From: Agrococcus pavilionensis RW1
GTDB taxonomy: Bacteria > Actinomycetota > Actinomycetes > Actinomycetales > Microbacteriaceae
Direction of reading: 5' to 3'
Length of the DNA stretch: 64,000 bases
Assembly: GCF_000400485.1 (NCBI RefSeq)
Contig: NZ_ASHR01000028.1
Coordinates: forward strand, 1 to 64,000
Part shown: piece after piece, positions 1-64,000 of the stretch
How positions within the stretch are numbered: the stretch's first letter is position 1
How the letters are laid out: each line of letters begins with the position of its first letter
The notes under the pieces: model-generated
The model's database searches: none
Told to the model about the DNA's origin: nothing
The model's input: the letters and a program-made list of their open reading frames with translations, nothing else
Position numbers and translations under genes: made by a program

Positions 1-231
1 GGCCGACACGAGCCCGTCGTCGCCCAGCAGGTCGACGTCCGCGATGGCGTCGACCTCGATCCCGGCGAGGTCGATCGGCACGGATGCCGTCGCCACCACG
101 AGGTCTTGCGAGCCGACGCTGATCGTCGCGTCGGCATCCACCGCACTGGCGATGCCAGTGCCTGCGGCCCAGAGGCCGCCCGCGAGCGCTGTGGTTGCCA
201 GCGCTCGCCATGCGAGCTTGCGCATAGTCAT
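1..231 (-). CDS. Secreted protein, N-terminal part (runs off the window start)
   Basis: Only the first 77 codons are visible; the gene continues past position 1. The product starts MTMRKLAWRAL and has a classic Sec signal peptide: a basic N-terminus, an Ala/Gly/Leu core over residues 8-25 and an AlaXAla-like cleavage region near ASAVDA. The visible mature part is acidic (Asp/Val/Ala-rich, DVDLLGDDG). An AAGGG ribosome-binding site lies 4 nt before the chosen ATG; a second in-frame ATG at 225 is possible. It lies about 80 nt downstream of another secreted low-complexity gene on the same strand, so the two may be co-transcribed. No function can be assigned. Confidence 0.6.
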   Translation of the reverse strand, partial: MTMRKLAWRALATTALAGGLWAAGTGIASAVDADATISVGSQDLVVATASVPIDLAGIEVDAIADVDLLGDDGLVSA

Positions 232-310
232 CTTGCCCTTCTGATCGAGAGATCCGCCGGCCCGCTCCGGGACGGCTGCGTGCCGCGCGCAGGGCGCGGC
301 CTCGGATCGC

Positions 311-1444
311 TCAATCAGGGCTTGCGGTGTGCTCCTCCACCGGGGCATCGGGGATGCGGTCATCCGCGGCCGCGCGGAGCTCGCCCTGGGCGAGCTGCGG
401 CAGGCGGTGGCTGTCGGTGACGGCGAGCGGCTGGCTGGCGCCGGCGGCGGCAGCGCCGCTCGCTCCGCCGGCCACGACGGCCGACGGCTCGGCGCCGATG
501 GGCGCCCGGGACGCGGCCGGCTCGGCCGCGAGCGGCACGGCGGGCACGGCCTCGTCGAGCGCGGCGGCCGGCGCCGGCACGGAGGCGAGCGCATCGGCGA
601 CGAGGCGCTCGAGGGTCAAGGGTGCGCGCTCGCCGAGCGGCGCGGGGGCGGATGCGTCGGCACCCTCGAGCGCGCCGCCGAGCGCGGGTGCCTCGGCGAC
701 GATCTCGCCGGGCTGCTCGCCGACCGCGGGGCCGGCGCCCGGCGCGGGGGTGGGGCCGGCGCCGGGCGCCGGGGTCGGGACGGGAGCGGGGCTCGCGCCG
801 GGGGCGGGCGCGGTGCCGGGTTCGGGCGACGCGCCGGGCTCGGGCGACGGAGTCGGCACGACGAGGTCGACGACGGTCTCGTCGATCGCCTCGACGACGG
901 GGTCGACGATGCCCGCGACGGGGCGCTCGCCGAGCAGCTCGTCGACGACGGGGAGCTCGGCCACGGTCTCGTCGACCGCGCCGACGACGGGCGCGAGCAC
1001 CTCGCCGCGCACGCTCTCGACGAGTCGCTCGACGGGCTGCGTGACGGGCGCGAGCGGCTCGAGCACGGGCTGGAGGGCACCGGTGACGGGGGCGACGACG
1101 GGACTCGCGGCGCCGACGACCTCGCCGGGGAGGTCGACGACGGCGCCCACGACCGGGGCGACGGGGGCGACGACGGGAGCGACGAGCGCCTCGACCGGAT
1201 CGGTCACGGGCGCGAGCCCGCCGACGAGCGCGTCGACCGGCTCGGTGACGAGCCCGACGGCGCCGCCGACGAGATCGCCGACATCGCCGAGCAGGCCGGT
1301 CGTGGCGCCGCGGTCGTCGTCGACGGCGTGCGCGGCCGAGCCGCCCAGCAGCACGGAGAGGCCGATGGCACCGAGCGATGCGGCACCGGCGGCGAGGGCC
1401 AGGCGCAGCACGCGGGGCCGCGCCCCTGCTCTGCTCGCCGCCAT
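311..1444 (-). CDS. Secreted Val/Pro-rich low-complexity repeat protein
   Basis: 377 aa. Residues 1-40 form a signal peptide ending in SAAHA, followed by an acidic VDDDRG start of the mature chain. Residues of roughly 50-190 are degenerate repeats of the type APVTxPVExLV, in which Pro-Val pairs recur every 7-12 residues. Next comes a linker of Pro, Ala and Gly (PEPG, PAPG) near the middle, then an Ala-rich C-terminal half. No cell-wall sorting signal, C-terminal anchor or enzyme motif is visible. The ATG at 1444 was chosen because GAAGGGG lies 6 nt upstream; a longer frame to 1513 has no such support. Function is unknown; the composition suggests a cell-surface or wall-spanning structural protein. 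Confidence 0.65.
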   Translation of the reverse strand: MAASRAGARPRVLRLALAAGAASLGAIGLSVLLGGSAAHAVDDDRGATTGLLGDVGDLVGGAVGLVTEPVDALVGGLAPVTDPVEALVAPVVAPVAPVVGAVVDLPGEVVGAASPVVAPVTGALQPVLEPLAPVTQPVERLVESVRGEVLAPVVGAVDETVAELPVVDELLGERPVAGIVDPVVEAIDETVVDLVVPTPSPEPGASPEPGTAPAPGASPAPVPTPAPGAGPTPAPGAGPAVGEQPGEIVAEAPALGGALEGADASAPAPLGERAPLTLERLVADALASVPAPAAALDEAVPAVPLAAEPAASRAPIGAEPSAVVAGGASGAAAAGASQPLAVTDSHRLPQLAQGELRAAADDRIPDAPVEEHTASPD

Positions 1445-1543
1445 GGCTGCCCCTTCGAAGTCGTGACCTTCGGGTCTGCCCGCCACCGTACGGAACGCTT
1501 GCGCGAACGGCAAGGATTTCTCAGTGCTTTCCCAGGCGAGAGA

Positions 1544-2227
1544 TCACGCGGCGGGCAGGCGCAGCGACTGCTCCTCCTCGAGCTCGACCGCCGGTCGACC
1601 GGCGATCGGGATGCGCGCCCTCCGGGGCGCGCCGCCAGCGGCGGCCTCGACGAGCAGGCTGCCCGCGGCGATCCGTCCATCGCCGTCGGCGAGCCCTTGC
1701 CACTCGGCGCGCACGCTCCGCACGACGGTCGCCGCGTTCGGCCACTCGCCGACGACGAGCAGCGTCGAGGAGGCCTGCCGCAGCCGCGCCGCGAGCCGAG
1801 CGGCCTCGGTGGGCGTCACGCGCGCGGGCGAGGCGGCGAGCACGACCGGCATCGCCTCGGCGAGGCTCGCGACCGCGTCGAGCCACGCGCGGCCCGGCTG
1901 CGGCACGAGCGCGATGCGGTCGATCGGCACCCCGAGGTCGCGGGCCGCCTCGATGCCGAGGTCGGGCATGCCGACGATCGCGCCCCACGCGCCGGCGGGC
2001 AGCGCCGCGCCGAGGCACGCGAGCGCGAGGCTGCGCGACTGGATGCTGTGGGCGGCACCGGGGCGGAGAGTGCGGACGACCTCGTCGAGCCCCGCGGGCG
2101 CCGCGTCGTCGACCGTCGGCGCGGTCGCGGGCACGGCCTGCTGCATGCCGCGCAGCCGCTCGCGCAGCGCCTCGATCGTCGCGGTGCGCTCCTCGCCCGA
2201 GCGGCGCTCGAGCCTCGTGGACGCCAT
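1544..2227 (-). CDS. ImuA'-like SOS mutagenesis accessory protein
   Basis: 227 aa. The central segment (GAWGAIVGMPDLG, then VPQPG, then a GEWPNAATVV stretch) resembles actinobacterial ImuA' proteins, degenerate RecA-fold partners of the ImuB/DnaE2 translesion-synthesis machinery. As in mycobacterial ImuA', no Walker A P-loop is visible. The start ATG at 2227 follows GAGGGTGAGG and sits 16 nt from a perfect actinobacterial SOS box, which supports both the start and DNA-damage control. Normally imuB follows immediately; here the next gene on the strand is a secreted repeat protein, so this copy is an orphan in its neighbourhood. Family assignment is from remembered sequence pattern; SOS control is read from the DNA. 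Confidence 0.65.
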   Translation of the reverse strand: MASTRLERRSGEERTATIEALRERLRGMQQAVPATAPTVDDAAPAGLDEVVRTLRPGAAHSIQSRSLALACLGAALPAGAWGAIVGMPDLGIEAARDLGVPIDRIALVPQPGRAWLDAVASLAEAMPVVLAASPARVTPTEAARLAARLRQASSTLLVVGEWPNAATVVRSVRAEWQGLADGDGRIAAGSLLVEAAAGGAPRRARIPIAGRPAVELEEEQSLRLPAA

Positions 2228-2243
2228 CCTCACCCTCCCATTC

Positions 2244-2259
2244 TCGAACGTGTGTTCGA
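2244..2259. promoter_or_regulatory. LexA SOS box
   Basis: TCGAAC-GTGT-GTTCGA is a perfect inverted repeat with 4-nt spacing, matching the actinobacterial LexA operator TCGAAC-N4-GTTCGA. It lies 17-32 nt upstream of the ImuA'-like start on the minus strand and 94 nt upstream of the divergent PfkB kinase start, so the ImuA'-like gene is the probable target. Confidence 0.92.
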
Positions 2260-2352
2260 ACCGGTCAACCGCCTCCGGCGTGTCGGGGACCGCGCGCCGT
2301 GCCAAGATCGATCCGAGTCCGCTGAGCCCTGCGATCGCGACGAGGAGGTTGG

Positions 2353-3342
2353 ATGGCGACCGACGCTCCCCGCCCCGACGACGCATCCGACACCCTCGCA
2401 CCGACCGCCGACACCGGCCGCCCGAGCGGCGCCCACGTGCTGTGCGTCACAACGAACCCCGCGATCGACATCACCTACACGATCGACGACCTGCGGCCCG
2501 GCTCGAGCCACCGCGTGCCGACCGGCCTCGCCCGCGCGGGCGGCAAGGGCGTCAACGTCGCGCGCGTGCTGCACCAGCAGCACGGCCGCGCGGTCGTCGT
2601 CGCCCCGGTCGGCGGCCCCGTGCAGTCGCTGTTCGTGCACGAGCTCGACCGCTCCGGGATCCCGCACCGGCTCGTCGAGGTCGCCGCGCCCACGCGCCGC
2701 ACGACCGCGATCGTCACGCCCGCCGGCACCACGAACCTCAACGAGACGGGCGAGCCGATCGACCACCGCGACTGGGCGCGCGTGCTCGAGATCGTGCGCG
2801 CGGAGGCGCCCGCCGCGCGGGTCGTCGTCTCGTCGGGCTCGCTCCCGCCGCTGACGCCCGACCGCTTCTGCGCCTCCGTCGTCGACATCGCGCTCGCCGT
2901 GCGCCGCCCCGTGATCGTCGACGTCGGCGGCGAGCAGCTGCGGCACGCGATGGCCTCGGGCGCGACGGCCGTCAAGCCGAACCGGCACGAGCTCTTCGAC
3001 GCGATGGGCGGCACCGACCCGCTCGACGCCGCCCGCCGGCTCGCGGCGCTCGGCACCGGCACCGTCTTCGCGTCGCTCGACATCGAGGGGATGCTCGCGG
3101 TGCTCCCCGACGGCCGCGCGTGGCACGCCGTGCTCGACCACGTGCTCGACGGCAACCCGACCGGCGCGGGCGACGCCGCGGTCGCGGCGCTCGCCGAGGC
3201 GCTCGGCGAGGGCGCGACGCTCGAGGAGCAGCTCGCCCGCGCGACCGCGTGGTCGGCGGCCGCGGTGCTCGACGCCCAGGCAGGCTCGATCGCCGATCCC
3301 GCCGAGCTCGCCGAGCGCATCCGCATCACGCCCATCGGCTGA
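2353..3342 (+). CDS. PfkB-family carbohydrate kinase (1-phosphofructokinase/tagatose-6-P kinase type)
   Basis: 329 aa, cytoplasmic. After a non-conserved leader of about 28 residues the fold begins with VTTNPAIDITY; the N-terminal sugar-binding motif GGKGVNVARVL lies near residue 65, and the second PfkB signature with catalytic Asp, GNPTGAGDA, near residue 270. This layout belongs to the hexose-phosphate kinase branch (FruK/LacC), which phosphorylates fructose-1-phosphate or tagatose-6-phosphate with ATP. No PTS gene or sugar regulator is adjacent, so the substrate is open. Start ATG follows GAGGAGG at 6 nt. It is divergent from the ImuA'-like gene. Confidence 0.85.
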   Translation: MATDAPRPDDASDTLAPTADTGRPSGAHVLCVTTNPAIDITYTIDDLRPGSSHRVPTGLARAGGKGVNVARVLHQQHGRAVVVAPVGGPVQSLFVHELDRSGIPHRLVEVAAPTRRTTAIVTPAGTTNLNETGEPIDHRDWARVLEIVRAEAPAARVVVSSGSLPPLTPDRFCASVVDIALAVRRPVIVDVGGEQLRHAMASGATAVKPNRHELFDAMGGTDPLDAARRLAALGTGTVFASLDIEGMLAVLPDGRAWHAVLDHVLDGNPTGAGDAAVAALAEALGEGATLEEQLARATAWSAAAVLDAQAGSIADPAELAERIRITPIG

Positions 3343-3415
3343 GCGCGTCCAGCCGGCTCCGAGCGTTCATCCAACGCCCATTCGGCCCCCGGCATCGCGC
3401 TGGTACGGTGTGCCC

Positions 3416-3862
3416 ATGACGACACTGCGCCTCGAAGAGCTCAACGCCGCCAACATCGTCGCTGCCAACGGCATGACGCTCAAGCGCGGCCAGGAGGCCT
3501 TCCTCGCCGCGAACGCGCGGCTCGAGGAGTTCGTCAACACCCAGAGCGCGTGGCAGCGCGTCGTCTTCGACGGCGACGAGCCCGTCGCGTTCGTGATGGC
3601 GAACTTCGACCCCGAGGTCGACCGCGAGGAGTACCGCTCGAGCATCCTGCGCATGTACGTCGCGGGCGACGCGCAGCGCCGCGGCGTCGGCAGCTACACC
3701 GTCGAGCAGGTCGCCGAGGAGGCCAAGCGGCTCGGCTTCGAGCACCTCTTCGCGGTGTGGGAGGAGGGCGACCTCGGCCCCGGCAAGTTCTTCCAGGCGG
3801 TCGGCTTCGAGGTCATCGGCGAGAACGAGTACGGCGAGGCCATCGGCCGCAAGACGCTCTAG
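3416..3862 (+). CDS. GNAT-family N-acetyltransferase
   Basis: 148 aa, about one GNAT domain. Acetyl-CoA-binding motif A is visible as MYVAGDAQRRGVGS (RRGVGS is the pyrophosphate loop), and motif B covers GKFFQAVGFEVIGE near the C-terminus. The acceptor substrate cannot be told. The ATG at 3416 is preferred over the in-frame GTG at 3410: there is no Shine-Dalgarno sequence, but TACGGT at 3404-3409 sits where a -10 box would give a leaderless transcript beginning at or near this ATG. The alpha-amylase gene follows after 16 nt and may be read through. Confidence 0.85.
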   Translation: MTTLRLEELNAANIVAANGMTLKRGQEAFLAANARLEEFVNTQSAWQRVVFDGDEPVAFVMANFDPEVDREEYRSSILRMYVAGDAQRRGVGSYTVEQVAEEAKRLGFEHLFAVWEEGDLGPGKFFQAVGFEVIGENEYGEAIGRKTL

Positions 3863-3878
3863 CCCCCGCGAGCGCAGC

Positions 3879-5324
3879 GTGCGACGCCTGGCCGCCATCG
3901 TCGCGACCGCGGCCGTGCTCGCGGTCGCGGGCTGCGCATCCGCCCCGCCGGAGCGCCGCGACGCGGGCGTCGCGATGTTCCAGTGGACGTGGGACGCGAT
4001 CGCCGCCGAGTGCCCCGCGCTCGGCGACGCCGGCGTCGCGTGGGTGCTGACCTCGCCGCCGCAGGAGCACGTCGACGGCGCGACGGCCGCGCTGCCGGGC
4101 GCGGACGGAACCGAGTGGTGGTGGAGCTACCAGCCCGTCTCGTACGCCGTCGAGTCGCGGCTCGGCACGCGCGACGAGTTCGCCGCGATGACCGCCGCGT
4201 GCGGTGAGGCGGGCGTCGACGTCTACGCGGATGCGGTGATCAACCACATGGCGGGCGTCGAGTCGGGCTCGGGCTGGGCGGGCACCGCGTTCGAGCACTA
4301 CGAGTACCCGGGCCTTTACGGCCGCGCCGACTTCCACGACTGCAACCGCACGCCCGATGACGACATCGACGCCTACCGCGAGCCCTTCGTCATCCAGCAC
4401 TGCGAGCTCGAGAACCTCGCCGACCTCGCGACCGAGTCGGAATCGGTGCGGGCGACGATCGTCGGCTACCTCGAGGACCTGCTCTCGCTCGGGGTGACGG
4501 GCTTCCGCGTCGACGCCGCCAAGCACATCGACCCCGACGACGTCGCCGCGATCGTCGGCGCGCTGCCCGAGGGCACGCCCGTCATCAGCGAGGTCATCCG
4601 CGGCGCGGGCGAGCCGGTGCTGCCCGAGCAGTACACCGGCTTCTCGACCGTGTGGGAGTTCGGCTGGGCCGAGCGCGTCGGCGCCTTCGTGCGCGGCGGG
4701 CAGGCGCGCGCGCTCGCCGACCTCTCCCCCGCCGGTTACGGCCTGCTCGAGGAGGGCCAGCGCACCTTCGTCGCGAACCACGACACCGAGCGCAACAGCC
4801 AGACGCTCTCCTACCGCGACGGCGGCGCGTTCGCCGCGGCGACCGCCGTCATGCTCGCGAGCGACTACGGCCCGCCGACGCTCTACTCCGGCTACGCGTT
4901 CACCGACCGCGACGCGGGCCCGGTGCTCGAGGCCGACGGCTCGGTGGCGGATGCGTCGTGCGCGGCGGATGCGCGGCCAGACCCCGAGGGTGGCTGGCAG
5001 GACGGCGACTGGGTGTGCCAGCACCGCTGGCCCGGCACGCTCGAGCTCGTCTCGTGGCGCTCGCGCGTCGTCGACGCACCGGTGACCGAGCAGTCGTCGA
5101 TCGACTCGGTCTTCGTCTCGCTCCGCGGCGAGACGGCCGCGTTCGCGGTGCAGCTCGACGACGCGCCGGCCTCGGTCGAGGTGCCCGTCGGCCTGCCCGA
5201 CGGCGACTACTGCGACGTCGTCGTGCCCGATTGCGCATCCGTCGTCGAGGTCGCCGGCGGCGTCGCCGCGCTCGAGCTCGACCCGTGGCAAGCGGTCGCG
5301 CTCGACCGCTCCGCCCGCCCGTAG
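3879..5324 (+). CDS. Secreted lipoprotein alpha-amylase (GH13)
   Basis: 481 aa. Hydrolyses internal alpha-1,4 bonds of starch-type glucans at the cell surface. Residues 1-19 are a lipoprotein signal with lipobox LAVAGC (Cys19). The catalytic (beta/alpha)8 domain carries all four GH13 regions: DVYADAVINH at 114-123, GFRVDAAKHI with nucleophile Asp212, VISEVI with acid/base Glu238, and FVANHDTERN with His301/Asp302. The opening FQWTWDAIAAEC and TSPPQEH resemble the actinobacterial and animal-type alpha-amylase subgroup. No starch-binding module is seen; the C-terminal ~90 residues form the usual beta domain C. The start is GTG with a weak ribosome site, chosen because it gives a complete signal peptide. 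Confidence 0.9.
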   Translation: MRRLAAIVATAAVLAVAGCASAPPERRDAGVAMFQWTWDAIAAECPALGDAGVAWVLTSPPQEHVDGATAALPGADGTEWWWSYQPVSYAVESRLGTRDEFAAMTAACGEAGVDVYADAVINHMAGVESGSGWAGTAFEHYEYPGLYGRADFHDCNRTPDDDIDAYREPFVIQHCELENLADLATESESVRATIVGYLEDLLSLGVTGFRVDAAKHIDPDDVAAIVGALPEGTPVISEVIRGAGEPVLPEQYTGFSTVWEFGWAERVGAFVRGGQARALADLSPAGYGLLEEGQRTFVANHDTERNSQTLSYRDGGAFAAATAVMLASDYGPPTLYSGYAFTDRDAGPVLEADGSVADASCAADARPDPEGGWQDGDWVCQHRWPGTLELVSWRSRVVDAPVTEQSSIDSVFVSLRGETAAFAVQLDDAPASVEVPVGLPDGDYCDVVVPDCASVVEVAGGVAALELDPWQAVALDRSARP

Positions 5325-5331
5325 CCGCCTC

Positions 5332-5575
5332 GCTCGTCGACCCCACCCGCTCGTCGAGCAGCGGCCGCAGGCCGCGACCCCACCCGCTCGTCGAGTAGCG
5401 GCCGCAGGCCGCGTATCGAGACGCACAGTCGATTCGTCTCGATACGGCCGCTCCGCGGCCTACTCGACGAACGGGCTATGTTCCCCCGCTCGTCGAGTAG
5501 CGGCCGCAGGCCGCGTATCGAGACGCGCAGTCGGTTCGTCTCGATACGGCCGCTCCGCGGCCTACTCGACGAACG
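5332..5575. repeat. Tandem long-palindrome intergenic repeat (family 1)
   Basis: Two near-identical copies, 5387-5473 and 5489-5575, plus a left half-copy at about 5332-5378. Each copy reads CTCGTCGAGTAGCGGCCGC... and returns as its near reverse complement ending ...CTACTCGACGAACG, so each can fold into a hairpin of over 35 bp around an 11-nt loop. The copies differ mainly in the loop. They separate the alpha-amylase gene from the end of the ABC exporter operon (convergent genes). The layout resembles REP/palindromic units and could also end transcription from both sides. No ORF lies within. Confidence 0.9.
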
Positions 5576-5585
5576 AGGGTCAGCG

Positions 5586-7394
5586 CTAGACGAGCGACTC
5601 CCGCCACGCCCGGTGCAGCGACGCGAACTTCCCGCCCTGCTCGATGAGCTCGGCGGGCGAGCCGTCCTCGATGATCCGGCCGTGCTCCATCACGAGCACC
5701 CGGTCGGCGATCGCGACTGTCGAGAGCCGGTGGGCGATGATGATCGCCGTCCGGTCGGCGAGCAGGGTCGTGAGGCCCTCCTGCACGAGCCGCTCCGAGG
5801 GGATGTCGAGCGACGCGGTCGCCTCGTCGAGGATGAGCACGCGCGGGTCGGCGAGGAACGCGCGCGCGAACGAGAGCAGCTGCCGCTGGCCCGCGCTCAC
5901 GCGGCCGCCGCGCTTGTTGACGTCGGTCGCGTAGCCGTCGGGCAGCGCCTCGATGAAGCCGTGGGCGCCGACCGCGCGCGCGGCCGCCTCGATCTCCTCG
6001 TCGCTCGCGCCCGGCTTGCCGAGCGCGATGTTGTCGGCGACGGTGCCCGAGAAGAGGTACGCCTCCTGCGTCACCATCACGACCGCACGCCGCAGGTCGT
6101 CGTTCGCGAGCTCGCGCAGGTCGACGCCGTCGAGCTTCACCGCTCCCTCGGTCGGGTCGTAGAAGCGCGAGACGAGCTTCGCGAGCGTCGACTTGCCCGC
6201 GCCGGTCGTGCCGACGAGCGCGATCGTCTGGCCCGAGGGGATGTGCAGGTCGAAGTCGGGCAGCACGACCTTGCCGTTGCCGTACGCGAAGCGCACCGCG
6301 TCGAAGTCGATCTGCCCGCGCGAGGCCGGCAGCGCCTTCGGCTGCACCGGCTCCTTCACCGTCGGCTCCTCCTCGAGCACGCCCGAGATCTTCTCGAGCG
6401 CCGCCGATGCCGACTGGTAGCCGTTGAAGAACATGCCGATGCCCTGGATGGGCTGGAAGAAGTTGCGCGCGTAGAGGGCGACGCCGAGCAGCGCCCCGAT
6501 CTGCATCGAGCCCTCGACGACCCGGAGACCGCCGACGATCACGAGCGTCGCGATCGTGACCGCGCCGATCATCATGATCCCCGGCTCGTAGATGCCGAAG
6601 ATGTTGATCGTGCGGTAGTTCGCGTCGCGGTAGTCGTCGACGCGCTCGTCGAACTCGCGCTGGTTCGCGGCCTCCTTGCGGAACGCCTTCACGGCGCGGA
6701 TGCCCGTCATGGTCTCGACGAAGTGCACGATCATGCGCGCGCTCGTCGTGCGGGTCTCGCGGAAGAGCACCGTCGAGCGCACCTGGAACCAGCGGGTGAG
6801 GATGATCGCGGGGATGAGCGCGATGCCGATGATCGCGCCCGAGAGCGGATCGAGCAGCGTCATGGCGCCCGCGGTGAAGCCCATGATGAGCACGCCGCGC
6901 ACGAGCTCGTTGAGCCCCTGGTCGAGCAGGTCGCGGATCGACTCGAGGTCGCTCGTCTGCCGCGCGATGATGCGGCCCGACGTGTAGGACTCGTGGAACT
7001 CGAGGCTCAGCCGCTGCGCGTGCGCGAACAGCCGCCGGCGCAGCTCGTAGAGCACCGTCTGGCTGATGCGCGCGATGCCGACGGTGTAGAGGTACATCAG
7101 CACGCCCGCGGCGATCGCCGCGACGATGTAGACGAGCGTCGCGACCCACAGCGGCATCCAGTCGCCCTGCTCCATGATCGCCGGCAGGCCGACGTCGATG
7201 CCGTAGGCGATGAGCAGCGGCCCCGCGATGTTCGCGGCGGCCGCGATCACGACGAACAGCAGCGTCACGACGACGCGGCCGACGTGCGGCTTCAGCAGCG
7301 AGCCGAGCAGGCGCCGCGAGCGCGCTCGGATGGCCTTCGACTCGGCCTTGGTGTAGTCGGTGCGGTCCTCGCCCTGCACGCCCTGCACGCTCAT
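5586..7394 (-). CDS. ABC exporter half-transporter, consensus Walker B subunit
   Basis: 602 aa; six-helix exporter domain over roughly residues 30-325, then the ATPase domain. Walker A is GTTGAGKST, the signature is degenerate (VSAGQ instead of LSGGQ), Walker B is [12 protein letters not shown] with the catalytic Glu, and the switch His is in AHRLST. It pairs with the upstream gene as a heterodimeric exporter: the degenerate signature here complements the Asp-for-Glu Walker B there, giving one dead and one live ATP site. The start ATG overlaps the upstream stop (ATGA) and has GGAGGTG before it. Substrate unknown; lipids, peptides or drugs are typical of the family. Confidence 0.92.
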
Positions 7395-9262
7395 CGGGAC
7401 ACCTCCTCGGACTCGGCGTCGAGCTCGTCGAGGTCGATGACCTCCATTGAGCCGGTGACGGCGGCGATCGACTGGCGGTCGCGCTCGGCCTCCTCGAGGC
7501 TCGAGATCACGTAGCGGTAGTGCTCGCTGCGCGCGAGCAGCTCGGAGTGGGTGCCGACGTCGACGATCCGGCCGTCGCGCATGAGCGCGACGCGGTCGGC
7601 GAGCTGCACCGTGCTCGGGCGGTGGGCCACGATGAGGGCGGTCGTGCGCTCGAGCACGTGCCGCAGCGCATCCTCGACCTGCGCCTCCGTCTCGACGTCG
7701 AGCGCCGAGAGCGGGTCGTCGAGCACGAGCACCGCGGGGTCGGCCGCGACCGCGCGCGCGAGCGCGAGGCGCTGCCGCTGGCCGCCGGAGAGGGAGAGGC
7801 CCTCCTCGCCGATCTCGGTGTCGAGCCCGTCCGGCAGGTTGCGCGCGAAGTCGGCCTGGGCGATCGCGAGGGCGCGGTCGAGGGCCTCCTCCGACGCATC
7901 CGGCGCGCCCATGAGCACGTTGTCGCGCACCGACGCCGAGAAGAGCGTCGCGTCCTCGAACGCCATCGCGATGTGCGTGCGGAGCTCCTCGAGGGTCAGG
8001 TCGCGCACGTCGACGCCGTCGAGCAGCACGCGCCCGCCCGTGACGTCGTAGAGGCGGGTCGGCAGCGCCGTGAGCGTCGTCTTGCCCGAGCCGGTGACGC
8101 CGATGAGCGCCATCGTCTCGCCCGGCTCGATCACGAGGTCGGCGCCGTCGACGAGGTCGCGCTCGTGCGGCTGCGCGTCCTGGTAGCGGAAGTGCACGCC
8201 CTCGAACACGAGCTTGCCCTTCGGCTCGCGGATCGTCTTCGGCTCGGCCGGGTCGACGATCGTGTTCTCGCTGTCGAGGATCTCGTGGAAGCGGCGGGAT
8301 GCGTTCGACGCGTCGATGAGGAACGCGAACAGGAAGCCGATCGACTCGATGGGCCAGTTGAGCACCATCGCGACGGCGAAGAACGCGAAGAGCGTGCCGA
8401 CCGTGATCTGGCCGCTCGCCGCGAGCCAGACGCCGAGGAAGAGGCAGACCGCGTACGAGACGTACGGCACGATCGTCAGCCACATCCACAGGTTGCCGTC
8501 CATGCGGGCCTTGTCGATCTCGGTCTCGCGCAGCCGCTTCGCCTGGTCGGTGAAGCCCTCGAGCGCGTGGCGGCCGCGGCCGAAGGCCTTGAGCACGCGG
8601 ATGCCGTGGATCGACTGCTCGACGGTCGTCGCGAGGTCGCCCGCCTGGTCCTGCGCCGAGCGCGAGATCGAGAAGTAGCGGCGCTCGAAGCGCAGCGCGA
8701 CGAGCACGATGGGCGCCGAGAGCACGACGAAGACGCCGGCGAGCAGCGGGCTCCAGTAGAAGAGCACGCCGATGCCGACGACGAGCGTGATCGAGTTGAC
8801 GACGAGCAGCGGCGCGCCGAAGGCGGTGAAGCGGCGGATCATGCCGAGGTCCTGCACGGCGCGGCTGAGCAGCTGCCCCGACTGCCAGCGGTCGTGGAAC
8901 GCGACGGGGAGGGCCTGCAGCTTCGCGTAGAGCGAGCGGCGCATCGACGCCTCGACCTTCGTCGAGGGCAGCGTCACGAGCAGCCGCCGCATGTAGACGA
9001 AGAACGCCTCGCCGAGGCCGAGCGCGAGGATCGCGAGGCCGACCGGCCAGACCGCGGCGGCGTCGGCGGCGGCGAGTGGGCCGTCGACGAGCGCGCGCAT
9101 CGCGATCGGGGTCGCGAGGCTCAGCAGCGCCGAGAGCAGCGCGGCGAACGTGCCCCACAGCAGCCGCGGCAGCACCGGGCGGAGGAAGGACACGAGCCGC
9201 GAGAGCGCGCGCAGGTGGCTGACGGGCTTGGTCTCGGTCTGATCCGGAGACGTCGAGGACAT
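7391..9262 (-). CDS. ABC exporter half-transporter, degenerate Walker B subunit
   Basis: 623 aa; membrane domain over roughly residues 25-330 and a C-terminal ATPase. Walker A is GVTGSGKTT, the signature LSGGQ is intact, but Walker B reads [12 protein letters not shown], with Asp in place of the catalytic Glu, as in the non-hydrolysing site of heterodimeric exporters. The switch His is present (AHRPST). About 40 residues follow the ATPase domain, ending in an acidic tail. It is first in the two-gene operon, preceded by a 137-nt gap and a 23-codon leader ORF with its own strong ribosome site, which hints at translation-dependent control. Confidence 0.92.
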
Positions 9263-9398
9263 GAGGGGATCCTTCGCGGTCGCAGGCGGGGTGGGCCGGC
9301 GATGGTGGGGCGCGACGATGGTCGCTGGGGTCGAGCGGCGTCAGCGGTCGTGACGCGAGGGCGAGCGTGGCTCGCGGCGGGCGATGCCCCGTCTGCTC

Positions 9399-9470
9399 CT
9401 AGGCGGCGACGCGCGCGGGGCGGACGCGGAGGGCGGGGGCGGCAGCGATCGCGGTGGTCGTCGTGCTCAT
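9399..9470 (-). CDS. 23-aa putative leader peptide upstream of the ABC exporter
   Basis: A 24-codon ORF from ATG to TAG encoding a peptide that begins MSTTTTAIAAAP and ends RVRPARVAA. It has AGGAGG 5 nt before its ATG, a better ribosome site than many genes here, and lies about 40 nt downstream of a recognisable promoter. The 137 nt between its stop and the exporter contain a GCGTCA-N7-TGACGC hairpin (9338-9356). The layout fits an attenuation leader, as known for some antibiotic-responsive ABC genes. Translation and regulatory role are inferred, not shown. Confidence 0.45.
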   Translation of the reverse strand: MSTTTTAIAAAPALRVRPARVAA

Positions 9471-9518
9471 GGCATCCTCCTGGCGTCGGCAGCACCCGGT
9501 CGGTGCAGACAGCCTTCA

Positions 9519-9548
9519 ATCCTAAGCAGACTCACAGCGGCGTGTCTA
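9519..9548 (-). promoter_or_regulatory. Promoter of the leader ORF/ABC exporter transcript
   Basis: On the minus strand, -35 TAGACA (9543-9548) and -10 TAGGAT (9519-9524) are separated by 18 nt. The -35 overlaps the stop codon of the upstream P-loop kinase gene. A start near 9512 would leave about 40 nt of leader before the 23-aa ORF. Confidence 0.55.
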
Positions 9549-10139
9549 CCGCTGATCGGCGTTTCCCGATGACGTCGCGTCGCGCGCACCGGGACCGAGC
9601 GCGTCGAGCAGCGCGTCCGCGTCGGCGGGGGTGCTGAGCAGCAGCACGGGCGGCTTCGTCGCGTCGGCATGCCAGGCCCGCATCCGCGCGCGCTTCGAGC
9701 GCCACGAGCGGAAGTGCCAGACGAGGATGGAGTCGCGGGAGAGCACGGCGCGGACGGTCTCGACGTTGCCGTTGCACACGAGCTCGCGCGTCCGCACGCG
9801 CCGGAGCGTGCGGCGCAGCAGCCGCGCGAGCGACACGAGCCGCGGGTAGTCGAGGCCGACGATCACGTCGACCCGCGCGAGCGCCGCCTCGTTGTGGATG
9901 CCGTAGACGGTGTCGGCGACGTACGCCTCGCGCTCGAGCACCGGCAGCACGCGAGCGTCGAGCTCCGGGCGCGGCGGCTGCACCCAGCCCGGATCCCAGC
10001 AGAGCTCGTCCATGAGCACGACCGGCAGGCCGAGCCGCTCGCCGAGCGCGGTGGCGAGCGTCGACTTGCCTGAGCCGGTCGCGCCGAAGCACAGCACGCG
10101 GCGGGCGCGACGCACGTCGTCGATCGTGCCGGCGCTCAT
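9546..10139 (-). CDS. P-loop nucleoside/adenylate-kinase-like protein (topology-modulation/FlaR type)
   Basis: 197 aa, cytoplasmic. Walker [10 protein letters not shown] lies near residue 20, followed by [18 protein letters not shown], typical of small P-loop kinases annotated as adenylate kinase or DNA topology modulation protein. A conserved tail with [11 protein letters not shown] fits that family. Acceptor substrate unknown. The ATG at 10139 is the first in-frame start giving a normal N-terminus; longer frames upstream run into repeat DNA. Its stop abuts the promoter of the exporter leader. Confidence 0.75.
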
Positions 10140-10160
10140 GCGGGCGAGGCTACCGGCACG

Positions 10161-10234
10161 CGCCGAGCGGTGCGGATGCGCCCGAGCGGGGCGGGCGTGC
10201 CGGCCCCGGTCGGGCGCGACCGCCCCCGTCGGCG
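10161..10234. repeat. Intergenic palindromic repeat, family 2, copy A
   Basis: Contains GCGCCCGAGCGGGGCGGGCG followed by TGCCGGCCCCGGTCGGGCGC, an imperfect inverted repeat. Related copies lie at 16626-16683, 47555-47616 and 48638-48714. This copy lies between purH (upstream on the minus strand) and the kinase start, where it could end purH transcription. Confidence 0.75.
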
Positions 10235-10257
10235 AGGCGGGCGGCGAGGCCGCGCCT

Positions 10258-11979
10258 TCAATGCGCGAAGTGGCGCTCGCCCGTGAAGTACATCGTGATG
10301 CCGGCGGCGGTCGCCGCGGCGATGACCTCCTCGTCGCGCACGGAGCCGCCCGGCTGCACGACCGCGCGCACGCCCGCGTCGAGCAGCACCTGGAGGCCGT
10401 CCGCGAACGGGAAGAACGCATCGGAGGCCGCGACCGAGCCGGCGGCCCGCTCCCCCGCGCGCGAGACGGCGAGCGCGCACGAGTCGACCCGGTTGACCTG
10501 ACCCATGCCGACGCCGACGGAGGCGAGCCCCGCGGCGAGCAGGATGGCGTTCGACTTCACCGAGCGCACGGCGCGCCAGGCGAACTCGAGGTCGGCGAGC
10601 ACGTCGTCGGCCACGTGCGAGCCGGCGACCCGTCGCCACGTGTGCGACGAGAAGCCATCGAACGTGTCGGGCTGCTGCACGAGCACGCCGCCCGAGACCT
10701 GCCGCAGCTCGGAGCCCTCGCGCGCGTAGCCCTCCGGCAGGCGCAGCAGCCGGATGCTCTTCTTCGCGGTGAGCAGCTCGAGCGCCTCGGGCTCGAAGTC
10801 GGGCGCGACGACGACCTCGGTGAAGATGTCCTTCACCGTCTCGGCCATCGCGCGCGTGACGGTGCGGTTCGCGGCGATGACGCCGCCGAAGGCCGAGACC
10901 GGGTCGCACGCGTGCGCGCGCTCGTGCGCCGAGGCGATCGCGTCGGCCGCGCCGGGCGCCGCGATCGCGATGCCGCACGGGTTCGCGTGCTTGATGATCG
11001 CGACCGCCGGCTCGACGAAGTCGTACGCCGCCCGCAGCGCCGCATCGGCGTCGACGTAGTTGTTGAACGACATCGGCTTGCCGTGCAGCAGCTCGGCCTG
11101 CGTGATGCCGCGGCCGCCGGGCAGCGCGAACAGGCCGGCCTGCTGGTGGCTGTTCTCGCCGTAGCGCAGCCCCTGCACGAGGCTCGCGGCGCCGACCGCG
11201 CGCAGCAGCCCGCTCGCGCTCGAGGTGTCGGCGGCGGATGCGTCGGCCGGCTCGGGCGCGCCCGTCGCGGCTGCCGGGGCGGCCAGCGCCGCGCTCGCAG
11301 CGGGCGCCTCGGCGGCGGAGGCCGCCGCGGGCGCCGCCGCGGCCGGCTCGTCCACCGGCTCGCCCGCGAACCAGCGCGCGACCGCGCGGTCGTAGGCGGC
11401 GGTGTGGGCGAACGCGTCGCGCGCGAGCGCGCGCCGCTGCATGAGGTTCAGGCCCGTGCCGGCGGCCTTCGCGATGAGCGGGTAGACGCGCGGGTCGGTC
11501 ACGATCGCGACGTTCGCGTGGTTCTTCGCCGACGCCCGCACCAGCGCCGGCCCGCCGATGTCGATCTGCTCGACGATGTCGGCATCGGCCGCGCCCGACC
11601 GCACGGTCTCGACGAACGGGTAGAGGTTGACGACGACGAGCTCGAACGGCGCGATGCCGAGCTCGGCGAGCTGCGCCTCGTGGTGCTCGAGCCGCAGGTC
11701 GGCGAGCAGGCCGGCGTGGATCGCGGGGTGCAGCGTCTTGACGCGGCCGTCGAGCGCCTCGGCGAAGCCGGTGACCGACGCGACCTCCGTCACGGGCAGG
11801 CCCGCGCCGGCGAGCAGCTTCGCGGTCGAGCCGGTCGAGACCAGCTCGACGCCCGCCTCCGCGAGCGCCGCGCCGAGCTCGACGATGCCGGTCTTGTCGC
11901 TCACCGAGAGCAGCGCGCGCCGGAAGGGCACCGCGTCGCGCTCGCGGTAGAGGCTGGGGTCGTGCTGCGGTCCGCTCAC
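10258..11979 (-). CDS. purH: Bifunctional AICAR formyltransferase/IMP cyclohydrolase
   Basis: 573 aa. Catalyses the last two steps of de novo IMP synthesis: formylation of AICAR with 10-formyl-THF, then ring closure. The N-terminal MGS-like cyclohydrolase domain (about 1-205) has SVSDKTG and GGRVKTLHP-type motifs; the AICAR formyltransferase domain (about 258-573) has [15 protein letters not shown] and the C-terminal [10 protein letters not shown]. Between them, residues about 208-257 are a low-complexity Ala/Pro insert not found in ordinary PurH. The GTG start has GGAGGAA upstream and overlaps the purN stop by 4 nt (GTGA), so the two are translationally coupled. Confidence 0.97.
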
Positions 11980-12605
11980 TTGGCTTCCTCCGGTGCGGTG
12001 TCGGGCTGGTCGAGCCGGTGCTCGAGGCCGTGGTCGGCGAGGTCGATCGAGCCGTCGGCGATGCCCGCGAGCACCTCGGCGAGCAGCTCGCGCTCGACGA
12101 GCTTGATGCGCTCGTGGAGCGTCGCCTCGGTGTCGCCCTCGAGCACGGGCACGCGCTGCTGGGCGAGGATCGGGCCGGTGTCGACGCCGCTGTCGACGAT
12201 GATGACGCTCGCGCCGGTCTCGGTGACGCCCGCCGCGAGCGCGTCGCGCACGCCGTGCGCGCCGGGGAACTCGGGCAGGAACGCGGGATGCGTGTTGAGC
12301 AGCGCCGGCTCGAAGCGCGAGACCGCCTCGGCCGAGAGCAGCCGCATGAAGCCCGAGAGCACCACGAGGTCGGGCTCGAACGCCTCGACGCGCTCGGCGA
12401 TGCGATCGCTCCAGGCCTCGCGCGGCGGGGCGAACGGCTCGACGAAGGTCGGGATGCCGGCGGCGCGCGCGATCTCGATGCCGCCGCACTCGCGGTCGGC
12501 GCCGACGGCGATCACCTCGACAGCGACGCGCCCGGAGCGAGCACGATCGAGCAGGTCGGCGAAGTTGCTGCCGCTCCCGGAGACGAGGACGACGACGCGG
12601 AGCAC
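11976..12605 (-). CDS. purN: Phosphoribosylglycinamide formyltransferase
   Basis: 209 aa. Transfers a formyl group from 10-formyl-THF to GAR, the third step of purine synthesis. Visible motifs: [10 protein letters not shown] at the N-terminus (phosphate binding), LSGFMRLL, the catalytic Asn-His region [14 protein letters not shown], and the Asp-containing [13 protein letters not shown]. Length is normal. The GTG at 12605 is the best start (GGAGG only 2 nt away), with no better in-frame ATG. It lies 10 nt after the DUF6350 gene and overlaps purH by 4 nt, forming a DUF6350-purN-purH unit seen in related actinobacteria. Confidence 0.95.
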
Positions 12606-12615
12606 GCCCTCCAGC

Positions 12616-14253
12616 CTACCGAGGGTGCTCGTCGCCGTCGGCAGTCGGGTCCGGATGCGCTGCGTCGCGCTCGTGCGCCGGCTCGGCGCCGTCGTCGGTC
12701 GCCGGGGTGCCCCCCGCGGGCGCCTCGACGGGATCGACGGCTTGCGTCGCCGCCCGGTCCTCCATCGAGACGGCGACGACCGGCGAGGTCTCCTGCGGCG
12801 CGTCGGGCACCGGTGCTCCAGCCACCGGCTCGACCCGTCCCGGCTCGACCGGTCCCGGCTCGGCCGGCGCGGGCTCGACGGGCGTCGGCGCTGCGACCGC
12901 GGGCTCCGCGACCGGCGCGACCGGCCGGGTCTCCTGCGCGTCGGCGTCCGCGTCGCCCGTGGACGCATCCGCACCGTCGTTGCCCGCGCGGAGGCCGAGC
13001 ACCTCGCGGATCGTCGAGCCCTCGCCCTCCCGCGCGAGCGAGCCGAGGCCGCGGCCGCCCACCACGAGGCCGATCAGGAGGCCGACGCCCACCTCGAGCG
13101 CGCCCCACGCGGCGACGAGCACCGCGTCGGGCCCCGCCTCGGCGAGCCGGCCGGGCCCGATCGAGCCGCTCGAGAGCATCGCGGCGAGGCCGAGCAGCGC
13201 GCCGGCGAGCACGCCGCCACCGATGCCGGCGATCGCGAGCTCCCACCAGTGCACGGGGCGCGCGGCGGTGCCTGCGAGGATCGTCTGCCGCGCGAGCGCG
13301 CCGACCACGACCGCCGCGACGACCGGGAGCGCGACGACGGCGAGCATCCACGGCGCCGCCTCGGGGTCGATCGCCGACAGCAGCGGCATCGCGGGGATCG
13401 GGCCGAGGTCGGTGCTGAGCGGCGAGACGTGCGAGCCGGTGCCGATCATGAAGCCCGGCCCGACCGCCCACGCCGCGGCCCACACGATCGCGACGGGTGC
13501 GAGCACGAGCTGCAGCAGGAAGAGCACGAAGGCGCCGAGGTGCGTGACCTGCAGCGACTCCATCACGAGCAGGCCGTCGGCGAAGCGCGCGAAGAGGCCG
13601 ACGCCGAGCACGAGGCCGCCGACGCCGAGCACCGCGACCGCGCCGCCCGCGCCCGTGCGGAGGGCGGCGCGGATCGGGCGCATCCAGCGGTCCTCGATCG
13701 TGAGCGCGCGCGCAGCCGCGTCGAGCCAGTCGTGGCCGTGGACGCGCACGATGGCGGCGACCATGCCGACGAGGGCGACGAGCGCGGGCAGCGCGAAGGC
13801 CTGCGCGAGGTCGGGGGATGCGACGGGGTGCTGGGCGCTCACGGCCGCGAGCAGGCCGACGGCACCGGTCGCGAGCGCGCCGCTCGCGGTCGCGATGCCC
13901 GCGTCGAGCATCGGCAGCTCGGCGAGCCGGCGGCCGCTGCGCCAGTGGAGCCAGAGCGTGAGGAGGCCGATGCCCCACGCGCCGAGCGTGATCGCGAAGG
14001 GCCGGCTCGCCGCCTCGATGCCGACCGCGATGACCGCGTCGCGGCCGAGCTCGAGCGAGAGGTCGACGCCGTGGCCGACGAGCCACGCGTCGGCGGCGAT
14101 GCGCCAGTGCACGAGCGGGTCGCCGGCGAAGCCCTGGTCGACGCCCCAGACGGCGAGCAGCACGAGCGCGCACAGCACGAGGCCCACCGCTGCGATGGCG
14201 GCGGACTCGACTGCCTGGCCGATCCCGGCCCACACGCGACGCACGGCTGGCAC
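12616..14253 (-). CDS. DUF6350-type polytopic membrane protein
   Basis: 545 aa. Residues 1 to about 400 hold some ten hydrophobic segments with short loops; the last ~130 residues are a Pro/Glu/Ala-rich acidic cytoplasmic tail. The order membrane protein-purN-purH is the usual context of DUF6350 proteins in Actinomycetales; PerM-like roles in division have been suggested for relatives, but nothing in the sequence proves this. The GTG at 14253 (VPAVRRVW) is the likely start, with GTG at 14244 an alternative; the longer frame to 14406 overlaps the divergent icd start and is rejected. Confidence 0.75.
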   Translation of the reverse strand: MPAVRRVWAGIGQAVESAAIAAVGLVLCALVLLAVWGVDQGFAGDPLVHWRIAADAWLVGHGVDLSLELGRDAVIAVGIEAASRPFAITLGAWGIGLLTLWLHWRSGRRLAELPMLDAGIATASGALATGAVGLLAAVSAQHPVASPDLAQAFALPALVALVGMVAAIVRVHGHDWLDAAARALTIEDRWMRPIRAALRTGAGGAVAVLGVGGLVLGVGLFARFADGLLVMESLQVTHLGAFVLFLLQLVLAPVAIVWAAAWAVGPGFMIGTGSHVSPLSTDLGPIPAMPLLSAIDPEAAPWMLAVVALPVVAAVVVGALARQTILAGTAARPVHWWELAIAGIGGGVLAGALLGLAAMLSSGSIGPGRLAEAGPDAVLVAAWGALEVGVGLLIGLVVGGRGLGSLAREGEGSTIREVLGLRAGNDGADASTGDADADAQETRPVAPVAEPAVAAPTPVEPAPAEPGPVEPGRVEPVAGAPVPDAPQETSPVVAVSMEDRAATQAVDPVEAPAGGTPATDDGAEPAHERDAAHPDPTADGDEHPR

Positions 14254-14314
14254 CCTACCGACGCATCCGGCCCGAGCCCCGCCGCCGCGCGGCGGACGGG
14301 CACGCTCGCGGTAG

Positions 14315-16612
<2,298 letters not shown>

Positions 16613-16625
16613 CGCGAGACCGACG

Positions 16626-16683
16626 GGGGCGGATGCGCCCGAGCGGGCCGGGCACGCCGGCCCCGCTCGGGCGCATCCGCCCC
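16626..16683. terminator. Bidirectional terminator made of family 2 palindrome, copy B
   Basis: GGGGCGGATGCGCCCGAGCGGG (split here as GGGGCGGATG + CGCCCGAGCGGG) returns as its reverse complement, giving a stem of over 22 bp with one bulged C and a short GCACG loop. It sits in the 100-nt gap between icd and the convergent MBL-fold gene. No T-run follows, as is common for terminators in this GC range. Confidence 0.8.
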
Positions 16684-16711
16684 TCTCGCTCGTGCCCGTC
16701 CGGGCGCGCCC

Positions 16712-17524
16712 TCAGGTCAGGTCGTCGTGCACGCCCGTCACCCAGTCGATGTGGCGCTGGGCGCTGCGGGCGATCGCCTCCGGCCCGTCCTCGACGACCT
16801 GCCCGGGGATGTTGCCGTAGACGCGGCGGAACCGCAGCCCGACCGCCTGCTCCGCGAGCCGGCGCACGACGCCCGCTGAGAGCGGGATGTTGTTCGGGTA
16901 CGAGCGCATGAACGCGACGCTGCGCCGGTCGGGCTTCGGCTGCATCGTGTCGCCCGCGAGCAGCGAGCCCTCGCCGCCGCTCCCCCGCGCCCACTCGATG
17001 ACGGCGGCGCCGGGGAAGTGACCGCCGAAGCGGATGAGCCGCACGCCCGGCAGCAGCTCGACCTCCCCGTCCCACAGGTCGATGCGCTCGTGGCGGCGGG
17101 CGATCCAGGATGCGTCGCGCTCGTTCACGAGCACGCGCGCGTCGAGCGCGTCCGCCCACGCGCACTGCACGCTGAACATGTGCGGGTGGGAGGCGGCGAC
17201 GAACGCGAGCCCGCCGAGCTCGTGCACCTGCTCGACTGCGTCGTCGGTGATCGTGCCGAGCGGATCCCACAGCACGTTGCCCGCGTCGGTCTGCACGAGG
17301 ATCGAGCGCTGGCCGATGCCGACGGCGGGATCCGACGTGAGCGCCCACGCGCCGGGCTCGAGCTCGACGACGTCGATGTGCATGCCGTCGGCCAGCTGCT
17401 CCTCGACGCTCGTCCAGATCTGCCCGTGCAGCGGCACCCACTGCCGCTCGTCGGCGCAGATGCGGCAGGTCTCGGGCAGCGGCTCGGCGGTCTCGACGCC
17501 GCACGTCGCGCAGAGGATCGTCAT
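16712..17524 (-). CDS. MBL-fold metallo-hydrolase-like protein with N-terminal zinc-ribbon-like Cys pairs
   Basis: 270 aa. Residues 1-25 carry CATCG and CRIC pairs, which look like a small zinc ribbon. The body has a metallo-beta-lactamase layout: SHPHMFS at the first metal motif, GGHFPGAAV with a metal-ligand His, and LLAGDTMQ with the bridging Asp. The first motif is HPHMFS rather than the usual HxHxDH, so the second-metal ligands Asp-His are missing and activity may differ. ATG at 17524 is chosen; the GTG 15 nt upstream is an alternative. No Shine-Dalgarno is visible. Substrate unknown. Confidence 0.75.
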
Positions 17525-17593
17525 GCTGACACTCTGCACCGCGTCCGTGCTCGGCGCGAGCGCGGGCCGTCGCGCGCGGGGCGCGAGGCGTCG

Positions 17594-17782
17594 TCAGTCG
17601 ACGTCGGGCTTCGCCGCCTGGTCGTCGGCCGCCTCGTCCTCCTCCGGCTCGAACGTCGACTCCTCGTCGGTCGTCGTCGCGCCGAGGCCGTCGGGGTTCG
17701 CGGGGATCGTGCCGTCGTCGCCGAGCCCGCCGGGCTTCTTGGTGCCCTCGTCGTCGTGCTCGCTGCTCGCGTCGTGATGCAT
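17594..17782 (-). CDS. Small acidic hypothetical protein
   Basis: 62 aa, highly acidic (Asp/Glu-rich, starts MHHDASSEHDDEGT and ends AAKPDVD), with no membrane segment or signal; probably disordered. The ATG at 17782 follows GAGGAGG at 6 nt, an excellent ribosome site that supports real translation. It sits alone downstream of the sucCD terminator. No function recognised. Confidence 0.6.
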   Translation of the reverse strand: MHHDASSEHDDEGTKKPGGLGDDGTIPANPDGLGATTTDEESTFEPEEDEAADDQAAKPDVD

Positions 17783-17848
17783 GGCTGCCTCCTCGAGTCG
17801 TGCAGCCACCCTAGACGGCGCGCCCGAGCGGTGCCCGAGAACGCGGAA

Positions 17849-17872
17849 GCGCCCCGGCCGCAGCCGGGGCGC
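17849..17872 (-). terminator. Intrinsic terminator of sucCD
   Basis: GCGCCCCGGC-CGCA-GCCGGGGCGC is a perfect 10-bp stem with a tetraloop, 17 nt after the sucD stop codon on the minus strand. Confidence 0.85.
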
Positions 17873-17888
17873 TCCGCGAGCGCTCACG

Positions 17889-18788
17889 TCAGAGCGACTC
17901 GATGACCTCGCGCATGAGGCGAGCGGTCTCGGAGGGCGTCTTGCCGACCTTGACGCCGGCCGCCTCGAGCGCGACCTGCTTCGCCTCGGCGGTGCCCGAC
18001 GAGCCCGAGACGATCGCGCCGGCGTGGCCCATCGTCTTGCCCTCGGGAGCCGTGAAGCCGGCGACGTAGCCGACGACGGGCTTCGTCACGTTGGCCTTGA
18101 TGAAGTCGGCCGCGCGCTCCTCGGCGTCGCCGCCAATCTCGCCGATCATGACGATCGCCTTCGTCTCGGGGTCGGCCTCGAAGGCCTCGAGCGCGTCGAT
18201 GTGCGTCGTGCCGATGATCGGGTCGCCGCCGATGCCGATGGCGGTCGAGAAGCCGATGTCGCGCAGCTCGAACATCATCTGGTAGGTCAGCGTGCCCGAC
18301 TTCGAGACGAGGCCGATCGGGCCCTTCCCGGTGATGTTCGCGGGCGTGATGCCCACGAGCGACTCCTCGGGCGTGATGATGCCGGGGCAGTTCGGGCCGA
18401 TGATGCGCGTCGTGCCCTTGGCCTTCGCGTGCGCCCAGAACTCGGCCGAGTCCTGCACGGGGATGCCCTCGGTGATGACGACGAGCAGGCCGATGCCCGC
18501 GTCGACGGCCTCGATGACGGCGTCCTTCGCGAAGGCCGGCGGCACGAAGACGATCGACGTGTCGGCGCCCGTCTCGGCCATCGCCTCGGCGACGGAGCCG
18601 AAGACCGGCAGCTCGACGGCGGAGCCGTCCTGCGCCGTGTGCGAGACGGTCGTGCCGGCCTTGCGCGCGTTGACGCCGCCGACGACCTGGGTGCCGGCCG
18701 CGAGCATGCGGGCGGTGTGCTTCGAGCCCTCGCCGCCGGTGATGCCCTGGACGATGACCTTGCTGTCCTTGTTGAGGTAGATCGACAT
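17889..18788 (-). CDS. sucD: Succinate-CoA ligase alpha subunit
   Basis: 299 aa. With SucC converts succinyl-CoA to succinate with substrate-level phosphorylation. The CoA-binding Rossmann domain starts [18 protein letters not shown]; the active-site phosphohistidine lies in the C-terminal GHAGAIVSG motif, and IGPNCPGII is also family-typical. Start ATG lies 14 nt after the sucC stop with GGAGA in the gap. The pair ends at a perfect hairpin. Confidence 0.97.
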
Positions 18789-18802
18789 CTCTTCTGTATC
18801 TC

Positions 18803-19969
18803 CTAGGCCGCAGCCAGCTCGGCGGCCTTGTCGGCGGCCTCGTCCATCGTCTCGACGACGGTCACGAGCGGGTGGTTGGCGTCGGCGAGGATCCGCCGAC
18901 CCTCCTCGACGTTGTTGCCGTCGAGCCGCACGACGAGCGGCTTCGAGGCCTCGTCGCCGAGGATCTCGAGCGCCTTGACGATGCCGTTCGCGACCTCGTC
19001 GCACGCGGTGATGCCGCCGAAGACGTTGACGAAGACGCTCTTGACGTCCTCGTCGTTCAGGATGACGTCGAGGCCGGCGGCCATGACCTGCGCGGAGGCG
19101 CCGCCGCCGATGTCGAGGAAGTTGGCGGGCTTCACGCCGCCGTGGCGCTCGCCCGCGTAGGCGACGACGTCGAGCGTCGACATGACGAGGCCCGCCCCGT
19201 TGCCGATGATGCCGACCTGGCCGTCGAGCTTGACGTAGTTGAGGTCGGCCGCCTTGGCCTTCGCCTCGAGCGGGTTCGTCGCGGCCTTGTCCTCGAGCTG
19301 CGCGTGCGCCTCGTGCCGGAACTCCGCGTTCTCGTCGAGCGTGATCTTGCCGTCGAGCGCGATGACGTCGCCGCCCTCGGTGAGCACGAGCGGGTTGACC
19401 TCGACGAGCGTCGCGTCCTCGCCGGTGAAGACGCCATACAGCTTGACGATGACGGGCGCGACCTTCGCGACGAGCTCCTCGGGGAAGCTCGCGGCGCGCA
19501 CGATCTCCTCGGCCTTCGCCTGGTCGATGCCGGTCGACGGGTCGACCTCGACCTTCGCGAGCGCCTCGGGGCGCTCCTCGGCGAGCTGCTCGATCTCCAT
19601 GCCGCCCTCGTACGAGCACATCGCGAGGTACGAGCGGTTGGCGCGGTCGAGCAGCACCGAGAAGTAGTACTCCTCCTTGATGGCGGCGCCCTCGGCGACC
19701 ATCACGCGGTGCACGGTGTGCCCCTTGATGTCGAGGCCCAGGATCGCCTCCGCGGCGGCCTTCGCCTCCTCGGGGCTCTTCGCGAGCTTGACGCCGCCGG
19801 CCTTGCCGCGACCGCCCGTCTTGACCTGCGCCTTCACGACCACGACCCCGCCGCCGAGCTCCGCGGCAGCCGCCTGCGCCTCGTCGGGAGTGTCGGCCGT
19901 GATGCCCCGCAGCACGGGGACCCCGTGCTGCTCGAACAGGTCCCTTGCCTGGTACTCGTACAGATCCAC
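18803..19969 (-). CDS. sucC: Succinate-CoA ligase beta subunit (ADP-forming type)
   Basis: 388 aa. ATP-grasp subunit binding nucleotide and succinate. Starts [18 protein letters not shown]; the Gly-rich [12 protein letters not shown] loop binds phosphate, and [10 protein letters not shown] and NIFGGI-like [13 protein letters not shown] are class motifs. The start is GTG, read as MDLYEY, preceded by GGATGA. A TTGACA lies about 35-40 nt upstream. First gene of the sucCD operon. Confidence 0.97.
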
Positions 19970-20156
19970 GCGTCATCCAATCGGTGTGCTGGTGGCGAAT
20001 CGCCGCTGTCAAGCCTAACCCCGCCTCACATGCGCCCCCGTCGCTTTCGGCGTGCCGAAGCCGCTCGCTTCGGCGCGCGGGCGCGGTTGGGCCGAGTGCC
20101 GCCTTGCTTGCGGCGCACTCGACGGCACCGGACGATGGATGCCCGGGAGGACATCC

Positions 20157-20879
20157 ATGGATCCTGCGCTCCAGCGCCGTCCCGACCTGCCGCCGCCGGT
20201 CGGATCGATCGCGTCGAAGCTCAACTGGCTGCGCGCCGGCGTGCTCGGCGCGAACGACGGCATCGTCTCGACGGCAGCGCTCATGGTCGGCGTCGCGAGC
20301 GCCGGCACGTCGCCCGCCGGCGTGCTGACCGCGGGGGTCGCGGCGCTCGTCGCCGGCGCGTTCTCGATGGGCGTCGGCGAGTACGTCTCCGTCTCGTCGC
20401 AGCGCGACAGCGAGCGAGGTGCCATTCGCCGCGAGCAGCAGCACCTCGCCGACAACCCCGAGGGGCAGATCGACCAGCTCGCCCACATGTTCGAGGAGCG
20501 CGGACTCTCGCCCGCGACCGCGCACACCGCGGCGCTCGAGCTGCACGGCAAGGACCCGCTGCGCGCGCACCTCAGCATCGAGTACAACCTCGACCCCGAC
20601 GACCTCAACAACCCGTGGTCGGCGGCGCTCGCCTCCGCCGTCGCCTTCACGATCGGCTCCTTCATCCCGCTGCTCGCGGCGGTGCTCTCCCCCGGTGCGT
20701 GGATGCCGTGGCCGATCGCGATCGCGACCGTCGTCGCCCTGCTCATCACGGGCTTCGTCTCCGCCCGCATCGGCGCCTCGGGCAAGCGCGTCGCGATGTT
20801 CCGCGTGCTGATCGGCGGTATCCTCGCGCTCGCGGCGACCTGGGCGATCGGCGCGCTCGTCGGCACGCCCGTGCACTAG
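20157..20879 (+). CDS. VIT1/CCC1-family membrane transporter (iron/manganese type)
   Basis: 240 aa. Family members export Fe2+/Mn2+ from the cytosol. The first helix carries [23 protein letters not shown], split here by the conserved NDGIVST, and the second [14 protein letters not shown], both typical. A charged cytoplasmic domain (about 75-145) follows with Glu- and His-containing helices, then three more helices to the C-terminus. ATG at 20157 follows GGGAGG. It stands alone, convergent with the response-regulator gene, 8 nt away. Confidence 0.9.
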
Positions 20880-20887
20880 CGGCGGCG

Positions 20888-21562
20888 TCAGCGCCGCGGG
20901 CTGTACCGCAGCTCGGGCCGCCCGGTGCCGCCGTACCGCGGCGCGACCTCCGCGCGGCCGTCGAGCACGAGCCGCTCGAGGTAGCGGCGTGCGCTCACGC
21001 GCGACATGCCGAGCCGCTCCGCGAGCTCGGCGGCGCTCACCGTCTCGACCGCGCCCTCGAGCGCGGCTGCCACCCGCTCGAGCGTGAGCTGCGAGCCGGG
21101 CGGCGCCGGGCGCTGCCGATCGGCCGGCTGCAGCATCGCGTCGACGGCGCGCTGGTCGAGCACCGCGGGCCCGAGCGTCTCGGCCCGCTCGATCTCGGCC
21201 CGGATCGCCTCGAGCCGCTCGCGCATGGCCTCGAGGCCGAACGGCTTCACGAGGTAGTGCCGCACGCCGAACGCGCGCGCGGCGCGCACGGTCTCGAGAT
21301 CCCGCGCCGCCGTGACCGCCACGACCTCGCCGGCGAAGCCGCGCGCCCGGGCGACGCGCAGCACCTCGATCCCGGATGCGTCGGGCAGGTGCACGTCGAG
21401 GAGCACGAGGTCGGGGCGGATCGCCTCGATCGCCTCGAGGGCGTCGCGCCCGGTGCCGGCCTGCCCCGCGACCAGGAACGCCCCGTGGCGCTCGATGAAC
21501 CCTCGCGTGACCATCGCGACGGCCCGATCGTCCTCGACGATGAGAGCCCGCAGCGTCCTCAC
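20888..21562 (-). CDS. CitB/DcuR-type response regulator
   Basis: 224 aa. Receiver domain 1-120 with acidic pocket Glu10-Asp11-Asp12, phospho-acceptor Asp56 in LVLLDVHLP and conserved Lys in YLVKPFG; then a linker and a C-terminal winged HTH ([24 protein letters not shown]). This architecture goes with DcuS/CitA-class sensors of carboxylates. The GTG start overlaps the sensor-kinase stop (GTGA), so kinase and regulator are coupled. The probable target is the divergent tctCBA transporter. Confidence 0.9.
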
Positions 21563-23142
21563 GCCGGCACCTCGCGGCGAGCGACCGGCAGCGTGGCGGT
21601 GAAGCGCGCGCCGCCGAGCGGCGATGCCTCGACGGCCGCGCTGCCGCCGAGCCGGTCGACCACCCGGCGGACGAGGGTGAGCCCGTAGCCGCGAGCGAGT
21701 CCGGCCGCGCGCGGCTTGGTCGACTCCTCGAGGTCGAAGATCGCGGCGCGCCGGCCCTCCGGCACGCCGGGCCCGTCGTCGTCCACGACGATCGTCACGA
21801 CGCGGCCGAGCTCGCCGTCGACGTCGTCGATCGCCACCTCGACCCGGCCGCCTGACGCCGCCTCGATCGCGTTGTCGAGCAGGTTGCCGAGCACCGTGAC
21901 CCAGTCGCTCGCGTCCCCCGCGGGTGCGGCGGGGCGCAGTCGGGATCGCTCGCGGACGACGAGCTCGACCCCGTGCTCGCGCGCCTGCGCCCGCTTCGCG
22001 AGCAGCAGCGCCGCGACCTCGAGCTCGAGGATCCCGCTCGCGGGCTCGAGCGCCGCGAGCGCGCCGCCCGCGCCCGCGCGCTCGATCACCTGCATCGCCG
22101 CCTCGGTCTCACCGAGCTCGAGCAGGCCGCCGAGGGTGTGCAGCGTGTTGGCGAACTCGTGCTGCTGCGCGCGCAGCGTCTCGGTCATGCCCTGCGCGCC
22201 GGCGAGGTCGCGCAGCGCCGCGTCGAGCTCGGTCCGATCGCGCAGGATGAGCACGGTGCCGACGGTGCGGCCGTCGACGACCACCGGGTCGGCACGCGCC
22301 ACGAGCATCCGCTCGCCCGCGAGCACGAGCTGCTGCTCGCCCGCGTCGGCCAGCAGCAGCTCGAGCTGCGCGTCGAGCACCTCGGCGATGGGAACGCCCG
22401 CGAGGTCGTCGCCCTCCCGCCCGAGCAGCCGCAGGGCGGAGTCGTTGCACAGTGTGATCGTCGCCGAGTCGTCGAGCACGACGAGCCCCTCGCCGATCCC
22501 GTGGAGCGTCGCGTTGCGGGTCTCGAGCATCGACTTGATCTCGTCCGGCTCGACGCCGTAGATGCGCTTCCGCACCTGCGCCGCGGCCCAGCCGGCGAGC
22601 AGCACGCCGACGATCGCCGCGACCGCGAGGCACAGGCCGAGGATCCAGATGGTGCTGAGCCACTCCGCGTGCAGCTCCGATTCGAGGATGCCCACCGAGA
22701 CCTGGCCAATGATCGCGCCGTCGGGGCCGAAGACAGGCACCTTCGCTCGCCAGGAGGTGCCGAGCGTGCCGGTCTCGGTCGTCGTGACGAGCTCGCCGCT
22801 CCGGGCCGCGTCGGGCGGCGTCGAGACGACCTCGCCGATGCGGTCGGGGTTGGGGTGCGAGTAGCGGATGCCCTCGACGTTCGAGACCACGACGTACGTG
22901 ACGTCGGATGCCTCCCGCACCGTCTCGGCGATCGGCTGGATGACGGCTGCGGGGTCGGGGTCGTCGAACGCCTCGGTCACCGACGGCAGCTGCGCGACCG
23001 AGTAGGCGACCCCGATCATGCGGTCGAGGTAGGCGTCGCGCAACGAGCGCTCCTGCAGCCACGCGGCGGCGACGCCCGAGCCGAGGATGACGACGAGCAT
23101 GATCGCGCTCTGCAGCAGCACGATCTGCGTGCGCAGCTTCAT
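21559..23142 (-). CDS. Sensor histidine kinase, sCache/CitA-DcuS type
   Basis: 527 aa. TM1 at about 7-29, an extracytoplasmic sCache domain at 30-160 containing [11 protein letters not shown] (the carboxylate-binding signature of DcuS/CitA/DctS sensors), TM2 at about 163-187, a PAS domain at about 210-310, then the kinase core with phospho-acceptor His328 in [12 protein letters not shown] and an ATPase with N box LLDNAIEA and G box DDDGPGVP. It probably senses tri- or dicarboxylates outside the cell. ATG at 23142 follows GAGGAG. Divergent from tctCBA across 168 nt. Confidence 0.93.
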
Positions 23143-23191
23143 CGCTCTCCTCACGGCCCCATGGTAGGCGCGATCCCGCGAGGCGGATCGT

Positions 23192-23227
23192 GACCGAAAC
23201 GACCGAAACGCACACATCGACCACAAC
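23192..23227. promoter_or_regulatory. Direct-repeat operator candidate between sensor kinase and tctC
   Basis: GACCGAAAC occurs at 23192-23200 and again at 23201-23209, with a degenerate third copy GACCACAAC at 23219-23227, i.e. in a 9-nt register with one unit skipped. It lies between a minus-strand -10 (TACCAT, 23161-23166) for the kinase and a plus-strand -10 (TAGCGT, 23252-23257) for tctC, where the CitB-type regulator would be expected to bind. Confidence 0.5.
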
Positions 23228-23310
23228 GCGCCGCAGCGCATCCGGCCCGGTTAGCGTCCAGGCAGATCGTGACCCGGCATGGCGCCGGGCGCTCAAGGAG
23301 GAGACGGTCC

Positions 23311-24357
23311 ATGCACCCCAGCACCGCGCGCAGCACGCGCTTCTCGACCATCGTCCGAGTCGGCATCGCGGGGACTGCGATGCTCGCCCTCGCGGCCTGC
23401 TCGTCGGGCGGCGGCGCGCCCGCGGGCAGCGCGCCCGCCGGTGACGGCGAGGCTGCGGCCATCAGCGCCGTGAACGTCATCGCCCCCGCCGACCCCGGCG
23501 GCGGCTGGGACCAGACCGCCCGCGCGCTCTCGCAGGTGCTGACCGACACCGACCTCGTCGGCTCGGCCCCGGTCGAGAACATCGGCGGCGCCGGCGGCAC
23601 GGTCGGCCTCGCGAGCCTCGCGACCGAGACCGACCCGAACACGCTCATGATCACGGGCTCCGTCATGGTCGGCGCGGTCGAGACGAACGCGTCGAGCACC
23701 CGCATCGAGGACACGACGCCGATCGCGAAGCTCACCGAGGAGCCGCTCGTCATCGTCGTGCCGGCCGACTCGCCCTACGAGTCGCTGCAGGACCTCGTCG
23801 ACGCGGTGGTCGAGGAGGGCCAGGGCATCGCCGTCACGGGCGGCTCGGCCGGCGGCATCGACCACATCCTCGCGGGGCTGCTGCTCACCGAGGGCGGCGT
23901 CGACGCCGCCGACGTGCCCTCGACGCTCAACTACATCGCCAACTCCGGCGGCGGCGAGGCGCTCACGATGCTGCTCGGCGGCACCGTGCAGGCCGGCATC
24001 TCGGGCGTCGGCGAGTTCTCGGAGTCGGTGCTCTCGGGCGACCTGCGCGCGCTCGCCGTCTCGAGCGCCGAGCCCGCCGAGGCGCTGCCCGACGTGCCGA
24101 CCATCCAGGACGAGGGCATCGACGTGACGGTGACCAACTGGCGCGGGGTCATCGCGCCCGGCGACATCACCGCCGATGAGCGCACCGCGCTCATCGACCT
24201 CGTCACGCAGCTGCACGAGCAGGACGCGTGGACCGAGATCCTCTCGACCAACGGGTGGACGGATGCGTTCATCGCCGGTGACGAGTTCGACGCGTTCCTC
24301 GCCGACGACATCACGCAGACGCAGGAGACCCTCCGCACGATCGGGCTCATCGAATGA
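23311..24357 (+). CDS. tctC: Tripartite tricarboxylate transporter substrate-binding lipoprotein
   Basis: 348 aa. Lipoprotein signal with lipobox LALAAC (Cys30), then a Ser/Gly/Ala linker and the Bug-type binding fold starting [18 protein letters not shown], the ligand loop typical of Tct[12 protein letters not shown] and TNWRGVIAP are further family motifs. It captures tri- or dicarboxylates such as citrate for TctAB. ATG at 23311 follows GGAGGAG. The stop overlaps tctB by 4 nt (ATGA). Confidence 0.93.
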
Positions 24358-24902
24358 GCACCGCGACGTCCGCCGGCGCGACCCCCTCGGGCGCGTCGGC
24401 GGCGTCGCGTTCGGCCCGGATCGAGGCGATGGCGTTCGTCGGCCTCATCGCGCTCCTCTCGATCGCCGTGCTGATCGCGACCACGACCATCCGCGAGCCT
24501 CCCGGCTCGACGAACACGCTCGGCGCTCGCGTCGTCCCCTACGCCGTCGGCGGGCTCATGCTCGTCAGCGCGATCGCCGTGCTCATCGGCCAGCTGCGCG
24601 GCCGCTTCGGCCACGCGGAGGAGGGCGAGGACATCGACCTCGAGCACGGCACCTCGTGGGGCTCCACGGGCGTCGTCGTCCTGAGCTTCCTCTCGCTCAT
24701 GCTCACGATCCCCCACCTCGGGTGGCCGCTCGGCGTCACCATCCTCTTCACCGGCGCCTCGCTCGCCCTCGGCGCGAAGCGCTGGTGGGTCGCCGTGCTC
24801 ATCGGGCTCGCGCTCGGCGTCGTCACGCAGGTCGTGTTCGGCACGCTGCTCGGGCTCTCTTTGCCGGCGACCGGCACCCTCACCTCCTGGATCGGCCTCT
24901 GA
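24354..24902 (+). CDS. tctB: Tripartite tricarboxylate transporter small membrane subunit
   Basis: 182 aa with four hydrophobic segments (about 25-42, 60-78, 103-122, 135-165) and a variable cytoplasmic N-terminus of Ala/Ser/Gly. It is the small integral subunit that pairs with TctA. Little sequence is conserved in this family, so position between tctC and tctA is the main evidence. The start overlaps the tctC stop; the stop overlaps the tctA start by one base (TGATG). Confidence 0.9.
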
Positions 24903-26563
24903 TGGACACCTGGACCCTGCTGCTCGAGGGCTTCGCGACCGCGCTGCAGCCGATCTACCTGCTGTGGGCGCTCCTGGGCGTGCTGCTCGGCACGGCCGTC
25001 GGCGTGCTGCCGGGCATCGGCCCGGCGATGACGGTCGCGCTGCTGCTGCCGATCACCTACTCGCTCGAGCCCACCGCGGCGTTCATCGTCTTCGCGGGCA
25101 TCTACTACGGCGGCATGTACGGCGGATCGACGACCTCGATCCTGCTGAACACGCCCGGCGAGTCGGCCTCGATCGTCACGGCGCTCGAGGGCAACCGCAT
25201 GGCGCGCGCCGGCCGCGGCGCGGCCGCCCTCGCGACCGCGGCGATCGGCTCGTTCATCGCCGGCACGATCGCGACGGTGCTCCTGACGCTGCTCGCGCCC
25301 GTGGTCGCGCGATTCGCCGTGAGCCTCGGCCCCGCCGACTACTTCGCGCTCATGGTGATCGCCTTCCTCACCGTCGGCGCGCTGCTCGGCGACAGCGCCT
25401 GGCGCGGCATGGTGTCGCTCTCGATCGGCCTCTTCATCGGCCTCATCGGCGTCGACACGCTCACCGGCCAGGCGCGGTTCACGCTCGGCATCCCGCAGCT
25501 CGGCGACGGCATCGACGTCGTGCTCGTTGCGGTCGGCCTCTTCGCGCTCGGTGAGGCGCTCTACGTCGGCTCGCGGCTGCGCAACGGCGAGATCCCGATC
25601 ATCCCCATCACGCGCGGCTGGCGCACGTGGATGCGCCGCTCCGACTGGGCGCGCTCGTGGAAGCCGTGGCTCCGCGGCGCGGGCATCGGCTTCCCGATCG
25701 GCTCGATCCCGGCCGGCGGCGCCGACGTCGCGACCTTCCTCTCCTACGCAACCGAGCGGAGCCTCGCGAAGCCGGAGTACCGCAAGCAGTTCGGCAAGGG
25801 CGCGATCGAGGGCGTCGCGGGGCCCGAGTCGGCGAACAACGCCGCCGCCGCGGGCGTGCTCGTGCCGCTGCTGACGCTCGGCATCCCGACGACCGCGACG
25901 GCCGCGATCATCCTGAGCGCGTTCCAGAGCTACGGCATCCAGCCGGGCCCGCGGCTGTTCGACACGCAGCCGGCCCTCGTGTGGGCGCTCATCGCGAGCC
26001 TCTACATCGGCAACACGCTCCTGCTCGTGCTCAATCTCCCGCTCGTCGGCATGTGGGTGAAGCTGCTGCAGATCCCGCGCCCCTACCTCTACGCGGGCAT
26101 CCTGGTGTTCGCCGGCCTCGGCGCGTACGCGGCGAACTTCACCGTGTTCGACATCGGCGTGCTGCTCGTGCTCGGCGTGCTCGGCTTCTTCATGCGGCGC
26201 CTCGGCTTCCCCATCGCGCCGCTCGTGGTGGGCGCGATCCTCGGGCCGATGGCCGAGGAGCAGCTCCGCAAGGCGATGCAGATCGGGCAGGGCGACCCGT
26301 CGTACCTCGTGCAGAGCCCGTTCTCGATCGTCGCCTACGTCGCGATGGCGCTCATCATCGTGCTCGCGCTGTGGCTCAAGCGCCGCCGCGCCCGCTTCGA
26401 GGCGGCGCTGCCCGCGGCGGACACGACGGCCATCGCGGCGATCGACGAGGAGATCGAGTCGCACGAGCCGCACCCGCAGCCCGACCGCGGCCGGCTCTCG
26501 ACCACGGCGCTGCCGAGAGTCGACCGGGACCCGGATCGTCCCGAGGACGACCGCCGCGACTGA
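24902..26563 (+). CDS. tctA: Tripartite tricarboxylate transporter large membrane subunit
   Basis: 553 aa with about a dozen hydrophobic helices. The family signature [19 protein letters not shown] lies near residue 35, its inverted-repeat partner [15 protein letters not shown] in the second half, and [14 protein letters not shown] is also conserved. It forms the Na+- or proton-driven channel for substrate delivered by TctC. The C-terminal ~50 residues form an acidic/basic cytoplasmic tail longer than usual. Ends at a 16-bp terminator hairpin. Confidence 0.95.
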
Positions 26564-26579
26564 GGCGCACCAGAAGACG

Positions 26580-26616
26580 ACGGATGCCGTCCCGGACACA
26601 CCGGGACGGCATCCGT
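26580..26616 (+). terminator. Intrinsic terminator of tctCBA
   Basis: ACGGATGCCGTCCCGG-ACACA-CCGGGACGGCATCCGT is a perfect 16-bp stem (each arm 16 nt), 17 nt after the tctA stop. Confidence 0.92.
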
Positions 26617-26637
26617 CATCCGTGGGAGGCTGGGCAC

Positions 26638-26814
26638 ATGCAGGAGCAGAGCCGCGAGCAGGACCGGGTGCCGCCGGAGCTCGACCCCTACTTCGAGCGC
26701 TTCGACGACGACCGGCCGCCGCGCACGATGGCGCGCCGCTTCCGGCCGATCATCGTCGGCGGCGCGGCGCTCACGCTCGTCGCGATGGTGCTGCTCGTAA
26801 CGCAGTCGCTGTAG
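26638..26814 (+). CDS. Small single-pass membrane protein
   Basis: 58 aa. A charged N-terminal half (MQEQSREQDRVPPELDPY) ends in basic MARRFRP, then one helix from about residue 37 to the C-terminus. An N-in topology follows from the Arg cluster. ATG at 26638 has GGGAGG 9 nt upstream. It follows the tct terminator and converges with pcrA. Function unknown. Confidence 0.6.
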   Translation: MQEQSREQDRVPPELDPYFERFDDDRPPRTMARRFRPIIVGGAALTLVAMVLLVTQSL

Positions 26815-26835
26815 CTCGATCGCGCGGAGCGGCGG

Positions 26836-29214
26836 TCAGCCGATCTTCTCGATCGGGGCGATCTTCACGAGCAGCCGCTTGCGGCCGGCCGCGTCGAAGA
26901 GCACCTCGGCGACGCGCTTCTTGTCGGCGCCCGTGATGGCCTGCACGCGGCCCTCGCCGAAGTCCTTGTGGCGGATGCGGTCGCCGGGCGCGAGCTCCAT
27001 GCCGCTGTTGTCGCGCACCTCGGTGATCGTGTTGGCGAACTCGCGCTTCGGGCCCTTCGGCAGCGCCTTCGGCTCCCGGTAGCCCGTCACGAACGACTCG
27101 CGCGGCTCGTCGCGCCAGCGGCCGACCGCGCGCTGCGACGACGCCTGCCGCACCGTCACCGGCGCGGTGCGCCAGTCGATGAGGTCGGCCGGGATCTCCT
27201 CGAGGAAGCGGCTCGGCACGGCGGGGTTCACCTCGCCGAACTGCGCGCGCGTCATCGCGAGCGAGAGGTGCAGGCGCTGGCGCGCGCGGGTGATGCCGAC
27301 GTAGAACAGCCGCCGCTCCTCGGCGGGCCCGCCCGGCTCGTTCGCCGAGATGCGGTGCGGCAGCAGGTCCTCCTCGACGCCCGTGATGAACACCGCGTCG
27401 AACTCGAGCCCCTTCGCGGTGTGCAGCGTCATGAGCGAGACCTGCCCGCCCGAGTCGTCGAGCTCGTCGGCGGCCGCGACGAGGGCCGTCTCGGTGAGGA
27501 AGTCGACGAGGTTGCCCGTGGGGTTCTGCCGCCGGAACTCGCGCGTGACCGCGATGAGCTCCTCGACGTTCTCGAGCCGCGCGGCGTCCTGCGGGTCGGG
27601 CGAGCGGCGCAGCTGGTCGGTGTAGCCCGACCGGCTCATGAGCTCGCGCAGCACCTCGCCCGGGTCGGCCTCGGGCCGGTCGCTCCACTCGTCGAGCAGC
27701 GCCGCGAGGTCCTTGATCGCCGCGGCGACCTTGGGGCCGAGGGCGATCTCGTCGACGCGACGCATCGCATCCCGCAGCGTGATCTGCCGCTCGTCGGCGA
27801 AGGCCTGCAGCGCCGCCTCGGTCGCCGGGCCGATGCCGCGCTTGGGCACGTTCATGATGCGGCGCAGGCTCAGGGAGTCGGCAGGGTTCGCGACCGTGAT
27901 GAGGTACGCCATCGCGTCCTTGATCTCGGCCCGCTCGTAGAACTTCGTGCCGCCGATCACCCGGTACGGGATCGCGGTGCGGATGAGCACCTCTTCGAGC
28001 GCTCGCGTCTGCGCGTTCGTGCGGTAGAAGACGGCGATGTCGCTGTAGGCCATGCCGCCGGAGGTGAGCTCGACGATCTCGTCGGCGACGAACTGCGCCT
28101 CGTCGTGGCCCGAGTAGCCGGTGAAGCCGACGATCTTCTCGCCGTCGCCCGAGTCGGTCCACAGCCGCTTCTCGCGCCGGTCGAAGTTGTTGCCGATCAC
28201 GGCGTTCGCGGCCGAGAGGATGTTCTGCGTCGAGCGGTAGTTCTGCTCGAGCATGATGACGCGCGCGCCGGCGAAGTCGCGCTCGAAGTCGGTGATGTTG
28301 CGGATGTCGGCGCCCCGGAAGGCGTAGATCGACTGATCCGAGTCGCCCACGACCGTGAGGGATGCGCCGGGCAGGTCGGCGCGGAGGTCGGGCAGGTCGG
28401 CGCGCGTCACGGGCTGCGTGAGCTCGCGGATGAGCGCGTACTGCGCCGCGTTCGTGTCCTGGTACTCGTCGACGAGGATGTGCCGGAAGCGCTTGCGGTA
28501 CTGCGCGGCGACGTGCGGGAACGCGCGCAGCAGGAAGACGGTCTGCGAGATGAGGTCGTCGAAGTCGAACGCGTTCGCGCGCCGCAGCTCGACGTCGTAG
28601 GCGCGCCAGAGCTCGAGGAAGGCCGCGTCGAGCGGGTTCTCGAGGTTGGCGGTGCGCGCCCAGGAGTCGACGTCGTGCAGCTCGTTCTTCGCCTTCGAGA
28701 TGCGGGCGGCAACGCCGCCGGGCGTGAGCCCCTGGATGTCGGCGCCGCGCTCCTTGATGAGCCGCTTCACGAGCGCGCGCACGTCGCCCGAGTCGTAGAT
28801 CGTGAACGACTGCTTGAAGCCGAACTCCTCGGCCTCGCGGCGCAGGATGCGCACGCACGCGGAGTGGAACGTCGAGATCCACATGCCGCGCGACTCCTCG
28901 CCGATGAGGCGCTCGACGCGCTCGCGCATCTCGGCGGCGGCCTTGTTCGTGAAGGTGATCGCGAGGATCTGGCTCGGCCATGCCTCGCGGGTCGCGAGCA
29001 GGCCGGCGACGCGGTGCGTGAGCACGCGCGTCTTGCCCGAGCCGGCGCCCGCGACGATGAGCAGCGCGGGCCCTCGGTGCTCGACCGCCTCGCGCTGCGG
29101 CGGGTTGAGGCCCTCGAGCAGCTCCTCCGGGATCGCCTCGCCGCGCGGTCCGAGGGGCGTCGGCCGCTGCACTTCCCCGAAGCCCTCGTCCCCCAGGCCC
29201 CACAGATCCGTCAT
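26836..29214 (-). CDS. pcrA: UvrD/PcrA-type DNA helicase
   Basis: 792 aa. Superfamily 1A 3'-5' helicase of nucleotide-excision repair and replication. Motifs in order: Walker A GAGSGKT near 60, TFTNKAAAEMRERV, DEYQDTN, VGDSDQSIYAFRGA, EQNYRS, LMTLHTAKGLEFDAVF and FYVGITRARQRL. The last ~50 residues (GDRIRHKDFGEGRVQ...) form the Tudor-like RNA-polymerase-binding domain of PcrA/UvrD1. ATG at 29214 follows GGAGGGG. No SOS box is visible upstream. In actinobacteria both pcrA and uvrD1 are used as names. Confidence 0.95.
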   Translation of the reverse strand: MTDLWGLGDEGFGEVQRPTPLGPRGEAIPEELLEGLNPPQREAVEHRGPALLIVAGAGSGKTRVLTHRVAGLLATREAWPSQILAITFTNKAAAEMRERVERLIGEESRGMWISTFHSACVRILRREAEEFGFKQSFTIYDSGDVRALVKRLIKERGADIQGLTPGGVAARISKAKNELHDVDSWARTANLENPLDAAFLELWRAYDVELRRANAFDFDDLISQTVFLLRAFPHVAAQYRKRFRHILVDEYQDTNAAQYALIRELTQPVTRADLPDLRADLPGASLTVVGDSDQSIYAFRGADIRNITDFERDFAGARVIMLEQNYRSTQNILSAANAVIGNNFDRREKRLWTDSGDGEKIVGFTGYSGHDEAQFVADEIVELTSGGMAYSDIAVFYRTNAQTRALEEVLIRTAIPYRVIGGTKFYERAEIKDAMAYLITVANPADSLSLRRIMNVPKRGIGPATEAALQAFADERQITLRDAMRRVDEIALGPKVAAAIKDLAALLDEWSDRPEADPGEVLRELMSRSGYTDQLRRSPDPQDAARLENVEELIAVTREFRRQNPTGNLVDFLTETALVAAADELDDSGGQVSLMTLHTAKGLEFDAVFITGVEEDLLPHRISANEPGGPAEERRLFYVGITRARQRLHLSLAMTRAQFGEVNPAVPSRFLEEIPADLIDWRTAPVTVRQASSQRAVGRWRDEPRESFVTGYREPKALPKGPKREFANTITEVRDNSGMELAPGDRIRHKDFGEGRVQAITGADKKRVAEVLFDAAGRKRLLVKIAPIEKIG

Positions 29215-29347
29215 GTCCCCTCCAGTCTACGAGCCGGGGGTGACACGGCCGACGGTCGTGACGCATCCCTCGTGGACGGCCGGCCTCTCGGCACGCGCGC
29301 ACGCGCCGTGGCTAGGGTGACCGCACGATCACGGGGAGGGATGCACG

Positions 29348-29869
29348 ATGCCGGACTGGGGAGAGGTCTTCGGCCTCACGGTGCCGGTGCTCGAGATCGT
29401 CGCTCGCGGCTCGGTGATGTTCCTCGCGCTCACGGTGCTGCTGCGCGTCGTCGGCCAGCGCGAGGCCGGCGGCCTCGGCATCACCGACATCCTCATCGTC
29501 GTGCTCGTCGCGGATGCCGCCGGCGCGGGGATGCGGGGCGAGGCGGGCTCGATCGGCGACAGCCTCGTGCTCGTCGGCACGATCCTCTTCTGGAGCGTCG
29601 CGCTCGACGCGCTGGGCTACCGCTGGCCGGCGCTCGGGCGCCTGCTCAAGGCACGGCCGAAGCCGCTCATCGAGGACGGCCGGCTCAACCGCCGCGCGCT
29701 GCGGCGCGAGTTCATGAGCCGCGACGAGCTCGAGTCGCAGCTGCGGCTGCACGGACTCACCGACATCTCGCAGGTCAAGCGGGCGTGGCTCGAGCCCAAC
29801 GGCATGGTCAGCGTGCTGCCGGTGGAGGGCAAGCCGAGCGAGGAGCCGCCGGAGCGTCCCGCGCGGTGA
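29348..29869 (+). CDS. DUF421/YetF-family membrane protein
   Basis: 173 aa. Three membrane segments in the first ~90 residues, then the cytoplasmic DUF421 domain with the family stretches RPKPLIEDGRLNRRAL, MSRDELESQLRLHG and VKRAWLEPNGMVSVLP. Function of the family is unknown, although YetF-like proteins are linked to the envelope. ATG at 29348 follows GGGGAGGG; TAGGGT at about 29314 could be the -10. Its 3' end overlaps the convergent GDPD gene by 62 nt. Confidence 0.88.
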   Translation: MPDWGEVFGLTVPVLEIVARGSVMFLALTVLLRVVGQREAGGLGITDILIVVLVADAAGAGMRGEAGSIGDSLVLVGTILFWSVALDALGYRWPALGRLLKARPKPLIEDGRLNRRALRREFMSRDELESQLRLHGLTDISQVKRAWLEPNGMVSVLPVEGKPSEEPPERPAR

Positions 29870-30833
29870 CGCGGCGCCAGAGGTCCGGGTGGTCGACGAA
29901 GACCGCCTCGAGCCCGAGCGCCGCGAGCATCCCCCACTCGGTCGTCCAGTCGCCCCACGCCGCGTCGTGCTCGCCGAGCCGGTGCTCGGGCTCGAGGAAC
30001 GCGTTCTCGGGCCGCAGCGTCCAGGCGATCGTGCCGAGCCCGACCGCGCGCGCCCGCTCGACGAGGTCGCTCGTGCCGAGCCGCTCCCCGTCGCGCTCGA
30101 AGAGCACCGACTTCGCGACGCTGATCGCGTCGACGCGGCTCGCGAGCGCCGCGAGCGCCGCGTCCTCGCGCTGCTCGGCGTAGGTGGGAGCGGATGCGTC
30201 GCCGCCGGCCACGAGGTCGGCGGCGGTGCCGTCGTGCTCCATGAGGTAGACGAGCCGGGCCTCCACGCCCCGCTCCCGCACCGCGTGCAGCACGCTCTCC
30301 TCGAAGGACTCGACCACGAGCGCGCCCGGCGCCCGCCAGCGGGTGCCGCGCACCGCATCCGCCACGAGCTCGTCGAGCGGCAGGCCGATGGCGGCATGGT
30401 GGGTGGCGTGCTTGAGCTCGGCGACGACGCCGAGGCCGGTCTCGTCGGCGAGCGTGAGCAGCTCGTCGAAGCGCAGCACGCGGTCGCGGCCATCCTGCCG
30501 CGCCCCGAGCGGCCGCAGGTGCGGCAGCCGCTCGCGAGCGCGCAGCGTCGCGACCTCCGCCCAGGTGAAGTCCTCGACGAACCAGCCCTCGAGCTCGTGG
30601 CCGTCGATCGGCTGCGAGCGACGGCGGTCGGCGAACTCCGCTCGCGCGGCGACGTCGGTCGTCTCGCTCAGCTCGTTGTCGTGCCGCACCACGAGCACGC
30701 CGTCGCGCGTCGCGACGAGGTCGGGCTCGACCGCGTCGGCCCCGAGCTCGGCGGCCAGGCGGATCGCGGTCTCGGTGTGCTCGGGCGCCCAGCCCGAGGC
30801 GCCGCGGTGGGCGATGAGCGTGGTCGGCTGCAC
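29808..30833 (-). CDS. Glycerophosphodiester phosphodiesterase
   Basis: 341 aa, no signal peptide, so cytoplasmic. Hydrolyses glycerophosphodiesters to glycerol-3-phosphate and an alcohol. The fold starts IAHRGASGWAPEHT (catalytic His and Arg) followed by GADAVEPDL (metal-binding Glu/Asp) and VRHD (second catalytic His). The C-terminal ~20 residues, Pro/Ala-rich, run across the end of the convergent YetF-like gene. The start is GTG (MQPTTLIAHRG) with TAGCCT about 9 nt before it, which suggests a leaderless mRNA. Confidence 0.9.
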   Translation of the reverse strand: MQPTTLIAHRGASGWAPEHTETAIRLAAELGADAVEPDLVATRDGVLVVRHDNELSETTDVAARAEFADRRRSQPIDGHELEGWFVEDFTWAEVATLRARERLPHLRPLGARQDGRDRVLRFDELLTLADETGLGVVAELKHATHHAAIGLPLDELVADAVRGTRWRAPGALVVESFEESVLHAVRERGVEARLVYLMEHDGTAADLVAGGDASAPTYAEQREDAALAALASRVDAISVAKSVLFERDGERLGTSDLVERARAVGLGTIAWTLRPENAFLEPEHRLGEHDAAWGDWTTEWGMLAALGLEAVFVDHPDLWRRVTARDAPAAPRSACPPPAAR

Positions 30834-30882
30834 GTGCTCAGGCTATGGGCCGTCTGCCTTGGGCGAACGAGCCGTGCAACAC

Positions 30883-30911
30883 AGCGAAATCCTGGCTCGT
30901 TTCGCTACGCT
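30883..30911 (+). promoter_or_regulatory. Inverted repeat overlapping a -10 box before the Bax-inhibitor-like gene
   Basis: AGCGAAA (30883-30889) and TTTCGCT (30900-30906) form a 7-bp inverted repeat with a 10-nt spacer, running directly into TACGCT (30906-30911), a plausible -10 about 53 nt before the TTG start. It could be an operator. Confidence 0.4.
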
Positions 30912-30963
30912 GAGCGCGACCGCCCGTTGAGGCGGCCGCATGCACTCGACAGGAGCAACACCC

Positions 30964-31953
30964 TTGGCAGGCAACCCCGCGTTCCGCAACTCGCCCGCGT
31001 TCACCGAGAACTCGCAGCGCGCGGCTCAGGCCATCCCTGGTGGCCAGGCACCCTACGGTCAAGCACCGTACGGTCAGGCACCGTACGGCCAGGTGCCCTA
31101 CGGACAGGCACCGAACGGCCAGCAGCAGTTCGGCGGCGCGCCCTACGGCCAGCAGCAGCAGTACGGCGCGCCGTACGGCCAGCAGCCGATCCCGTCGCCC
31201 GAGCAGCTCAACCAGCAGTTCAACGCGCCCTCGGCCGGCCCGCTCGAGACCGAGCGCCTCACCTACGACGGCGTCATCACCAAGACGGCGCTGACGCTCG
31301 GCGTCACGGCGATCGGCTTCATCATCACGCTGGGGATGCTCTTCCTCACCGGGCCGACGCCGCTCTTCTACGCGCTCACGTGGGGCGGCGCGATCGTCGG
31401 CTTCGTGCTCGCGCTCGTCAACATCTTCAAGAAGGAGCCGAGCCCCGCGCTCGTGCTCGCCTACGCCGCCGCGCAGGGCCTCTTCCTCGGCGGCTTCTCG
31501 GCCACGGTGGAGTTCGGCATGAACCTGCCGGGCGTGATCTTCCAGGCGCTGCTCGCGACCGCGTGCGTGTTCGGCGTGACCCTCGCCGGCTACGCGTTCC
31601 GCGTCTTCCGCACGTCGCCGAAGCTCAACAAGATCTTCTTCATCGTGATCATCGGCTACGGCCTGTTCTCGCTCGTGAACTTCGTGCTCATGCTCACGGG
31701 CGTCAACCAGGACCCGTGGGGCCTGCGCTCGGCGGAGGTCTTCGGCATCCCGCTCGGCGTGCTGCTCGGCGGCCTCGCGGTGCTCCTCGGCGCCTACTCG
31801 CTCGTGATGGACTTCGAGGGCATCGAGCTCGGCGTGAAGCGCGGCGTGCACAAGAAGTACGGCTGGTCGGCGGCGTTCGGCCTGGTCATGACGATCATCT
31901 GGCTCTACGTCGAGATCCTGCGGATCCTCGCGATCCTGCGCAGCAACAACTAG
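30964..31953 (+). CDS. Bax inhibitor-1/YccA-family membrane protein with APYGQ repeats
   Basis: 329 aa. The N-terminal ~70 residues are cytoplasmic and hold about six APYGQ-type pentapeptides plus Gln runs; seven hydrophobic helices follow from about residue 95, as in the actinobacterial BAX-inhibitor-1-like family. Function in bacteria is unknown. The TTG at 30964 (MAGNPAFRNSPAF) is chosen over the ATG at 30940 because AGGAG lies exactly between them, 10 nt before the TTG, and because MAGNPxF starts are usual here. A 13-bp terminator hairpin follows. Confidence 0.88.
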   Translation: MAGNPAFRNSPAFTENSQRAAQAIPGGQAPYGQAPYGQAPYGQVPYGQAPNGQQQFGGAPYGQQQQYGAPYGQQPIPSPEQLNQQFNAPSAGPLETERLTYDGVITKTALTLGVTAIGFIITLGMLFLTGPTPLFYALTWGGAIVGFVLALVNIFKKEPSPALVLAYAAAQGLFLGGFSATVEFGMNLPGVIFQALLATACVFGVTLAGYAFRVFRTSPKLNKIFFIVIIGYGLFSLVNFVLMLTGVNQDPWGLRSAEVFGIPLGVLLGGLAVLLGAYSLVMDFEGIELGVKRGVHKKYGWSAAFGLVMTIIWLYVEILRILAILRSNN

Positions 31954-31972
31954 CGCGCTGCGTGCAGCAGCA

Positions 31973-32002
31973 CGAAGGCCCCGGCAGATGCCGGGGCCTT
32001 CG
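31973..32002 (+). terminator. Intrinsic terminator
   Basis: CGAAGGCCCCGGC-AGAT-GCCGGGGCCTTCG, a perfect 13-bp stem with a tetraloop, 19 nt after the Bax-inhibitor-like stop. Confidence 0.92.
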
Positions 32003-32105
32003 TCGTCTCGCCGTCCCGACCGAGCCTGGCAATCGCCGCAATGCGCGGGCTCCGGCTCCGCCGTAGCGTCGGAGGACATCCACGCAACACCACGGGAGGA
32101 ACATC

Positions 32106-32888
32106 ATGGCCATCGACGGCAAGGTCGCCTTCGTCACCGGAGCGGCGCAGGGCATCGGGCAAGCGATCGCGAAGCGGCTGGCGCACGACGGCGCCGACGT
32201 CGCGCTCCTGGATCTGCGAGAGGACTCGCTGCATGAGACGAAGGAGCTCGTGGAGGCCGCCGGCCGGCGCGCGATCACCATCGGCGGCGACGTCTCCGAC
32301 AAGTCGAGTCTCGAGGCGGCGGTGAACCGCGCGGCGGACGAGCTCGGCGGCTTCGACATCATGATCAACAACGCCGGGATCGCGGGACCCATCACCCCCG
32401 TGCGCGGCATCACCGAGCAGGACTTCGACCGGGTGTTCAGCATCAACGTCAAGGGCGTGCTGTTCGGCATCCAGGTGGCCGCCGCCAAGCTCGAGGAGCT
32501 CGGGCACGGCGGCAAGATCATCGCGGCGACCTCGATCGCCGCGCACGAGTCGTTCCCGATGCTCGGCCTGTACTCGTCGAGCAAGTTCGCCGTGCGCGCG
32601 CTCGTGCAGGCCGCCGCCCAGGAGCTCGCGACGCTCGGCATCACCGTCAACGGCTACTCCCCCGGGATCGTCGGCACCGGCATGTGGGAGGAGATCGACC
32701 GCGGCTTCGCCGAGCTCACCGGCGCCGAGATCGGCGCGACCTACAAGAAGTACGTCGAGGGCATCACGCTCGGTCGCGCATCCACCCCGGAGGACGTCGC
32801 GCGCTTCGTCTCCTACCTCGCCGGGCCGGACTCCGACTACATGACCGGGCAGACCCCGCTCATCGACGGCGGCATGGTCTACCGCTGA
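32106..32888 (+). CDS. SDR oxidoreductase, acetoin (diacetyl) reductase type
   Basis: 260 aa classical short-chain dehydrogenase. NAD(P) motif TGAAQGIG near residue 11, Asp36 after the second strand (NAD preference), INNAG, catalytic Ser143, and YSSSK with Tyr156/Lys160. The stretches NVKGVLFGIQVAA and VEGITLGRAS...PEDVA plus the C-terminal TGQTPLIDGGMVYR match acetoin/diacetyl reductases (BudC type), which interconvert diacetyl, acetoin and 2,3-butanediol. No acetoin operon is adjacent, so the substrate is an inference. ATG follows GGGAGG. Confidence 0.85.
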   Translation: MAIDGKVAFVTGAAQGIGQAIAKRLAHDGADVALLDLREDSLHETKELVEAAGRRAITIGGDVSDKSSLEAAVNRAADELGGFDIMINNAGIAGPITPVRGITEQDFDRVFSINVKGVLFGIQVAAAKLEELGHGGKIIAATSIAAHESFPMLGLYSSSKFAVRALVQAAAQELATLGITVNGYSPGIVGTGMWEEIDRGFAELTGAEIGATYKKYVEGITLGRASTPEDVARFVSYLAGPDSDYMTGQTPLIDGGMVYR

Positions 32889-32936
32889 CCCGCTCGATCG
32901 CCGCGGGGCGCGGTGCACGGCGCCCCGCGGCGAGCC

Positions 32937-33335
32937 TCACATCTCGCGGCTCGAGAGCACGCAGAACTCGTTGCCGTCGATGTCGGCGAGCACGGTCCAC
33001 GACACGTCTGGCCCCTGACCCACGTCGATGCGCCTCGCGCCGAGCGCCTCGAGCCGCGCGATCTCGGCCTCGCGGTCATCGCTCGAGTGCGGGGCGAGAT
33101 CCATGTGCAGGCGGTTCTTCGTCGCCTTCTCGTGGTCGACGCGCACGAACACGAGTCCCGGCGGGAACTGGTGGAAGGTCAGCTTCGCGGCGATCTCCTG
33201 GGCCTGCTTCGGGATGACGACCACCTCGTCGTCGGTGTCGTGGATGGTCTCCCAGTCGAGCGCCTCGCGCCACCAGGCGCCGAGCCTCCTCGGGTCGGTC
33301 GACTCGATCACGTTCGAATACCAGCGCAGCGCCAT
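32937..33335 (-). CDS. VOC-superfamily (glyoxalase-like) protein
   Basis: 132 aa, one glyoxalase/bleomycin-resistance fold of two beta-alpha-beta-beta-beta repeats. RWYSNVIESTDPRRLGAWW starts repeat one; HMDLAPHSSDDREAEIARLEALGA and ADIDGNEFCVLSS end repeat two, with the usual metal-ligand His and Glu positions. Substrate unknown. ATG at 33335 follows GAGGGG. It lies downstream of the BASS transporter, separated by a hairpin. Confidence 0.85.
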   Translation of the reverse strand: MALRWYSNVIESTDPRRLGAWWREALDWETIHDTDDEVVVIPKQAQEIAAKLTFHQFPPGLVFVRVDHEKATKNRLHMDLAPHSSDDREAEIARLEALGARRIDVGQGPDVSWTVLADIDGNEFCVLSSREM

Positions 33336-33369
33336 CGCAGCCCCTCTCGGTCGGTGCTGGGAAGCGTAC

Positions 33370-33398
33370 GCCCCGCCGCCCACGAGGGGCGACGGGGC
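33370..33398 (-). terminator. Hairpin terminator after the BASS transporter gene
   Basis: GCCCCGCCGCCC and GGGCGACGGGGC pair with a single mismatch around a 5-nt loop, 16 nt after the transporter stop. Confidence 0.7.
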
Positions 33399-33413
33399 GC
33401 ATCCGCGGTCCAG

Positions 33414-34400
33414 TCAGCTCGCGACGGGCTGGTCCTCCGCCGCCGCGAGGCGGGCGGCGTCCTTCGGCGGGCGGCGCGACCAGAACGACGCGAGCAGCGA
33501 GCCCGAGACGTTGTGCCAGACCGAGAAGATCGCGGCGGGCAGCGCCGACTCGGGCGAGAAGTGGGTGCGCGCGAGGCCCGCGGCGAGGCCGGAGTTCTGC
33601 ATGCCGACCTCGATCGCGACGGCGCGGCGGGCGCTCTCGTCGAGCCCGACCGCCTTCGCGGCGAGGAAGCCGAGCCCGTAGCCGACGCCGTTGTGCAGGA
33701 CGACGACGAGCGCGACGAGCAGGCCGACCGACAGGATCGTCGCGGCCGAGCCGGCGACGACGGCGAGCACGACGAGCGTGATGCCGATGACCGAGACGAG
33801 CGGGAGCCACGGCAGGATCGCCTGCACGACGCGCGGGAGCAGGATGCGCAGCAGCACGCCCGCGACCACGGGCAGCAGCACGATGAAGATGATCGACTGG
33901 AACAGGCCCCACGCGTCGACCGGCAGGTAGGAGCCCGCGAGCCACAGCACGAGCAGCGGCGTGAGCACGGGCGCGAGCAGCGTCGACGCGGTCGTCATCG
34001 CGACGGAGAGCGCGGTGTCGCCCTTCGCGAGGTAGACCATGACGTTCGAGGCGGTGCCGCCGGGCGCGGAGCCGACGAGCACGACGCCCACGAGCAGCTC
34101 GGGCGGCAGCTGGAACGCGAGCGCGAGGCCGATCGCCGCGAGCGGCATGATGACGTACTGCGCGACGACGCCGACGACGAAGGCCTTGGGCTTCTTCGCG
34201 ATGACGGTGAAGTCGACCGGCTTCAGCGTGAGCCCCATGCCGAGCATGATGATGCCGAGCAGCGTGTTGACCCACGGCCCGATCGGCAGGAACACCTGCG
34301 GGACGACGATCGCGACGGCCGCCGCGGCGAGCACGACGAGCGGGAACCAGGTGCCGGCGACGCGGCCGATCCGCTCGCCGACGGGCGTGGTGCTGGACAT
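33414..34400 (-). CDS. Bile acid:sodium symporter (BASS) family transporter
   Basis: 328 aa with about ten hydrophobic helices. Family motifs: IIMLGMGLTLKPVDF, VGSAPGGTASNVMVYLAKGD (Na+/substrate crossover) and EVGMQNSGLAAGLA. The family moves organic anions with Na+; bacterial members include pyruvate, pantothenate and 2-keto acid carriers, and the actual substrate cannot be told. ATG at 34400 follows AAGGAGG. Monocistronic by its flanking hairpin. Confidence 0.92.
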   Translation of the reverse strand: MSSTTPVGERIGRVAGTWFPLVVLAAAAVAIVVPQVFLPIGPWVNTLLGIIMLGMGLTLKPVDFTVIAKKPKAFVVGVVAQYVIMPLAAIGLALAFQLPPELLVGVVLVGSAPGGTASNVMVYLAKGDTALSVAMTTASTLLAPVLTPLLVLWLAGSYLPVDAWGLFQSIIFIVLLPVVAGVLLRILLPRVVQAILPWLPLVSVIGITLVVLAVVAGSAATILSVGLLVALVVVLHNGVGYGLGFLAAKAVGLDESARRAVAIEVGMQNSGLAAGLARTHFSPESALPAAIFSVWHNVSGSLLASFWSRRPPKDAARLAAAEDQPVAS

Positions 34401-34480
34401 GTCAGACCTCCTTGGGGGACATCTCATCCCATCACAGCCGACATGCGCCGCCGGGTCCCGTGACGCTCGGTGACGCCCGC

Positions 34481-34939
34481 TCAGCGGGCGTCGAGCTCGT
34501 CGAGCGCCTCCTCGAGCGCGACCCACGCGAGCATCGCGCACTTCACCCGCATCGGGAACCTCGCGACGCCCGCGAACGCGACGGCGTCGCCGAGCAGCGC
34601 CTCGTCCGGCTCGACCGAGCCGCGCGATCGCAGCAGCTCGCGGAGCGCCTCGATGCGCGATCGCGCGCCTGCAGCCGTGAGCCCGGGCACGTCCTCCGCG
34701 AGCACGGAGGCGGACGCCTGCGAGATCGAGCATCCCTGCCCCTCCCAGCCGACCGCATCCACCGTCTCCCCGTCGAGCCGCACGCGCAGGCGGATCTCGT
34801 CGCCGCACGTGGGGTTCCGCAGGAACCGCTCGGCATCGGCGGGCTCGAGCACGCCCTCCCCCGAGCGGCGCTTCGCGTGCTCGAGGATGAGCTCCTGGTA
34901 GAGGCCGGCGAGCGGGTCGCGCGGCGCCTGCCCGCTCAT
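34481..34939 (-). CDS. sufU: SufU Fe-S cluster assembly/zinc sulfur-transfer protein
   Basis: 152 aa. Receives persulfide sulfur from SufS. The zinc site is complete: Cys45 and Asp47 in NPTCGD, Cys70 in GQGCSISQAS and Cys134 in RVKCAMLAW. The start ATG overlaps the sufS stop (ATGA), so the two are translated together. The rest of the suf operon (sufBDC) is not adjacent, so this sufS-sufU pair stands apart. Confidence 0.93.
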   Translation of the reverse strand: MSGQAPRDPLAGLYQELILEHAKRRSGEGVLEPADAERFLRNPTCGDEIRLRVRLDGETVDAVGWEGQGCSISQASASVLAEDVPGLTAAGARSRIEALRELLRSRGSVEPDEALLGDAVAFAGVARFPMRVKCAMLAWVALEEALDELDAR

Positions 34940-36228
34940 CGCCCGACCCCGAAGTAGGAGCGCACGGTCGAGAGCACGTCGAGGAAGCGGTCGACCTCGG
35001 CCTCGGTCGTCGTGAGGTAGGTGGATGCGCGGGTCGTCGCCGCGACGCCGAGGCGGCGGTGGAGCGGCTGGGCGCAGTGGTGGCCGACGCGCGCGGCGAT
35101 GCCGGCGGCGTCGAGCACCTGGCCGACGTCGTGCGCGTGCACGCCGTCGACGATGACGCTCGCGAGGCCCGCGCGCTCGCTGCCGGGGCGTGGCCCGACG
35201 AGCCGGACGCCGTCGATCGCGGCGGCGCCGGCGGCGAGCCGCTCGCCGAGCGCGACCTCGTGCCGCTCGATCGCGCGCATCCCGACCGCCTCGAGGTAGT
35301 CGACCGCGGCGGCGAGGCCCACGATCGCGCCGACCGGCTGGGTGCCCGCCTCGAAGCGCTGCGGCGCGGGGAGGTAGTCGCGCTCGGTCATCGTGACCGT
35401 CGTGATCATCGAGCCGCCCACGCGCGCGGGCGGCAGCGCGGCACCGAGCTGCGCCGTCAGGTAGAGCACGCCGACACCGCCGGGGCCGAGCATCTTGTGG
35501 CTCGAGAACGCCGCCGCGTCGACGCCGAGCGCAGGGAGGTCGACGGGCCGGTGCGGCACCGACTGGCATGCGTCGAGCACGACGAGCGCGTCGACGGCGT
35601 GCGCGGCCCGGGCGATCGCCTCGACGGGCGCGATGAGGCCCGTGACGTTCGAGACGTGCGCGATCGCGACGAGCCGCGTGCGCTCGGTGATCGCGGCGAG
35701 CGCGTCCTCGAGCGTCCAGACGCCGTCGTCGTCCACTTCGATCCAGCGCAGCGTCGCGCCGGTCTCGTCGGCGAGCCGCTGCCACGGCAGCAGGTTCGCG
35801 TGGTGCTCCGCCTCGGTGACGAGGATCTCGTCTCCCTCGCGGATGCGGAGGGCCGGGTCGGTCGCGCCGGCCCGGTTCGCCTCGGCGAGCGAGAGCGCGA
35901 CGGTGTTGAGCGCATCCGTCGCGTTCATCGCCCAGGAGATCTCGGTCGGCTTCGCGCCCACGAAGCGCGCGATGCGCTCGCGCGCGAGCTCGTAGTCGTC
36001 GGTCGCGAGCGCCGCGAGGGTGTGCGCGCCGCGGTGCACGGCGGCGTTCCGCTGGGTGCGGAACACCCACTCGGCCTCGAGCACCTGCCGCGGCTGCTGG
36101 CTCGTCGCACCGGAGTCGAGGTAGACGAGCGGCACGCCTCCCGGCTGCTCGGCGAGTATCGGGAAGTCGGCGCGCAGCAGCTCGATCCGCTCCTCGCTCA
36201 GGGTCGCCTCGGCACTCGTCGTCGTCAC
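34936..36228 (-). CDS. sufS: Cysteine desulfurase, SufS type
   Basis: 430 aa PLP enzyme removing sulfur from cysteine for Fe-S clusters. PLP Lys245 in SSHKMLGPGG, catalytic Cys385 in VGHHCAQPLHRRLG; EAEHHANLLPW and DACQSVPH hold PLP contacts. The group II layout matches its SufU partner. The start is GTG (MTTTSAEATL) with TACCCT ending 7 nt before it, suggesting a leaderless transcript. Divergent from the alpha/beta hydrolase gene. Confidence 0.95.
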   Translation of the reverse strand: MTTTSAEATLSEERIELLRADFPILAEQPGGVPLVYLDSGATSQQPRQVLEAEWVFRTQRNAAVHRGAHTLAALATDDYELARERIARFVGAKPTEISWAMNATDALNTVALSLAEANRAGATDPALRIREGDEILVTEAEHHANLLPWQRLADETGATLRWIEVDDDGVWTLEDALAAITERTRLVAIAHVSNVTGLIAPVEAIARAAHAVDALVVLDACQSVPHRPVDLPALGVDAAAFSSHKMLGPGGVGVLYLTAQLGAALPPARVGGSMITTVTMTERDYLPAPQRFEAGTQPVGAIVGLAAAVDYLEAVGMRAIERHEVALGERLAAGAAAIDGVRLVGPRPGSERAGLASVIVDGVHAHDVGQVLDAAGIAARVGHHCAQPLHRRLGVAATTRASTYLTTTEAEVDRFLDVLSTVRSYFGVGR

Positions 36229-36308
36229 CCACCCAGGGTAGTAGCCCTCCCTGTCGGGGCCATATGCGCGGCTGTCGGCCGCGCTCCCCGCGGCGTAGCG
36301 TGTCGGCG

Positions 36309-37103
36309 GTGGAGACGCTGGGCGCCGGGGCCGTCGACATCGCGTTCGAGCGCGTCGGCGAGGGACCGCCGCTCGTGCTGGCGCACGGCGCTGGCGACGA
36401 CAGCCGCGCGTGGGGACCTCAGCTCGAAGGCCTCGCGAGCGACTTCACCGTCATCGCGTGGGACGAGCCCGGGCAGGGCCGCTCCTCCGACGTACCGGAG
36501 GGCTTCGGTCTCGGCGACTACGCCGATTGCCTCGCCGCGCTCATCGAGGCGGTCGCGGGCGAGCCGGCCGTCGTCTGCGGCATCTCGTGGGGCGGCACCA
36601 TCGCGCTCGAGCTGCACCGCAGGCATCCGGATCGGGTTCGAGCGCTCATCCTCGCCGACACCTACGCGGGCTGGCGCGGCTCGCTGCCGCCGGACGAGCT
36701 GCGCGACCGCGTCGACGCCGCGGCCCGGCAGCTCGACGCAGCCGACTCGGGCATGCCCGAGCTGCCGCCCGGTCTGTTCGCGGCCGATCCTCCTGCTGGG
36801 ACCGCCCGCCTCGTGCGAGCGATGGCCGCCGCGGCGCGCCCAGCGACGCTGCGCCAGCAGCTCCGCGCGATGGCCGACGCCGACCTCCGCGACGAGCTGC
36901 CCCGCATCGCGGTGCCGGCGCTGCTCATCTGGGGCGCGCTCGACGCGCGGTCGCCGCTCCGCGTCGCCAGTGAGTTCGCGAGGGCGATCCCCGGGGCGCA
37001 GCTCGTCGTGCTCGAGGGCGCGGGGCACCTCAGCAACCTCGAGCGACCCACCGCGTTCACGGATGCGGTGCGCGAGTTCTGCCTTGCGCTGCCGCCGATG
37101 TGA
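36309..37103 (+). CDS. Alpha/beta-fold hydrolase
   Basis: 264 aa. Oxyanion motif AHGAGDDSRAW, nucleophile elbow GISWGG with Ser93, acid Asp in IWGALDARSP and catalytic His in GAGHLSNLERP. It looks like the PcaD/haloperoxidase-like esterase group; substrate unknown. The GTG at 36309 is chosen because TAGCGT (36296-36301) lies 7 nt upstream, as expected for a leaderless mRNA, and the fold starts straight after. Converges with the sigma-factor gene 11 nt away. Confidence 0.85.
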   Translation: METLGAGAVDIAFERVGEGPPLVLAHGAGDDSRAWGPQLEGLASDFTVIAWDEPGQGRSSDVPEGFGLGDYADCLAALIEAVAGEPAVVCGISWGGTIALELHRRHPDRVRALILADTYAGWRGSLPPDELRDRVDAAARQLDAADSGMPELPPGLFAADPPAGTARLVRAMAAAARPATLRQQLRAMADADLRDELPRIAVPALLIWGALDARSPLRVASEFARAIPGAQLVVLEGAGHLSNLERPTAFTDAVREFCLALPPM

Positions 37104-37114
37104 CCGATGGGCGG

Positions 37115-38398
37115 TCAGCGCCCTGCCGCGGCCTTCGCCAGCAGCACCGCCCGCTCGCGCTCGTTCTGCGTCCGCTCGGCCGCGAGCGAGAACGCTTCGC
37201 GGGCCTCCTCCGCGCGACCGAGCCGGGCGAGCAGCTCGCCGCGCACGGACGGCAGCAGGTGGCCGATCGCGAGCGCCTTCTCCCCCTCGAGCGCGTCGAC
37301 GATCGCGAGCGCCGCCGCCGGCCCCTCCGCCAACGACACCGCGACCGCGCGGTTGAGCGCGACGACCGGTGACGGCGCGAGCCGCTCGAGCGCCTCGTAG
37401 GCGGCGACGATCCGCGGCCAGTCGGTCGAGTCGACGTCGGCAGCGGCCGCGTGGCACTCGGCGATCGCCGCCTGCAGGCCGTAGTGCCCGAGGCCCCGAC
37501 CGAAGCCCTCCGCGCGCCGGAGGGCCGACCGGCCGCGCCGGATCGCGCCGCGATCCCACAGCCCGCGATCCTGGTCTGCGAGGAGCACCGGCTCGCCGCG
37601 GGCATCGACTCGCGCCGGGAAGCGCGCGGCGGTGAGCTCGAGCAGCGCGAGCAGCCCGTGCACCTCCGGCTCTTCCGGCTGCAGCGCGACCAGGGTGCGC
37701 GCGAGCCGGAGGGCCTCCCGCGCGAGGCCGGGACGCATCCAGTCGTCGCCCGCAGTCGCGGCATGGCCCTCCGTGAAGAGGAGGTAGACCGTCTGCAGCA
37801 CGGCACCGAGCCGCTCGGCGCGCTCCCCCCGGGTCGGCACCTCGAACGGCACGCCCGCGTCGCCGAGCGCCTGCTTCGCGCGCACGATGCGCTGCTGGAT
37901 CGTCGCGACCGGCACGAGGAAGGCGCGAGCGATCTCGCTCGTCTCGAGGCCCGCGACGACCCGCAGCGTGAGGGCGACGCGCGCGGCCGGCGTCAGCACC
38001 GGGTGGCACGCGGTGAACACGAGCCGGAGCACGTCGTCGTCGATCTCGTCGGGATCCCACGGCACCGCATCCGCCGCCTCGTCCTGCTCGCGCTCGAGGT
38101 CGTGCGCGATCGCGACGAGCCGGTCGTCGTAGCGCTCCCGGCGCCGCCAGTGGTCGATCGCCTTGCGCTTCGCCACCGCGGTGAGCCACGCGGCGCCGTT
38201 GCGGGGCGCCCCGCGCTCGGGCCACTGCGCGAGGGCGTCGGCGAGCGCCTCCTGCGCGAGGTCCTCCGCGAGCGCGAAGTCGCCCGTGAAGCGCGTGAGC
38301 GTCGCGACGATGCGAGCCGACTCGATGCGCCACACGGCCGCGACGGAGCGCCGGGCGGACTCGACCGCCCGGCGCTCGTCGCCGGCGGGGGTGCTCAA
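37115..38398 (-). CDS. ECF42-type RNA polymerase sigma factor with C-terminal TPR-like extension
   Basis: 427 aa. Sigma region 2 (about 25-95: FTGDFALAEDLAQEALADAL, WLTAVAKRKAIDHWRR) and region 4 (about 125-175: LTLRVVAGLETSEIARAFLVPVATIQQRI, split by GLETSEIA) are followed by a ~240-residue helical C-terminal domain (DUF6596/TPR-like: VYLLFTEG, LNRAVA, GHLLPSVRGELLARLG). This and the upstream YCII gene are the defining pair of the ECF42 group. The start is TTG, overlapping the YCII stop (TTGA). No anti-sigma gene is nearby, as usual for this group. Confidence 0.9.
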   Translation of the reverse strand: MSTPAGDERRAVESARRSVAAVWRIESARIVATLTRFTGDFALAEDLAQEALADALAQWPERGAPRNGAAWLTAVAKRKAIDHWRRRERYDDRLVAIAHDLEREQDEAADAVPWDPDEIDDDVLRLVFTACHPVLTPAARVALTLRVVAGLETSEIARAFLVPVATIQQRIVRAKQALGDAGVPFEVPTRGERAERLGAVLQTVYLLFTEGHAATAGDDWMRPGLAREALRLARTLVALQPEEPEVHGLLALLELTAARFPARVDARGEPVLLADQDRGLWDRGAIRRGRSALRRAEGFGRGLGHYGLQAAIAECHAAAADVDSTDWPRIVAAYEALERLAPSPVVALNRAVAVSLAEGPAAALAIVDALEGEKALAIGHLLPSVRGELLARLGRAEEAREAFSLAAERTQNERERAVLLAKAAAGR

Positions 38399-38844
38399 CC
38401 GGCGCTGCCGCCCGGCGTGGTCGCGGCGCGCTTCGCAGCCTGCTCCTCGCGCCAGCCCTCCTCCTTCTGGATCCACTCGTTGTCGGCGGGGAAGTCGTCG
38501 GGCCCCTGCACGCGGCGCACCTCGAGCTTGGCGCCCGGTCCGAGCGGGCAGCGCTTCGCCCACTCGGCGGCCTCCTCCTTCGACGACACCTCGAGCATCC
38601 AGAAGCCGTTGAAGAGCTCCTTCGTCTCGCCGTAGGGGCCGTCGGTCACGAGCGGCGGGTCGCTGCTGAAGTCGACGACGAACCCCTCGCTCGCGTCGCT
38701 CAGGCCCTCGCCGCCGATCATGACGCCGGCCTCCATCATCGCCTCGTTGTACTTCCCCATCCGCTCGATGACCTCTTCGAAGGGGATCTCCTTGTATGCG
38801 TCGACCGCTTCGTCGTCCGCGCGCATGATGAGCATGTACTGCAT
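38395..38844 (-). CDS. YCII/DGPF-domain protein, partner of the ECF42 sigma factor
   Basis: 149 aa. Starts MQYMLIMRADDEAVDAY; the DGPF-type motif is visible as LVTDGPYGETKELFNGFWMLEV, then EEAAEWAKRCPLGPGAKLEVR. A Lys/Ala-rich C-terminal tail follows. YCII proteins of this type are always next to ECF42 sigma factors and may sense the signal; their chemistry is not known. ATG at 38844 has GAGGAG 6-7 nt upstream. Translationally coupled to the sigma gene. Confidence 0.9.
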   Translation of the reverse strand: MQYMLIMRADDEAVDAYKEIPFEEVIERMGKYNEAMMEAGVMIGGEGLSDASEGFVVDFSSDPPLVTDGPYGETKELFNGFWMLEVSSKEEAAEWAKRCPLGPGAKLEVRRVQGPDDFPADNEWIQKEEGWREEQAAKRAATTPGGSAG

Positions 38845-38886
38845 GGTCCACTCCTCGTTCCGGTGGGTCGGTCTCGACCCTCTCAC

Positions 38887-39591
38887 TCAAGACGTCGAAC
38901 GGGAACGGCCTGGATCGACATCGCCGACGATCTGCTTCGGCGCACCCGGCCACGCCGCTGCCGCGAGGTACCAGCCCGCGCCGATCGCGGACGCCGCGAC
39001 GATGCCGGTCGGCAGCGTGCCGAGGAACGAGATGACCGCGGCGACGAGCAGCAGCGCGAACGCCGGCAGGATCGTGACGAACGCGACGCGGCGCGGGCGG
39101 CCGCGGGCGCGCATCCGCAGCCCGGAGCCGGCGAGCACGCCGGCGACGGCCGTCGCGAGCGCCGGGATCATCGCGCTCTCGATCCACATCGCGAGGCGGC
39201 TGTCGTCGATGCCCACGTCGGCCGGCTCGTGCGTCGCCGCGTCGAGCAGCAGCACCGCGCACAGGATGAGCGTGGGCAGCACGGCGATGAGCGCGATCCA
39301 GCCGAACCGCTCGGCGCGCAGCCGCACGCGATCCCACGTGGCGCGGACGATGAGGGCGATGCCTCCGAGCGCGAGCGTCGAGAGCACGAGGCTGCTCGCC
39401 CCGGCCGCGAGCAGGGCCGCGTTGCCGTCGCACACCCACTCCTCCGCCTCGAACGCGCACGCGTAGCGCAGCCGCGCCTGCAGCCAGCTGGTGGGCGAGA
39501 GCCCGACGAGCACGCTCGCCCCGAACCCGATCGCGAGCGTCCAGAGAGCGACGACCCGGGCCGCCACGTCCCGCCCCCTCGGCTCCCCCAT
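38887..39591 (-). CDS. Polytopic membrane protein of unknown function
   Basis: 234 aa with about six hydrophobic helices (roughly 12-32, 56-78, 98-118, 140-158, 170-192, 200-217) and short loops. Two Cys lie in the loop around CAFEAEEWVCDG, outside if the N-terminus is inside. Composition is ordinary. The stop lies 42 nt before the YCII start codon, so read-through into the ECF42 pair is possible. Family not recognised. Confidence 0.65.
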   Translation of the reverse strand: MGEPRGRDVAARVVALWTLAIGFGASVLVGLSPTSWLQARLRYACAFEAEEWVCDGNAALLAAGASSLVLSTLALGGIALIVRATWDRVRLRAERFGWIALIAVLPTLILCAVLLLDAATHEPADVGIDDSRLAMWIESAMIPALATAVAGVLAGSGLRMRARGRPRRVAFVTILPAFALLLVAAVISFLGTLPTGIVAASAIGAGWYLAAAAWPGAPKQIVGDVDPGRSRSTS

Positions 39592-39663
39592 GCCGCAATC
39601 ATCCTCCCCAGCGGGCCCCCGCGCCGAGCAGCACCTGGGCGGCGACCTCCTGCCACCCCGCGA

Positions 39664-39775
39664 GCGCGGCGCGCGTGGTCTGCGGGGTGCGAGTTATGCC
39701 GAAGGCCGGGCGCCCCATCGGGGCGTCCGGCCTTCGGCATTGTCTGAGCTGAGGAGCAGACCACGCGCGCCGCGC
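39664..39775. repeat. Nested palindrome: 20-bp outer inverted repeat around a terminator hairpin
   Basis: Outer arms GCGCGGCGCGCGTGGTCTGC (39664-39683) and its exact reverse complement (39756-39775). Between them, 39696-39740 folds into a second stem of about 21 bp (ATGCCGAAGGCCGG.. to ..CCGGCCTTCGGCAT) with an ATC loop and one G-T pair. The inner hairpin would terminate guaA, whose stop is 12 nt away. The perfect outer repeat is more than a terminator needs and may be a remnant of a small mobile element. Confidence 0.85.
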
Positions 39776-39786
39776 GCTCTACCCCC

Positions 39787-41357
<1,571 letters not shown>

Positions 41358-41358
<1 letters not shown>

Positions 41359-41885
41359 CAAGCCTCCGGAGTGGTTGCAGGGGCGGGAGCGGCGGCGTCC
41401 CTCGCGGCCCGCTCAGCCTCGAGGCGGGTCACGTCGGCGACCGCGACGTCGTGCATGCGGCGCTCGACGAAGAAGGAGAGGAAGGGCACGACGCCGCCGG
41501 CGGCCATCGCGAGCAGGCGCTTGAAGGGCCAGCGCAGCAGGCTCCAGAGGCGGAAGCACGCGAGCAGGTAGACGACGTAGATCCAGCCGTGCACGATGAG
41601 GATCGCGAGCGAGATGTTGAAGCCGTCGCCGAGCGAGGTGATCTCGCAGCCCATGCCGCCGGGCACGAAGAGCGAGTACCACTGGCAGCCGTCGCCGGGC
41701 ACGACGCGCTGCAGCGAGAGCAGGCCGCCCGAGCCGCCGGCGAAGACCTCGACGTGGGTGGGCGAGTACTTCAGCACCATCTCGGCGACGAGCAGCAGCA
41801 GGAACATGCCCGTCACCCACGACATCGCGCGGTAGAAGCGGATGGCGGAGCGGATCTGCGGCAGCTGTTCGATGGGGCGGGGCAC
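41358..41885 (-). CDS. DUF3817 integral membrane protein
   Basis: 175 aa. Four hydrophobic helices; family pattern [21 protein letters not shown] at the first helix and [19 protein letters not shown], with a loop carrying two Cys (GDGCQ and GMGCE). Immediate upstream neighbour of guaA, as often in Microbacteriaceae. The GTG at 41885 ([10 protein letters not shown]) is chosen; TAGGCT 7 nt before it suggests a leaderless mRNA. Function unknown. Confidence 0.85.
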
Positions 41886-41895
41886 GGCTACCAGC

Positions 41896-42723
41896 CTATC
41901 GGCGGGGCTCGGCGGCTTCGGCGGCCGCAGCCTCTGCATCCTCGATGTCCTCGATCTCGCGCTCGAGCGCATCCTTCACGAGCCGGTACCAGAGGTAGAA
42001 GGCGAAGAGCATGAACGCGATCCACTCGATCGCGTAGAAGACGTTGAGCCAGTTGAGCTGCGCGTCGACCTCGGGGCGCACCGAGACGATCGGCTCGGCG
42101 CCCTCGACGAGGGCGTCGGATGCGGCTGCCGACGGCTCGTCGAGGATCGCGTACGACGCGTAGACCATGCCGTCGTAGTCGTCCCACTCGTTGACGAGCT
42201 CGGCGACGCTCATCGCCTCGCGCGTGCCGCCCTGCACGTCGCCCATCGTGGGCGCCTCCGGCGGCATGAGCCGGCCGACGAGCTCGCCGGTCTCGCCCGC
42301 CTCGAGCGAGGCTGCGAGCGCCTCGGCAGCGGCGGGGTCGGACAGCCACGAGAGGGCGACGGCGAGCGACGCGGTGCCGCCGGCCGGCTGCTCGACGAGC
42401 ACGCGGCCGATGACCCAGCTGCCCTGGTCGCCGTGCTGGTCGCGGCCGACGCGGGTGTCGAAGTCGTCGGTCCAGGTGCCCGAGAAGGCGACCATGCGCC
42501 CACCCGCCTCGCTCGTGAGCGTCGAGCCGGGCTCGGCGACCTGCTCGAGCGGCACCGCGGTCTCGGTGTCGCGCTCGTCGGCCTGCCCCTGCTCGACGGC
42601 CCGCTCGATCTGCCACTGGCCGAGCAGCGCGAAGACGCCGGCGACGACGATGCACAGCACGAGCACGCCGATCCACCGCGGTCGCTTCGCGACGTCGGAG
42701 AAGGTGGGGAGAGGGGTGCTCAC
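41896..42723 (-). CDS. SURF1-family cytochrome oxidase biogenesis protein
   Basis: 275 aa. Typical SURF1 topology: TM helix at about 17-36, a large extracytoplasmic domain with GRVLVEQPAGG-like and VEGAEPIVSVRPEVD segments, and a second TM near 224-246 (NWLNVFYAIEWIAFMLFAFYLWY is split by the conserved NVFYAIEW). The family helps build haem a3 centres of cytochrome c oxidase. The acidic/Ala-rich tail is cytoplasmic. GTG start with TAGACT 9 nt upstream. Confidence 0.9.
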   Translation of the reverse strand: MSTPLPTFSDVAKRPRWIGVLVLCIVVAGVFALLGQWQIERAVEQGQADERDTETAVPLEQVAEPGSTLTSEAGGRMVAFSGTWTDDFDTRVGRDQHGDQGSWVIGRVLVEQPAGGTASLAVALSWLSDPAAAEALAASLEAGETGELVGRLMPPEAPTMGDVQGGTREAMSVAELVNEWDDYDGMVYASYAILDEPSAAASDALVEGAEPIVSVRPEVDAQLNWLNVFYAIEWIAFMLFAFYLWYRLVKDALEREIEDIEDAEAAAAEAAEPRR

Positions 42724-42788
42724 GGCGCGCCCAGTCTACCGGCGCGCCTGCGCCCGCTGGCTGAGCCGCCGCTCCCCCCCTCCGGCGG

Positions 42789-44615
42789 CTACTCGACGAC
42801 CGGCGGGGCACCCGCCCCGCGACCGGCGGGCGACGCCTCCTGCGGGCGGGTGCCGACGGTGTCGGCGGTCGGGAGCGCGCTGAGCGGCACGATCTCGGGC
42901 GCCTCCGTGCGAGCCCGGTCGGCCGACTCGTCGTCGGGCAGCTCCTGGCTCGCGATCTCCGCGGCGACGCGCTTGTTGTAGGTGTTGATCTCCTTCTCGA
43001 CGCGCGCGTCGTCCCAGCCGAGCGCATCCGCCATGATCCGCGCGGCCACGGGGGCCGCCGCGACGCCGCGGTCCCACGACTCGATCGAGATGCGGGTGCG
43101 GCGGGCGAGCACGTCGTCGAGGTGCAGCGCGCCCTCGTGCGTGCACGCGTAGCGCACTTCCGCGCCGATGTAGTCGTCGGCGCCGGGGAGCGGCTCGAGC
43201 AGCGACGGGTCCTTGCGGATCATGTCGAGGATCTCGTCGGTCAGCACCCCGTAGCGGTTCAGCAGGTGCTCGACGCGGTGCTTGTGGACGCCGAAGGCGC
43301 GCGCGATCTTCGCGCGCTTGTTCCACGCGGCGCGGTAGCCGGTCGCGCCGAGCAGCGGGATCTGGTCGGTGCACGACTCCGGCACCTTGCCGTCCATCGC
43401 GCTCACGGCCTCGTCGATCGCGTCCTTCGCCATCACGCGGTAGGTCGTCCACTTGCCGCCCGCGATGAGCACGAGGCCCGGCACGGTGTGCGAGACGTGG
43501 TGCTCGCGCGAGATGTTCGCGGTCGAGGTGCCGTCGCCGCCGGCCGCGAGCAGCGGGCGCAGGCCCGCGTAGACGCCCTCGACGTCGGCACGCGTGAGCT
43601 TCGTCGCGAGCACCTTGTTGACGTTGTCGAGGATGTAGTCGATGTCGGCCGCGGTCGCCGCCGGGTGCGCCTTGTCGAGGTTCCAGTCGGTGTCGGTCGT
43701 GCCGATGATCCAGTGCCGACCCCACGGGATGACGAACAGCACGCTCTTCGCGGTCCGCAGCAGCAGCCCCATCTCGGAGTGGAAGCGGTCGCGCGGCACG
43801 ACGAGGTGCACGCCCTTCGACGCGCGCACCTTGAACTCGCCGCGCTCGCCGACCATCGCCTGCGTCTCGCCCGTCCACACGCCGGTCGCGTTGACGACCT
43901 GCTTCGCGCGGATCTCGAACTGCTCGCCCGTCTCGTAGTCGTGCGCCTGCACGCCGACGACGCGCTCCCCCACCTTGAGGAAGCCCTCGGCGCGCACGCG
44001 GCTCGCGACGTGCGCGCCGTAGAAGGATGCGGTGCGCGCGAGCTCGGCGACGTAGCGCGCGTCATCGACCTGGGCGTCGTAGTAGGTGAGCCCGCCGACG
44101 AAGGCGTTCGGGTCGAGCGACGGGATCTTCTTGAGCACCTGCTTCTTCGTCAGGTGGCGATGCAGCGGCACGCCCGGCTTCATGAAGCCCGTGTAGCTGA
44201 AGACGTCGTAGAGCGCCATGCCTGCGCCGATGTAGGCGCGCTCGATGAGCGGCGTCTCGAGCGGGTAGAGGAACCGCACGGGCTTCGCGAGGTGCGGCGC
44301 GATGCGCTGCAGCAGCAGGCCGCGCTCGATGAGCGCCTCGCGCACGAGCCCGAAGTTGAGCTGCTCGAGGTAGCGGATGCCGCCGTGGATGAGCTTCGAC
44401 GAGCGGCTCGAGGTGCCCGAGGCGAAGTCGCGGGCCTCGATGAGGCCCACACGAAGGCCGCGCGTGACGGCGTCGAGCGCCGCCCCGGTGCCGACGATGC
44501 CGCCGCCGATGACGAGCACGTCGACCTCGCGCTCGCGCATCGAGGCGATCGCGGCGGCACGCTCCTCGGGGCCGAGCTTCCTCGACCGACTGACGCTGTT
44601 GGTGGTCTCAGACAT
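42789..44615 (-). CDS. glpD: FAD-dependent glycerol-3-phosphate dehydrogenase
   Basis: 608 aa, membrane-associated. Oxidises glycerol-3-phosphate to dihydroxyacetone phosphate, passing electrons to quinone. FAD-binding VIGGGIVGTGAALDAVTRG lies near residue 35, with ARDFASGTSSRSSKLIHGG, GTTDTDWN and IAGGKWTTYRVMA as family motifs, and a C-terminal DAO_C helical domain. The last ~70 residues (Asp/Glu/Pro/Gly-rich) are a variable tail. ATG at 44615 follows GAGGAG. No glpF/glpK adjacent. Confidence 0.96.
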   Translation of the reverse strand: MSETTNSVSRSRKLGPEERAAAIASMREREVDVLVIGGGIVGTGAALDAVTRGLRVGLIEARDFASGTSSRSSKLIHGGIRYLEQLNFGLVREALIERGLLLQRIAPHLAKPVRFLYPLETPLIERAYIGAGMALYDVFSYTGFMKPGVPLHRHLTKKQVLKKIPSLDPNAFVGGLTYYDAQVDDARYVAELARTASFYGAHVASRVRAEGFLKVGERVVGVQAHDYETGEQFEIRAKQVVNATGVWTGETQAMVGERGEFKVRASKGVHLVVPRDRFHSEMGLLLRTAKSVLFVIPWGRHWIIGTTDTDWNLDKAHPAATAADIDYILDNVNKVLATKLTRADVEGVYAGLRPLLAAGGDGTSTANISREHHVSHTVPGLVLIAGGKWTTYRVMAKDAIDEAVSAMDGKVPESCTDQIPLLGATGYRAAWNKRAKIARAFGVHKHRVEHLLNRYGVLTDEILDMIRKDPSLLEPLPGADDYIGAEVRYACTHEGALHLDDVLARRTRISIESWDRGVAAAPVAARIMADALGWDDARVEKEINTYNKRVAAEIASQELPDDESADRARTEAPEIVPLSALPTADTVGTRPQEASPAGRGAGAPPVVE

Positions 44616-44650
44616 GGATCCTCCTCGTTCGCGCCGCCCGGAGCGGCGCG

Positions 44651-45775
44651 CTAGCGCTGCGGGTTGGCCTCCAGCACCACGTCGATCCGCTGGAACTCCT
44701 TGAGATCCTTATAGCCGGTGGTCGACATGGCCTTCCTGAGGGCGCCCATGATGTTGGCTGTGCCGTCGGCGACGGGCGACGGCCCGTTGAGCACGACGTC
44801 GAGCGGGCCGACGCGGTCGACCTGCACCCGGTTGCCGCGCGGCAGCTTCTGGTTGTGCGCCTCCGGGCCCCAGTGCCAGCCGCGACCCGGCGCATCCGTC
44901 GCGCGCGCGAGCGCGGTGCCGAGCATGACGGCGTCGGCGCCGCACGCGAGCGCCTTGACGATCTGCCCCGACGTGCCGAGCGAGCCGTCGGCGATGACGT
45001 GCACGTAGCGGCCGCCCGACTCGTCGAGGTAGTCGCGGCGCGCTGCCGCGACGTCGCTCACGGCGGTCGCCATGGGTGCGGCGACGCCGAGCACCTTCTC
45101 GCTCGTCGAGGCGGCGCCGCCGCCGAAGCCGACGAGCACGCCCGCGGCACCGGTGCGCATGAGGTGCAGCGCCGCCGTGTACGTGACCACGCCGCCCACC
45201 ACGACCGGCACGTCGAGCTCGTAGATGAAGCGCTTGAGGTTGAGGGGCGCCCCGGCGTCGGCCGACACGTGCTCGGCCGAGACGGTCGCGCCGCGGATGA
45301 CCATGAGCTCGACGCCCGCCGCGAGCACCGCCTCGTAGTGCTGCTGCACGGCCTGCGGGCTCAGGCTGCCCGCGACCACGACGCCCGCGTCGCGGATCTG
45401 CGCGATGCGGTCGCGGATGAGCTCGGGCTTGATCGGCTCGGCGTAGATCTCGCGCATGCGGCTCGTCGCGAGGTCGGCCGGCAGGCCGGCGATCTCGGCG
45501 AGCAGCGGCTCGGGGTCGTCGTAGCGGGTCCAGACGCCCTCGAGGTTGAGCACGCCGAGGCCGCCCGCGCGGCCGAGCGCGATCGCCGTCGCGGGGCTCA
45601 TGACCGAGTCGGTCGGCGCGCCGAGCACCGGGACCTCGAAGCGGAACGCGTCGATCTGCCATTGGAGCGAGACGAGGTCGCTGTCGCGCGTGCGGCGCGA
45701 CGGCACGATGCTGATGTCGTCGAAGCCGTAGCCCATGCGGGCGCGCTTGCTGCGGCCGATCTCGATGTCCGTCAC
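44651..45775 (-). CDS. guaB3: GuaB3-family IMP dehydrogenase-related protein
   Basis: 374 aa TIM-barrel of the IMPDH/GMPR superfamily without CBS domains. The segment aligned with the catalytic loop GPGSICTTR reads GFGGGAASTS, so the catalytic Cys is replaced by Ser223 and the neighbouring Arg by Glu226. The C-terminal flap is short (GWHWGPEAHNQKLPRG, then QVDRVGPLDVVLNGPSP). Either a different chemistry or a non-catalytic role is likely; true GuaB lies 3 kb away. GTG start with TAGGCT 6 nt upstream (leaderless). It precedes glpD by 35 nt on the same strand. Confidence 0.93.
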   Translation of the reverse strand: MTDIEIGRSKRARMGYGFDDISIVPSRRTRDSDLVSLQWQIDAFRFEVPVLGAPTDSVMSPATAIALGRAGGLGVLNLEGVWTRYDDPEPLLAEIAGLPADLATSRMREIYAEPIKPELIRDRIAQIRDAGVVVAGSLSPQAVQQHYEAVLAAGVELMVIRGATVSAEHVSADAGAPLNLKRFIYELDVPVVVGGVVTYTAALHLMRTGAAGVLVGFGGGAASTSEKVLGVAAPMATAVSDVAAARRDYLDESGGRYVHVIADGSLGTSGQIVKALACGADAVMLGTALARATDAPGRGWHWGPEAHNQKLPRGNRVQVDRVGPLDVVLNGPSPVADGTANIMGALRKAMSTTGYKDLKEFQRIDVVLEANPQR

Positions 45776-45809
45776 GACCCCAGCCTATCCCGGGCTCGTC
45801 GAGCGAGGC

Positions 45810-46586
45810 TCAGCCCCCGAGCGCGCTCTTGATGCGCAGCAGCGCCGCCTCGAGCTCGCGCCGCACGGTCGCCGCGCGCTCCGCCGTCATGCGCTCGCCC
45901 CGGTCGGCGCGCACCGCCGCCCGCACCTGCTGGCGGAACTCGCCGAGCGCGAGTTCGACGTCGTGCACCGCGATGCGCGACGCGGCGCGCTCGGCCGGGT
46001 GCGACGCATCCACCCGCTCGTCGCGCTCCGGCTGCGGCGCGCTCCACGGGTTCGCCGCGCGCTCCTCGGGCGCGTCGGGCGGCGCGGGCACGTGCGGCGC
46101 CTCGGGCGCGGGCGGCGCCTCGGGCACGGGGGCGGATGCGTCGGGCCCGGATGCGTCGCGCCCGGGCGCACTCGGTCGCGATCCGTGCGCGGCGCTCCGC
46201 GCGTCGCGCTCGGCCGCCGCGAGGTCGGCGCGGAGGGCCTGCATCGCGCTCCGCACGCCCGCCCGGACGTCGGAGGCCATCCGCCGCACCGAGTCGGTGA
46301 TCTCGCTCTCGAGGTCGCGCAGCTCGGCCTCGCGCGCGTCGAGCTCGGCGCGGCCCGCGTCGGTGATCGAGTAGGTGGTCTTGCGGCCATCGACCGCCTT
46401 CGTCAGCAGCCCCTCTTCCTCGAGCTTCGAGAGCCGCGGGTAGATCGTGCCGGCGGAGGGCGAGTAGGTGCCGCCGAAGCGCTGCTCGAGCGCCTGCATC
46501 AGCTCGTAGCCGTGGCGGGGCGCCTCGGCGAGGAGGCTCAGCAGGTAGAGCCGCAGCGCGCCGTGGCCGAAGACGGCGGGGCTCAC
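45810..46586 (-). CDS. PadR-family transcriptional regulator with long C-terminal extension
   Basis: 258 aa. The winged HTH is residues 8-85 (HGALRLYLLSLLAEAPRHGYELMQALEQRF split by HGYELM; GTIYPRLSKLEEEGLL). A helix with RDLESEITDSVRRMA follows, then a Pro/Ala linker, and a last helical segment (EFRQQVRAAVRADRGERM). PadR proteins are usually 110-190 aa. GTG start overlaps the DUF4097 stop (GTGA). It probably represses its own operon through the double palindrome at 47475-47514. Confidence 0.92.
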   Translation of the reverse strand: MSPAVFGHGALRLYLLSLLAEAPRHGYELMQALEQRFGGTYSPSAGTIYPRLSKLEEEGLLTKAVDGRKTTYSITDAGRAELDAREAELRDLESEITDSVRRMASDVRAGVRSAMQALRADLAAAERDARSAAHGSRPSAPGRDASGPDASAPVPEAPPAPEAPHVPAPPDAPEERAANPWSAPQPERDERVDASHPAERAASRIAVHDVELALGEFRQQVRAAVRADRGERMTAERAATVRRELEAALLRIKSALGG

Positions 46587-47449
46587 GCGTCCCTCCGCAC
46601 GACCGTGACGTCGCCCGAGACGGTGTTCGCCACGAAGGAGAAGAGGTTCGAGCCGTCGATCGTCTCGGTGCCACCGCGGCGCGGGAGCGAGTGGCCGGCG
46701 ATCGAGCCGGCGCCCGAGACGGTGCGCGTCGTCGCCCGCACGCCCTGGCCCGCGTCGAGGCGCAGCGTCACGTCGGCCGAGACGGTGTTGACCGAGATCG
46801 AGCGCGGCGAGCCGTGCACGTCGAGCAGCACGTCGCCGCTCACGGTGTCGACGCCGACCTCGTCGAGCGCGCCGCTCGCGGTGACGTCGGCCGAGACGCC
46901 GTTGACCGAGAGCCGGCCGCTGCCGCCCGACACCTCGACGTCGCCCGAGACGGTGTTGAGCTCGAGCTCGCCCTCGTGCGACTCGACCTGCAGCTGCCCC
47001 GAGACGGTGCTGAGCGTCGCGCTCGAGCGGAGGCCCGAGACGAGGGCGGATGCGCTCACCTGGCCGAGCGAGAGCGTCGCGTCGCGCGGCACGAGGATCG
47101 AGAGCTCGACCTTGGCGCGCACGCCCACGAGCGCCTTGACCGACTGCCACACGTCGTCCCAGCTCACGCGCGGGTGCGCGATCGACAGCCGGCCGTGCTC
47201 GAGCTTGACCGTGAGGTCGCGCCCCTCGACGCGGTGCACCTCGACGCGGGCGGTCGGCTCGTCGTGCGCGACGATGTCGACGCTGCCGCCGACGATGCCG
47301 ACGCGCAGCGCCCGCACCTCGTCGAGGTCGATGACGCGGCTCTCGCCCTCGCGCACGACCCACTGCTCGATGATCCGGTCGGCGCCCGACGCCGACGCGC
47401 CGGATGCGCTGCGCGGCCTGGTGTCGCCGCTCTCGAACTGCTCGTCCAT
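46583..47449 (-). CDS. DUF4097-type beta-helix repeat protein
   Basis: 288 aa, no signal peptide or TM segment. From about residue 130 on it is built of short repeats of the type TVSGDVxV (LSTVSGQLQVES, LNTVSGDVEVSG, VDTVSGDVLLD, ANTVSGDVTVV), the right-handed beta-helix pattern of DUF4097 (adhesin-like). In actinobacteria this family is commonly paired with PadR regulators, as here (4-nt overlap). Role unknown; envelope-stress sensing has been suggested for relatives. ATG at 47449 follows AGGAG. Confidence 0.88.
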   Translation of the reverse strand: MDEQFESGDTRPRSASGASASGADRIIEQWVVREGESRVIDLDEVRALRVGIVGGSVDIVAHDEPTARVEVHRVEGRDLTVKLEHGRLSIAHPRVSWDDVWQSVKALVGVRAKVELSILVPRDATLSLGQVSASALVSGLRSSATLSTVSGQLQVESHEGELELNTVSGDVEVSGGSGRLSVNGVSADVTASGALDEVGVDTVSGDVLLDVHGSPRSISVNTVSADVTLRLDAGQGVRATTRTVSGAGSIAGHSLPRRGGTETIDGSNLFSFVANTVSGDVTVVRRDA

Positions 47450-47474
47450 CTCTGGCTCCTTCGCCTGATCGAAA

Positions 47475-47514
47475 ACGCGATATAGCGCGTCTTACGAGAC
47501 ACGATATATCGCGT
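47475..47514. promoter_or_regulatory. Double palindrome, probable PadR operator
   Basis: ACGCGATATAGCGCGT (47475-47490) and ACACGATATATCGCGT (47499-47514) match at 13 of 16 positions and lie 24 nt apart. Each is nearly self-complementary around an ATAT core, and both sit 26-65 nt upstream of the DUF4097 start in an otherwise AT-poor genome. Position and symmetry fit an operator of the PadR encoded by the same operon, overlapping the promoter. Confidence 0.7.
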
Positions 47515-47554
47515 CGCCGAGCAGGACAACCCCTCGCGATCGCCTCCGCTCCAT

Positions 47555-47616
47555 CGGGGCCGCTGCGCCCGAGCGGGGCAGGCGCACCGGCCCCGGTCAG
47601 GCGCAGGCGCCCCGGT
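47555..47616. repeat. Intergenic palindromic repeat, family 2, copy C
   Basis: TGCGCCCGAGCGGGGCAGGC, then GCACCGGCCCCGGTCAGGCG: same core as copies at 10161 and 16626, with GCGCC/GGCGC arms. Here it lies in a divergent intergenic region, so it is not only a terminator. Confidence 0.7.
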
Positions 47617-47710
47617 CGCCGAGCATCACCGGCTCGCGCGCGGGCTCGCGTACGATGCGCGAGCGTCGCTCTCCACAGCGCGCTCGCCGAGCCACGCGGT
47701 CACTTGCCCC

Positions 47711-48625
47711 ATGCGCCAGGGTGCGGCCGTGACCGTCGACCTCCTCAGACCGGACCCAGGCGAGCCGCAGCGGCTCCGACGAGCACCCGAGCTCCAGCGA
47801 ATCCGCCGCGGTGCCTACGTCGACGCCGCCGCGTTCACGGCGCTCCCGCAGCACCAGCGCCACGTCGTCCACGTGCGCGCGGTCGCGCTCTCGCGCCCCG
47901 GCGCGGTCTTCGCCCGCGAGTCCGCGCTCGCCCTCGCCGACCTCCCGCACGGCCGGCCGGACGCGGTGCACACGATCGGCGACCTCGGCGCGACGGGCCG
48001 CCGCAGCGGCGTCGCGAGCACGCGGGTCGCGATCGACGACGACGACGTGCTCGTCGAGGACGACATCGCCCGCTGCACCCCCGCCTACGCGCTCGCGCAC
48101 CTCGCCCGGGTCGGTCGGCAGGGCGATGCCGTGAGCGCGCTCGACGAGGCGCTCCGGCGCGAGATCGTCACGAAGGAAGCGGTGACGGACGCCCTAGGTC
48201 GCCAAGGGCCGCGCGGCCGACGCCGCGCCGAGTGGGTGATCCGCTTCGCCGACCCGCTGTGCCAGTCGGTGGGCGAGTCGTGGAGCCGGGTCGCCATCCA
48301 CCGACTCGGAGCGCCCCCGCCGCAGCTGCAGGTGCGCATCATGACGAGGCTCGGCCCGCGCTTTCCCGACTTCCTCTGGGAGCGGCCCGGGATGCGGCTG
48401 CTCGGCGGCGAGTTCGACGGCGCGTGGAAGTACGGCGTGATCGCTGAGGCGAACGGGATGCAGCCGGTCGATGCCGTGATCGCCGAGAAGCAGCGCGAGG
48501 ACGCGTTGCGGGAGCACATCGACACGCTGCACTGGATGTGGGAGCAGGCGTTCCGTCCGGCGCTCCTGCGGCCGATGCTCGAGCGCGCGCACATCCCGGT
48601 GCGCTCCGCGCTGCCGGGCTGGTGA
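47711..48625 (+). CDS. AbiEi-like HTH plus endonuclease-fold (DUF559-type) hypothetical protein
   Basis: 304 aa, cytoplasmic. The first half (LQRIRRGAYVDAAAF, RAVALSRPGAVFARESALALADLP) follows the pattern of AbiEi-antitoxin-like proteins common in Microbacteriaceae. The second half contains GGEFDGAWKYG and AEKQREDALREHIDTLHWMWEQ, similar to the E-x-D-G-x-x-K-Y and EKxRExxL signatures of DUF559/Vsr-fold domains. No partner toxin gene is adjacent. ATG at 47711 has no clear ribosome site; GTG at 47729 (after AGGGTG) is an alternative. Function not known. Confidence 0.65.
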   Translation: MRQGAAVTVDLLRPDPGEPQRLRRAPELQRIRRGAYVDAAAFTALPQHQRHVVHVRAVALSRPGAVFARESALALADLPHGRPDAVHTIGDLGATGRRSGVASTRVAIDDDDVLVEDDIARCTPAYALAHLARVGRQGDAVSALDEALRREIVTKEAVTDALGRQGPRGRRRAEWVIRFADPLCQSVGESWSRVAIHRLGAPPPQLQVRIMTRLGPRFPDFLWERPGMRLLGGEFDGAWKYGVIAEANGMQPVDAVIAEKQREDALREHIDTLHWMWEQAFRPALLRPMLERAHIPVRSALPGW

Positions 48626-48637
48626 GGCGCACTCCAC

Positions 48638-48714
48638 GCCGAGCGGTGCGGTTGCGCCTGACCGGGCCGGGCGCGCCGGCCCCGGTCGGGCGCAGCGGCC
48701 CCGGTCGAGCGCGA
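48638..48714. repeat. Intergenic palindromic repeat, family 2, copy D
   Basis: GCGCCTGACCGGGCCGGGCG, then CGCCGGCCCCGGTCGGGCGC: near-perfect inverted repeat with a second GCGGCCCCGGTCGAGCGC half-unit. It fills the gap between the convergent AbiEi-like and guaB genes and probably terminates both. Confidence 0.75.
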
Positions 48715-48718
48715 GCGG

Positions 48719-50293
<1,575 letters not shown>

Positions 50294-50404
50294 TCAATTG
50301 GACGAGGAGCGGCGCGGCCGCCGCTACTGTGACACCACCGATGTAACGGGCATCCCGCGATCCGCATTCCTGCTGGACTCGTCGCCCCACAGCATGGAGG
50401 ACAT

Positions 50405-51829
50405 GTGAAGACGTCCAGCAGACCGCAACGGCGCGGGCTGCGGCGAGTGATCGCCGTGGCCTTGGCCGTCATGGGCATGGTGGCTGGTGGTGCGACCGCG
50501 GTCGCCGCCGCGCCGCTCCCCGAGACCGAGCAGGCATCCCCCTACAACTTCAACGGCATCATCCGTGACGGGCAGACGCCCGTCGAGGGCGTCGAGATCA
50601 CCGTCACCGGCAACGGCGTCGATGAGACCGTCGCCACGGGCGCCGACGGACGCTGGCTCATCGGCGTCCCGTCGACCGGCACCTACACGGTGTCGATCGA
50701 CACGTCGACGCTGCCGGAGGGGCTGACCCTGCGGGACCCCAGCTTCGAGAGCCGGGAGTTCGAGGTCGGCGGCTCGACCGCGGTCGGCGTGCTGTTCCCC
50801 TTCGGCCCCGCGACGGGCGGTGGCGGCTCCGGCAGCGACCCCGGCACGGGCAGCAGCGGCGCCCCGAGCGGCAGCGAGGCACCCGCCCCCGGTGGCGAGG
50901 GCACGCCCGGTGGCTCCTCCGACACGGGTGCGAGCTCGAACGACTTCGGCTCGCAGCTGCTCGCGCGCGTCATCTCGGGCCTGAGCTTCGGCCTCCTGCT
51001 CGCGCTCGCGGCGATCGGCATCACGCTCATCTTCGGCACCACGGGCGTCAACAACTTCGCCCACGGCGAGCTGCTCACCTTCGGCGGCATCGTCTTCTAC
51101 GCCACCACGACGCTCGTCAACTGGCCCGCGTGGATCGCGGTGATCGTCACGCTCGTCGCATCGGCGGCATTCGGCTGGGCGCACGACTGGGGCATCTTCA
51201 AGCCGCTGCGCCGCCGGCGCGTGGGCCTCGTGCAGGTGCTCATCGTGACGATCGGCCTCTCGATCGCGCTGCGCTACTTCTACCAGTTCCTCATCGGCGG
51301 CGGCACCGAGGGCCTCTCGGTCGACCGCGGTGCGGTGCTGCAGATCGGCCCGGTGCTCATGCGCACGTCGGGCGTCGTGAGCGCGCTCATCGCGATCGTC
51401 GTGCTCGTCGCCGTCGGCCTGTTCCTCACCCGCACGCGCATCGGCAAGGCGACGCGAGCCGTGAGCGACAACGCGGGCCTCGCGGCTGCGTCGGGCATCG
51501 ACGTCGACCGGGTCATCCGCATCGTCTGGGTGCTCGCCGGCCTCCTCACCGGTGGCGCGGGCATCCTCTACACCTACTTCATCGGCGCCAACATCAAGTG
51601 GGACGTCGGCTTCACGATCCTGCTGCTGCTCTTCGCCGCCGTCACCCTCGGCGGGCTCGGCAGCGCGTTCGGCGCGCTCGTGGGCGCCATCATCATCGGC
51701 CTCGTGACCGAGATCTCGACGCTCTTCATCGCACCCGACCTGCGCTACGCGATCGCGCTGCTCGTGCTCATCCTGGTGCTGCTGTTCCGACCGCAGGGCA
51801 TCCTCGGTCGACGGGAAAGGATCGGCTGA
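50405..51829 (+). CDS. livH: Branched-chain amino acid ABC permease LivH with N-terminal secreted domain
   Basis: 474 aa, against ~290-300 for ordinary LivH. Residues 1-36 are a signal-like segment, about 45-132 a beta-sandwich (carboxypeptidase-regulatory/SpaA-like: GIIRDGQTPVEGVEITVTG, GADGRWLIGVPSTGTYTV, each a short strand pattern), about 133-180 a Gly/Ser/Pro linker, and from 184 the permease (SGLSFGLLLALAAIGITLIFGTTGVNNFAHGE holds the LivH signature GVNNFAHGE). The extra domain should face outside. GTG start with GGAGG 5 nt upstream. First gene of livHMGF. Confidence 0.93.
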   Translation: MKTSSRPQRRGLRRVIAVALAVMGMVAGGATAVAAAPLPETEQASPYNFNGIIRDGQTPVEGVEITVTGNGVDETVATGADGRWLIGVPSTGTYTVSIDTSTLPEGLTLRDPSFESREFEVGGSTAVGVLFPFGPATGGGGSGSDPGTGSSGAPSGSEAPAPGGEGTPGGSSDTGASSNDFGSQLLARVISGLSFGLLLALAAIGITLIFGTTGVNNFAHGELLTFGGIVFYATTTLVNWPAWIAVIVTLVASAAFGWAHDWGIFKPLRRRRVGLVQVLIVTIGLSIALRYFYQFLIGGGTEGLSVDRGAVLQIGPVLMRTSGVVSALIAIVVLVAVGLFLTRTRIGKATRAVSDNAGLAAASGIDVDRVIRIVWVLAGLLTGGAGILYTYFIGANIKWDVGFTILLLLFAAVTLGGLGSAFGALVGAIIIGLVTEISTLFIAPDLRYAIALLVLILVLLFRPQGILGRRERIG

Positions 51830-51830
51830 C

Positions 51831-52847
51831 ATGGACTTCCTCTCCATCATCAACTCCGCCGCCAGCGAGATCCTCTCGCCCACCACCGCCGCCTTCGCGC
51901 TCGCGACGATCGGCCTCAACATCCACTTCGGCTACTCCGGCCTGCTGAACTTCGGCCAGGCGGGCTTCATGGCGATCGGCGCCTACGCGTTCGCGATCTT
52001 CACGATGATGGTCGACCCGACCGCGACGCTCGGCTGGCCGGTGTGGCTCTCGTTCATCGCGGCGGTGCTCGTCGCGATCGTCGCCGCCGTGGTCTTCGCG
52101 CTCATCCTCGGCATCCCGACGCTGCGCCTGCGCGGCGACTACCTCGCGATCGTGACGATCGCGGCGGCCGAGATCATCCGCTTCTCCGTCCGCACGCAGG
52201 ACCTCACTGCCATCACCGGCGGCTCGCAGGGCCTGCGCGGCGCGGACTACAAGGGCGACTTCGACGCGATGAACCCGCTCACCGGCACGACCTACGGGTT
52301 CGGCCCGTGGACGGCGACCGCCTACGACACGTGGGTGCGCATCGTCGCGTGGTCGCTCGTGATCGTCGCGCTCGTGCTCGTGTGGCTCCTCATGCGCAGC
52401 CCGTGGGGACGCGTCATCAAGGGCATCCGCGAGGACGAGGATGCGGTGCGCTCGCTCGGCAAGAACGTCTACGGCTACAAGATGCAGGCGCTCGTGCTCG
52501 GCGGCGTGCTCGGCGCGGTCGCCGGCGTGATGTTCGTGCTGCCGCGCGCCGTGCAGCCCGACAACTTCGCCACCACGATGACGTTCTACATCTGGACCGC
52601 GCTGCTGCTCGGCGGCGCCGCGACGGTCTTCGGGCCGCTGCTCGGCTCGGTGCTGTTCTGGGTGCTGCTCTCGTTCACGGGCGGCGTCATCAACCTGCTC
52701 CACGGCATGGGGGTCTTCGGCGACATGTCGGGCTCGCAGGCTGGGCAGATCCGGTTCGTGCTCATCGGCATCGCACTGATGGTCCTGGTGATCTTCAGAC
52801 CACAGGGCATCCTCGGCAACAAGAAGGAGCTGTCGTTCAATGTCTGA
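51831..52847 (+). CDS. livM: Branched-chain amino acid ABC permease LivM
   Basis: 338 aa, about nine helices. LivM signatures: LNIHFGYSGLLNFGQAGFMAIGAY near residue 25 (NFGQAGFMAIGAYA) and the cytoplasmic coupling region SPWGRVIKGIREDEDAVRSLGKN. Starts 1 nt after the livH stop with AAAGGA upstream and overlaps livG by 8 nt. Together with LivH it forms the membrane channel. Confidence 0.95.
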   Translation: MDFLSIINSAASEILSPTTAAFALATIGLNIHFGYSGLLNFGQAGFMAIGAYAFAIFTMMVDPTATLGWPVWLSFIAAVLVAIVAAVVFALILGIPTLRLRGDYLAIVTIAAAEIIRFSVRTQDLTAITGGSQGLRGADYKGDFDAMNPLTGTTYGFGPWTATAYDTWVRIVAWSLVIVALVLVWLLMRSPWGRVIKGIREDEDAVRSLGKNVYGYKMQALVLGGVLGAVAGVMFVLPRAVQPDNFATTMTFYIWTALLLGGAATVFGPLLGSVLFWVLLSFTGGVINLLHGMGVFGDMSGSQAGQIRFVLIGIALMVLVIFRPQGILGNKKELSFNV

Positions 52848-53835
52848 CACGACCACGCCTCCCACCACGCACCCGCTCGTCGACGGAGAGGTCGGCCCGG
52901 GCTGCAAGAAGGTCGACCCGATCGTCGTCGCCGACGGCGTCGTGCGCCAGTTCGGCGGCCTCACCGCCGTCGACGTCGCGCACGTCGAGATCCCCCGCGG
53001 CATGATCACGGCGCTCATCGGTCCGAACGGTGCGGGGAAGACGACGTTCTTCAACCTGCTCACGGGCTTCGACCGGCCCAACAAGGGCTCGTGGTCGTTC
53101 GAGGGCCAGTCGCTCGCGCACGTGCCGAGCCACAAGGTCGCCCGGCGCGGCATGGTGCGCACGTTCCAGCTCACGAAGTCGCTCGGCCGCCTGACGGTGC
53201 TCCAGAACATGCTGCTCGGCGCGCGCGACCAGCGCGGCGAGGGCATCTTCGCGGCGCTGCTCAAGCCGCTGTGGGCCAAGCAGGAGCAGGCGAACACCGA
53301 GCGCGCCGACGCGCTTCTCGCCCGCTTCAAGCTCGACGCGAAGCGCGAGGACTACGCCGCGTCGCTCTCGGGCGGGCAGCGCAAGCTGCTCGAGATGGCG
53401 CGCGCGCTCATGAGCGAGCCGAGCCTCGTCATGCTCGACGAGCCGATGGCCGGCGTCAACCCGGCGCTGACGCAGTCGCTGCTCGACCACGTCAAGGGGC
53501 TCAAGGCCGAGGGCATGACCGTGCTCTTCGTCGAGCACGACATGCACATGGTGCGCCACATCTCCGACTGGGTGATCGTGATGGCCGAGGGCAAGGTCGT
53601 CGCCGAGGGCCCGCCCGAGACGATCATGCAGAACCAGGCCGTCGTCGACGCCTACCTCGGCGCGCACCACGACACCGACCTCGGCACCCTGACGAACCAG
53701 CAGGTCGCCCAGATCAACGAAGCGGCCGAGGAGGAGGTGCCGGTCGACCCGGAGGCATCCGCGACCGACTCCGAGACCCGCACGGGCGGCGCGACGCGGA
53801 TCACGGCCGCCGACGACGAGGAGGGCCAGCGATGA
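52840..53835 (+). CDS. livG: Branched-chain amino acid ABC ATPase LivG
   Basis: 331 aa. Walker A GPNGAGKTT, signature LSGGQRKLLEMARAL, Walker B LVMLDEPMAGVNP and switch VEHDM. LivG typically has LSGGQ plus the MAGVN motif, as here. A ~60-residue acidic C-terminal tail after YLGAHH is longer than usual. The start lies within livM; AAGGAG is about 10 nt upstream. The stop overlaps livF (ATGA). Confidence 0.95.
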   Translation: MSDTTTPPTTHPLVDGEVGPGCKKVDPIVVADGVVRQFGGLTAVDVAHVEIPRGMITALIGPNGAGKTTFFNLLTGFDRPNKGSWSFEGQSLAHVPSHKVARRGMVRTFQLTKSLGRLTVLQNMLLGARDQRGEGIFAALLKPLWAKQEQANTERADALLARFKLDAKREDYAASLSGGQRKLLEMARALMSEPSLVMLDEPMAGVNPALTQSLLDHVKGLKAEGMTVLFVEHDMHMVRHISDWVIVMAEGKVVAEGPPETIMQNQAVVDAYLGAHHDTDLGTLTNQQVAQINEAAEEEVPVDPEASATDSETRTGGATRITAADDEEGQR

Positions 53836-54680
53836 CCGCGACCGGTGCCACGACCACCCCGGTGCTCGAGACGAAGGAGCTCGTCGCCGGCTACCTGCCG
53901 GGGGTCAACATCCTCAACGGCTGCTCGATCGTCGCCAACCAGGGCGACCTCATCGGCATCATCGGACCGAACGGCGCCGGCAAGTCGACGCTGCTCAAGG
54001 CCGTCTTCGGCCAGGTGAGCATCCGCGAGGGGTCGGTGCTCCTCAACGGCGACGACATCACGGGGCTCAAGGCCGACAGGCTCGTGAGCAAGGGCGTCGG
54101 CATGGTGCCGCAGAACAACAACGTGTTCCCCTCGCTCACGATCGAGGAGAACCTCGAGATGGGGCTCTTCCAGGAGCCGAAGATGTTCAAGGAGCGCTTC
54201 GAGTTCGTCGGCGCACTCTTCCCGGAGCTCGTGAAGCGGCGCAAGCAGCGCGCGGGCAGCCTCTCGGGCGGTGAGCGCCAGATGGTCGCGATGGGCCGCG
54301 CGCTCATGATGGACCCCGCGGTGCTGCTGCTCGACGAGCCGAGCGCCGGCCTGAGCCCCGTGCGCCAGGACGAGACGTTCCTGCGGGTCGCCGAGATCAA
54401 CAGCCACGGGGTCACGATCGTGATGGTGGAGCAGAACGCGCGGCGCTGCCTGCAGATCGCGCACCGCGCCTACGTGCTCGACCAGGGCAAGGACGCCTAC
54501 ACGGGCACCGGCCGCGAGATGCTGAACGACCCCAAGGTCATCCAGCTCTACCTCGGCACGCTCGCGACGGATGTCGAGGAGAAGGCGCGCACGTCGGCGA
54601 CCGAGACTGTCGGGCCGACGCCCGAGGTGGCGACGACGACCGCTCCCCCGCTCGCGGCGGAGGAGCCGAAGGCGCCGTAG
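53832..54680 (+). CDS. livF: Branched-chain amino acid ABC ATPase LivF
   Basis: 282 aa. Walker A GPNGAGKST, signature LSGGERQMVAMGRALM, Walker B VLLLDEPSAGLSP and VEQNARRCL switch, all typical of LivF. A ~40-residue Thr/Ala/Glu-rich tail follows the ATPase domain. Last gene of livHMGF; a 14-bp terminator hairpin follows. The binding protein LivK is not in the operon but 2.2 kb away on the other strand. Confidence 0.95.
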   Translation: MTATGATTTPVLETKELVAGYLPGVNILNGCSIVANQGDLIGIIGPNGAGKSTLLKAVFGQVSIREGSVLLNGDDITGLKADRLVSKGVGMVPQNNNVFPSLTIEENLEMGLFQEPKMFKERFEFVGALFPELVKRRKQRAGSLSGGERQMVAMGRALMMDPAVLLLDEPSAGLSPVRQDETFLRVAEINSHGVTIVMVEQNARRCLQIAHRAYVLDQGKDAYTGTGREMLNDPKVIQLYLGTLATDVEEKARTSATETVGPTPEVATTTAPPLAAEEPKAP

Positions 54681-54694
54681 GTCGATCGGCGACG

Positions 54695-54724
54695 AGGAGC
54701 CCGCTGCGCGCAGCGGGCTCCTCT
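54695..54724 (+). terminator. Intrinsic terminator of livHMGF
   Basis: GAGGAGCCCGCTGC-GC-GCAGCGGGCTCCTC, a perfect 14-bp arm palindrome followed by TCTCG, 14 nt after the livF stop. Confidence 0.9.
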
Positions 54725-55175
54725 CTCGTGGCGGCATGGTGCGCGCTGGCTTTTCGCCGGAGACCGCGCGGTGCTGGGCAGTGCCCGCCGTCAGCTTCGT
54801 CGTCCTCACTCCGCGCAGCTCGGACGAGCGCAAACAACCACAAGGCCAGCGGCCCAGTGGTTGTCTGCGCCGTACATCGGCAGCCGTTCCCGTCGAACTC
54901 GATCGGGCCGGAGAGAGCGTGGTGGTTCAACTCCCGCCGACGGCGATCGGCTGCGAGCACTCGGCGGCGCTTGCGTCGGTGCACTTCTCGCCGCTCCTCA
55001 AGACCGACCGCGCGCGGTCGCGCATGGTGACGGGGTCGGTGCTGCCGACCCGCGCCGTGCTCACGCGAAGAAATACGTCGTTACTGGAACAAAATGCTCG
55101 AGCGCACCCTCGGTTACCTGCTAAGAACGCTTTCAAGCCGCAATGTCGCGGCCCGAAACCACGGAGGTATCAATC
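54725..55175. other. Non-coding, AT-richer spacer between liv operon and IS island
   Basis: No convincing gene. The open frames here are short, Arg-rich and lack ribosome sites. ACAACCAC...GTGGTTGT forms an 8-bp inverted repeat at about 54834-54864. From about 55065 the base composition shifts (AAGAAATACG, GGAACAAAATGC), marking entry into the island; the promoter of the small secreted protein at 55176 should lie here. Confidence 0.5.
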
Positions 55176-55492
55176 ATGAGAGTCAAGCGCCAGCGGGCAC
55201 TAATGATGGGCCCCATCTTGGCCGGAGCATTCATCGGTGCACTAGCCTTCGTTGGCGCAACCCCTGCAATGGCGGGCGGGGAAGGCTGCTGGACTGCAAC
55301 CAACGGGACGCGGTCGAAGGCACCTGCCGGTACTTGACCGGAGGCGACACTCAGTTCCGAATCGCAGTGGGATGCGAACGGCCAACTGGCCACTTCGTCA
55401 TCAACTATTCACCTTGGCGGGTGTCGGGGGCAGCCGTCGTCTACTGCCAGGCCGGCTACACCGTGGTGTCCAGGACCTTCCACTTCCGCTGA
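55176..55492 (+). pseudogene. Small secreted Cys-containing protein, frameshifted copy
   Basis: The first 53 codons give a good signal peptide (MRVKRQRALMMGPILAGAFI..., cleavage near AMAG) and GEGCWTATNGTR, then a stop at 55335-55337. The frame shifted by -1 continues with EGTCRYLTGGDTQFRIAVGC, PWRVSGAAVVYC and a stop at 55490-55492. That continuation lines up with the intact protein at 59112-59432 (Cys, then TG.[YF]R[VI]A[LV].C, then PW...S.V.C), so a single-base deletion near 55315 broke an intact ~105-aa gene. GGAGG lies 8 nt before the ATG. No slippery heptamer is seen. Function unknown. Confidence 0.65.
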
Positions 55493-55619
55493 GAAGTCCG
55501 AACGAGAGGCGGGCGCTACATGGGACGACGCCGCGCGTCCCCCTCTCGTACGTCTGGAGCGCCAATCGTTCCGCACGGTGCCGTGACTCTTGGCGGCAGC
55601 AGTCGTCGAAGCGCCCAGC

Positions 55620-55739
55620 TACCTCTTCCTGCGCCGAGCGGGCGCGTTCTTCGCCCCGCACGGCATCGCCTCAATCGAGCGCGTCATGACCGACAACGCC
55701 TGGGCTTACCGCCACTCGCTAGGTGAGATCTGTGAGCAG
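55620..55739 (+). pseudogene. IS481-family transposase fragment
   Basis: About 40 codons reading FLRRAGAFFAPHGIASIERV and MTDNAWAYRHSLGEICEQ, which match the catalytic-core region of IS481-type DDE integrases (MTDNxxAYR carries the second Asp). No start, no terminal repeats and no C-terminal part. It is cut off exactly where the IS256-type left end begins, so the second element probably landed in the first. Confidence 0.6.
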
Positions 55740-55745
55740 GTCGAG

Positions 55746-56566
55746 GGCCCGTCAAGCTGTTTGTGTAAGCGGCGCGTTCCGGTGTGGTTAGAGGTGGCGG
55801 TTGATGCGCTCGGGGTAGACGAGCGACAGCTGCTACAGAGCTTGCTTCCAGTTCGTGGTCACTTGTCCCTCGACGAGCCTGCCTTCGGCTTTACGCTGCT
55901 CTGATCGCCGGCCCTTCTCCTTCGCGCGGTCTCTGGCTCGTTTGCCCTCGATCTCGCAGATCGCCAACCAGAGCAGCTTCGCGACCGGCTGGTCGTCGGG
56001 GGAAGTACCCGCGGTTCTTGGTCACCTTCCGCAACTGGAAGTTCAGCGACTCAATCGAGTTGGTCGTGTACATCACCCGCCGCAGCTCAGGCGGGAAGGC
56101 GAGGAAGGGCGTGAACCGCGCATACGCGTCCCGGAACGTCTTCACCGCCGACGGATAGCGCTTGCCGAGCTTCGACGCCTCGAACGCGCGCAGCTCCGCC
56201 AGCGCGGCGTCCGCGTTCGCGGCCTCGTAGATGAGCTTGAGCGCGGCGGAGACGGCCTTGCGGTCCTTGTAGTTCACGAACTGGTGCGCGGCCCGAATCA
56301 GGCGCACGACGCACGTCTGGATGGTCGCTTCCCGCCAGGTCGCCTCACCGCCTCGGGGAAGCCGGTCAGCCCATTGCAGCACTCGATCAGCACGTCGTCC
56401 ACGCCGCGGTTGACGAGCTCGGCGCAGACGGCCGCCCAGCACTTCGCGCCCTCGGTGTCCTGCACCCAGATGCCTAGCTCATCCTTGATGCCTTCAACGT
56501 CCACGCCCACTGCGATATGCGCGGCCTTGTTGCGCACGTGCCCACCGTCGCGGACCTTCACGACCC
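55746..56566 (-). pseudogene. IS256 (mutator)-family transposase remnant, 5'-deleted and frameshifted
   Basis: From 56566 down: VVKVRDGGHVRNKAAHIAVGV, LGIWVQDTEGAKCWAAVCAEL, NGLTGFPEAV (one frame); a one-base loss near 56346 then shifts to QTCVVRLIRAAHQFVNYKDRK, RFTPFLAFPPELRR, YTTNSIESLNFQLRK; a further shift near 55960 leads to the terminal YPERINRHL and TAA stop at 55788-55790. GTCAAGCTGTTTGTGTAAG at 55751-55769 looks like the left terminal repeat; no matching right end is found. The N-terminal half is gone, and 56567-56836 holds no recognisable coding sequence. Confidence 0.8.
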
Positions 56567-56836
56567 GAAGGCCCTCACCGGCTCGGTGCTCCACCGCCGT
56601 CAGCTCTCGGCAACGGTGTTGAAGGACGGCCTGCCCACACCGCCTTCCGGCCATCCGCCACGCGCGGATGGACGGCAACACTTCCGATCCTTCGTCGCCC
56701 GGATGCGAACCCTGGCCGCTGTCACAAGCACACCCCACCCTACGGGCGGCGAAGTCACGTGGGGCCTGCGCATCGCATCGAGATCGCGAATGACCCCAGA
56801 GCCAAGGTGGGCACGCCAGGAGCAGAAACGACAACA

Positions 56837-56871
56837 CTCCCCGGAACCTACACGAGCCGGGTTCCGGGGAG
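56837..56871 (-). terminator. Intrinsic terminator of livK
   Basis: CTCCCCGGAACC and GGTTCCGGGGAG form a 12-bp stem with an 11-nt loop, followed on the minus strand by a T-rich TGTTGTCGTTTC. It lies 18 nt after the livK stop. Confidence 0.9.
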
Positions 56872-56889
56872 CGAGCCTGCCGCAGCAGA

Positions 56890-58167
56890 TCAGTCGAGCG
56901 AGCCCTCCTCGACTCGGAGCAGCGAGTACTGGTTGTCGGCGCCGTACTGGTAGATGCCGATGAAGGCTTCCGACGGGTCGCCGTTCTCATCGAACTCCAC
57001 CGGTCCGGACGGGCCGTCATAGTCAATGTCCTCGCCGTCGGCGATCAGCTGAAGGCACTCGGCGACCTCGGTGCACTTCGTGCCCTCGGTAGAGACCGCC
57101 TGCATGTTGTCGCGGATCGTCTCGGCGTCGGCGCTGCCGCCCGTCGCGGCCGCGAGGGCCGCCAGGATGACCGCGTCGTACGACTCGGCGCCGTACGAGA
57201 AGTCCTGCAGGTTGGGGTCCTGCTCGAGTAGCCGCTCGCGGAACGTCTCGTTCGTCGGGTCACCGGGGAGCGTGCCCTTCGCGCCGTCGAGCGTGCCCTC
57301 GGGGAAGTTGTAGTCGTTCGACAGGTTGCCGTCGACGAGGTACATGCCTGAGGCCGGGAAGCCCTGCGTCACGAGCTCCGGCACGATCTGCGCCGTTTCG
57401 GCGAAGGCGATAATGGCGATCGCGTCGGGCTGGCCGGCCATGATCTCTTGCACCTGGGTCGTGAAGTTCGTGTCACCGGGGTTGTAGAGCTGGCTGCCGG
57501 TCACGGTACCGCCCGCGGCCTCGACCGCCTCGGTCGCGCTGCTCTCGAGCCCAGTGCCGTAAGGATCGTTGATCGTGATGAACCCTACGCTGGCCGCTCC
57601 GTCGCTCGTCATCAGGTTGCCCAGAACGCGACCCTGCATGACGTCGGACGGAGCCGTTCGCCAGTAGAAGCCGTCGTCGGGGTAGTCCGTGAACTGCGGT
57701 GATGTGTTGGCCGGGGAGATCTGCACGACGCCCGCATCGACCAGTCGGTCGATGAACGTCAGGGAGACGCCGGACGACGCGGCGCCGACGACGACATCGG
57801 CTCCCGCAGAGATGAGCTCGTTCGCCGACTGGGTCGCGATGTCGGTGGTCGTGTCACCGGAGTCGCGGTGTTGCACGTCGACCGTGAACTCGAAGCCAGC
57901 GGCCTCGAGGTCGGCCGCCGCGAGGTCGACGCCGGCGAACTCGGGCGGTCCGAGGAACGCGAGGTTGCCGGTCTGGGGCAGGATCGTGCCGACCACGAAC
58001 TCCGTGTCGACCTCGCCGTTGCCCTCGGGTCCGGCCGAGCCGGATGGCGTGGCGGCGCCGCCGCCGCCGCCGGAACATGCGGCGAGCAGCAGCACGCCAG
58101 CGGTCGCGGCGCCGAGCGCCGCGAAGCGCCGGGGCTTCGGCCCCTTGGTGCGAAGGAAGGACTGCAT
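56890..58167 (-). CDS. livK: Branched-chain amino acid ABC substrate-binding lipoprotein
   Basis: 425 aa. Lipobox LLLAAC (Cys31), a Gly/Ser linker, then a type I periplasmic-binding fold: VVGTILPQTGNLAFLGPPEF, ISAGADVVVGAASSGVS, TSDGAASVGFITINDPYGTG and the C-terminal FDENGDPSEAFIGIYQYGADN, each typical of LivK. It should deliver Leu/Ile/Val or similar to LivHMGF, encoded 2.2 kb away on the other strand with IS debris between. ATG at 58167 follows GAGGAG. A GlnR-like box lies about 86 nt upstream. Confidence 0.93.
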   Translation of the reverse strand: MQSFLRTKGPKPRRFAALGAATAGVLLLAACSGGGGGAATPSGSAGPEGNGEVDTEFVVGTILPQTGNLAFLGPPEFAGVDLAAADLEAAGFEFTVDVQHRDSGDTTTDIATQSANELISAGADVVVGAASSGVSLTFIDRLVDAGVVQISPANTSPQFTDYPDDGFYWRTAPSDVMQGRVLGNLMTSDGAASVGFITINDPYGTGLESSATEAVEAAGGTVTGSQLYNPGDTNFTTQVQEIMAGQPDAIAIIAFAETAQIVPELVTQGFPASGMYLVDGNLSNDYNFPEGTLDGAKGTLPGDPTNETFRERLLEQDPNLQDFSYGAESYDAVILAALAAATGGSADAETIRDNMQAVSTEGTKCTEVAECLQLIADGEDIDYDGPSGPVEFDENGDPSEAFIGIYQYGADNQYSLLRVEEGSLD

Positions 58168-58252
58168 TGTGCTCCTCAATTGCGTGGGACGCGCGCTGGC
58201 GCGCGCGTTTGACCCACAGTAAGCGAGCATCGCGACGATTTCGGCGCGATCG

Positions 58253-58270
58253 CGTTACGTCCTGGTAACG
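58253..58270 (-). promoter_or_regulatory. GlnR-like nitrogen-control box upstream of livK
   Basis: CGTTAC-N6-GTAACG is a perfect inverted repeat. On the minus strand it reads GTTAC-CAGGAC-GTAAC, matching the actinobacterial GlnR half-site pair GTnAC-N6-GnAAC. TACTGT at about 58218 could be the livK -10, placing the box where an activator would bind. Confidence 0.5.
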
Positions 58271-59111
58271 GTCTTGACGCACACAACCGCGCTTGCGCTC
58301 GGCCACGGCGATTCCTCGGCCGCCCCTGAGCGGCGATCCGGCCGCGGGCGGTAAGGGGCGTGGCTGCGGTTGTGCGCGTGCGCGCCGGTTCAACGCGGTC
58401 GCACGTTGCGGCGGCGGTAAGCCCGAGCGATCGTCGGCCCTCGGCCGAGCTTGGCGCCAACGATCACGCTAGAGGCTTCCTCGAAGCCGGCCGCCAGCTG
58501 TAGCTGCTCCGACTTCGGCCGGGGCGTCGCAATCAAGAACCCGCATAGGCTGTGACCTCATCCACGCGTTCAGCGAGGACCGTCCCTGGCTGCACCGCCG
58601 ATGACCGCGCCGCCCACGCCAACGCATCGTGCAACGCCGACGCACATCGACTCCGCCGCCTACGACGCCAACACATCGAGCGGCGCATGACGACAACACG
58701 TACGCCTGCCGATGCGCCCTGCATCACGTCATCGTCGAGTGCGGTCCGGCAAGTCTCTACACGCTCTCACTACCTCCCGATTAGCGACGTGGAGCGTCTC
58801 AACAGCGCCCGAACTTGATGAGCGAGGGGGACTTCCACCCTTGAAACCATTGGTGCCGCTGCCCCTCTCTCTCGGAATCCGAGCTACCCCACGCAGTGTC
58901 GCATCACGCCGTCGCAGCTGCCCGTATCTCGCACTCTGCTCCAAGGACACGCCCGGATATCGCCGGACCGCACTCAACGCCTGATTAACGAGAGCAGCTA
59001 TCGGTGCATGCTTGGTCAGCAAGGGGCACGGACCGTTCTCCGACCGTCTCATCTGGCAGACGGTCGGGACGCACGCGGTCGATGAATGGAAGCCTCGGCA
59101 CGAGGCCAATC
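58271..59111. other. AT-richer intergenic region with a decayed IS481-like fragment
   Basis: No intact gene seen on either strand. At about 58672-58760 (plus strand) IERRMT is followed, after a frame slip, by DNTYACRCALHHVI, resembling the MTDNxxAYR core of IS481 transposases; the rest has no coding character. Arms GACCGTTCTCCGACCGTCTC near 59031-59070 include a short GACCGTCTC...CAGACGGTC inverted repeat. The region lacks the strong third-position GC of its neighbours, pointing to decayed mobile DNA. Confidence 0.4.
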
Positions 59112-59432
59112 TCAAGTGGTGCGTTGATAGGTCACGGACAGAGGCGTGTCCTTGTTCACGCAACGCACTGCCGAGTAGATTGAGCCATCGCTTGAGGGCC
59201 CGCGCCAAGGACCGGTCGCCACGTACGTCCCATATGCATACCTGCAGGTCAGCGCCACCCGGTACGAGCCCGTTCCCGAACTGCAGTGCGCGCGTCCTTC
59301 GCCGGACACCATGTATGCGGAGCAATTCGACGGGTACGCTTCGGCGGGCTCCTCGCCTGCGGCAAAGAAGACGAGCGATGCACCACCCACAATGAGCATG
59401 TAGACGGAAATTCGGTGGAGAAGTCGATTCAT
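59112..59432 (-). CDS. Small secreted protein with four conserved Cys
   Basis: 106 aa. Signal peptide of about 36 residues (MNRLLHRISVYMLIVGGASL, cleavage near AEAYPS), then a ~70-residue domain: NCSAYMVSGEGRAHC, SSGTGSYRVALTC, TGPWRGPSSDGSIYSAVRC, which would give two disulphides. The same pattern occurs in the broken gene at 55176-55492. The style (YRVxxxC...GPW...SxxxC) resembles small secreted proteins of unknown function in actinobacteria. There is no Shine-Dalgarno; TATGTT lies 6 nt before the ATG, so a leaderless mRNA is likely. Codon use is less GC-biased than its neighbours. Confidence 0.7.
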   Translation of the reverse strand: MNRLLHRISVYMLIVGGASLVFFAAGEEPAEAYPSNCSAYMVSGEGRAHCSSGTGSYRVALTCRYAYGTYVATGPWRGPSSDGSIYSAVRCVNKDTPLSVTYQRTT

Positions 59433-59520
59433 GGCCCGAACATAGGCCGTCCCTAGTTCGCCGTCAAGGCCTGTTTCGGCCACCCGACCATCAAGACCAT
59501 CGACGCGTCTCTGCGGACAT

Positions 59521-60414
59521 TCACCGAGCGCGAATAGCGCGCGCCACTAGAAGGTCGATTGAGACCAGCACGAGCGAGAGCCAGACGAGCGCGAAACCGA
59601 TCCAGCGCTCGAGCGGCATCGGCTCGTGCATGACGAAGGCGCCGAAGAGGAAGGAGATGATCGGCGCGAGGTACTGCGTGAAGGCGAGCGCGGAGAGCGA
59701 GATGCGGCGCGCGGCGGCGGAGAAGGCGAGCAGCGGCAGCGCCGTCACGAGCCCGAGGCCGACCGTGGCCCAGATGCCGGTCGTGCCCGCTGCGCCGACG
59801 GTGACGCCGTTGATGCTCACCGCGATGCCGAGCATGATGAGGGACGCCGGGATGACGGCCGTCGTCTCGATCGTGAGGCCGGAGAGCGCATCCACCGATC
59901 CCCCGACGCGCTTCTTGATGAGGCCGTAGACGCCGAAGGAGATCGCGACGGTGAGGCCGAACCACGGCACCTCGCCGTAGCCGATGATCATGACGAGCAC
60001 GCCGACCGCGCCCAGACCGACGGCGACCCACTGGGCCGGGCGCAGCCGCTCGCCGAGGAAGAGCACCGCGAGCACGACCGAGACGAGCGGATTGAGGAAG
60101 TAGCCGAGGCTCGTCTCGAGCACCTTGTCGGCGAGGACCGCGACGATGAAGGCCGTCCAGTTGACGAGCACGACGTGGCCTGCGAGCACAAGCGTCCACG
60201 TGTCGCGCCGGTTGCGGAGGATCGCGCGCAACCGCACCCATCCGCGCGTCATCGCGACGAGGCCGAACGCGACGACGACCGACGCGAGCACCCGCCAGCC
60301 GATGAGCTCGAAGCCGTCGATGCCCTTGGTGAGCTGCAGGTAGACGGGGACGACGCCCCAGAAGGCGTAGGCGAAGACGGCGTACCAGACACCGGTCGTG
60401 CGCTGCTCGGGCAT
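59521..60414 (-). CDS. rarD: RarD-type EamA-family transporter
   Basis: 297 aa, ten predicted helices as two EamA repeats. RarD signature: YAFWGVVPVYLQL near the N-terminus, then VNWTAFIVAV, SLGYFLNPLVSVVLAVLFLGE and QYLAPIISFLFGAFVMHEP. The family is annotated as chloramphenicol-sensitive/amino-acid or drug-metabolite permeases; the substrate is unknown. ATG at 60414 is preferred to the upstream TTG because AAGGGG lies just before it. Downstream of groES, separated by a terminator hairpin. Confidence 0.9.
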   Translation of the reverse strand: MPEQRTTGVWYAVFAYAFWGVVPVYLQLTKGIDGFELIGWRVLASVVVAFGLVAMTRGWVRLRAILRNRRDTWTLVLAGHVVLVNWTAFIVAVLADKVLETSLGYFLNPLVSVVLAVLFLGERLRPAQWVAVGLGAVGVLVMIIGYGEVPWFGLTVAISFGVYGLIKKRVGGSVDALSGLTIETTAVIPASLIMLGIAVSINGVTVGAAGTTGIWATVGLGLVTALPLLAFSAAARRISLSALAFTQYLAPIISFLFGAFVMHEPMPLERWIGFALVWLSLVLVSIDLLVARAIRAR

Positions 60415-60433
60415 CGTCCCCTTCAATCGCGAA

Positions 60434-60459
60434 GGCGGCGCCCCCGAAGGGGCGCCGCC
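60434..60459 (-). terminator. Intrinsic terminator of groES
   Basis: GGCGGCGCCCC-CGAA-GGGGCGCCGCC, a perfect 11-bp stem with a CGAA loop, 19 nt after the groES stop. Confidence 0.88.
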
Positions 60460-60477
60460 GCTCTCGTCAGTGCTGGT

Positions 60478-60774
60478 TCAGCGCTCGACGATCGCGAGCA
60501 CGTCGCGAGCCGAGAGGACGAGGTACTCGTCGGTGCCGAACTTGACCTCGGTGCCGCCGTACTTCGAGTAGAGCACCTTGTCGCCGACGCTCACGTCGAT
60601 CGGCACGCGGTTGCCGTTGTCGTCGATGCGGCCGGGGCCGACCGCCACGACCTCGCCCTCCTGGGGCTTCTCCTTGGCGGTGTCAGGGATGACGAGACCG
60701 CTTGCAGTGGTCGTCTCTGCCTCGACCTGCTTGATGACGATGCGGTCCTCGAGCGGCTTGATGGAAACCGACAC
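60478..60774 (-). CDS. groES: Co-chaperonin GroES
   Basis: 98 aa, normal GroES length. Caps the GroEL chamber during folding. [22 protein letters not shown] includes the mobile loop, followed by [23 protein letters not shown] (beta-barrel roof loop) and [15 protein letters not shown] at 60774 ([11 protein letters not shown]) follows AGAGG; the longer frame upstream is rejected since it adds a non-homologous leader. No groEL follows: rarD is next beyond a terminator, so groES is monocistronic. Controlled by the CIRCE element upstream. Confidence 0.97.
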
Positions 60775-60832
60775 GGTTGCCTCTTTCTTGTCAGACTCTG
60801 GGGCGCGCCCGGTCATGCCGGGCGCCGCTCCA

Positions 60833-60862
60833 AGACTAGGCGGAGAGTTGGCACTCGGTCAA
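60833..60862 (-). promoter_or_regulatory. groES promoter
   Basis: On the minus strand, -35 TTGACC (60857-60862) and -10 TAGTCT (60833-60838) are 18 nt apart. The -35 lies within the CIRCE spacer, so HrcA binding would block RNA polymerase directly. Confidence 0.75.
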
Positions 60863-60874
60863 CATGAGTGCCAA
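60848..60874. promoter_or_regulatory. CIRCE element (HrcA operator)
   Basis: TTGGCACTC-N9-GAGTGCCAA, a perfect inverted repeat with the canonical 9-nt spacer and a one-base variant of TTAGCACTC. It overlaps the groES -35 and is the usual heat-shock control of groES via HrcA. Confidence 0.95.
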
Positions 60875-60908
60875 CCACCCGGGACCCGCGGGCGGTGCGT
60901 GGTGTTGG

Positions 60909-62084
60909 ATGAGAGCGATGGACGCCGATGCGCTGCGACTCCTGCTGTCGAAGGAGGGCCTCGCGCTGCTCGACCGCGCGGAGGCCGGCCTGGGCGGCGC
61001 CGCCGACGTCGTTCGGGAGGTCGCGAGGCTGCGCGCCGAGGGGCACGACCCGCTGCTCGTCGCGACCGTGCTGAGCCAGGCGCGGCTGCGGCGCCGGGCG
61101 CGCGCGAAGTTCGGCGAGTTCGCGCAGGGCATGCTCTTCACCGAGGCCGGTCTCGAGCAGGCGACGCGGCTGCGCGTGGCCGCGCACCACGCGGGCCGGA
61201 TGCGCTCGGCCGGCATCGTCTCGGTGGCCGACCTCGGGTGCGGGATCGGTGCCGACGCGCTCGCGTTCGCGACGCTCGGGCTCGAGGTGACCGCGGTCGA
61301 GCGCGACGAGGCGACGGCGGCGATCGCGGCCTTCAACCTCGCCCCGTGGCACGCGACCGTCGTGCACGGCGACGCCCTCGAGACGGCGACCGACGCCGAG
61401 GCGCTCTGGTTCGACCCCGCGCGGCGCGACGGCGCGAGCCGGCTGCGCGACCCCGCCGACTGGTCGCCCTCGCTCGACCGCGTCTTCGAGCGCGCCGCCG
61501 CGCAGCCCGCGGGCGTCAAGCTCGCGCCGGGCATCGATCGCGCCCTGCTGCCGCCGGACGCCGAGCACCAGTGGGTCACCGACGGCCTCGAGACCGTGGA
61601 GGCCGTCGTGTGGACGGGCGCCCTGGCCCGTCCCGCCGCGCCGCGCAGCGCCCTCGTGCTCGGCGACGGCGCAGCGGAGGAGCTCGTCGGTGCGCCGACG
61701 CATCCGGAGCCCGGGGAGCTCGGCGAGTGGCTCTTCGAGCCGGCGGGCTCGGTCATCCGCGCCGAGCTCATCGGCACGCTCGCCGAGCGGCTCGGCGCGC
61801 GGAGCGTGAGCGAGGGCATCGCCTACCTCACGGGCGACGCGCTCGTCGAGACGCCGCTCGCGCAGGCGTTCCGCGTGCGCGAGGTGCTGCCGCTCGACGA
61901 GCGGAGGATCGCGCAGCGGCTCCGGCAGCTCGGCATCGGCGAGCTCGAGATCAAGAAGCGCGGCGCCGATGTCGACCCCGCCGCGCTGCGGAAGCGGCTC
62001 AAGCTCAAGGGCGACGAGCGGGCGACGCTCGTCGCGACGCGCGTCGGCGGCCGGCATCGCGCGATCCTCGCCGACCGAGCGTGA
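60909..62084 (+). CDS. SAM-dependent methyltransferase with THUMP-like C-terminal domain
   Basis: 391 aa. A helical N-terminal domain (about 1-100) is followed by a Rossmann methyltransferase core: motif I VADLGCGIGADALAFA, acidic residue in VTAVERDEAT, and LWFDPARRDGASR, typical of the actinobacterial THUMP-like family. The C-terminal domain ends GELEIKKRGADVDPAALRKRLKLKG (split by IKKRG), the RNA-binding-like THUMP-like signature. Substrate not known, nucleic acid likely. ATG at 60909 or 60918 could be the start. It is divergent from groES and shares the CIRCE region. Confidence 0.85.
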   Translation: MRAMDADALRLLLSKEGLALLDRAEAGLGGAADVVREVARLRAEGHDPLLVATVLSQARLRRRARAKFGEFAQGMLFTEAGLEQATRLRVAAHHAGRMRSAGIVSVADLGCGIGADALAFATLGLEVTAVERDEATAAIAAFNLAPWHATVVHGDALETATDAEALWFDPARRDGASRLRDPADWSPSLDRVFERAAAQPAGVKLAPGIDRALLPPDAEHQWVTDGLETVEAVVWTGALARPAAPRSALVLGDGAAEELVGAPTHPEPGELGEWLFEPAGSVIRAELIGTLAERLGARSVSEGIAYLTGDALVETPLAQAFRVREVLPLDERRIAQRLRQLGIGELEIKKRGADVDPAALRKRLKLKGDERATLVATRVGGRHRAILADRA

Positions 62085-62086
62085 GC

Positions 62087-62389
62087 TCAGCCCAGGAGCA
62101 TCCCCGGCAGCACCGGCAGCCACTCGACCGCGGTCACGATCGCGAGGATGAGCGCGAGCATCGAGCCGACCGATCCCGCCGCGACCGCGACGTACGGCCA
62201 CGGGCTGTCGTCGGGGCGCCGGCGGAGGGCGAAGAGCCCGCACACGGTGCCGGCGGCGGCGATCGGGAGCCCGGCCCCGCTCATGAACGCGAGAGCGAGG
62301 CCGAGTCCCGAGAGGATGAGCGCGACCCACGTGAGGTCGCTCAGCCGGCGCGCGCCGCGCGCCGACCGGGGCCGAGCCGGCTCGATCAA
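62087..62389 (-). CDS. Small DUF4190-like two-helix-pair membrane protein
   Basis: 100 aa: a short basic N-terminus ([16 protein letters not shown]) then hydrophobic segments at about 22-45 and 60-90 separated by [11 protein letters not shown], the same layout as the C-terminal part of the upstream gene. The start is TTG, overlapping the upstream stop (TTGA), with GGGCGG before it, so it is translationally coupled. Stops 2 nt from the convergent methyltransferase stop. Function unknown. Confidence 0.6.
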
Positions 62390-63258
62390 CCGCCCATGAT
62401 CGAGTAGTACTCGATCCACTGCGCGAGGCGGATGGCGTTCACGACGCCGACGATGATCGAGATCACGGCCGCGACGGCGCCGACGATGCCCGCGACGAGC
62501 GGCCACGGCTTGCCCTCGGGGTTCTTGCGGATCGCGACGAAGCCGAGGATCGCGCCCACGAGCGCGGGCAGGAAGCCGAGCCCGAAGACGAACGAGAGCA
62601 GCAGGCCGAGGCCCGAGAGCACGAGCGCCCAGACGGTGATGCCCTTGAGCTTCTTCTCGCCGGGCGTGGCGTAGGCGGCGGGCGCATACCCGCCGGCGGC
62701 CGCGTCGCCGTAGCCGGGCGCCTGGCCGTAGCCGGCCGAGTCGGCGCCGTACCCGGGCTGCTGACCGTACGACGGCTGCTGGCCGTAGGCGGGCTGCTGG
62801 CCGTACGCCGGCGCGCTGCCGTAGGGCTGCTGCTGGCCGTAGCCGGCCTGCTCGCCGTAGGCGGGCGCCTGCTCGCCGTAGGCGGGCGCGGGCTGCCCGT
62901 AGGCCGGCTGCGACTGCTGGCCGTAGCCGGGCTGCTCGCCGTAGGGCTGCTGCCCGTAGCCCGATGCCGGAGCCGACTGGCCGTACGCCGCGTCGCCCTG
63001 CGGGGCCTGCTGGTCGAAGGCCGGCTGCGAGAAGGGCTGCCCCTGGTCGCCGAACGGCTGCTGCTGCCCGTACGCGGGCGACTGGCCGAAGCCCGGCTCC
63101 TGCTGGCCGTACGCCGGGGCGTCGGGCTGCGGGTCGTAGGCCGGCTGCGCCGACTGCTGGCCGAAGTCCGCGGTGGGCTGCTCACCGGCCTGGGGCTCGG
63201 CGCCCTCCTGGTCGGGTCGACGGAATCGGTCGTCGGCCTGCGAGAACTGGTCGGTCAC
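62386..63258 (-). CDS. DUF4190-type membrane protein with long Gln/Tyr/Gly-rich N-terminus
   Basis: 290 aa. Residues 1 to about 205 are low-complexity, built of YGQQ, AYGQ and GYGQ units with some Pro/Glu, and presumably disordered in the cytoplasm. The last ~85 residues hold two helices with [14 protein letters not shown] and [19 protein letters not shown] between them, the DUF4190 pattern. The GTG at 63258 ([11 protein letters not shown]) follows GGAGGAG. Similar to the YGQ-rich N-terminus of the Bax-inhibitor-like protein at 30964, although the membrane domains are unrelated. Confidence 0.75.
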
Positions 63259-63306
63259 GGGGCTCCTCCTTGGCACGCGCGCGGATGCGCGTGATCAACG
63301 TATCGC

Positions 63307-63675
63307 CTAGAGGCCGGGCTGCACCTGCTCGGCGAGCTGCACGATCATCGCGATGCCGGTGATCGTCGCCGAGAGCATCGCGACGATCGTGATGGCGCCG
63401 AGGATGATCGCCCAGATCGCGAGCAGCCGGCCGTCCTCGCCGGTGCGCTTGATGCGGCCGAGCGCGATCGCGCCCATGACCATCGCCCCGATCGAGCCGA
63501 TGATCGGCAGGATCGTCGCGCCGCACACGGCCGCGATGATCGCGAGCACCGCGAGCGTGCTCGTCGTCGGTCCCGGATGCGTCGGCGCGCTCCACGCCGT
63601 CGGCTGCGGTCCCGGAGCGGGCTGGCTCGGCGCCGGAGCGCCCCATCCCTGCTGCTGCCACACGGCCTGGCTCAT
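63307..63675 (-). CDS. DUF4190-type small membrane protein
   Basis: 122 aa. Residues 1-38 are Pro/Gln/Ala-rich (MSQAVWQQQGWGAPAPSQP), then two long helices (about 41-68 and 82-110) around ALGRIKRTGEDGR, the Gly-Arg-Ile-Lys loop common in DUF4190. ATG at 63675 follows GAGGAGG. It precedes the Gln-rich DUF4190 gene by 48 nt, so the three form a probable operon. Confidence 0.75.
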   Translation of the reverse strand: MSQAVWQQQGWGAPAPSQPAPGPQPTAWSAPTHPGPTTSTLAVLAIIAAVCGATILPIIGSIGAMVMGAIALGRIKRTGEDGRLLAIWAIILGAITIVAMLSATITGIAMIVQLAEQVQPGL

Positions 63676-63750
63676 GCTGCGCCTCCTCGGTCTCGGCTCC
63701 GATCCTGCCAGCCCCGGCTGTGCGGGCCGTCGGCGACCCGCACCGCGCTC

Positions 63751-63806
63751 GCACCTGCCCGGCGCACACCTGCCCGGCTCACACCTGCCCGGCTCACACC
63801 TGCACC
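63751..63806. repeat. 15-bp tandem repeat at the 3' end of tsaD
   Basis: ACACCTGCCCGGCTC occurs twice exactly at 63766-63780 and 63781-63795, preceded by a one-or-two-base variant at 63751-63765 and followed by a partial copy ACACCTGCACC. The last copy runs through the tsaD stop codon, so slippage there could alter the C-terminus. Confidence 0.85.
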
Positions 63807-64000
63807 GTGCTCGCGTCGAGCGTCGACTCGGCCGCGAAGCCCGGGTCGCTCGGGGCGTCGCCGCGGGCGACGAGCATCGCGCCGACCGCCGCGATCATCG
63901 CGCCGTTGTCGGTGCAGAGCTCGAGCGGCGGGATGCGCAGCTCGACTCCCTGCGCGGCCGCGCGCTCGGCGGCGACCTCGCGCAAGCGGCGGTTCGCGAC
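63794..64000 (-). CDS. tsaD: tRNA N6-threonylcarbamoyladenosine transferase, C-terminal part
   Basis: Only the last 68 residues are in the window; the gene begins beyond 64000. [14 protein letters not shown], then [19 protein letters not shown], is the conserved C-terminal segment of TsaD/Gcp (the CTDNGAMIA motif binds substrate and metal). TsaD transfers threonylcarbamoyl to A37 of ANN-decoding tRNAs. The stop lies in a 15-bp tandem repeat. Confidence 0.9.

Follow-up and report, generated by a model that had tools for sequence, protein, structure and literature searches.

Two small genes, here called A and B, lie on either side of livK in a 64,000-nucleotide stretch (the window) of the 2.88-Mb draft genome of Agrococcus pavilionensis RW1 and, as read from their sequences, encode small Sec-secreted proteins of an actinobacterial family that has not been curated. 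The homology of their domains is well supported. The mature proteins, 70-75 residues in length, are predicted to form a six-stranded β-sandwich with two disulfides, which among about 1000 re-aligned PDB chains resembles lactococcin 972 most. By analogy, these proteins might act as disulfide-stapled, lactococcin-972-like secreted antagonists. This is our best explanation, and we hold it tentatively, with somewhat less than even confidence.

Gene B (positions 59112-59432, minus strand) is the intact member. It starts with the ATG at 59432 and encodes 106 amino acids in a single open frame, namely a signal peptide, which by reading is cut after AEA, and a four-cysteine domain (73 residues in the model). 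The signal peptide is followed by Cys1, Cys2, an arginine, Cys3, a tryptophan and Cys4. In gene A, these elements are split over two frames of the plus strand. The first frame (55176-55337), which is preceded by a ribosome-binding site (GGAGG upstream), starts at 55176 and encodes the signal peptide and Cys1 before it reaches a stop at 55337. The second frame (55319-55492) extends from Cys2 through Arg, Cys3, Trp and Cys4 to the C-terminal FHFR. The earlier proposal that one copy is inactivated agrees with this break between Cys1 and Cys2: gene A is inactive as assembled, and with one assembly at hand the break may reflect either a mutation in the strain or a mistake in assembly. Both genes are, as was claimed, AT-richer than the window as a whole (G+C 0.630 for gene A and 0.604 for gene B vs 0.723).

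Direct pairwise similarity between the two proteins is weak (BLASTP E 0.002 and 0.003), and only the second of these alignments spans the shared core. The relationship was examined with a profile built from 23 members of other genera, containing no sequence from the window or from strain KRD186 (G049). Out of the 763 open reading frames of the window, gene B ranks first (E 3e-13) and the 3' piece of gene A second (E 3.4e-6), while the next frame has an E-value of 0.84 and the best reversed frame one of 0.15; these values carry the caveat that all 23 members had been recruited via profiles containing the gene A piece and gene B. The ranking bears out the description in an earlier note of two related small secreted cysteine proteins. 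The cysteine pattern quoted there holds approximately only, with DTQFRIAVGC in gene A standing for TGSYRVALTC in gene B and with unequal spacing from PW to the following Cys. Weak pairwise similarity and an approximate pattern are what would be expected if two unrelated cysteine-containing reading frames in IS-scarred DNA resembled each other by chance. We regard this explanation as refuted by the profile ranking, short of the circularity of recruitment, and thus as extremely improbable; it would also have to account for the relatives of gene A in the same livF-livK gap of KRD186 and for the confident models of gene B and of a gene A relative, which have the same strands.

The family extends far beyond the genus. 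A first profile found clear members in 25 of 345 genomes of the class at E 0.01, a second in 57 of 394 genomes (E 0.001; in part the signal peptide alone was matched), and a third, run on the order, in 34 of 327 at E 0.001. Thirteen and ten proteins that showed the four-cysteine core on inspection were retained from the two class searches, and only L180 and L181 were added from the order search. Signal-peptide-only and unrelated reading frames were left out, as were L108 (near-identical to L111), L115 (an ambiguous residue), a truncated copy in G248 that has no conserved Arg, L071 and L074, which look like diverged members, and L110, L112, L113, L118 and L119, in which the member does not match the core pattern. 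In the resulting alignment of 27 members, where gene A is represented by its 3' piece only, Cys2, Arg, Cys3, Trp and Cys4 are invariant in all 27 and Cys1 is present in at least 90%; the last Cys falls to at least 90% once two further members are added, and the invariance is partly built in because members were selected with the help of the core pattern. In the aligned full-length members, a charged start and a hydrophobic stretch lead up to small residues ahead of the first Cys, which reads as a cleavable Sec signal peptide.

In a search of 299 genomes of the taxonomic family, the convincing relatives among the matches inspected are one of gene B, in G248, and two of gene A, in tandem in KRD186. 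A scan of the collection of species genomes for close relatives of gene B gave 96 pattern matches and no relatives. Gene B, the only member tried against a phage collection, has no match there, so that carriage by phages is unsupported.

Comparison with congeners shows how the two genes are placed. The stretch between livF and livK that holds gene A and the IS remnants (54708-56885) replaces 185 bp of the congener G265. It contains, between livF and gene A, a degenerate duplicate of the 3' part of livK (54858-55057, minus strand; 71% identical over 170 nt to the strain's own livK; repeats D1, D5 and D15). Downstream of gene A, an IS481-type transposase remnant (55625-55754, plus strand) matches, at 84-89% identity, stretches of two longer copies that the genome also carries, and rve/rve_3 was found in a longer copy of this element. 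An IS256/Mutator-type transposase remnant (55891-57026, minus strand) retains the C-terminal part only and lies in two frames, 55891-56442 and 56298-57026, which match Pfam Transposase_mut with E-values of 1.5e-26 and 5.7e-20 over positions 168-359 of the 379 in the profile. The intact livK-type binding protein gene (56890-58167, minus strand; Peripla_BP_6) is itself outside the system, and has a match in 23 of the 24 Agrococcus genomes, its own included. Gene B lies in another insertion (58364-59538), which separates livK from a rarD-like gene and is defined by comparison with G265, G688 and G690. The IS481 and IS256 remnants reported around both genes are thus both found beside gene A, but none was recognised beside gene B, where the family search among the frames of 58364-59111 came down to 58729-59325 alone and gave no match.

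livF directly adjoins livK in seven of the eight congener regions that were compared. The eighth region is that of KRD186, where two intact relatives of gene A, in tandem and beside a DDE_Tnp_1 transposase gene, lie between them. The livF-livK gap is therefore filled in both genomes, and gene A, whose 3' piece has 47% and 41% identity with the KRD186 pair, probably shares its origin with that pair. These two strains are the only ones of the 24 Agrococcus genomes with core-bearing members; the other matches cover the signal peptide or contain stops. In a tree, gene A joins the two KRD186 genes with a support of 92/90, below the star of the tool, and gene B joins members of two other taxonomic families (95/93) on long branches; bootstraps in this tree are unsettled, with 3 of 28 inner branches starred. 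The earlier suggestion that the two genes are recent copies acquired together was rejected, as the separate insertions relative to G265 and the different branches both speak against it. To judge from this comparison, genes A and B probably represent separate lineages rather than a gene and its copy. Members occur in tandem in G049, G486 and G529, and a copy in G248 is truncated by an IS3-type element.

Gene B was also said to be leaderless. A promoter-like site, TTGACG-17-TATGTT (59439-59467, minus strand), ends 6 nt before its ATG, as such an arrangement would have it, and is the sole one in the 5.1 kb scanned (54600-59700). However, shuffled sequences give 0.6 such sites, and the match alone is therefore no proof of a promoter. 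A leaderless transcript of gene B, from a promoter read from the sequence, is plausible. A -10 element in the leaderless position is found in 2 of 28 family genes and a ribosome-binding site in 21 of 28, gene A included, which makes the arrangement of gene B unusual within the family.

The AlphaFold2 models of mature gene B and of a KRD186 relative of gene A have a pLDDT of 96.1 and 95.8, respectively, and the same six strands in the same order. In the first hairpin, residue 4 pairs with residue 17 in gene B, and residue 5 with residue 20 in the KRD186 protein. As derived from the strand limits, Cys1 is thereby placed opposite Cys2, as expected of a disulfide, and Cys3 and Cys4 are likely to form the second pair. 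The fold was compared with known structures in two ways. Foldseek against the PDB gave no match at E 0.001 for either model: lactococcin 972 (2lgn) has rank 30 by E-value for gene B (E 1.2, TM 0.53/0.57) and is absent for the KRD186 relative among the 50 matches listed. VIA-align 2 re-aligned Foldseek's top 1000 chains (about 1000 PDB chains) and placed 2lgn first for both models, with a Z of 5.5 and an rmsd of 3.2 over 60 of 66 residues for gene B, and a Z of 6.7 and an rmsd of 2.5 over 62 of 66 for the KRD186 relative, whose next match, at 5.4, lies 1.3 lower. The second match of gene B is Formosin D (9hkj; Z 5.2), which carries the PDB molecule name 'Lactococcin 972 family bacteriocin' and is absent for the relative among the 50 VIA-align matches listed; the open-access literature searched yielded no paper that treats Formosin D as a protein. 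None of these Z values reaches 8, and a common arrangement may therefore account for the resemblance. The search of structure databases that had been proposed thus points to lactococcin 972 by VIA-align but not significantly by Foldseek, and the term 'bacteriocin-like' used earlier fits the predicted fold and its best structural alignment.

Lactococcin 972-type proteins are β-sandwiches for which an interaction with lipid II and inhibition of septation have been reported (PMC11796350). The two families (PF09683 with 2lgn and 9hkj on one side, the four-cysteine proteins on the other) have in common a small, mature all-β domain, predicted in the latter, that follows a signal peptide. They differ in that the aligned stretch of 2lgn has no cysteines, whereas two disulfides are likely within the C..C..R..C..W..C core of the present family, and in that the lactococcin 972 operon includes a presumed immunity membrane protein and an ABC transporter, none of which was seen beside gene A or B. 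Membership by sequence was considered and had to be given up: PF09683 matches none of the 27 members at E 0.1 and nothing in genome G000 at E 0.001, and hhalign against actinomycete lactococcin 972 proteins aligns the signal peptide only, or nothing. With neither a sequence match nor a membrane-protein/ABC partner seen, the four-cysteine proteins may work like lactococcin 972, without being filed as members of its family. Among three genomes of the class that carry genes of the lactococcin 972 family, an ABC gene follows at a distance of about 2 kb in two; most members of the present family have no such gene.

If the proteins are lactococcin-972-like antagonists, the process could be as follows. 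Gene B is probably expressed, perhaps from the leaderless transcript. The four-cysteine protein would be exported, and would fold and oxidise outside the cell. It would then bind an envelope target on related cells, for which lipid II or another cell-wall precursor is the candidate by analogy, and the binding would hinder septum or wall formation in the neighbours. Self-protection would be either encoded elsewhere or not needed. We counted in favour of antagonism the conserved core, the predicted fold with its lactococcin 972 alignments, the ABC genes beside the members of G551 and G248, the scattered presence in the genus, the tandem copies, the broken frame of gene A and the IS3-type truncation in G248, and against it the failure of sequence membership, the null result of Foldseek, the Z values, the missing Arg of the truncated G248 copy and the scarcity of ABC neighbours.

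The neighbourhoods were examined for partners. The earlier note advised looking for an immunity gene; none was seen beside gene A or B within the window. Within 6 kb of the members at 22 loci, no neighbour family other than ABC ATPases is common to more than two loci among the 60 rows listed. The liv ABC genes next to gene A are conserved amino-acid transport genes and occur without gene A or B in seven of the eight congener regions. Apart from livF, an ABC gene directly adjoins a member in 2 of the 22 loci, about the level of chance. In one of these (G551), an ABC ATPase gene starts 28 bp after the member and is followed by a gene for a 546-residue, likely membrane protein; in the other (G248), a trio consisting of a PG-binding fusion protein, an ABC ATPase and FtsX lies upstream of the member. 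The trio was rejected as a general partner: FtsX relatives are found in 22 of 159 genomes, and in one of the 22, G248, a member lies within 1.5 kb, as judged from 30 of the 36 rows, which were examined. The related loci L167 and L178 share much of their surroundings.

Neighbours that vary from lineage to lineage (ABC systems, a protease with a small protein, or no recognised partner), together with the abundance of members in large actinomycete genomes seen with the second profile, would suit an extracellular protein that has no victim, such as an envelope ligand, a component of a matrix or coat, or a signal. However, the scattered presence in Agrococcus, the copies in tandem, the breakage and the strong divergence are more in keeping with genes of conflict, or accessory genes, than with a structural role, and we consider a non-antagonistic role unlikely, though worth keeping in mind.

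Some Streptomyces inhibitors block an extracellular protease or glycosidase. The four-cysteine protein could be such a secreted enzyme inhibitor, a disulfide-stapled sandwich that would need no immunity gene, and the lack, among the rows listed, of a dedicated partner gene common to the 22 loci agrees with this. In one lineage, mostly Streptomyces, a gene for a trypsin-like serine protease is followed by a member and then by a small, partly lipoprotein-like gene at four of four loci (L164, L253, L254 and L255). Three of these loci, on linear Streptomyces plasmids, were found using the L164 member, so that the four count as one lineage. The cassette is a weak lead that keeps an inhibitory or protease-linked role open, but of the 26 fetched loci searched, L164 included, L164 alone has the protease beside the member, and no such protease was seen beside gene A or B.

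Structure adds a second hint at inhibition. Tendamistat-type amylase inhibitors (PF01356) are small secreted actinomycete β-sandwiches whose two disulfides join Cys 1 to 2 and 3 to 4, and in this they resemble the predicted form of the four-cysteine proteins. Tendamistat (1hoe) is indeed among the VIA-align matches of gene B, but at rank 26 with a Z of 3.0, far below lactococcin 972; it is absent for the KRD186 relative among the 50 matches listed, and the tendamistat-type family has no Pfam match in any of the 27 members at E 0.1. The only inhibitor-type match of the members is SCIN, weak (E 0.031) and in 1 of 27, so that the family as a whole has no counterpart among the inhibitor families. 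Inhibition of an enzyme therefore appears rather improbable to us, more so than a role without a victim.

Nor does any other curated family fit the members as a group in the search of sequence databases that had been recommended. Each Pfam or NCBIfam model matches at most 1 of the 27 members and each PHROGs family at most 2, all weakly, and eight Pfam families are matched by any member at E 0.1. The best curated match, of Rpf to L083 (E 3.5e-5), lies in the signal-peptide region and has 23.5 bits vs a cut-off of 180. Crystall_2 (PF09076) covers the core of one member, L069 (E 0.0048; 17.1 bits vs a cut-off of 25). The β/γ-crystallin-type proteins, among which are a Streptomyces metalloproteinase inhibitor and a killer-toxin-like protein, are likewise all-β, but the other 26 members are unmatched at E 0.1. 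Searches of PDB sequences with gene B, the gene A piece and the family profiles gave nothing below E 0.5, and no description of the four-cysteine family was found among the titles and abstract starts of the open-access literature searched.

As no curated family covers the members as a group, annotation pipelines would miss these proteins; if they are antagonists, a widespread class of actinobacterial antibacterial proteins is being overlooked. In its broadest form, which we think doubtful, the antagonist reading would make them an unrecognised, Actinomycetes-wide family with the lactococcin 972 fold, too diverged for the sequences to show it. Its lineages would each be associated with an envelope module of another kind (ABC/FtsX, or protease and lipoprotein) and would turn over fast through insertions. 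The conserved Arg, Trp and four Cys are direct handles for tests, and a small, stable fold would be useful whether it binds a cell-wall precursor or inhibits a protease. On one of the Streptomyces plasmids, two annotated lactococcin 972 bacteriocins lie 1.1 and 2.2 kb beyond the protease cassette.

Directly 3' of livF in the window lies a perfect 15-nt inverted repeat (54694-54723), which is perhaps the terminator of the liv operon. Further along comes a second, degraded version of the 3' end of livK (54858-55057), situated about 2.1 kb away from the end of the intact livK. Either livK was therefore duplicated or the island was built by recombination at that site.

In genome G248, an IS3-type element truncates a close relative of the intact four-Cys gene of the window (locus L159:4387-5433). 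The mature protein would begin with AYPSSC, and the reading frame is interrupted shortly past the third Cys. Broken genes of the four-Cys family thus occur in more than one genome. The livK-rarD gap of three congeners carries, in place of the intact four-Cys gene found there in the window, a membrane protein of about 400 residues (L155:7567-9002, L157:7978-9391 and L158:1255-2632), which resembles an AI-2E-type transporter.

The livF-livK gap of Agrococcus sp. KRD186 also contains a secreted-looking protein (L151, about 9135-9767, plus strand), which is adjoined by an HTH_3 regulator and has no matches in Pfam. Its long, hydrophobic, Gly/Ala-rich C-terminus is similar to that of some bacteriocins.

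A cassette conserved in four other loci (L253, L254, L255 and L164) consists of a trypsin-like protease of about 780-930 residues, a four-Cys secreted protein and a small protein, two of the small proteins having a lipobox-like start. In L255, a plasmid of Streptomyces sp. NBC_01298, the four-Cys member is followed shortly downstream by two annotated lactococcin 972 family bacteriocins (6290-7674), with an ABC gene beyond them.
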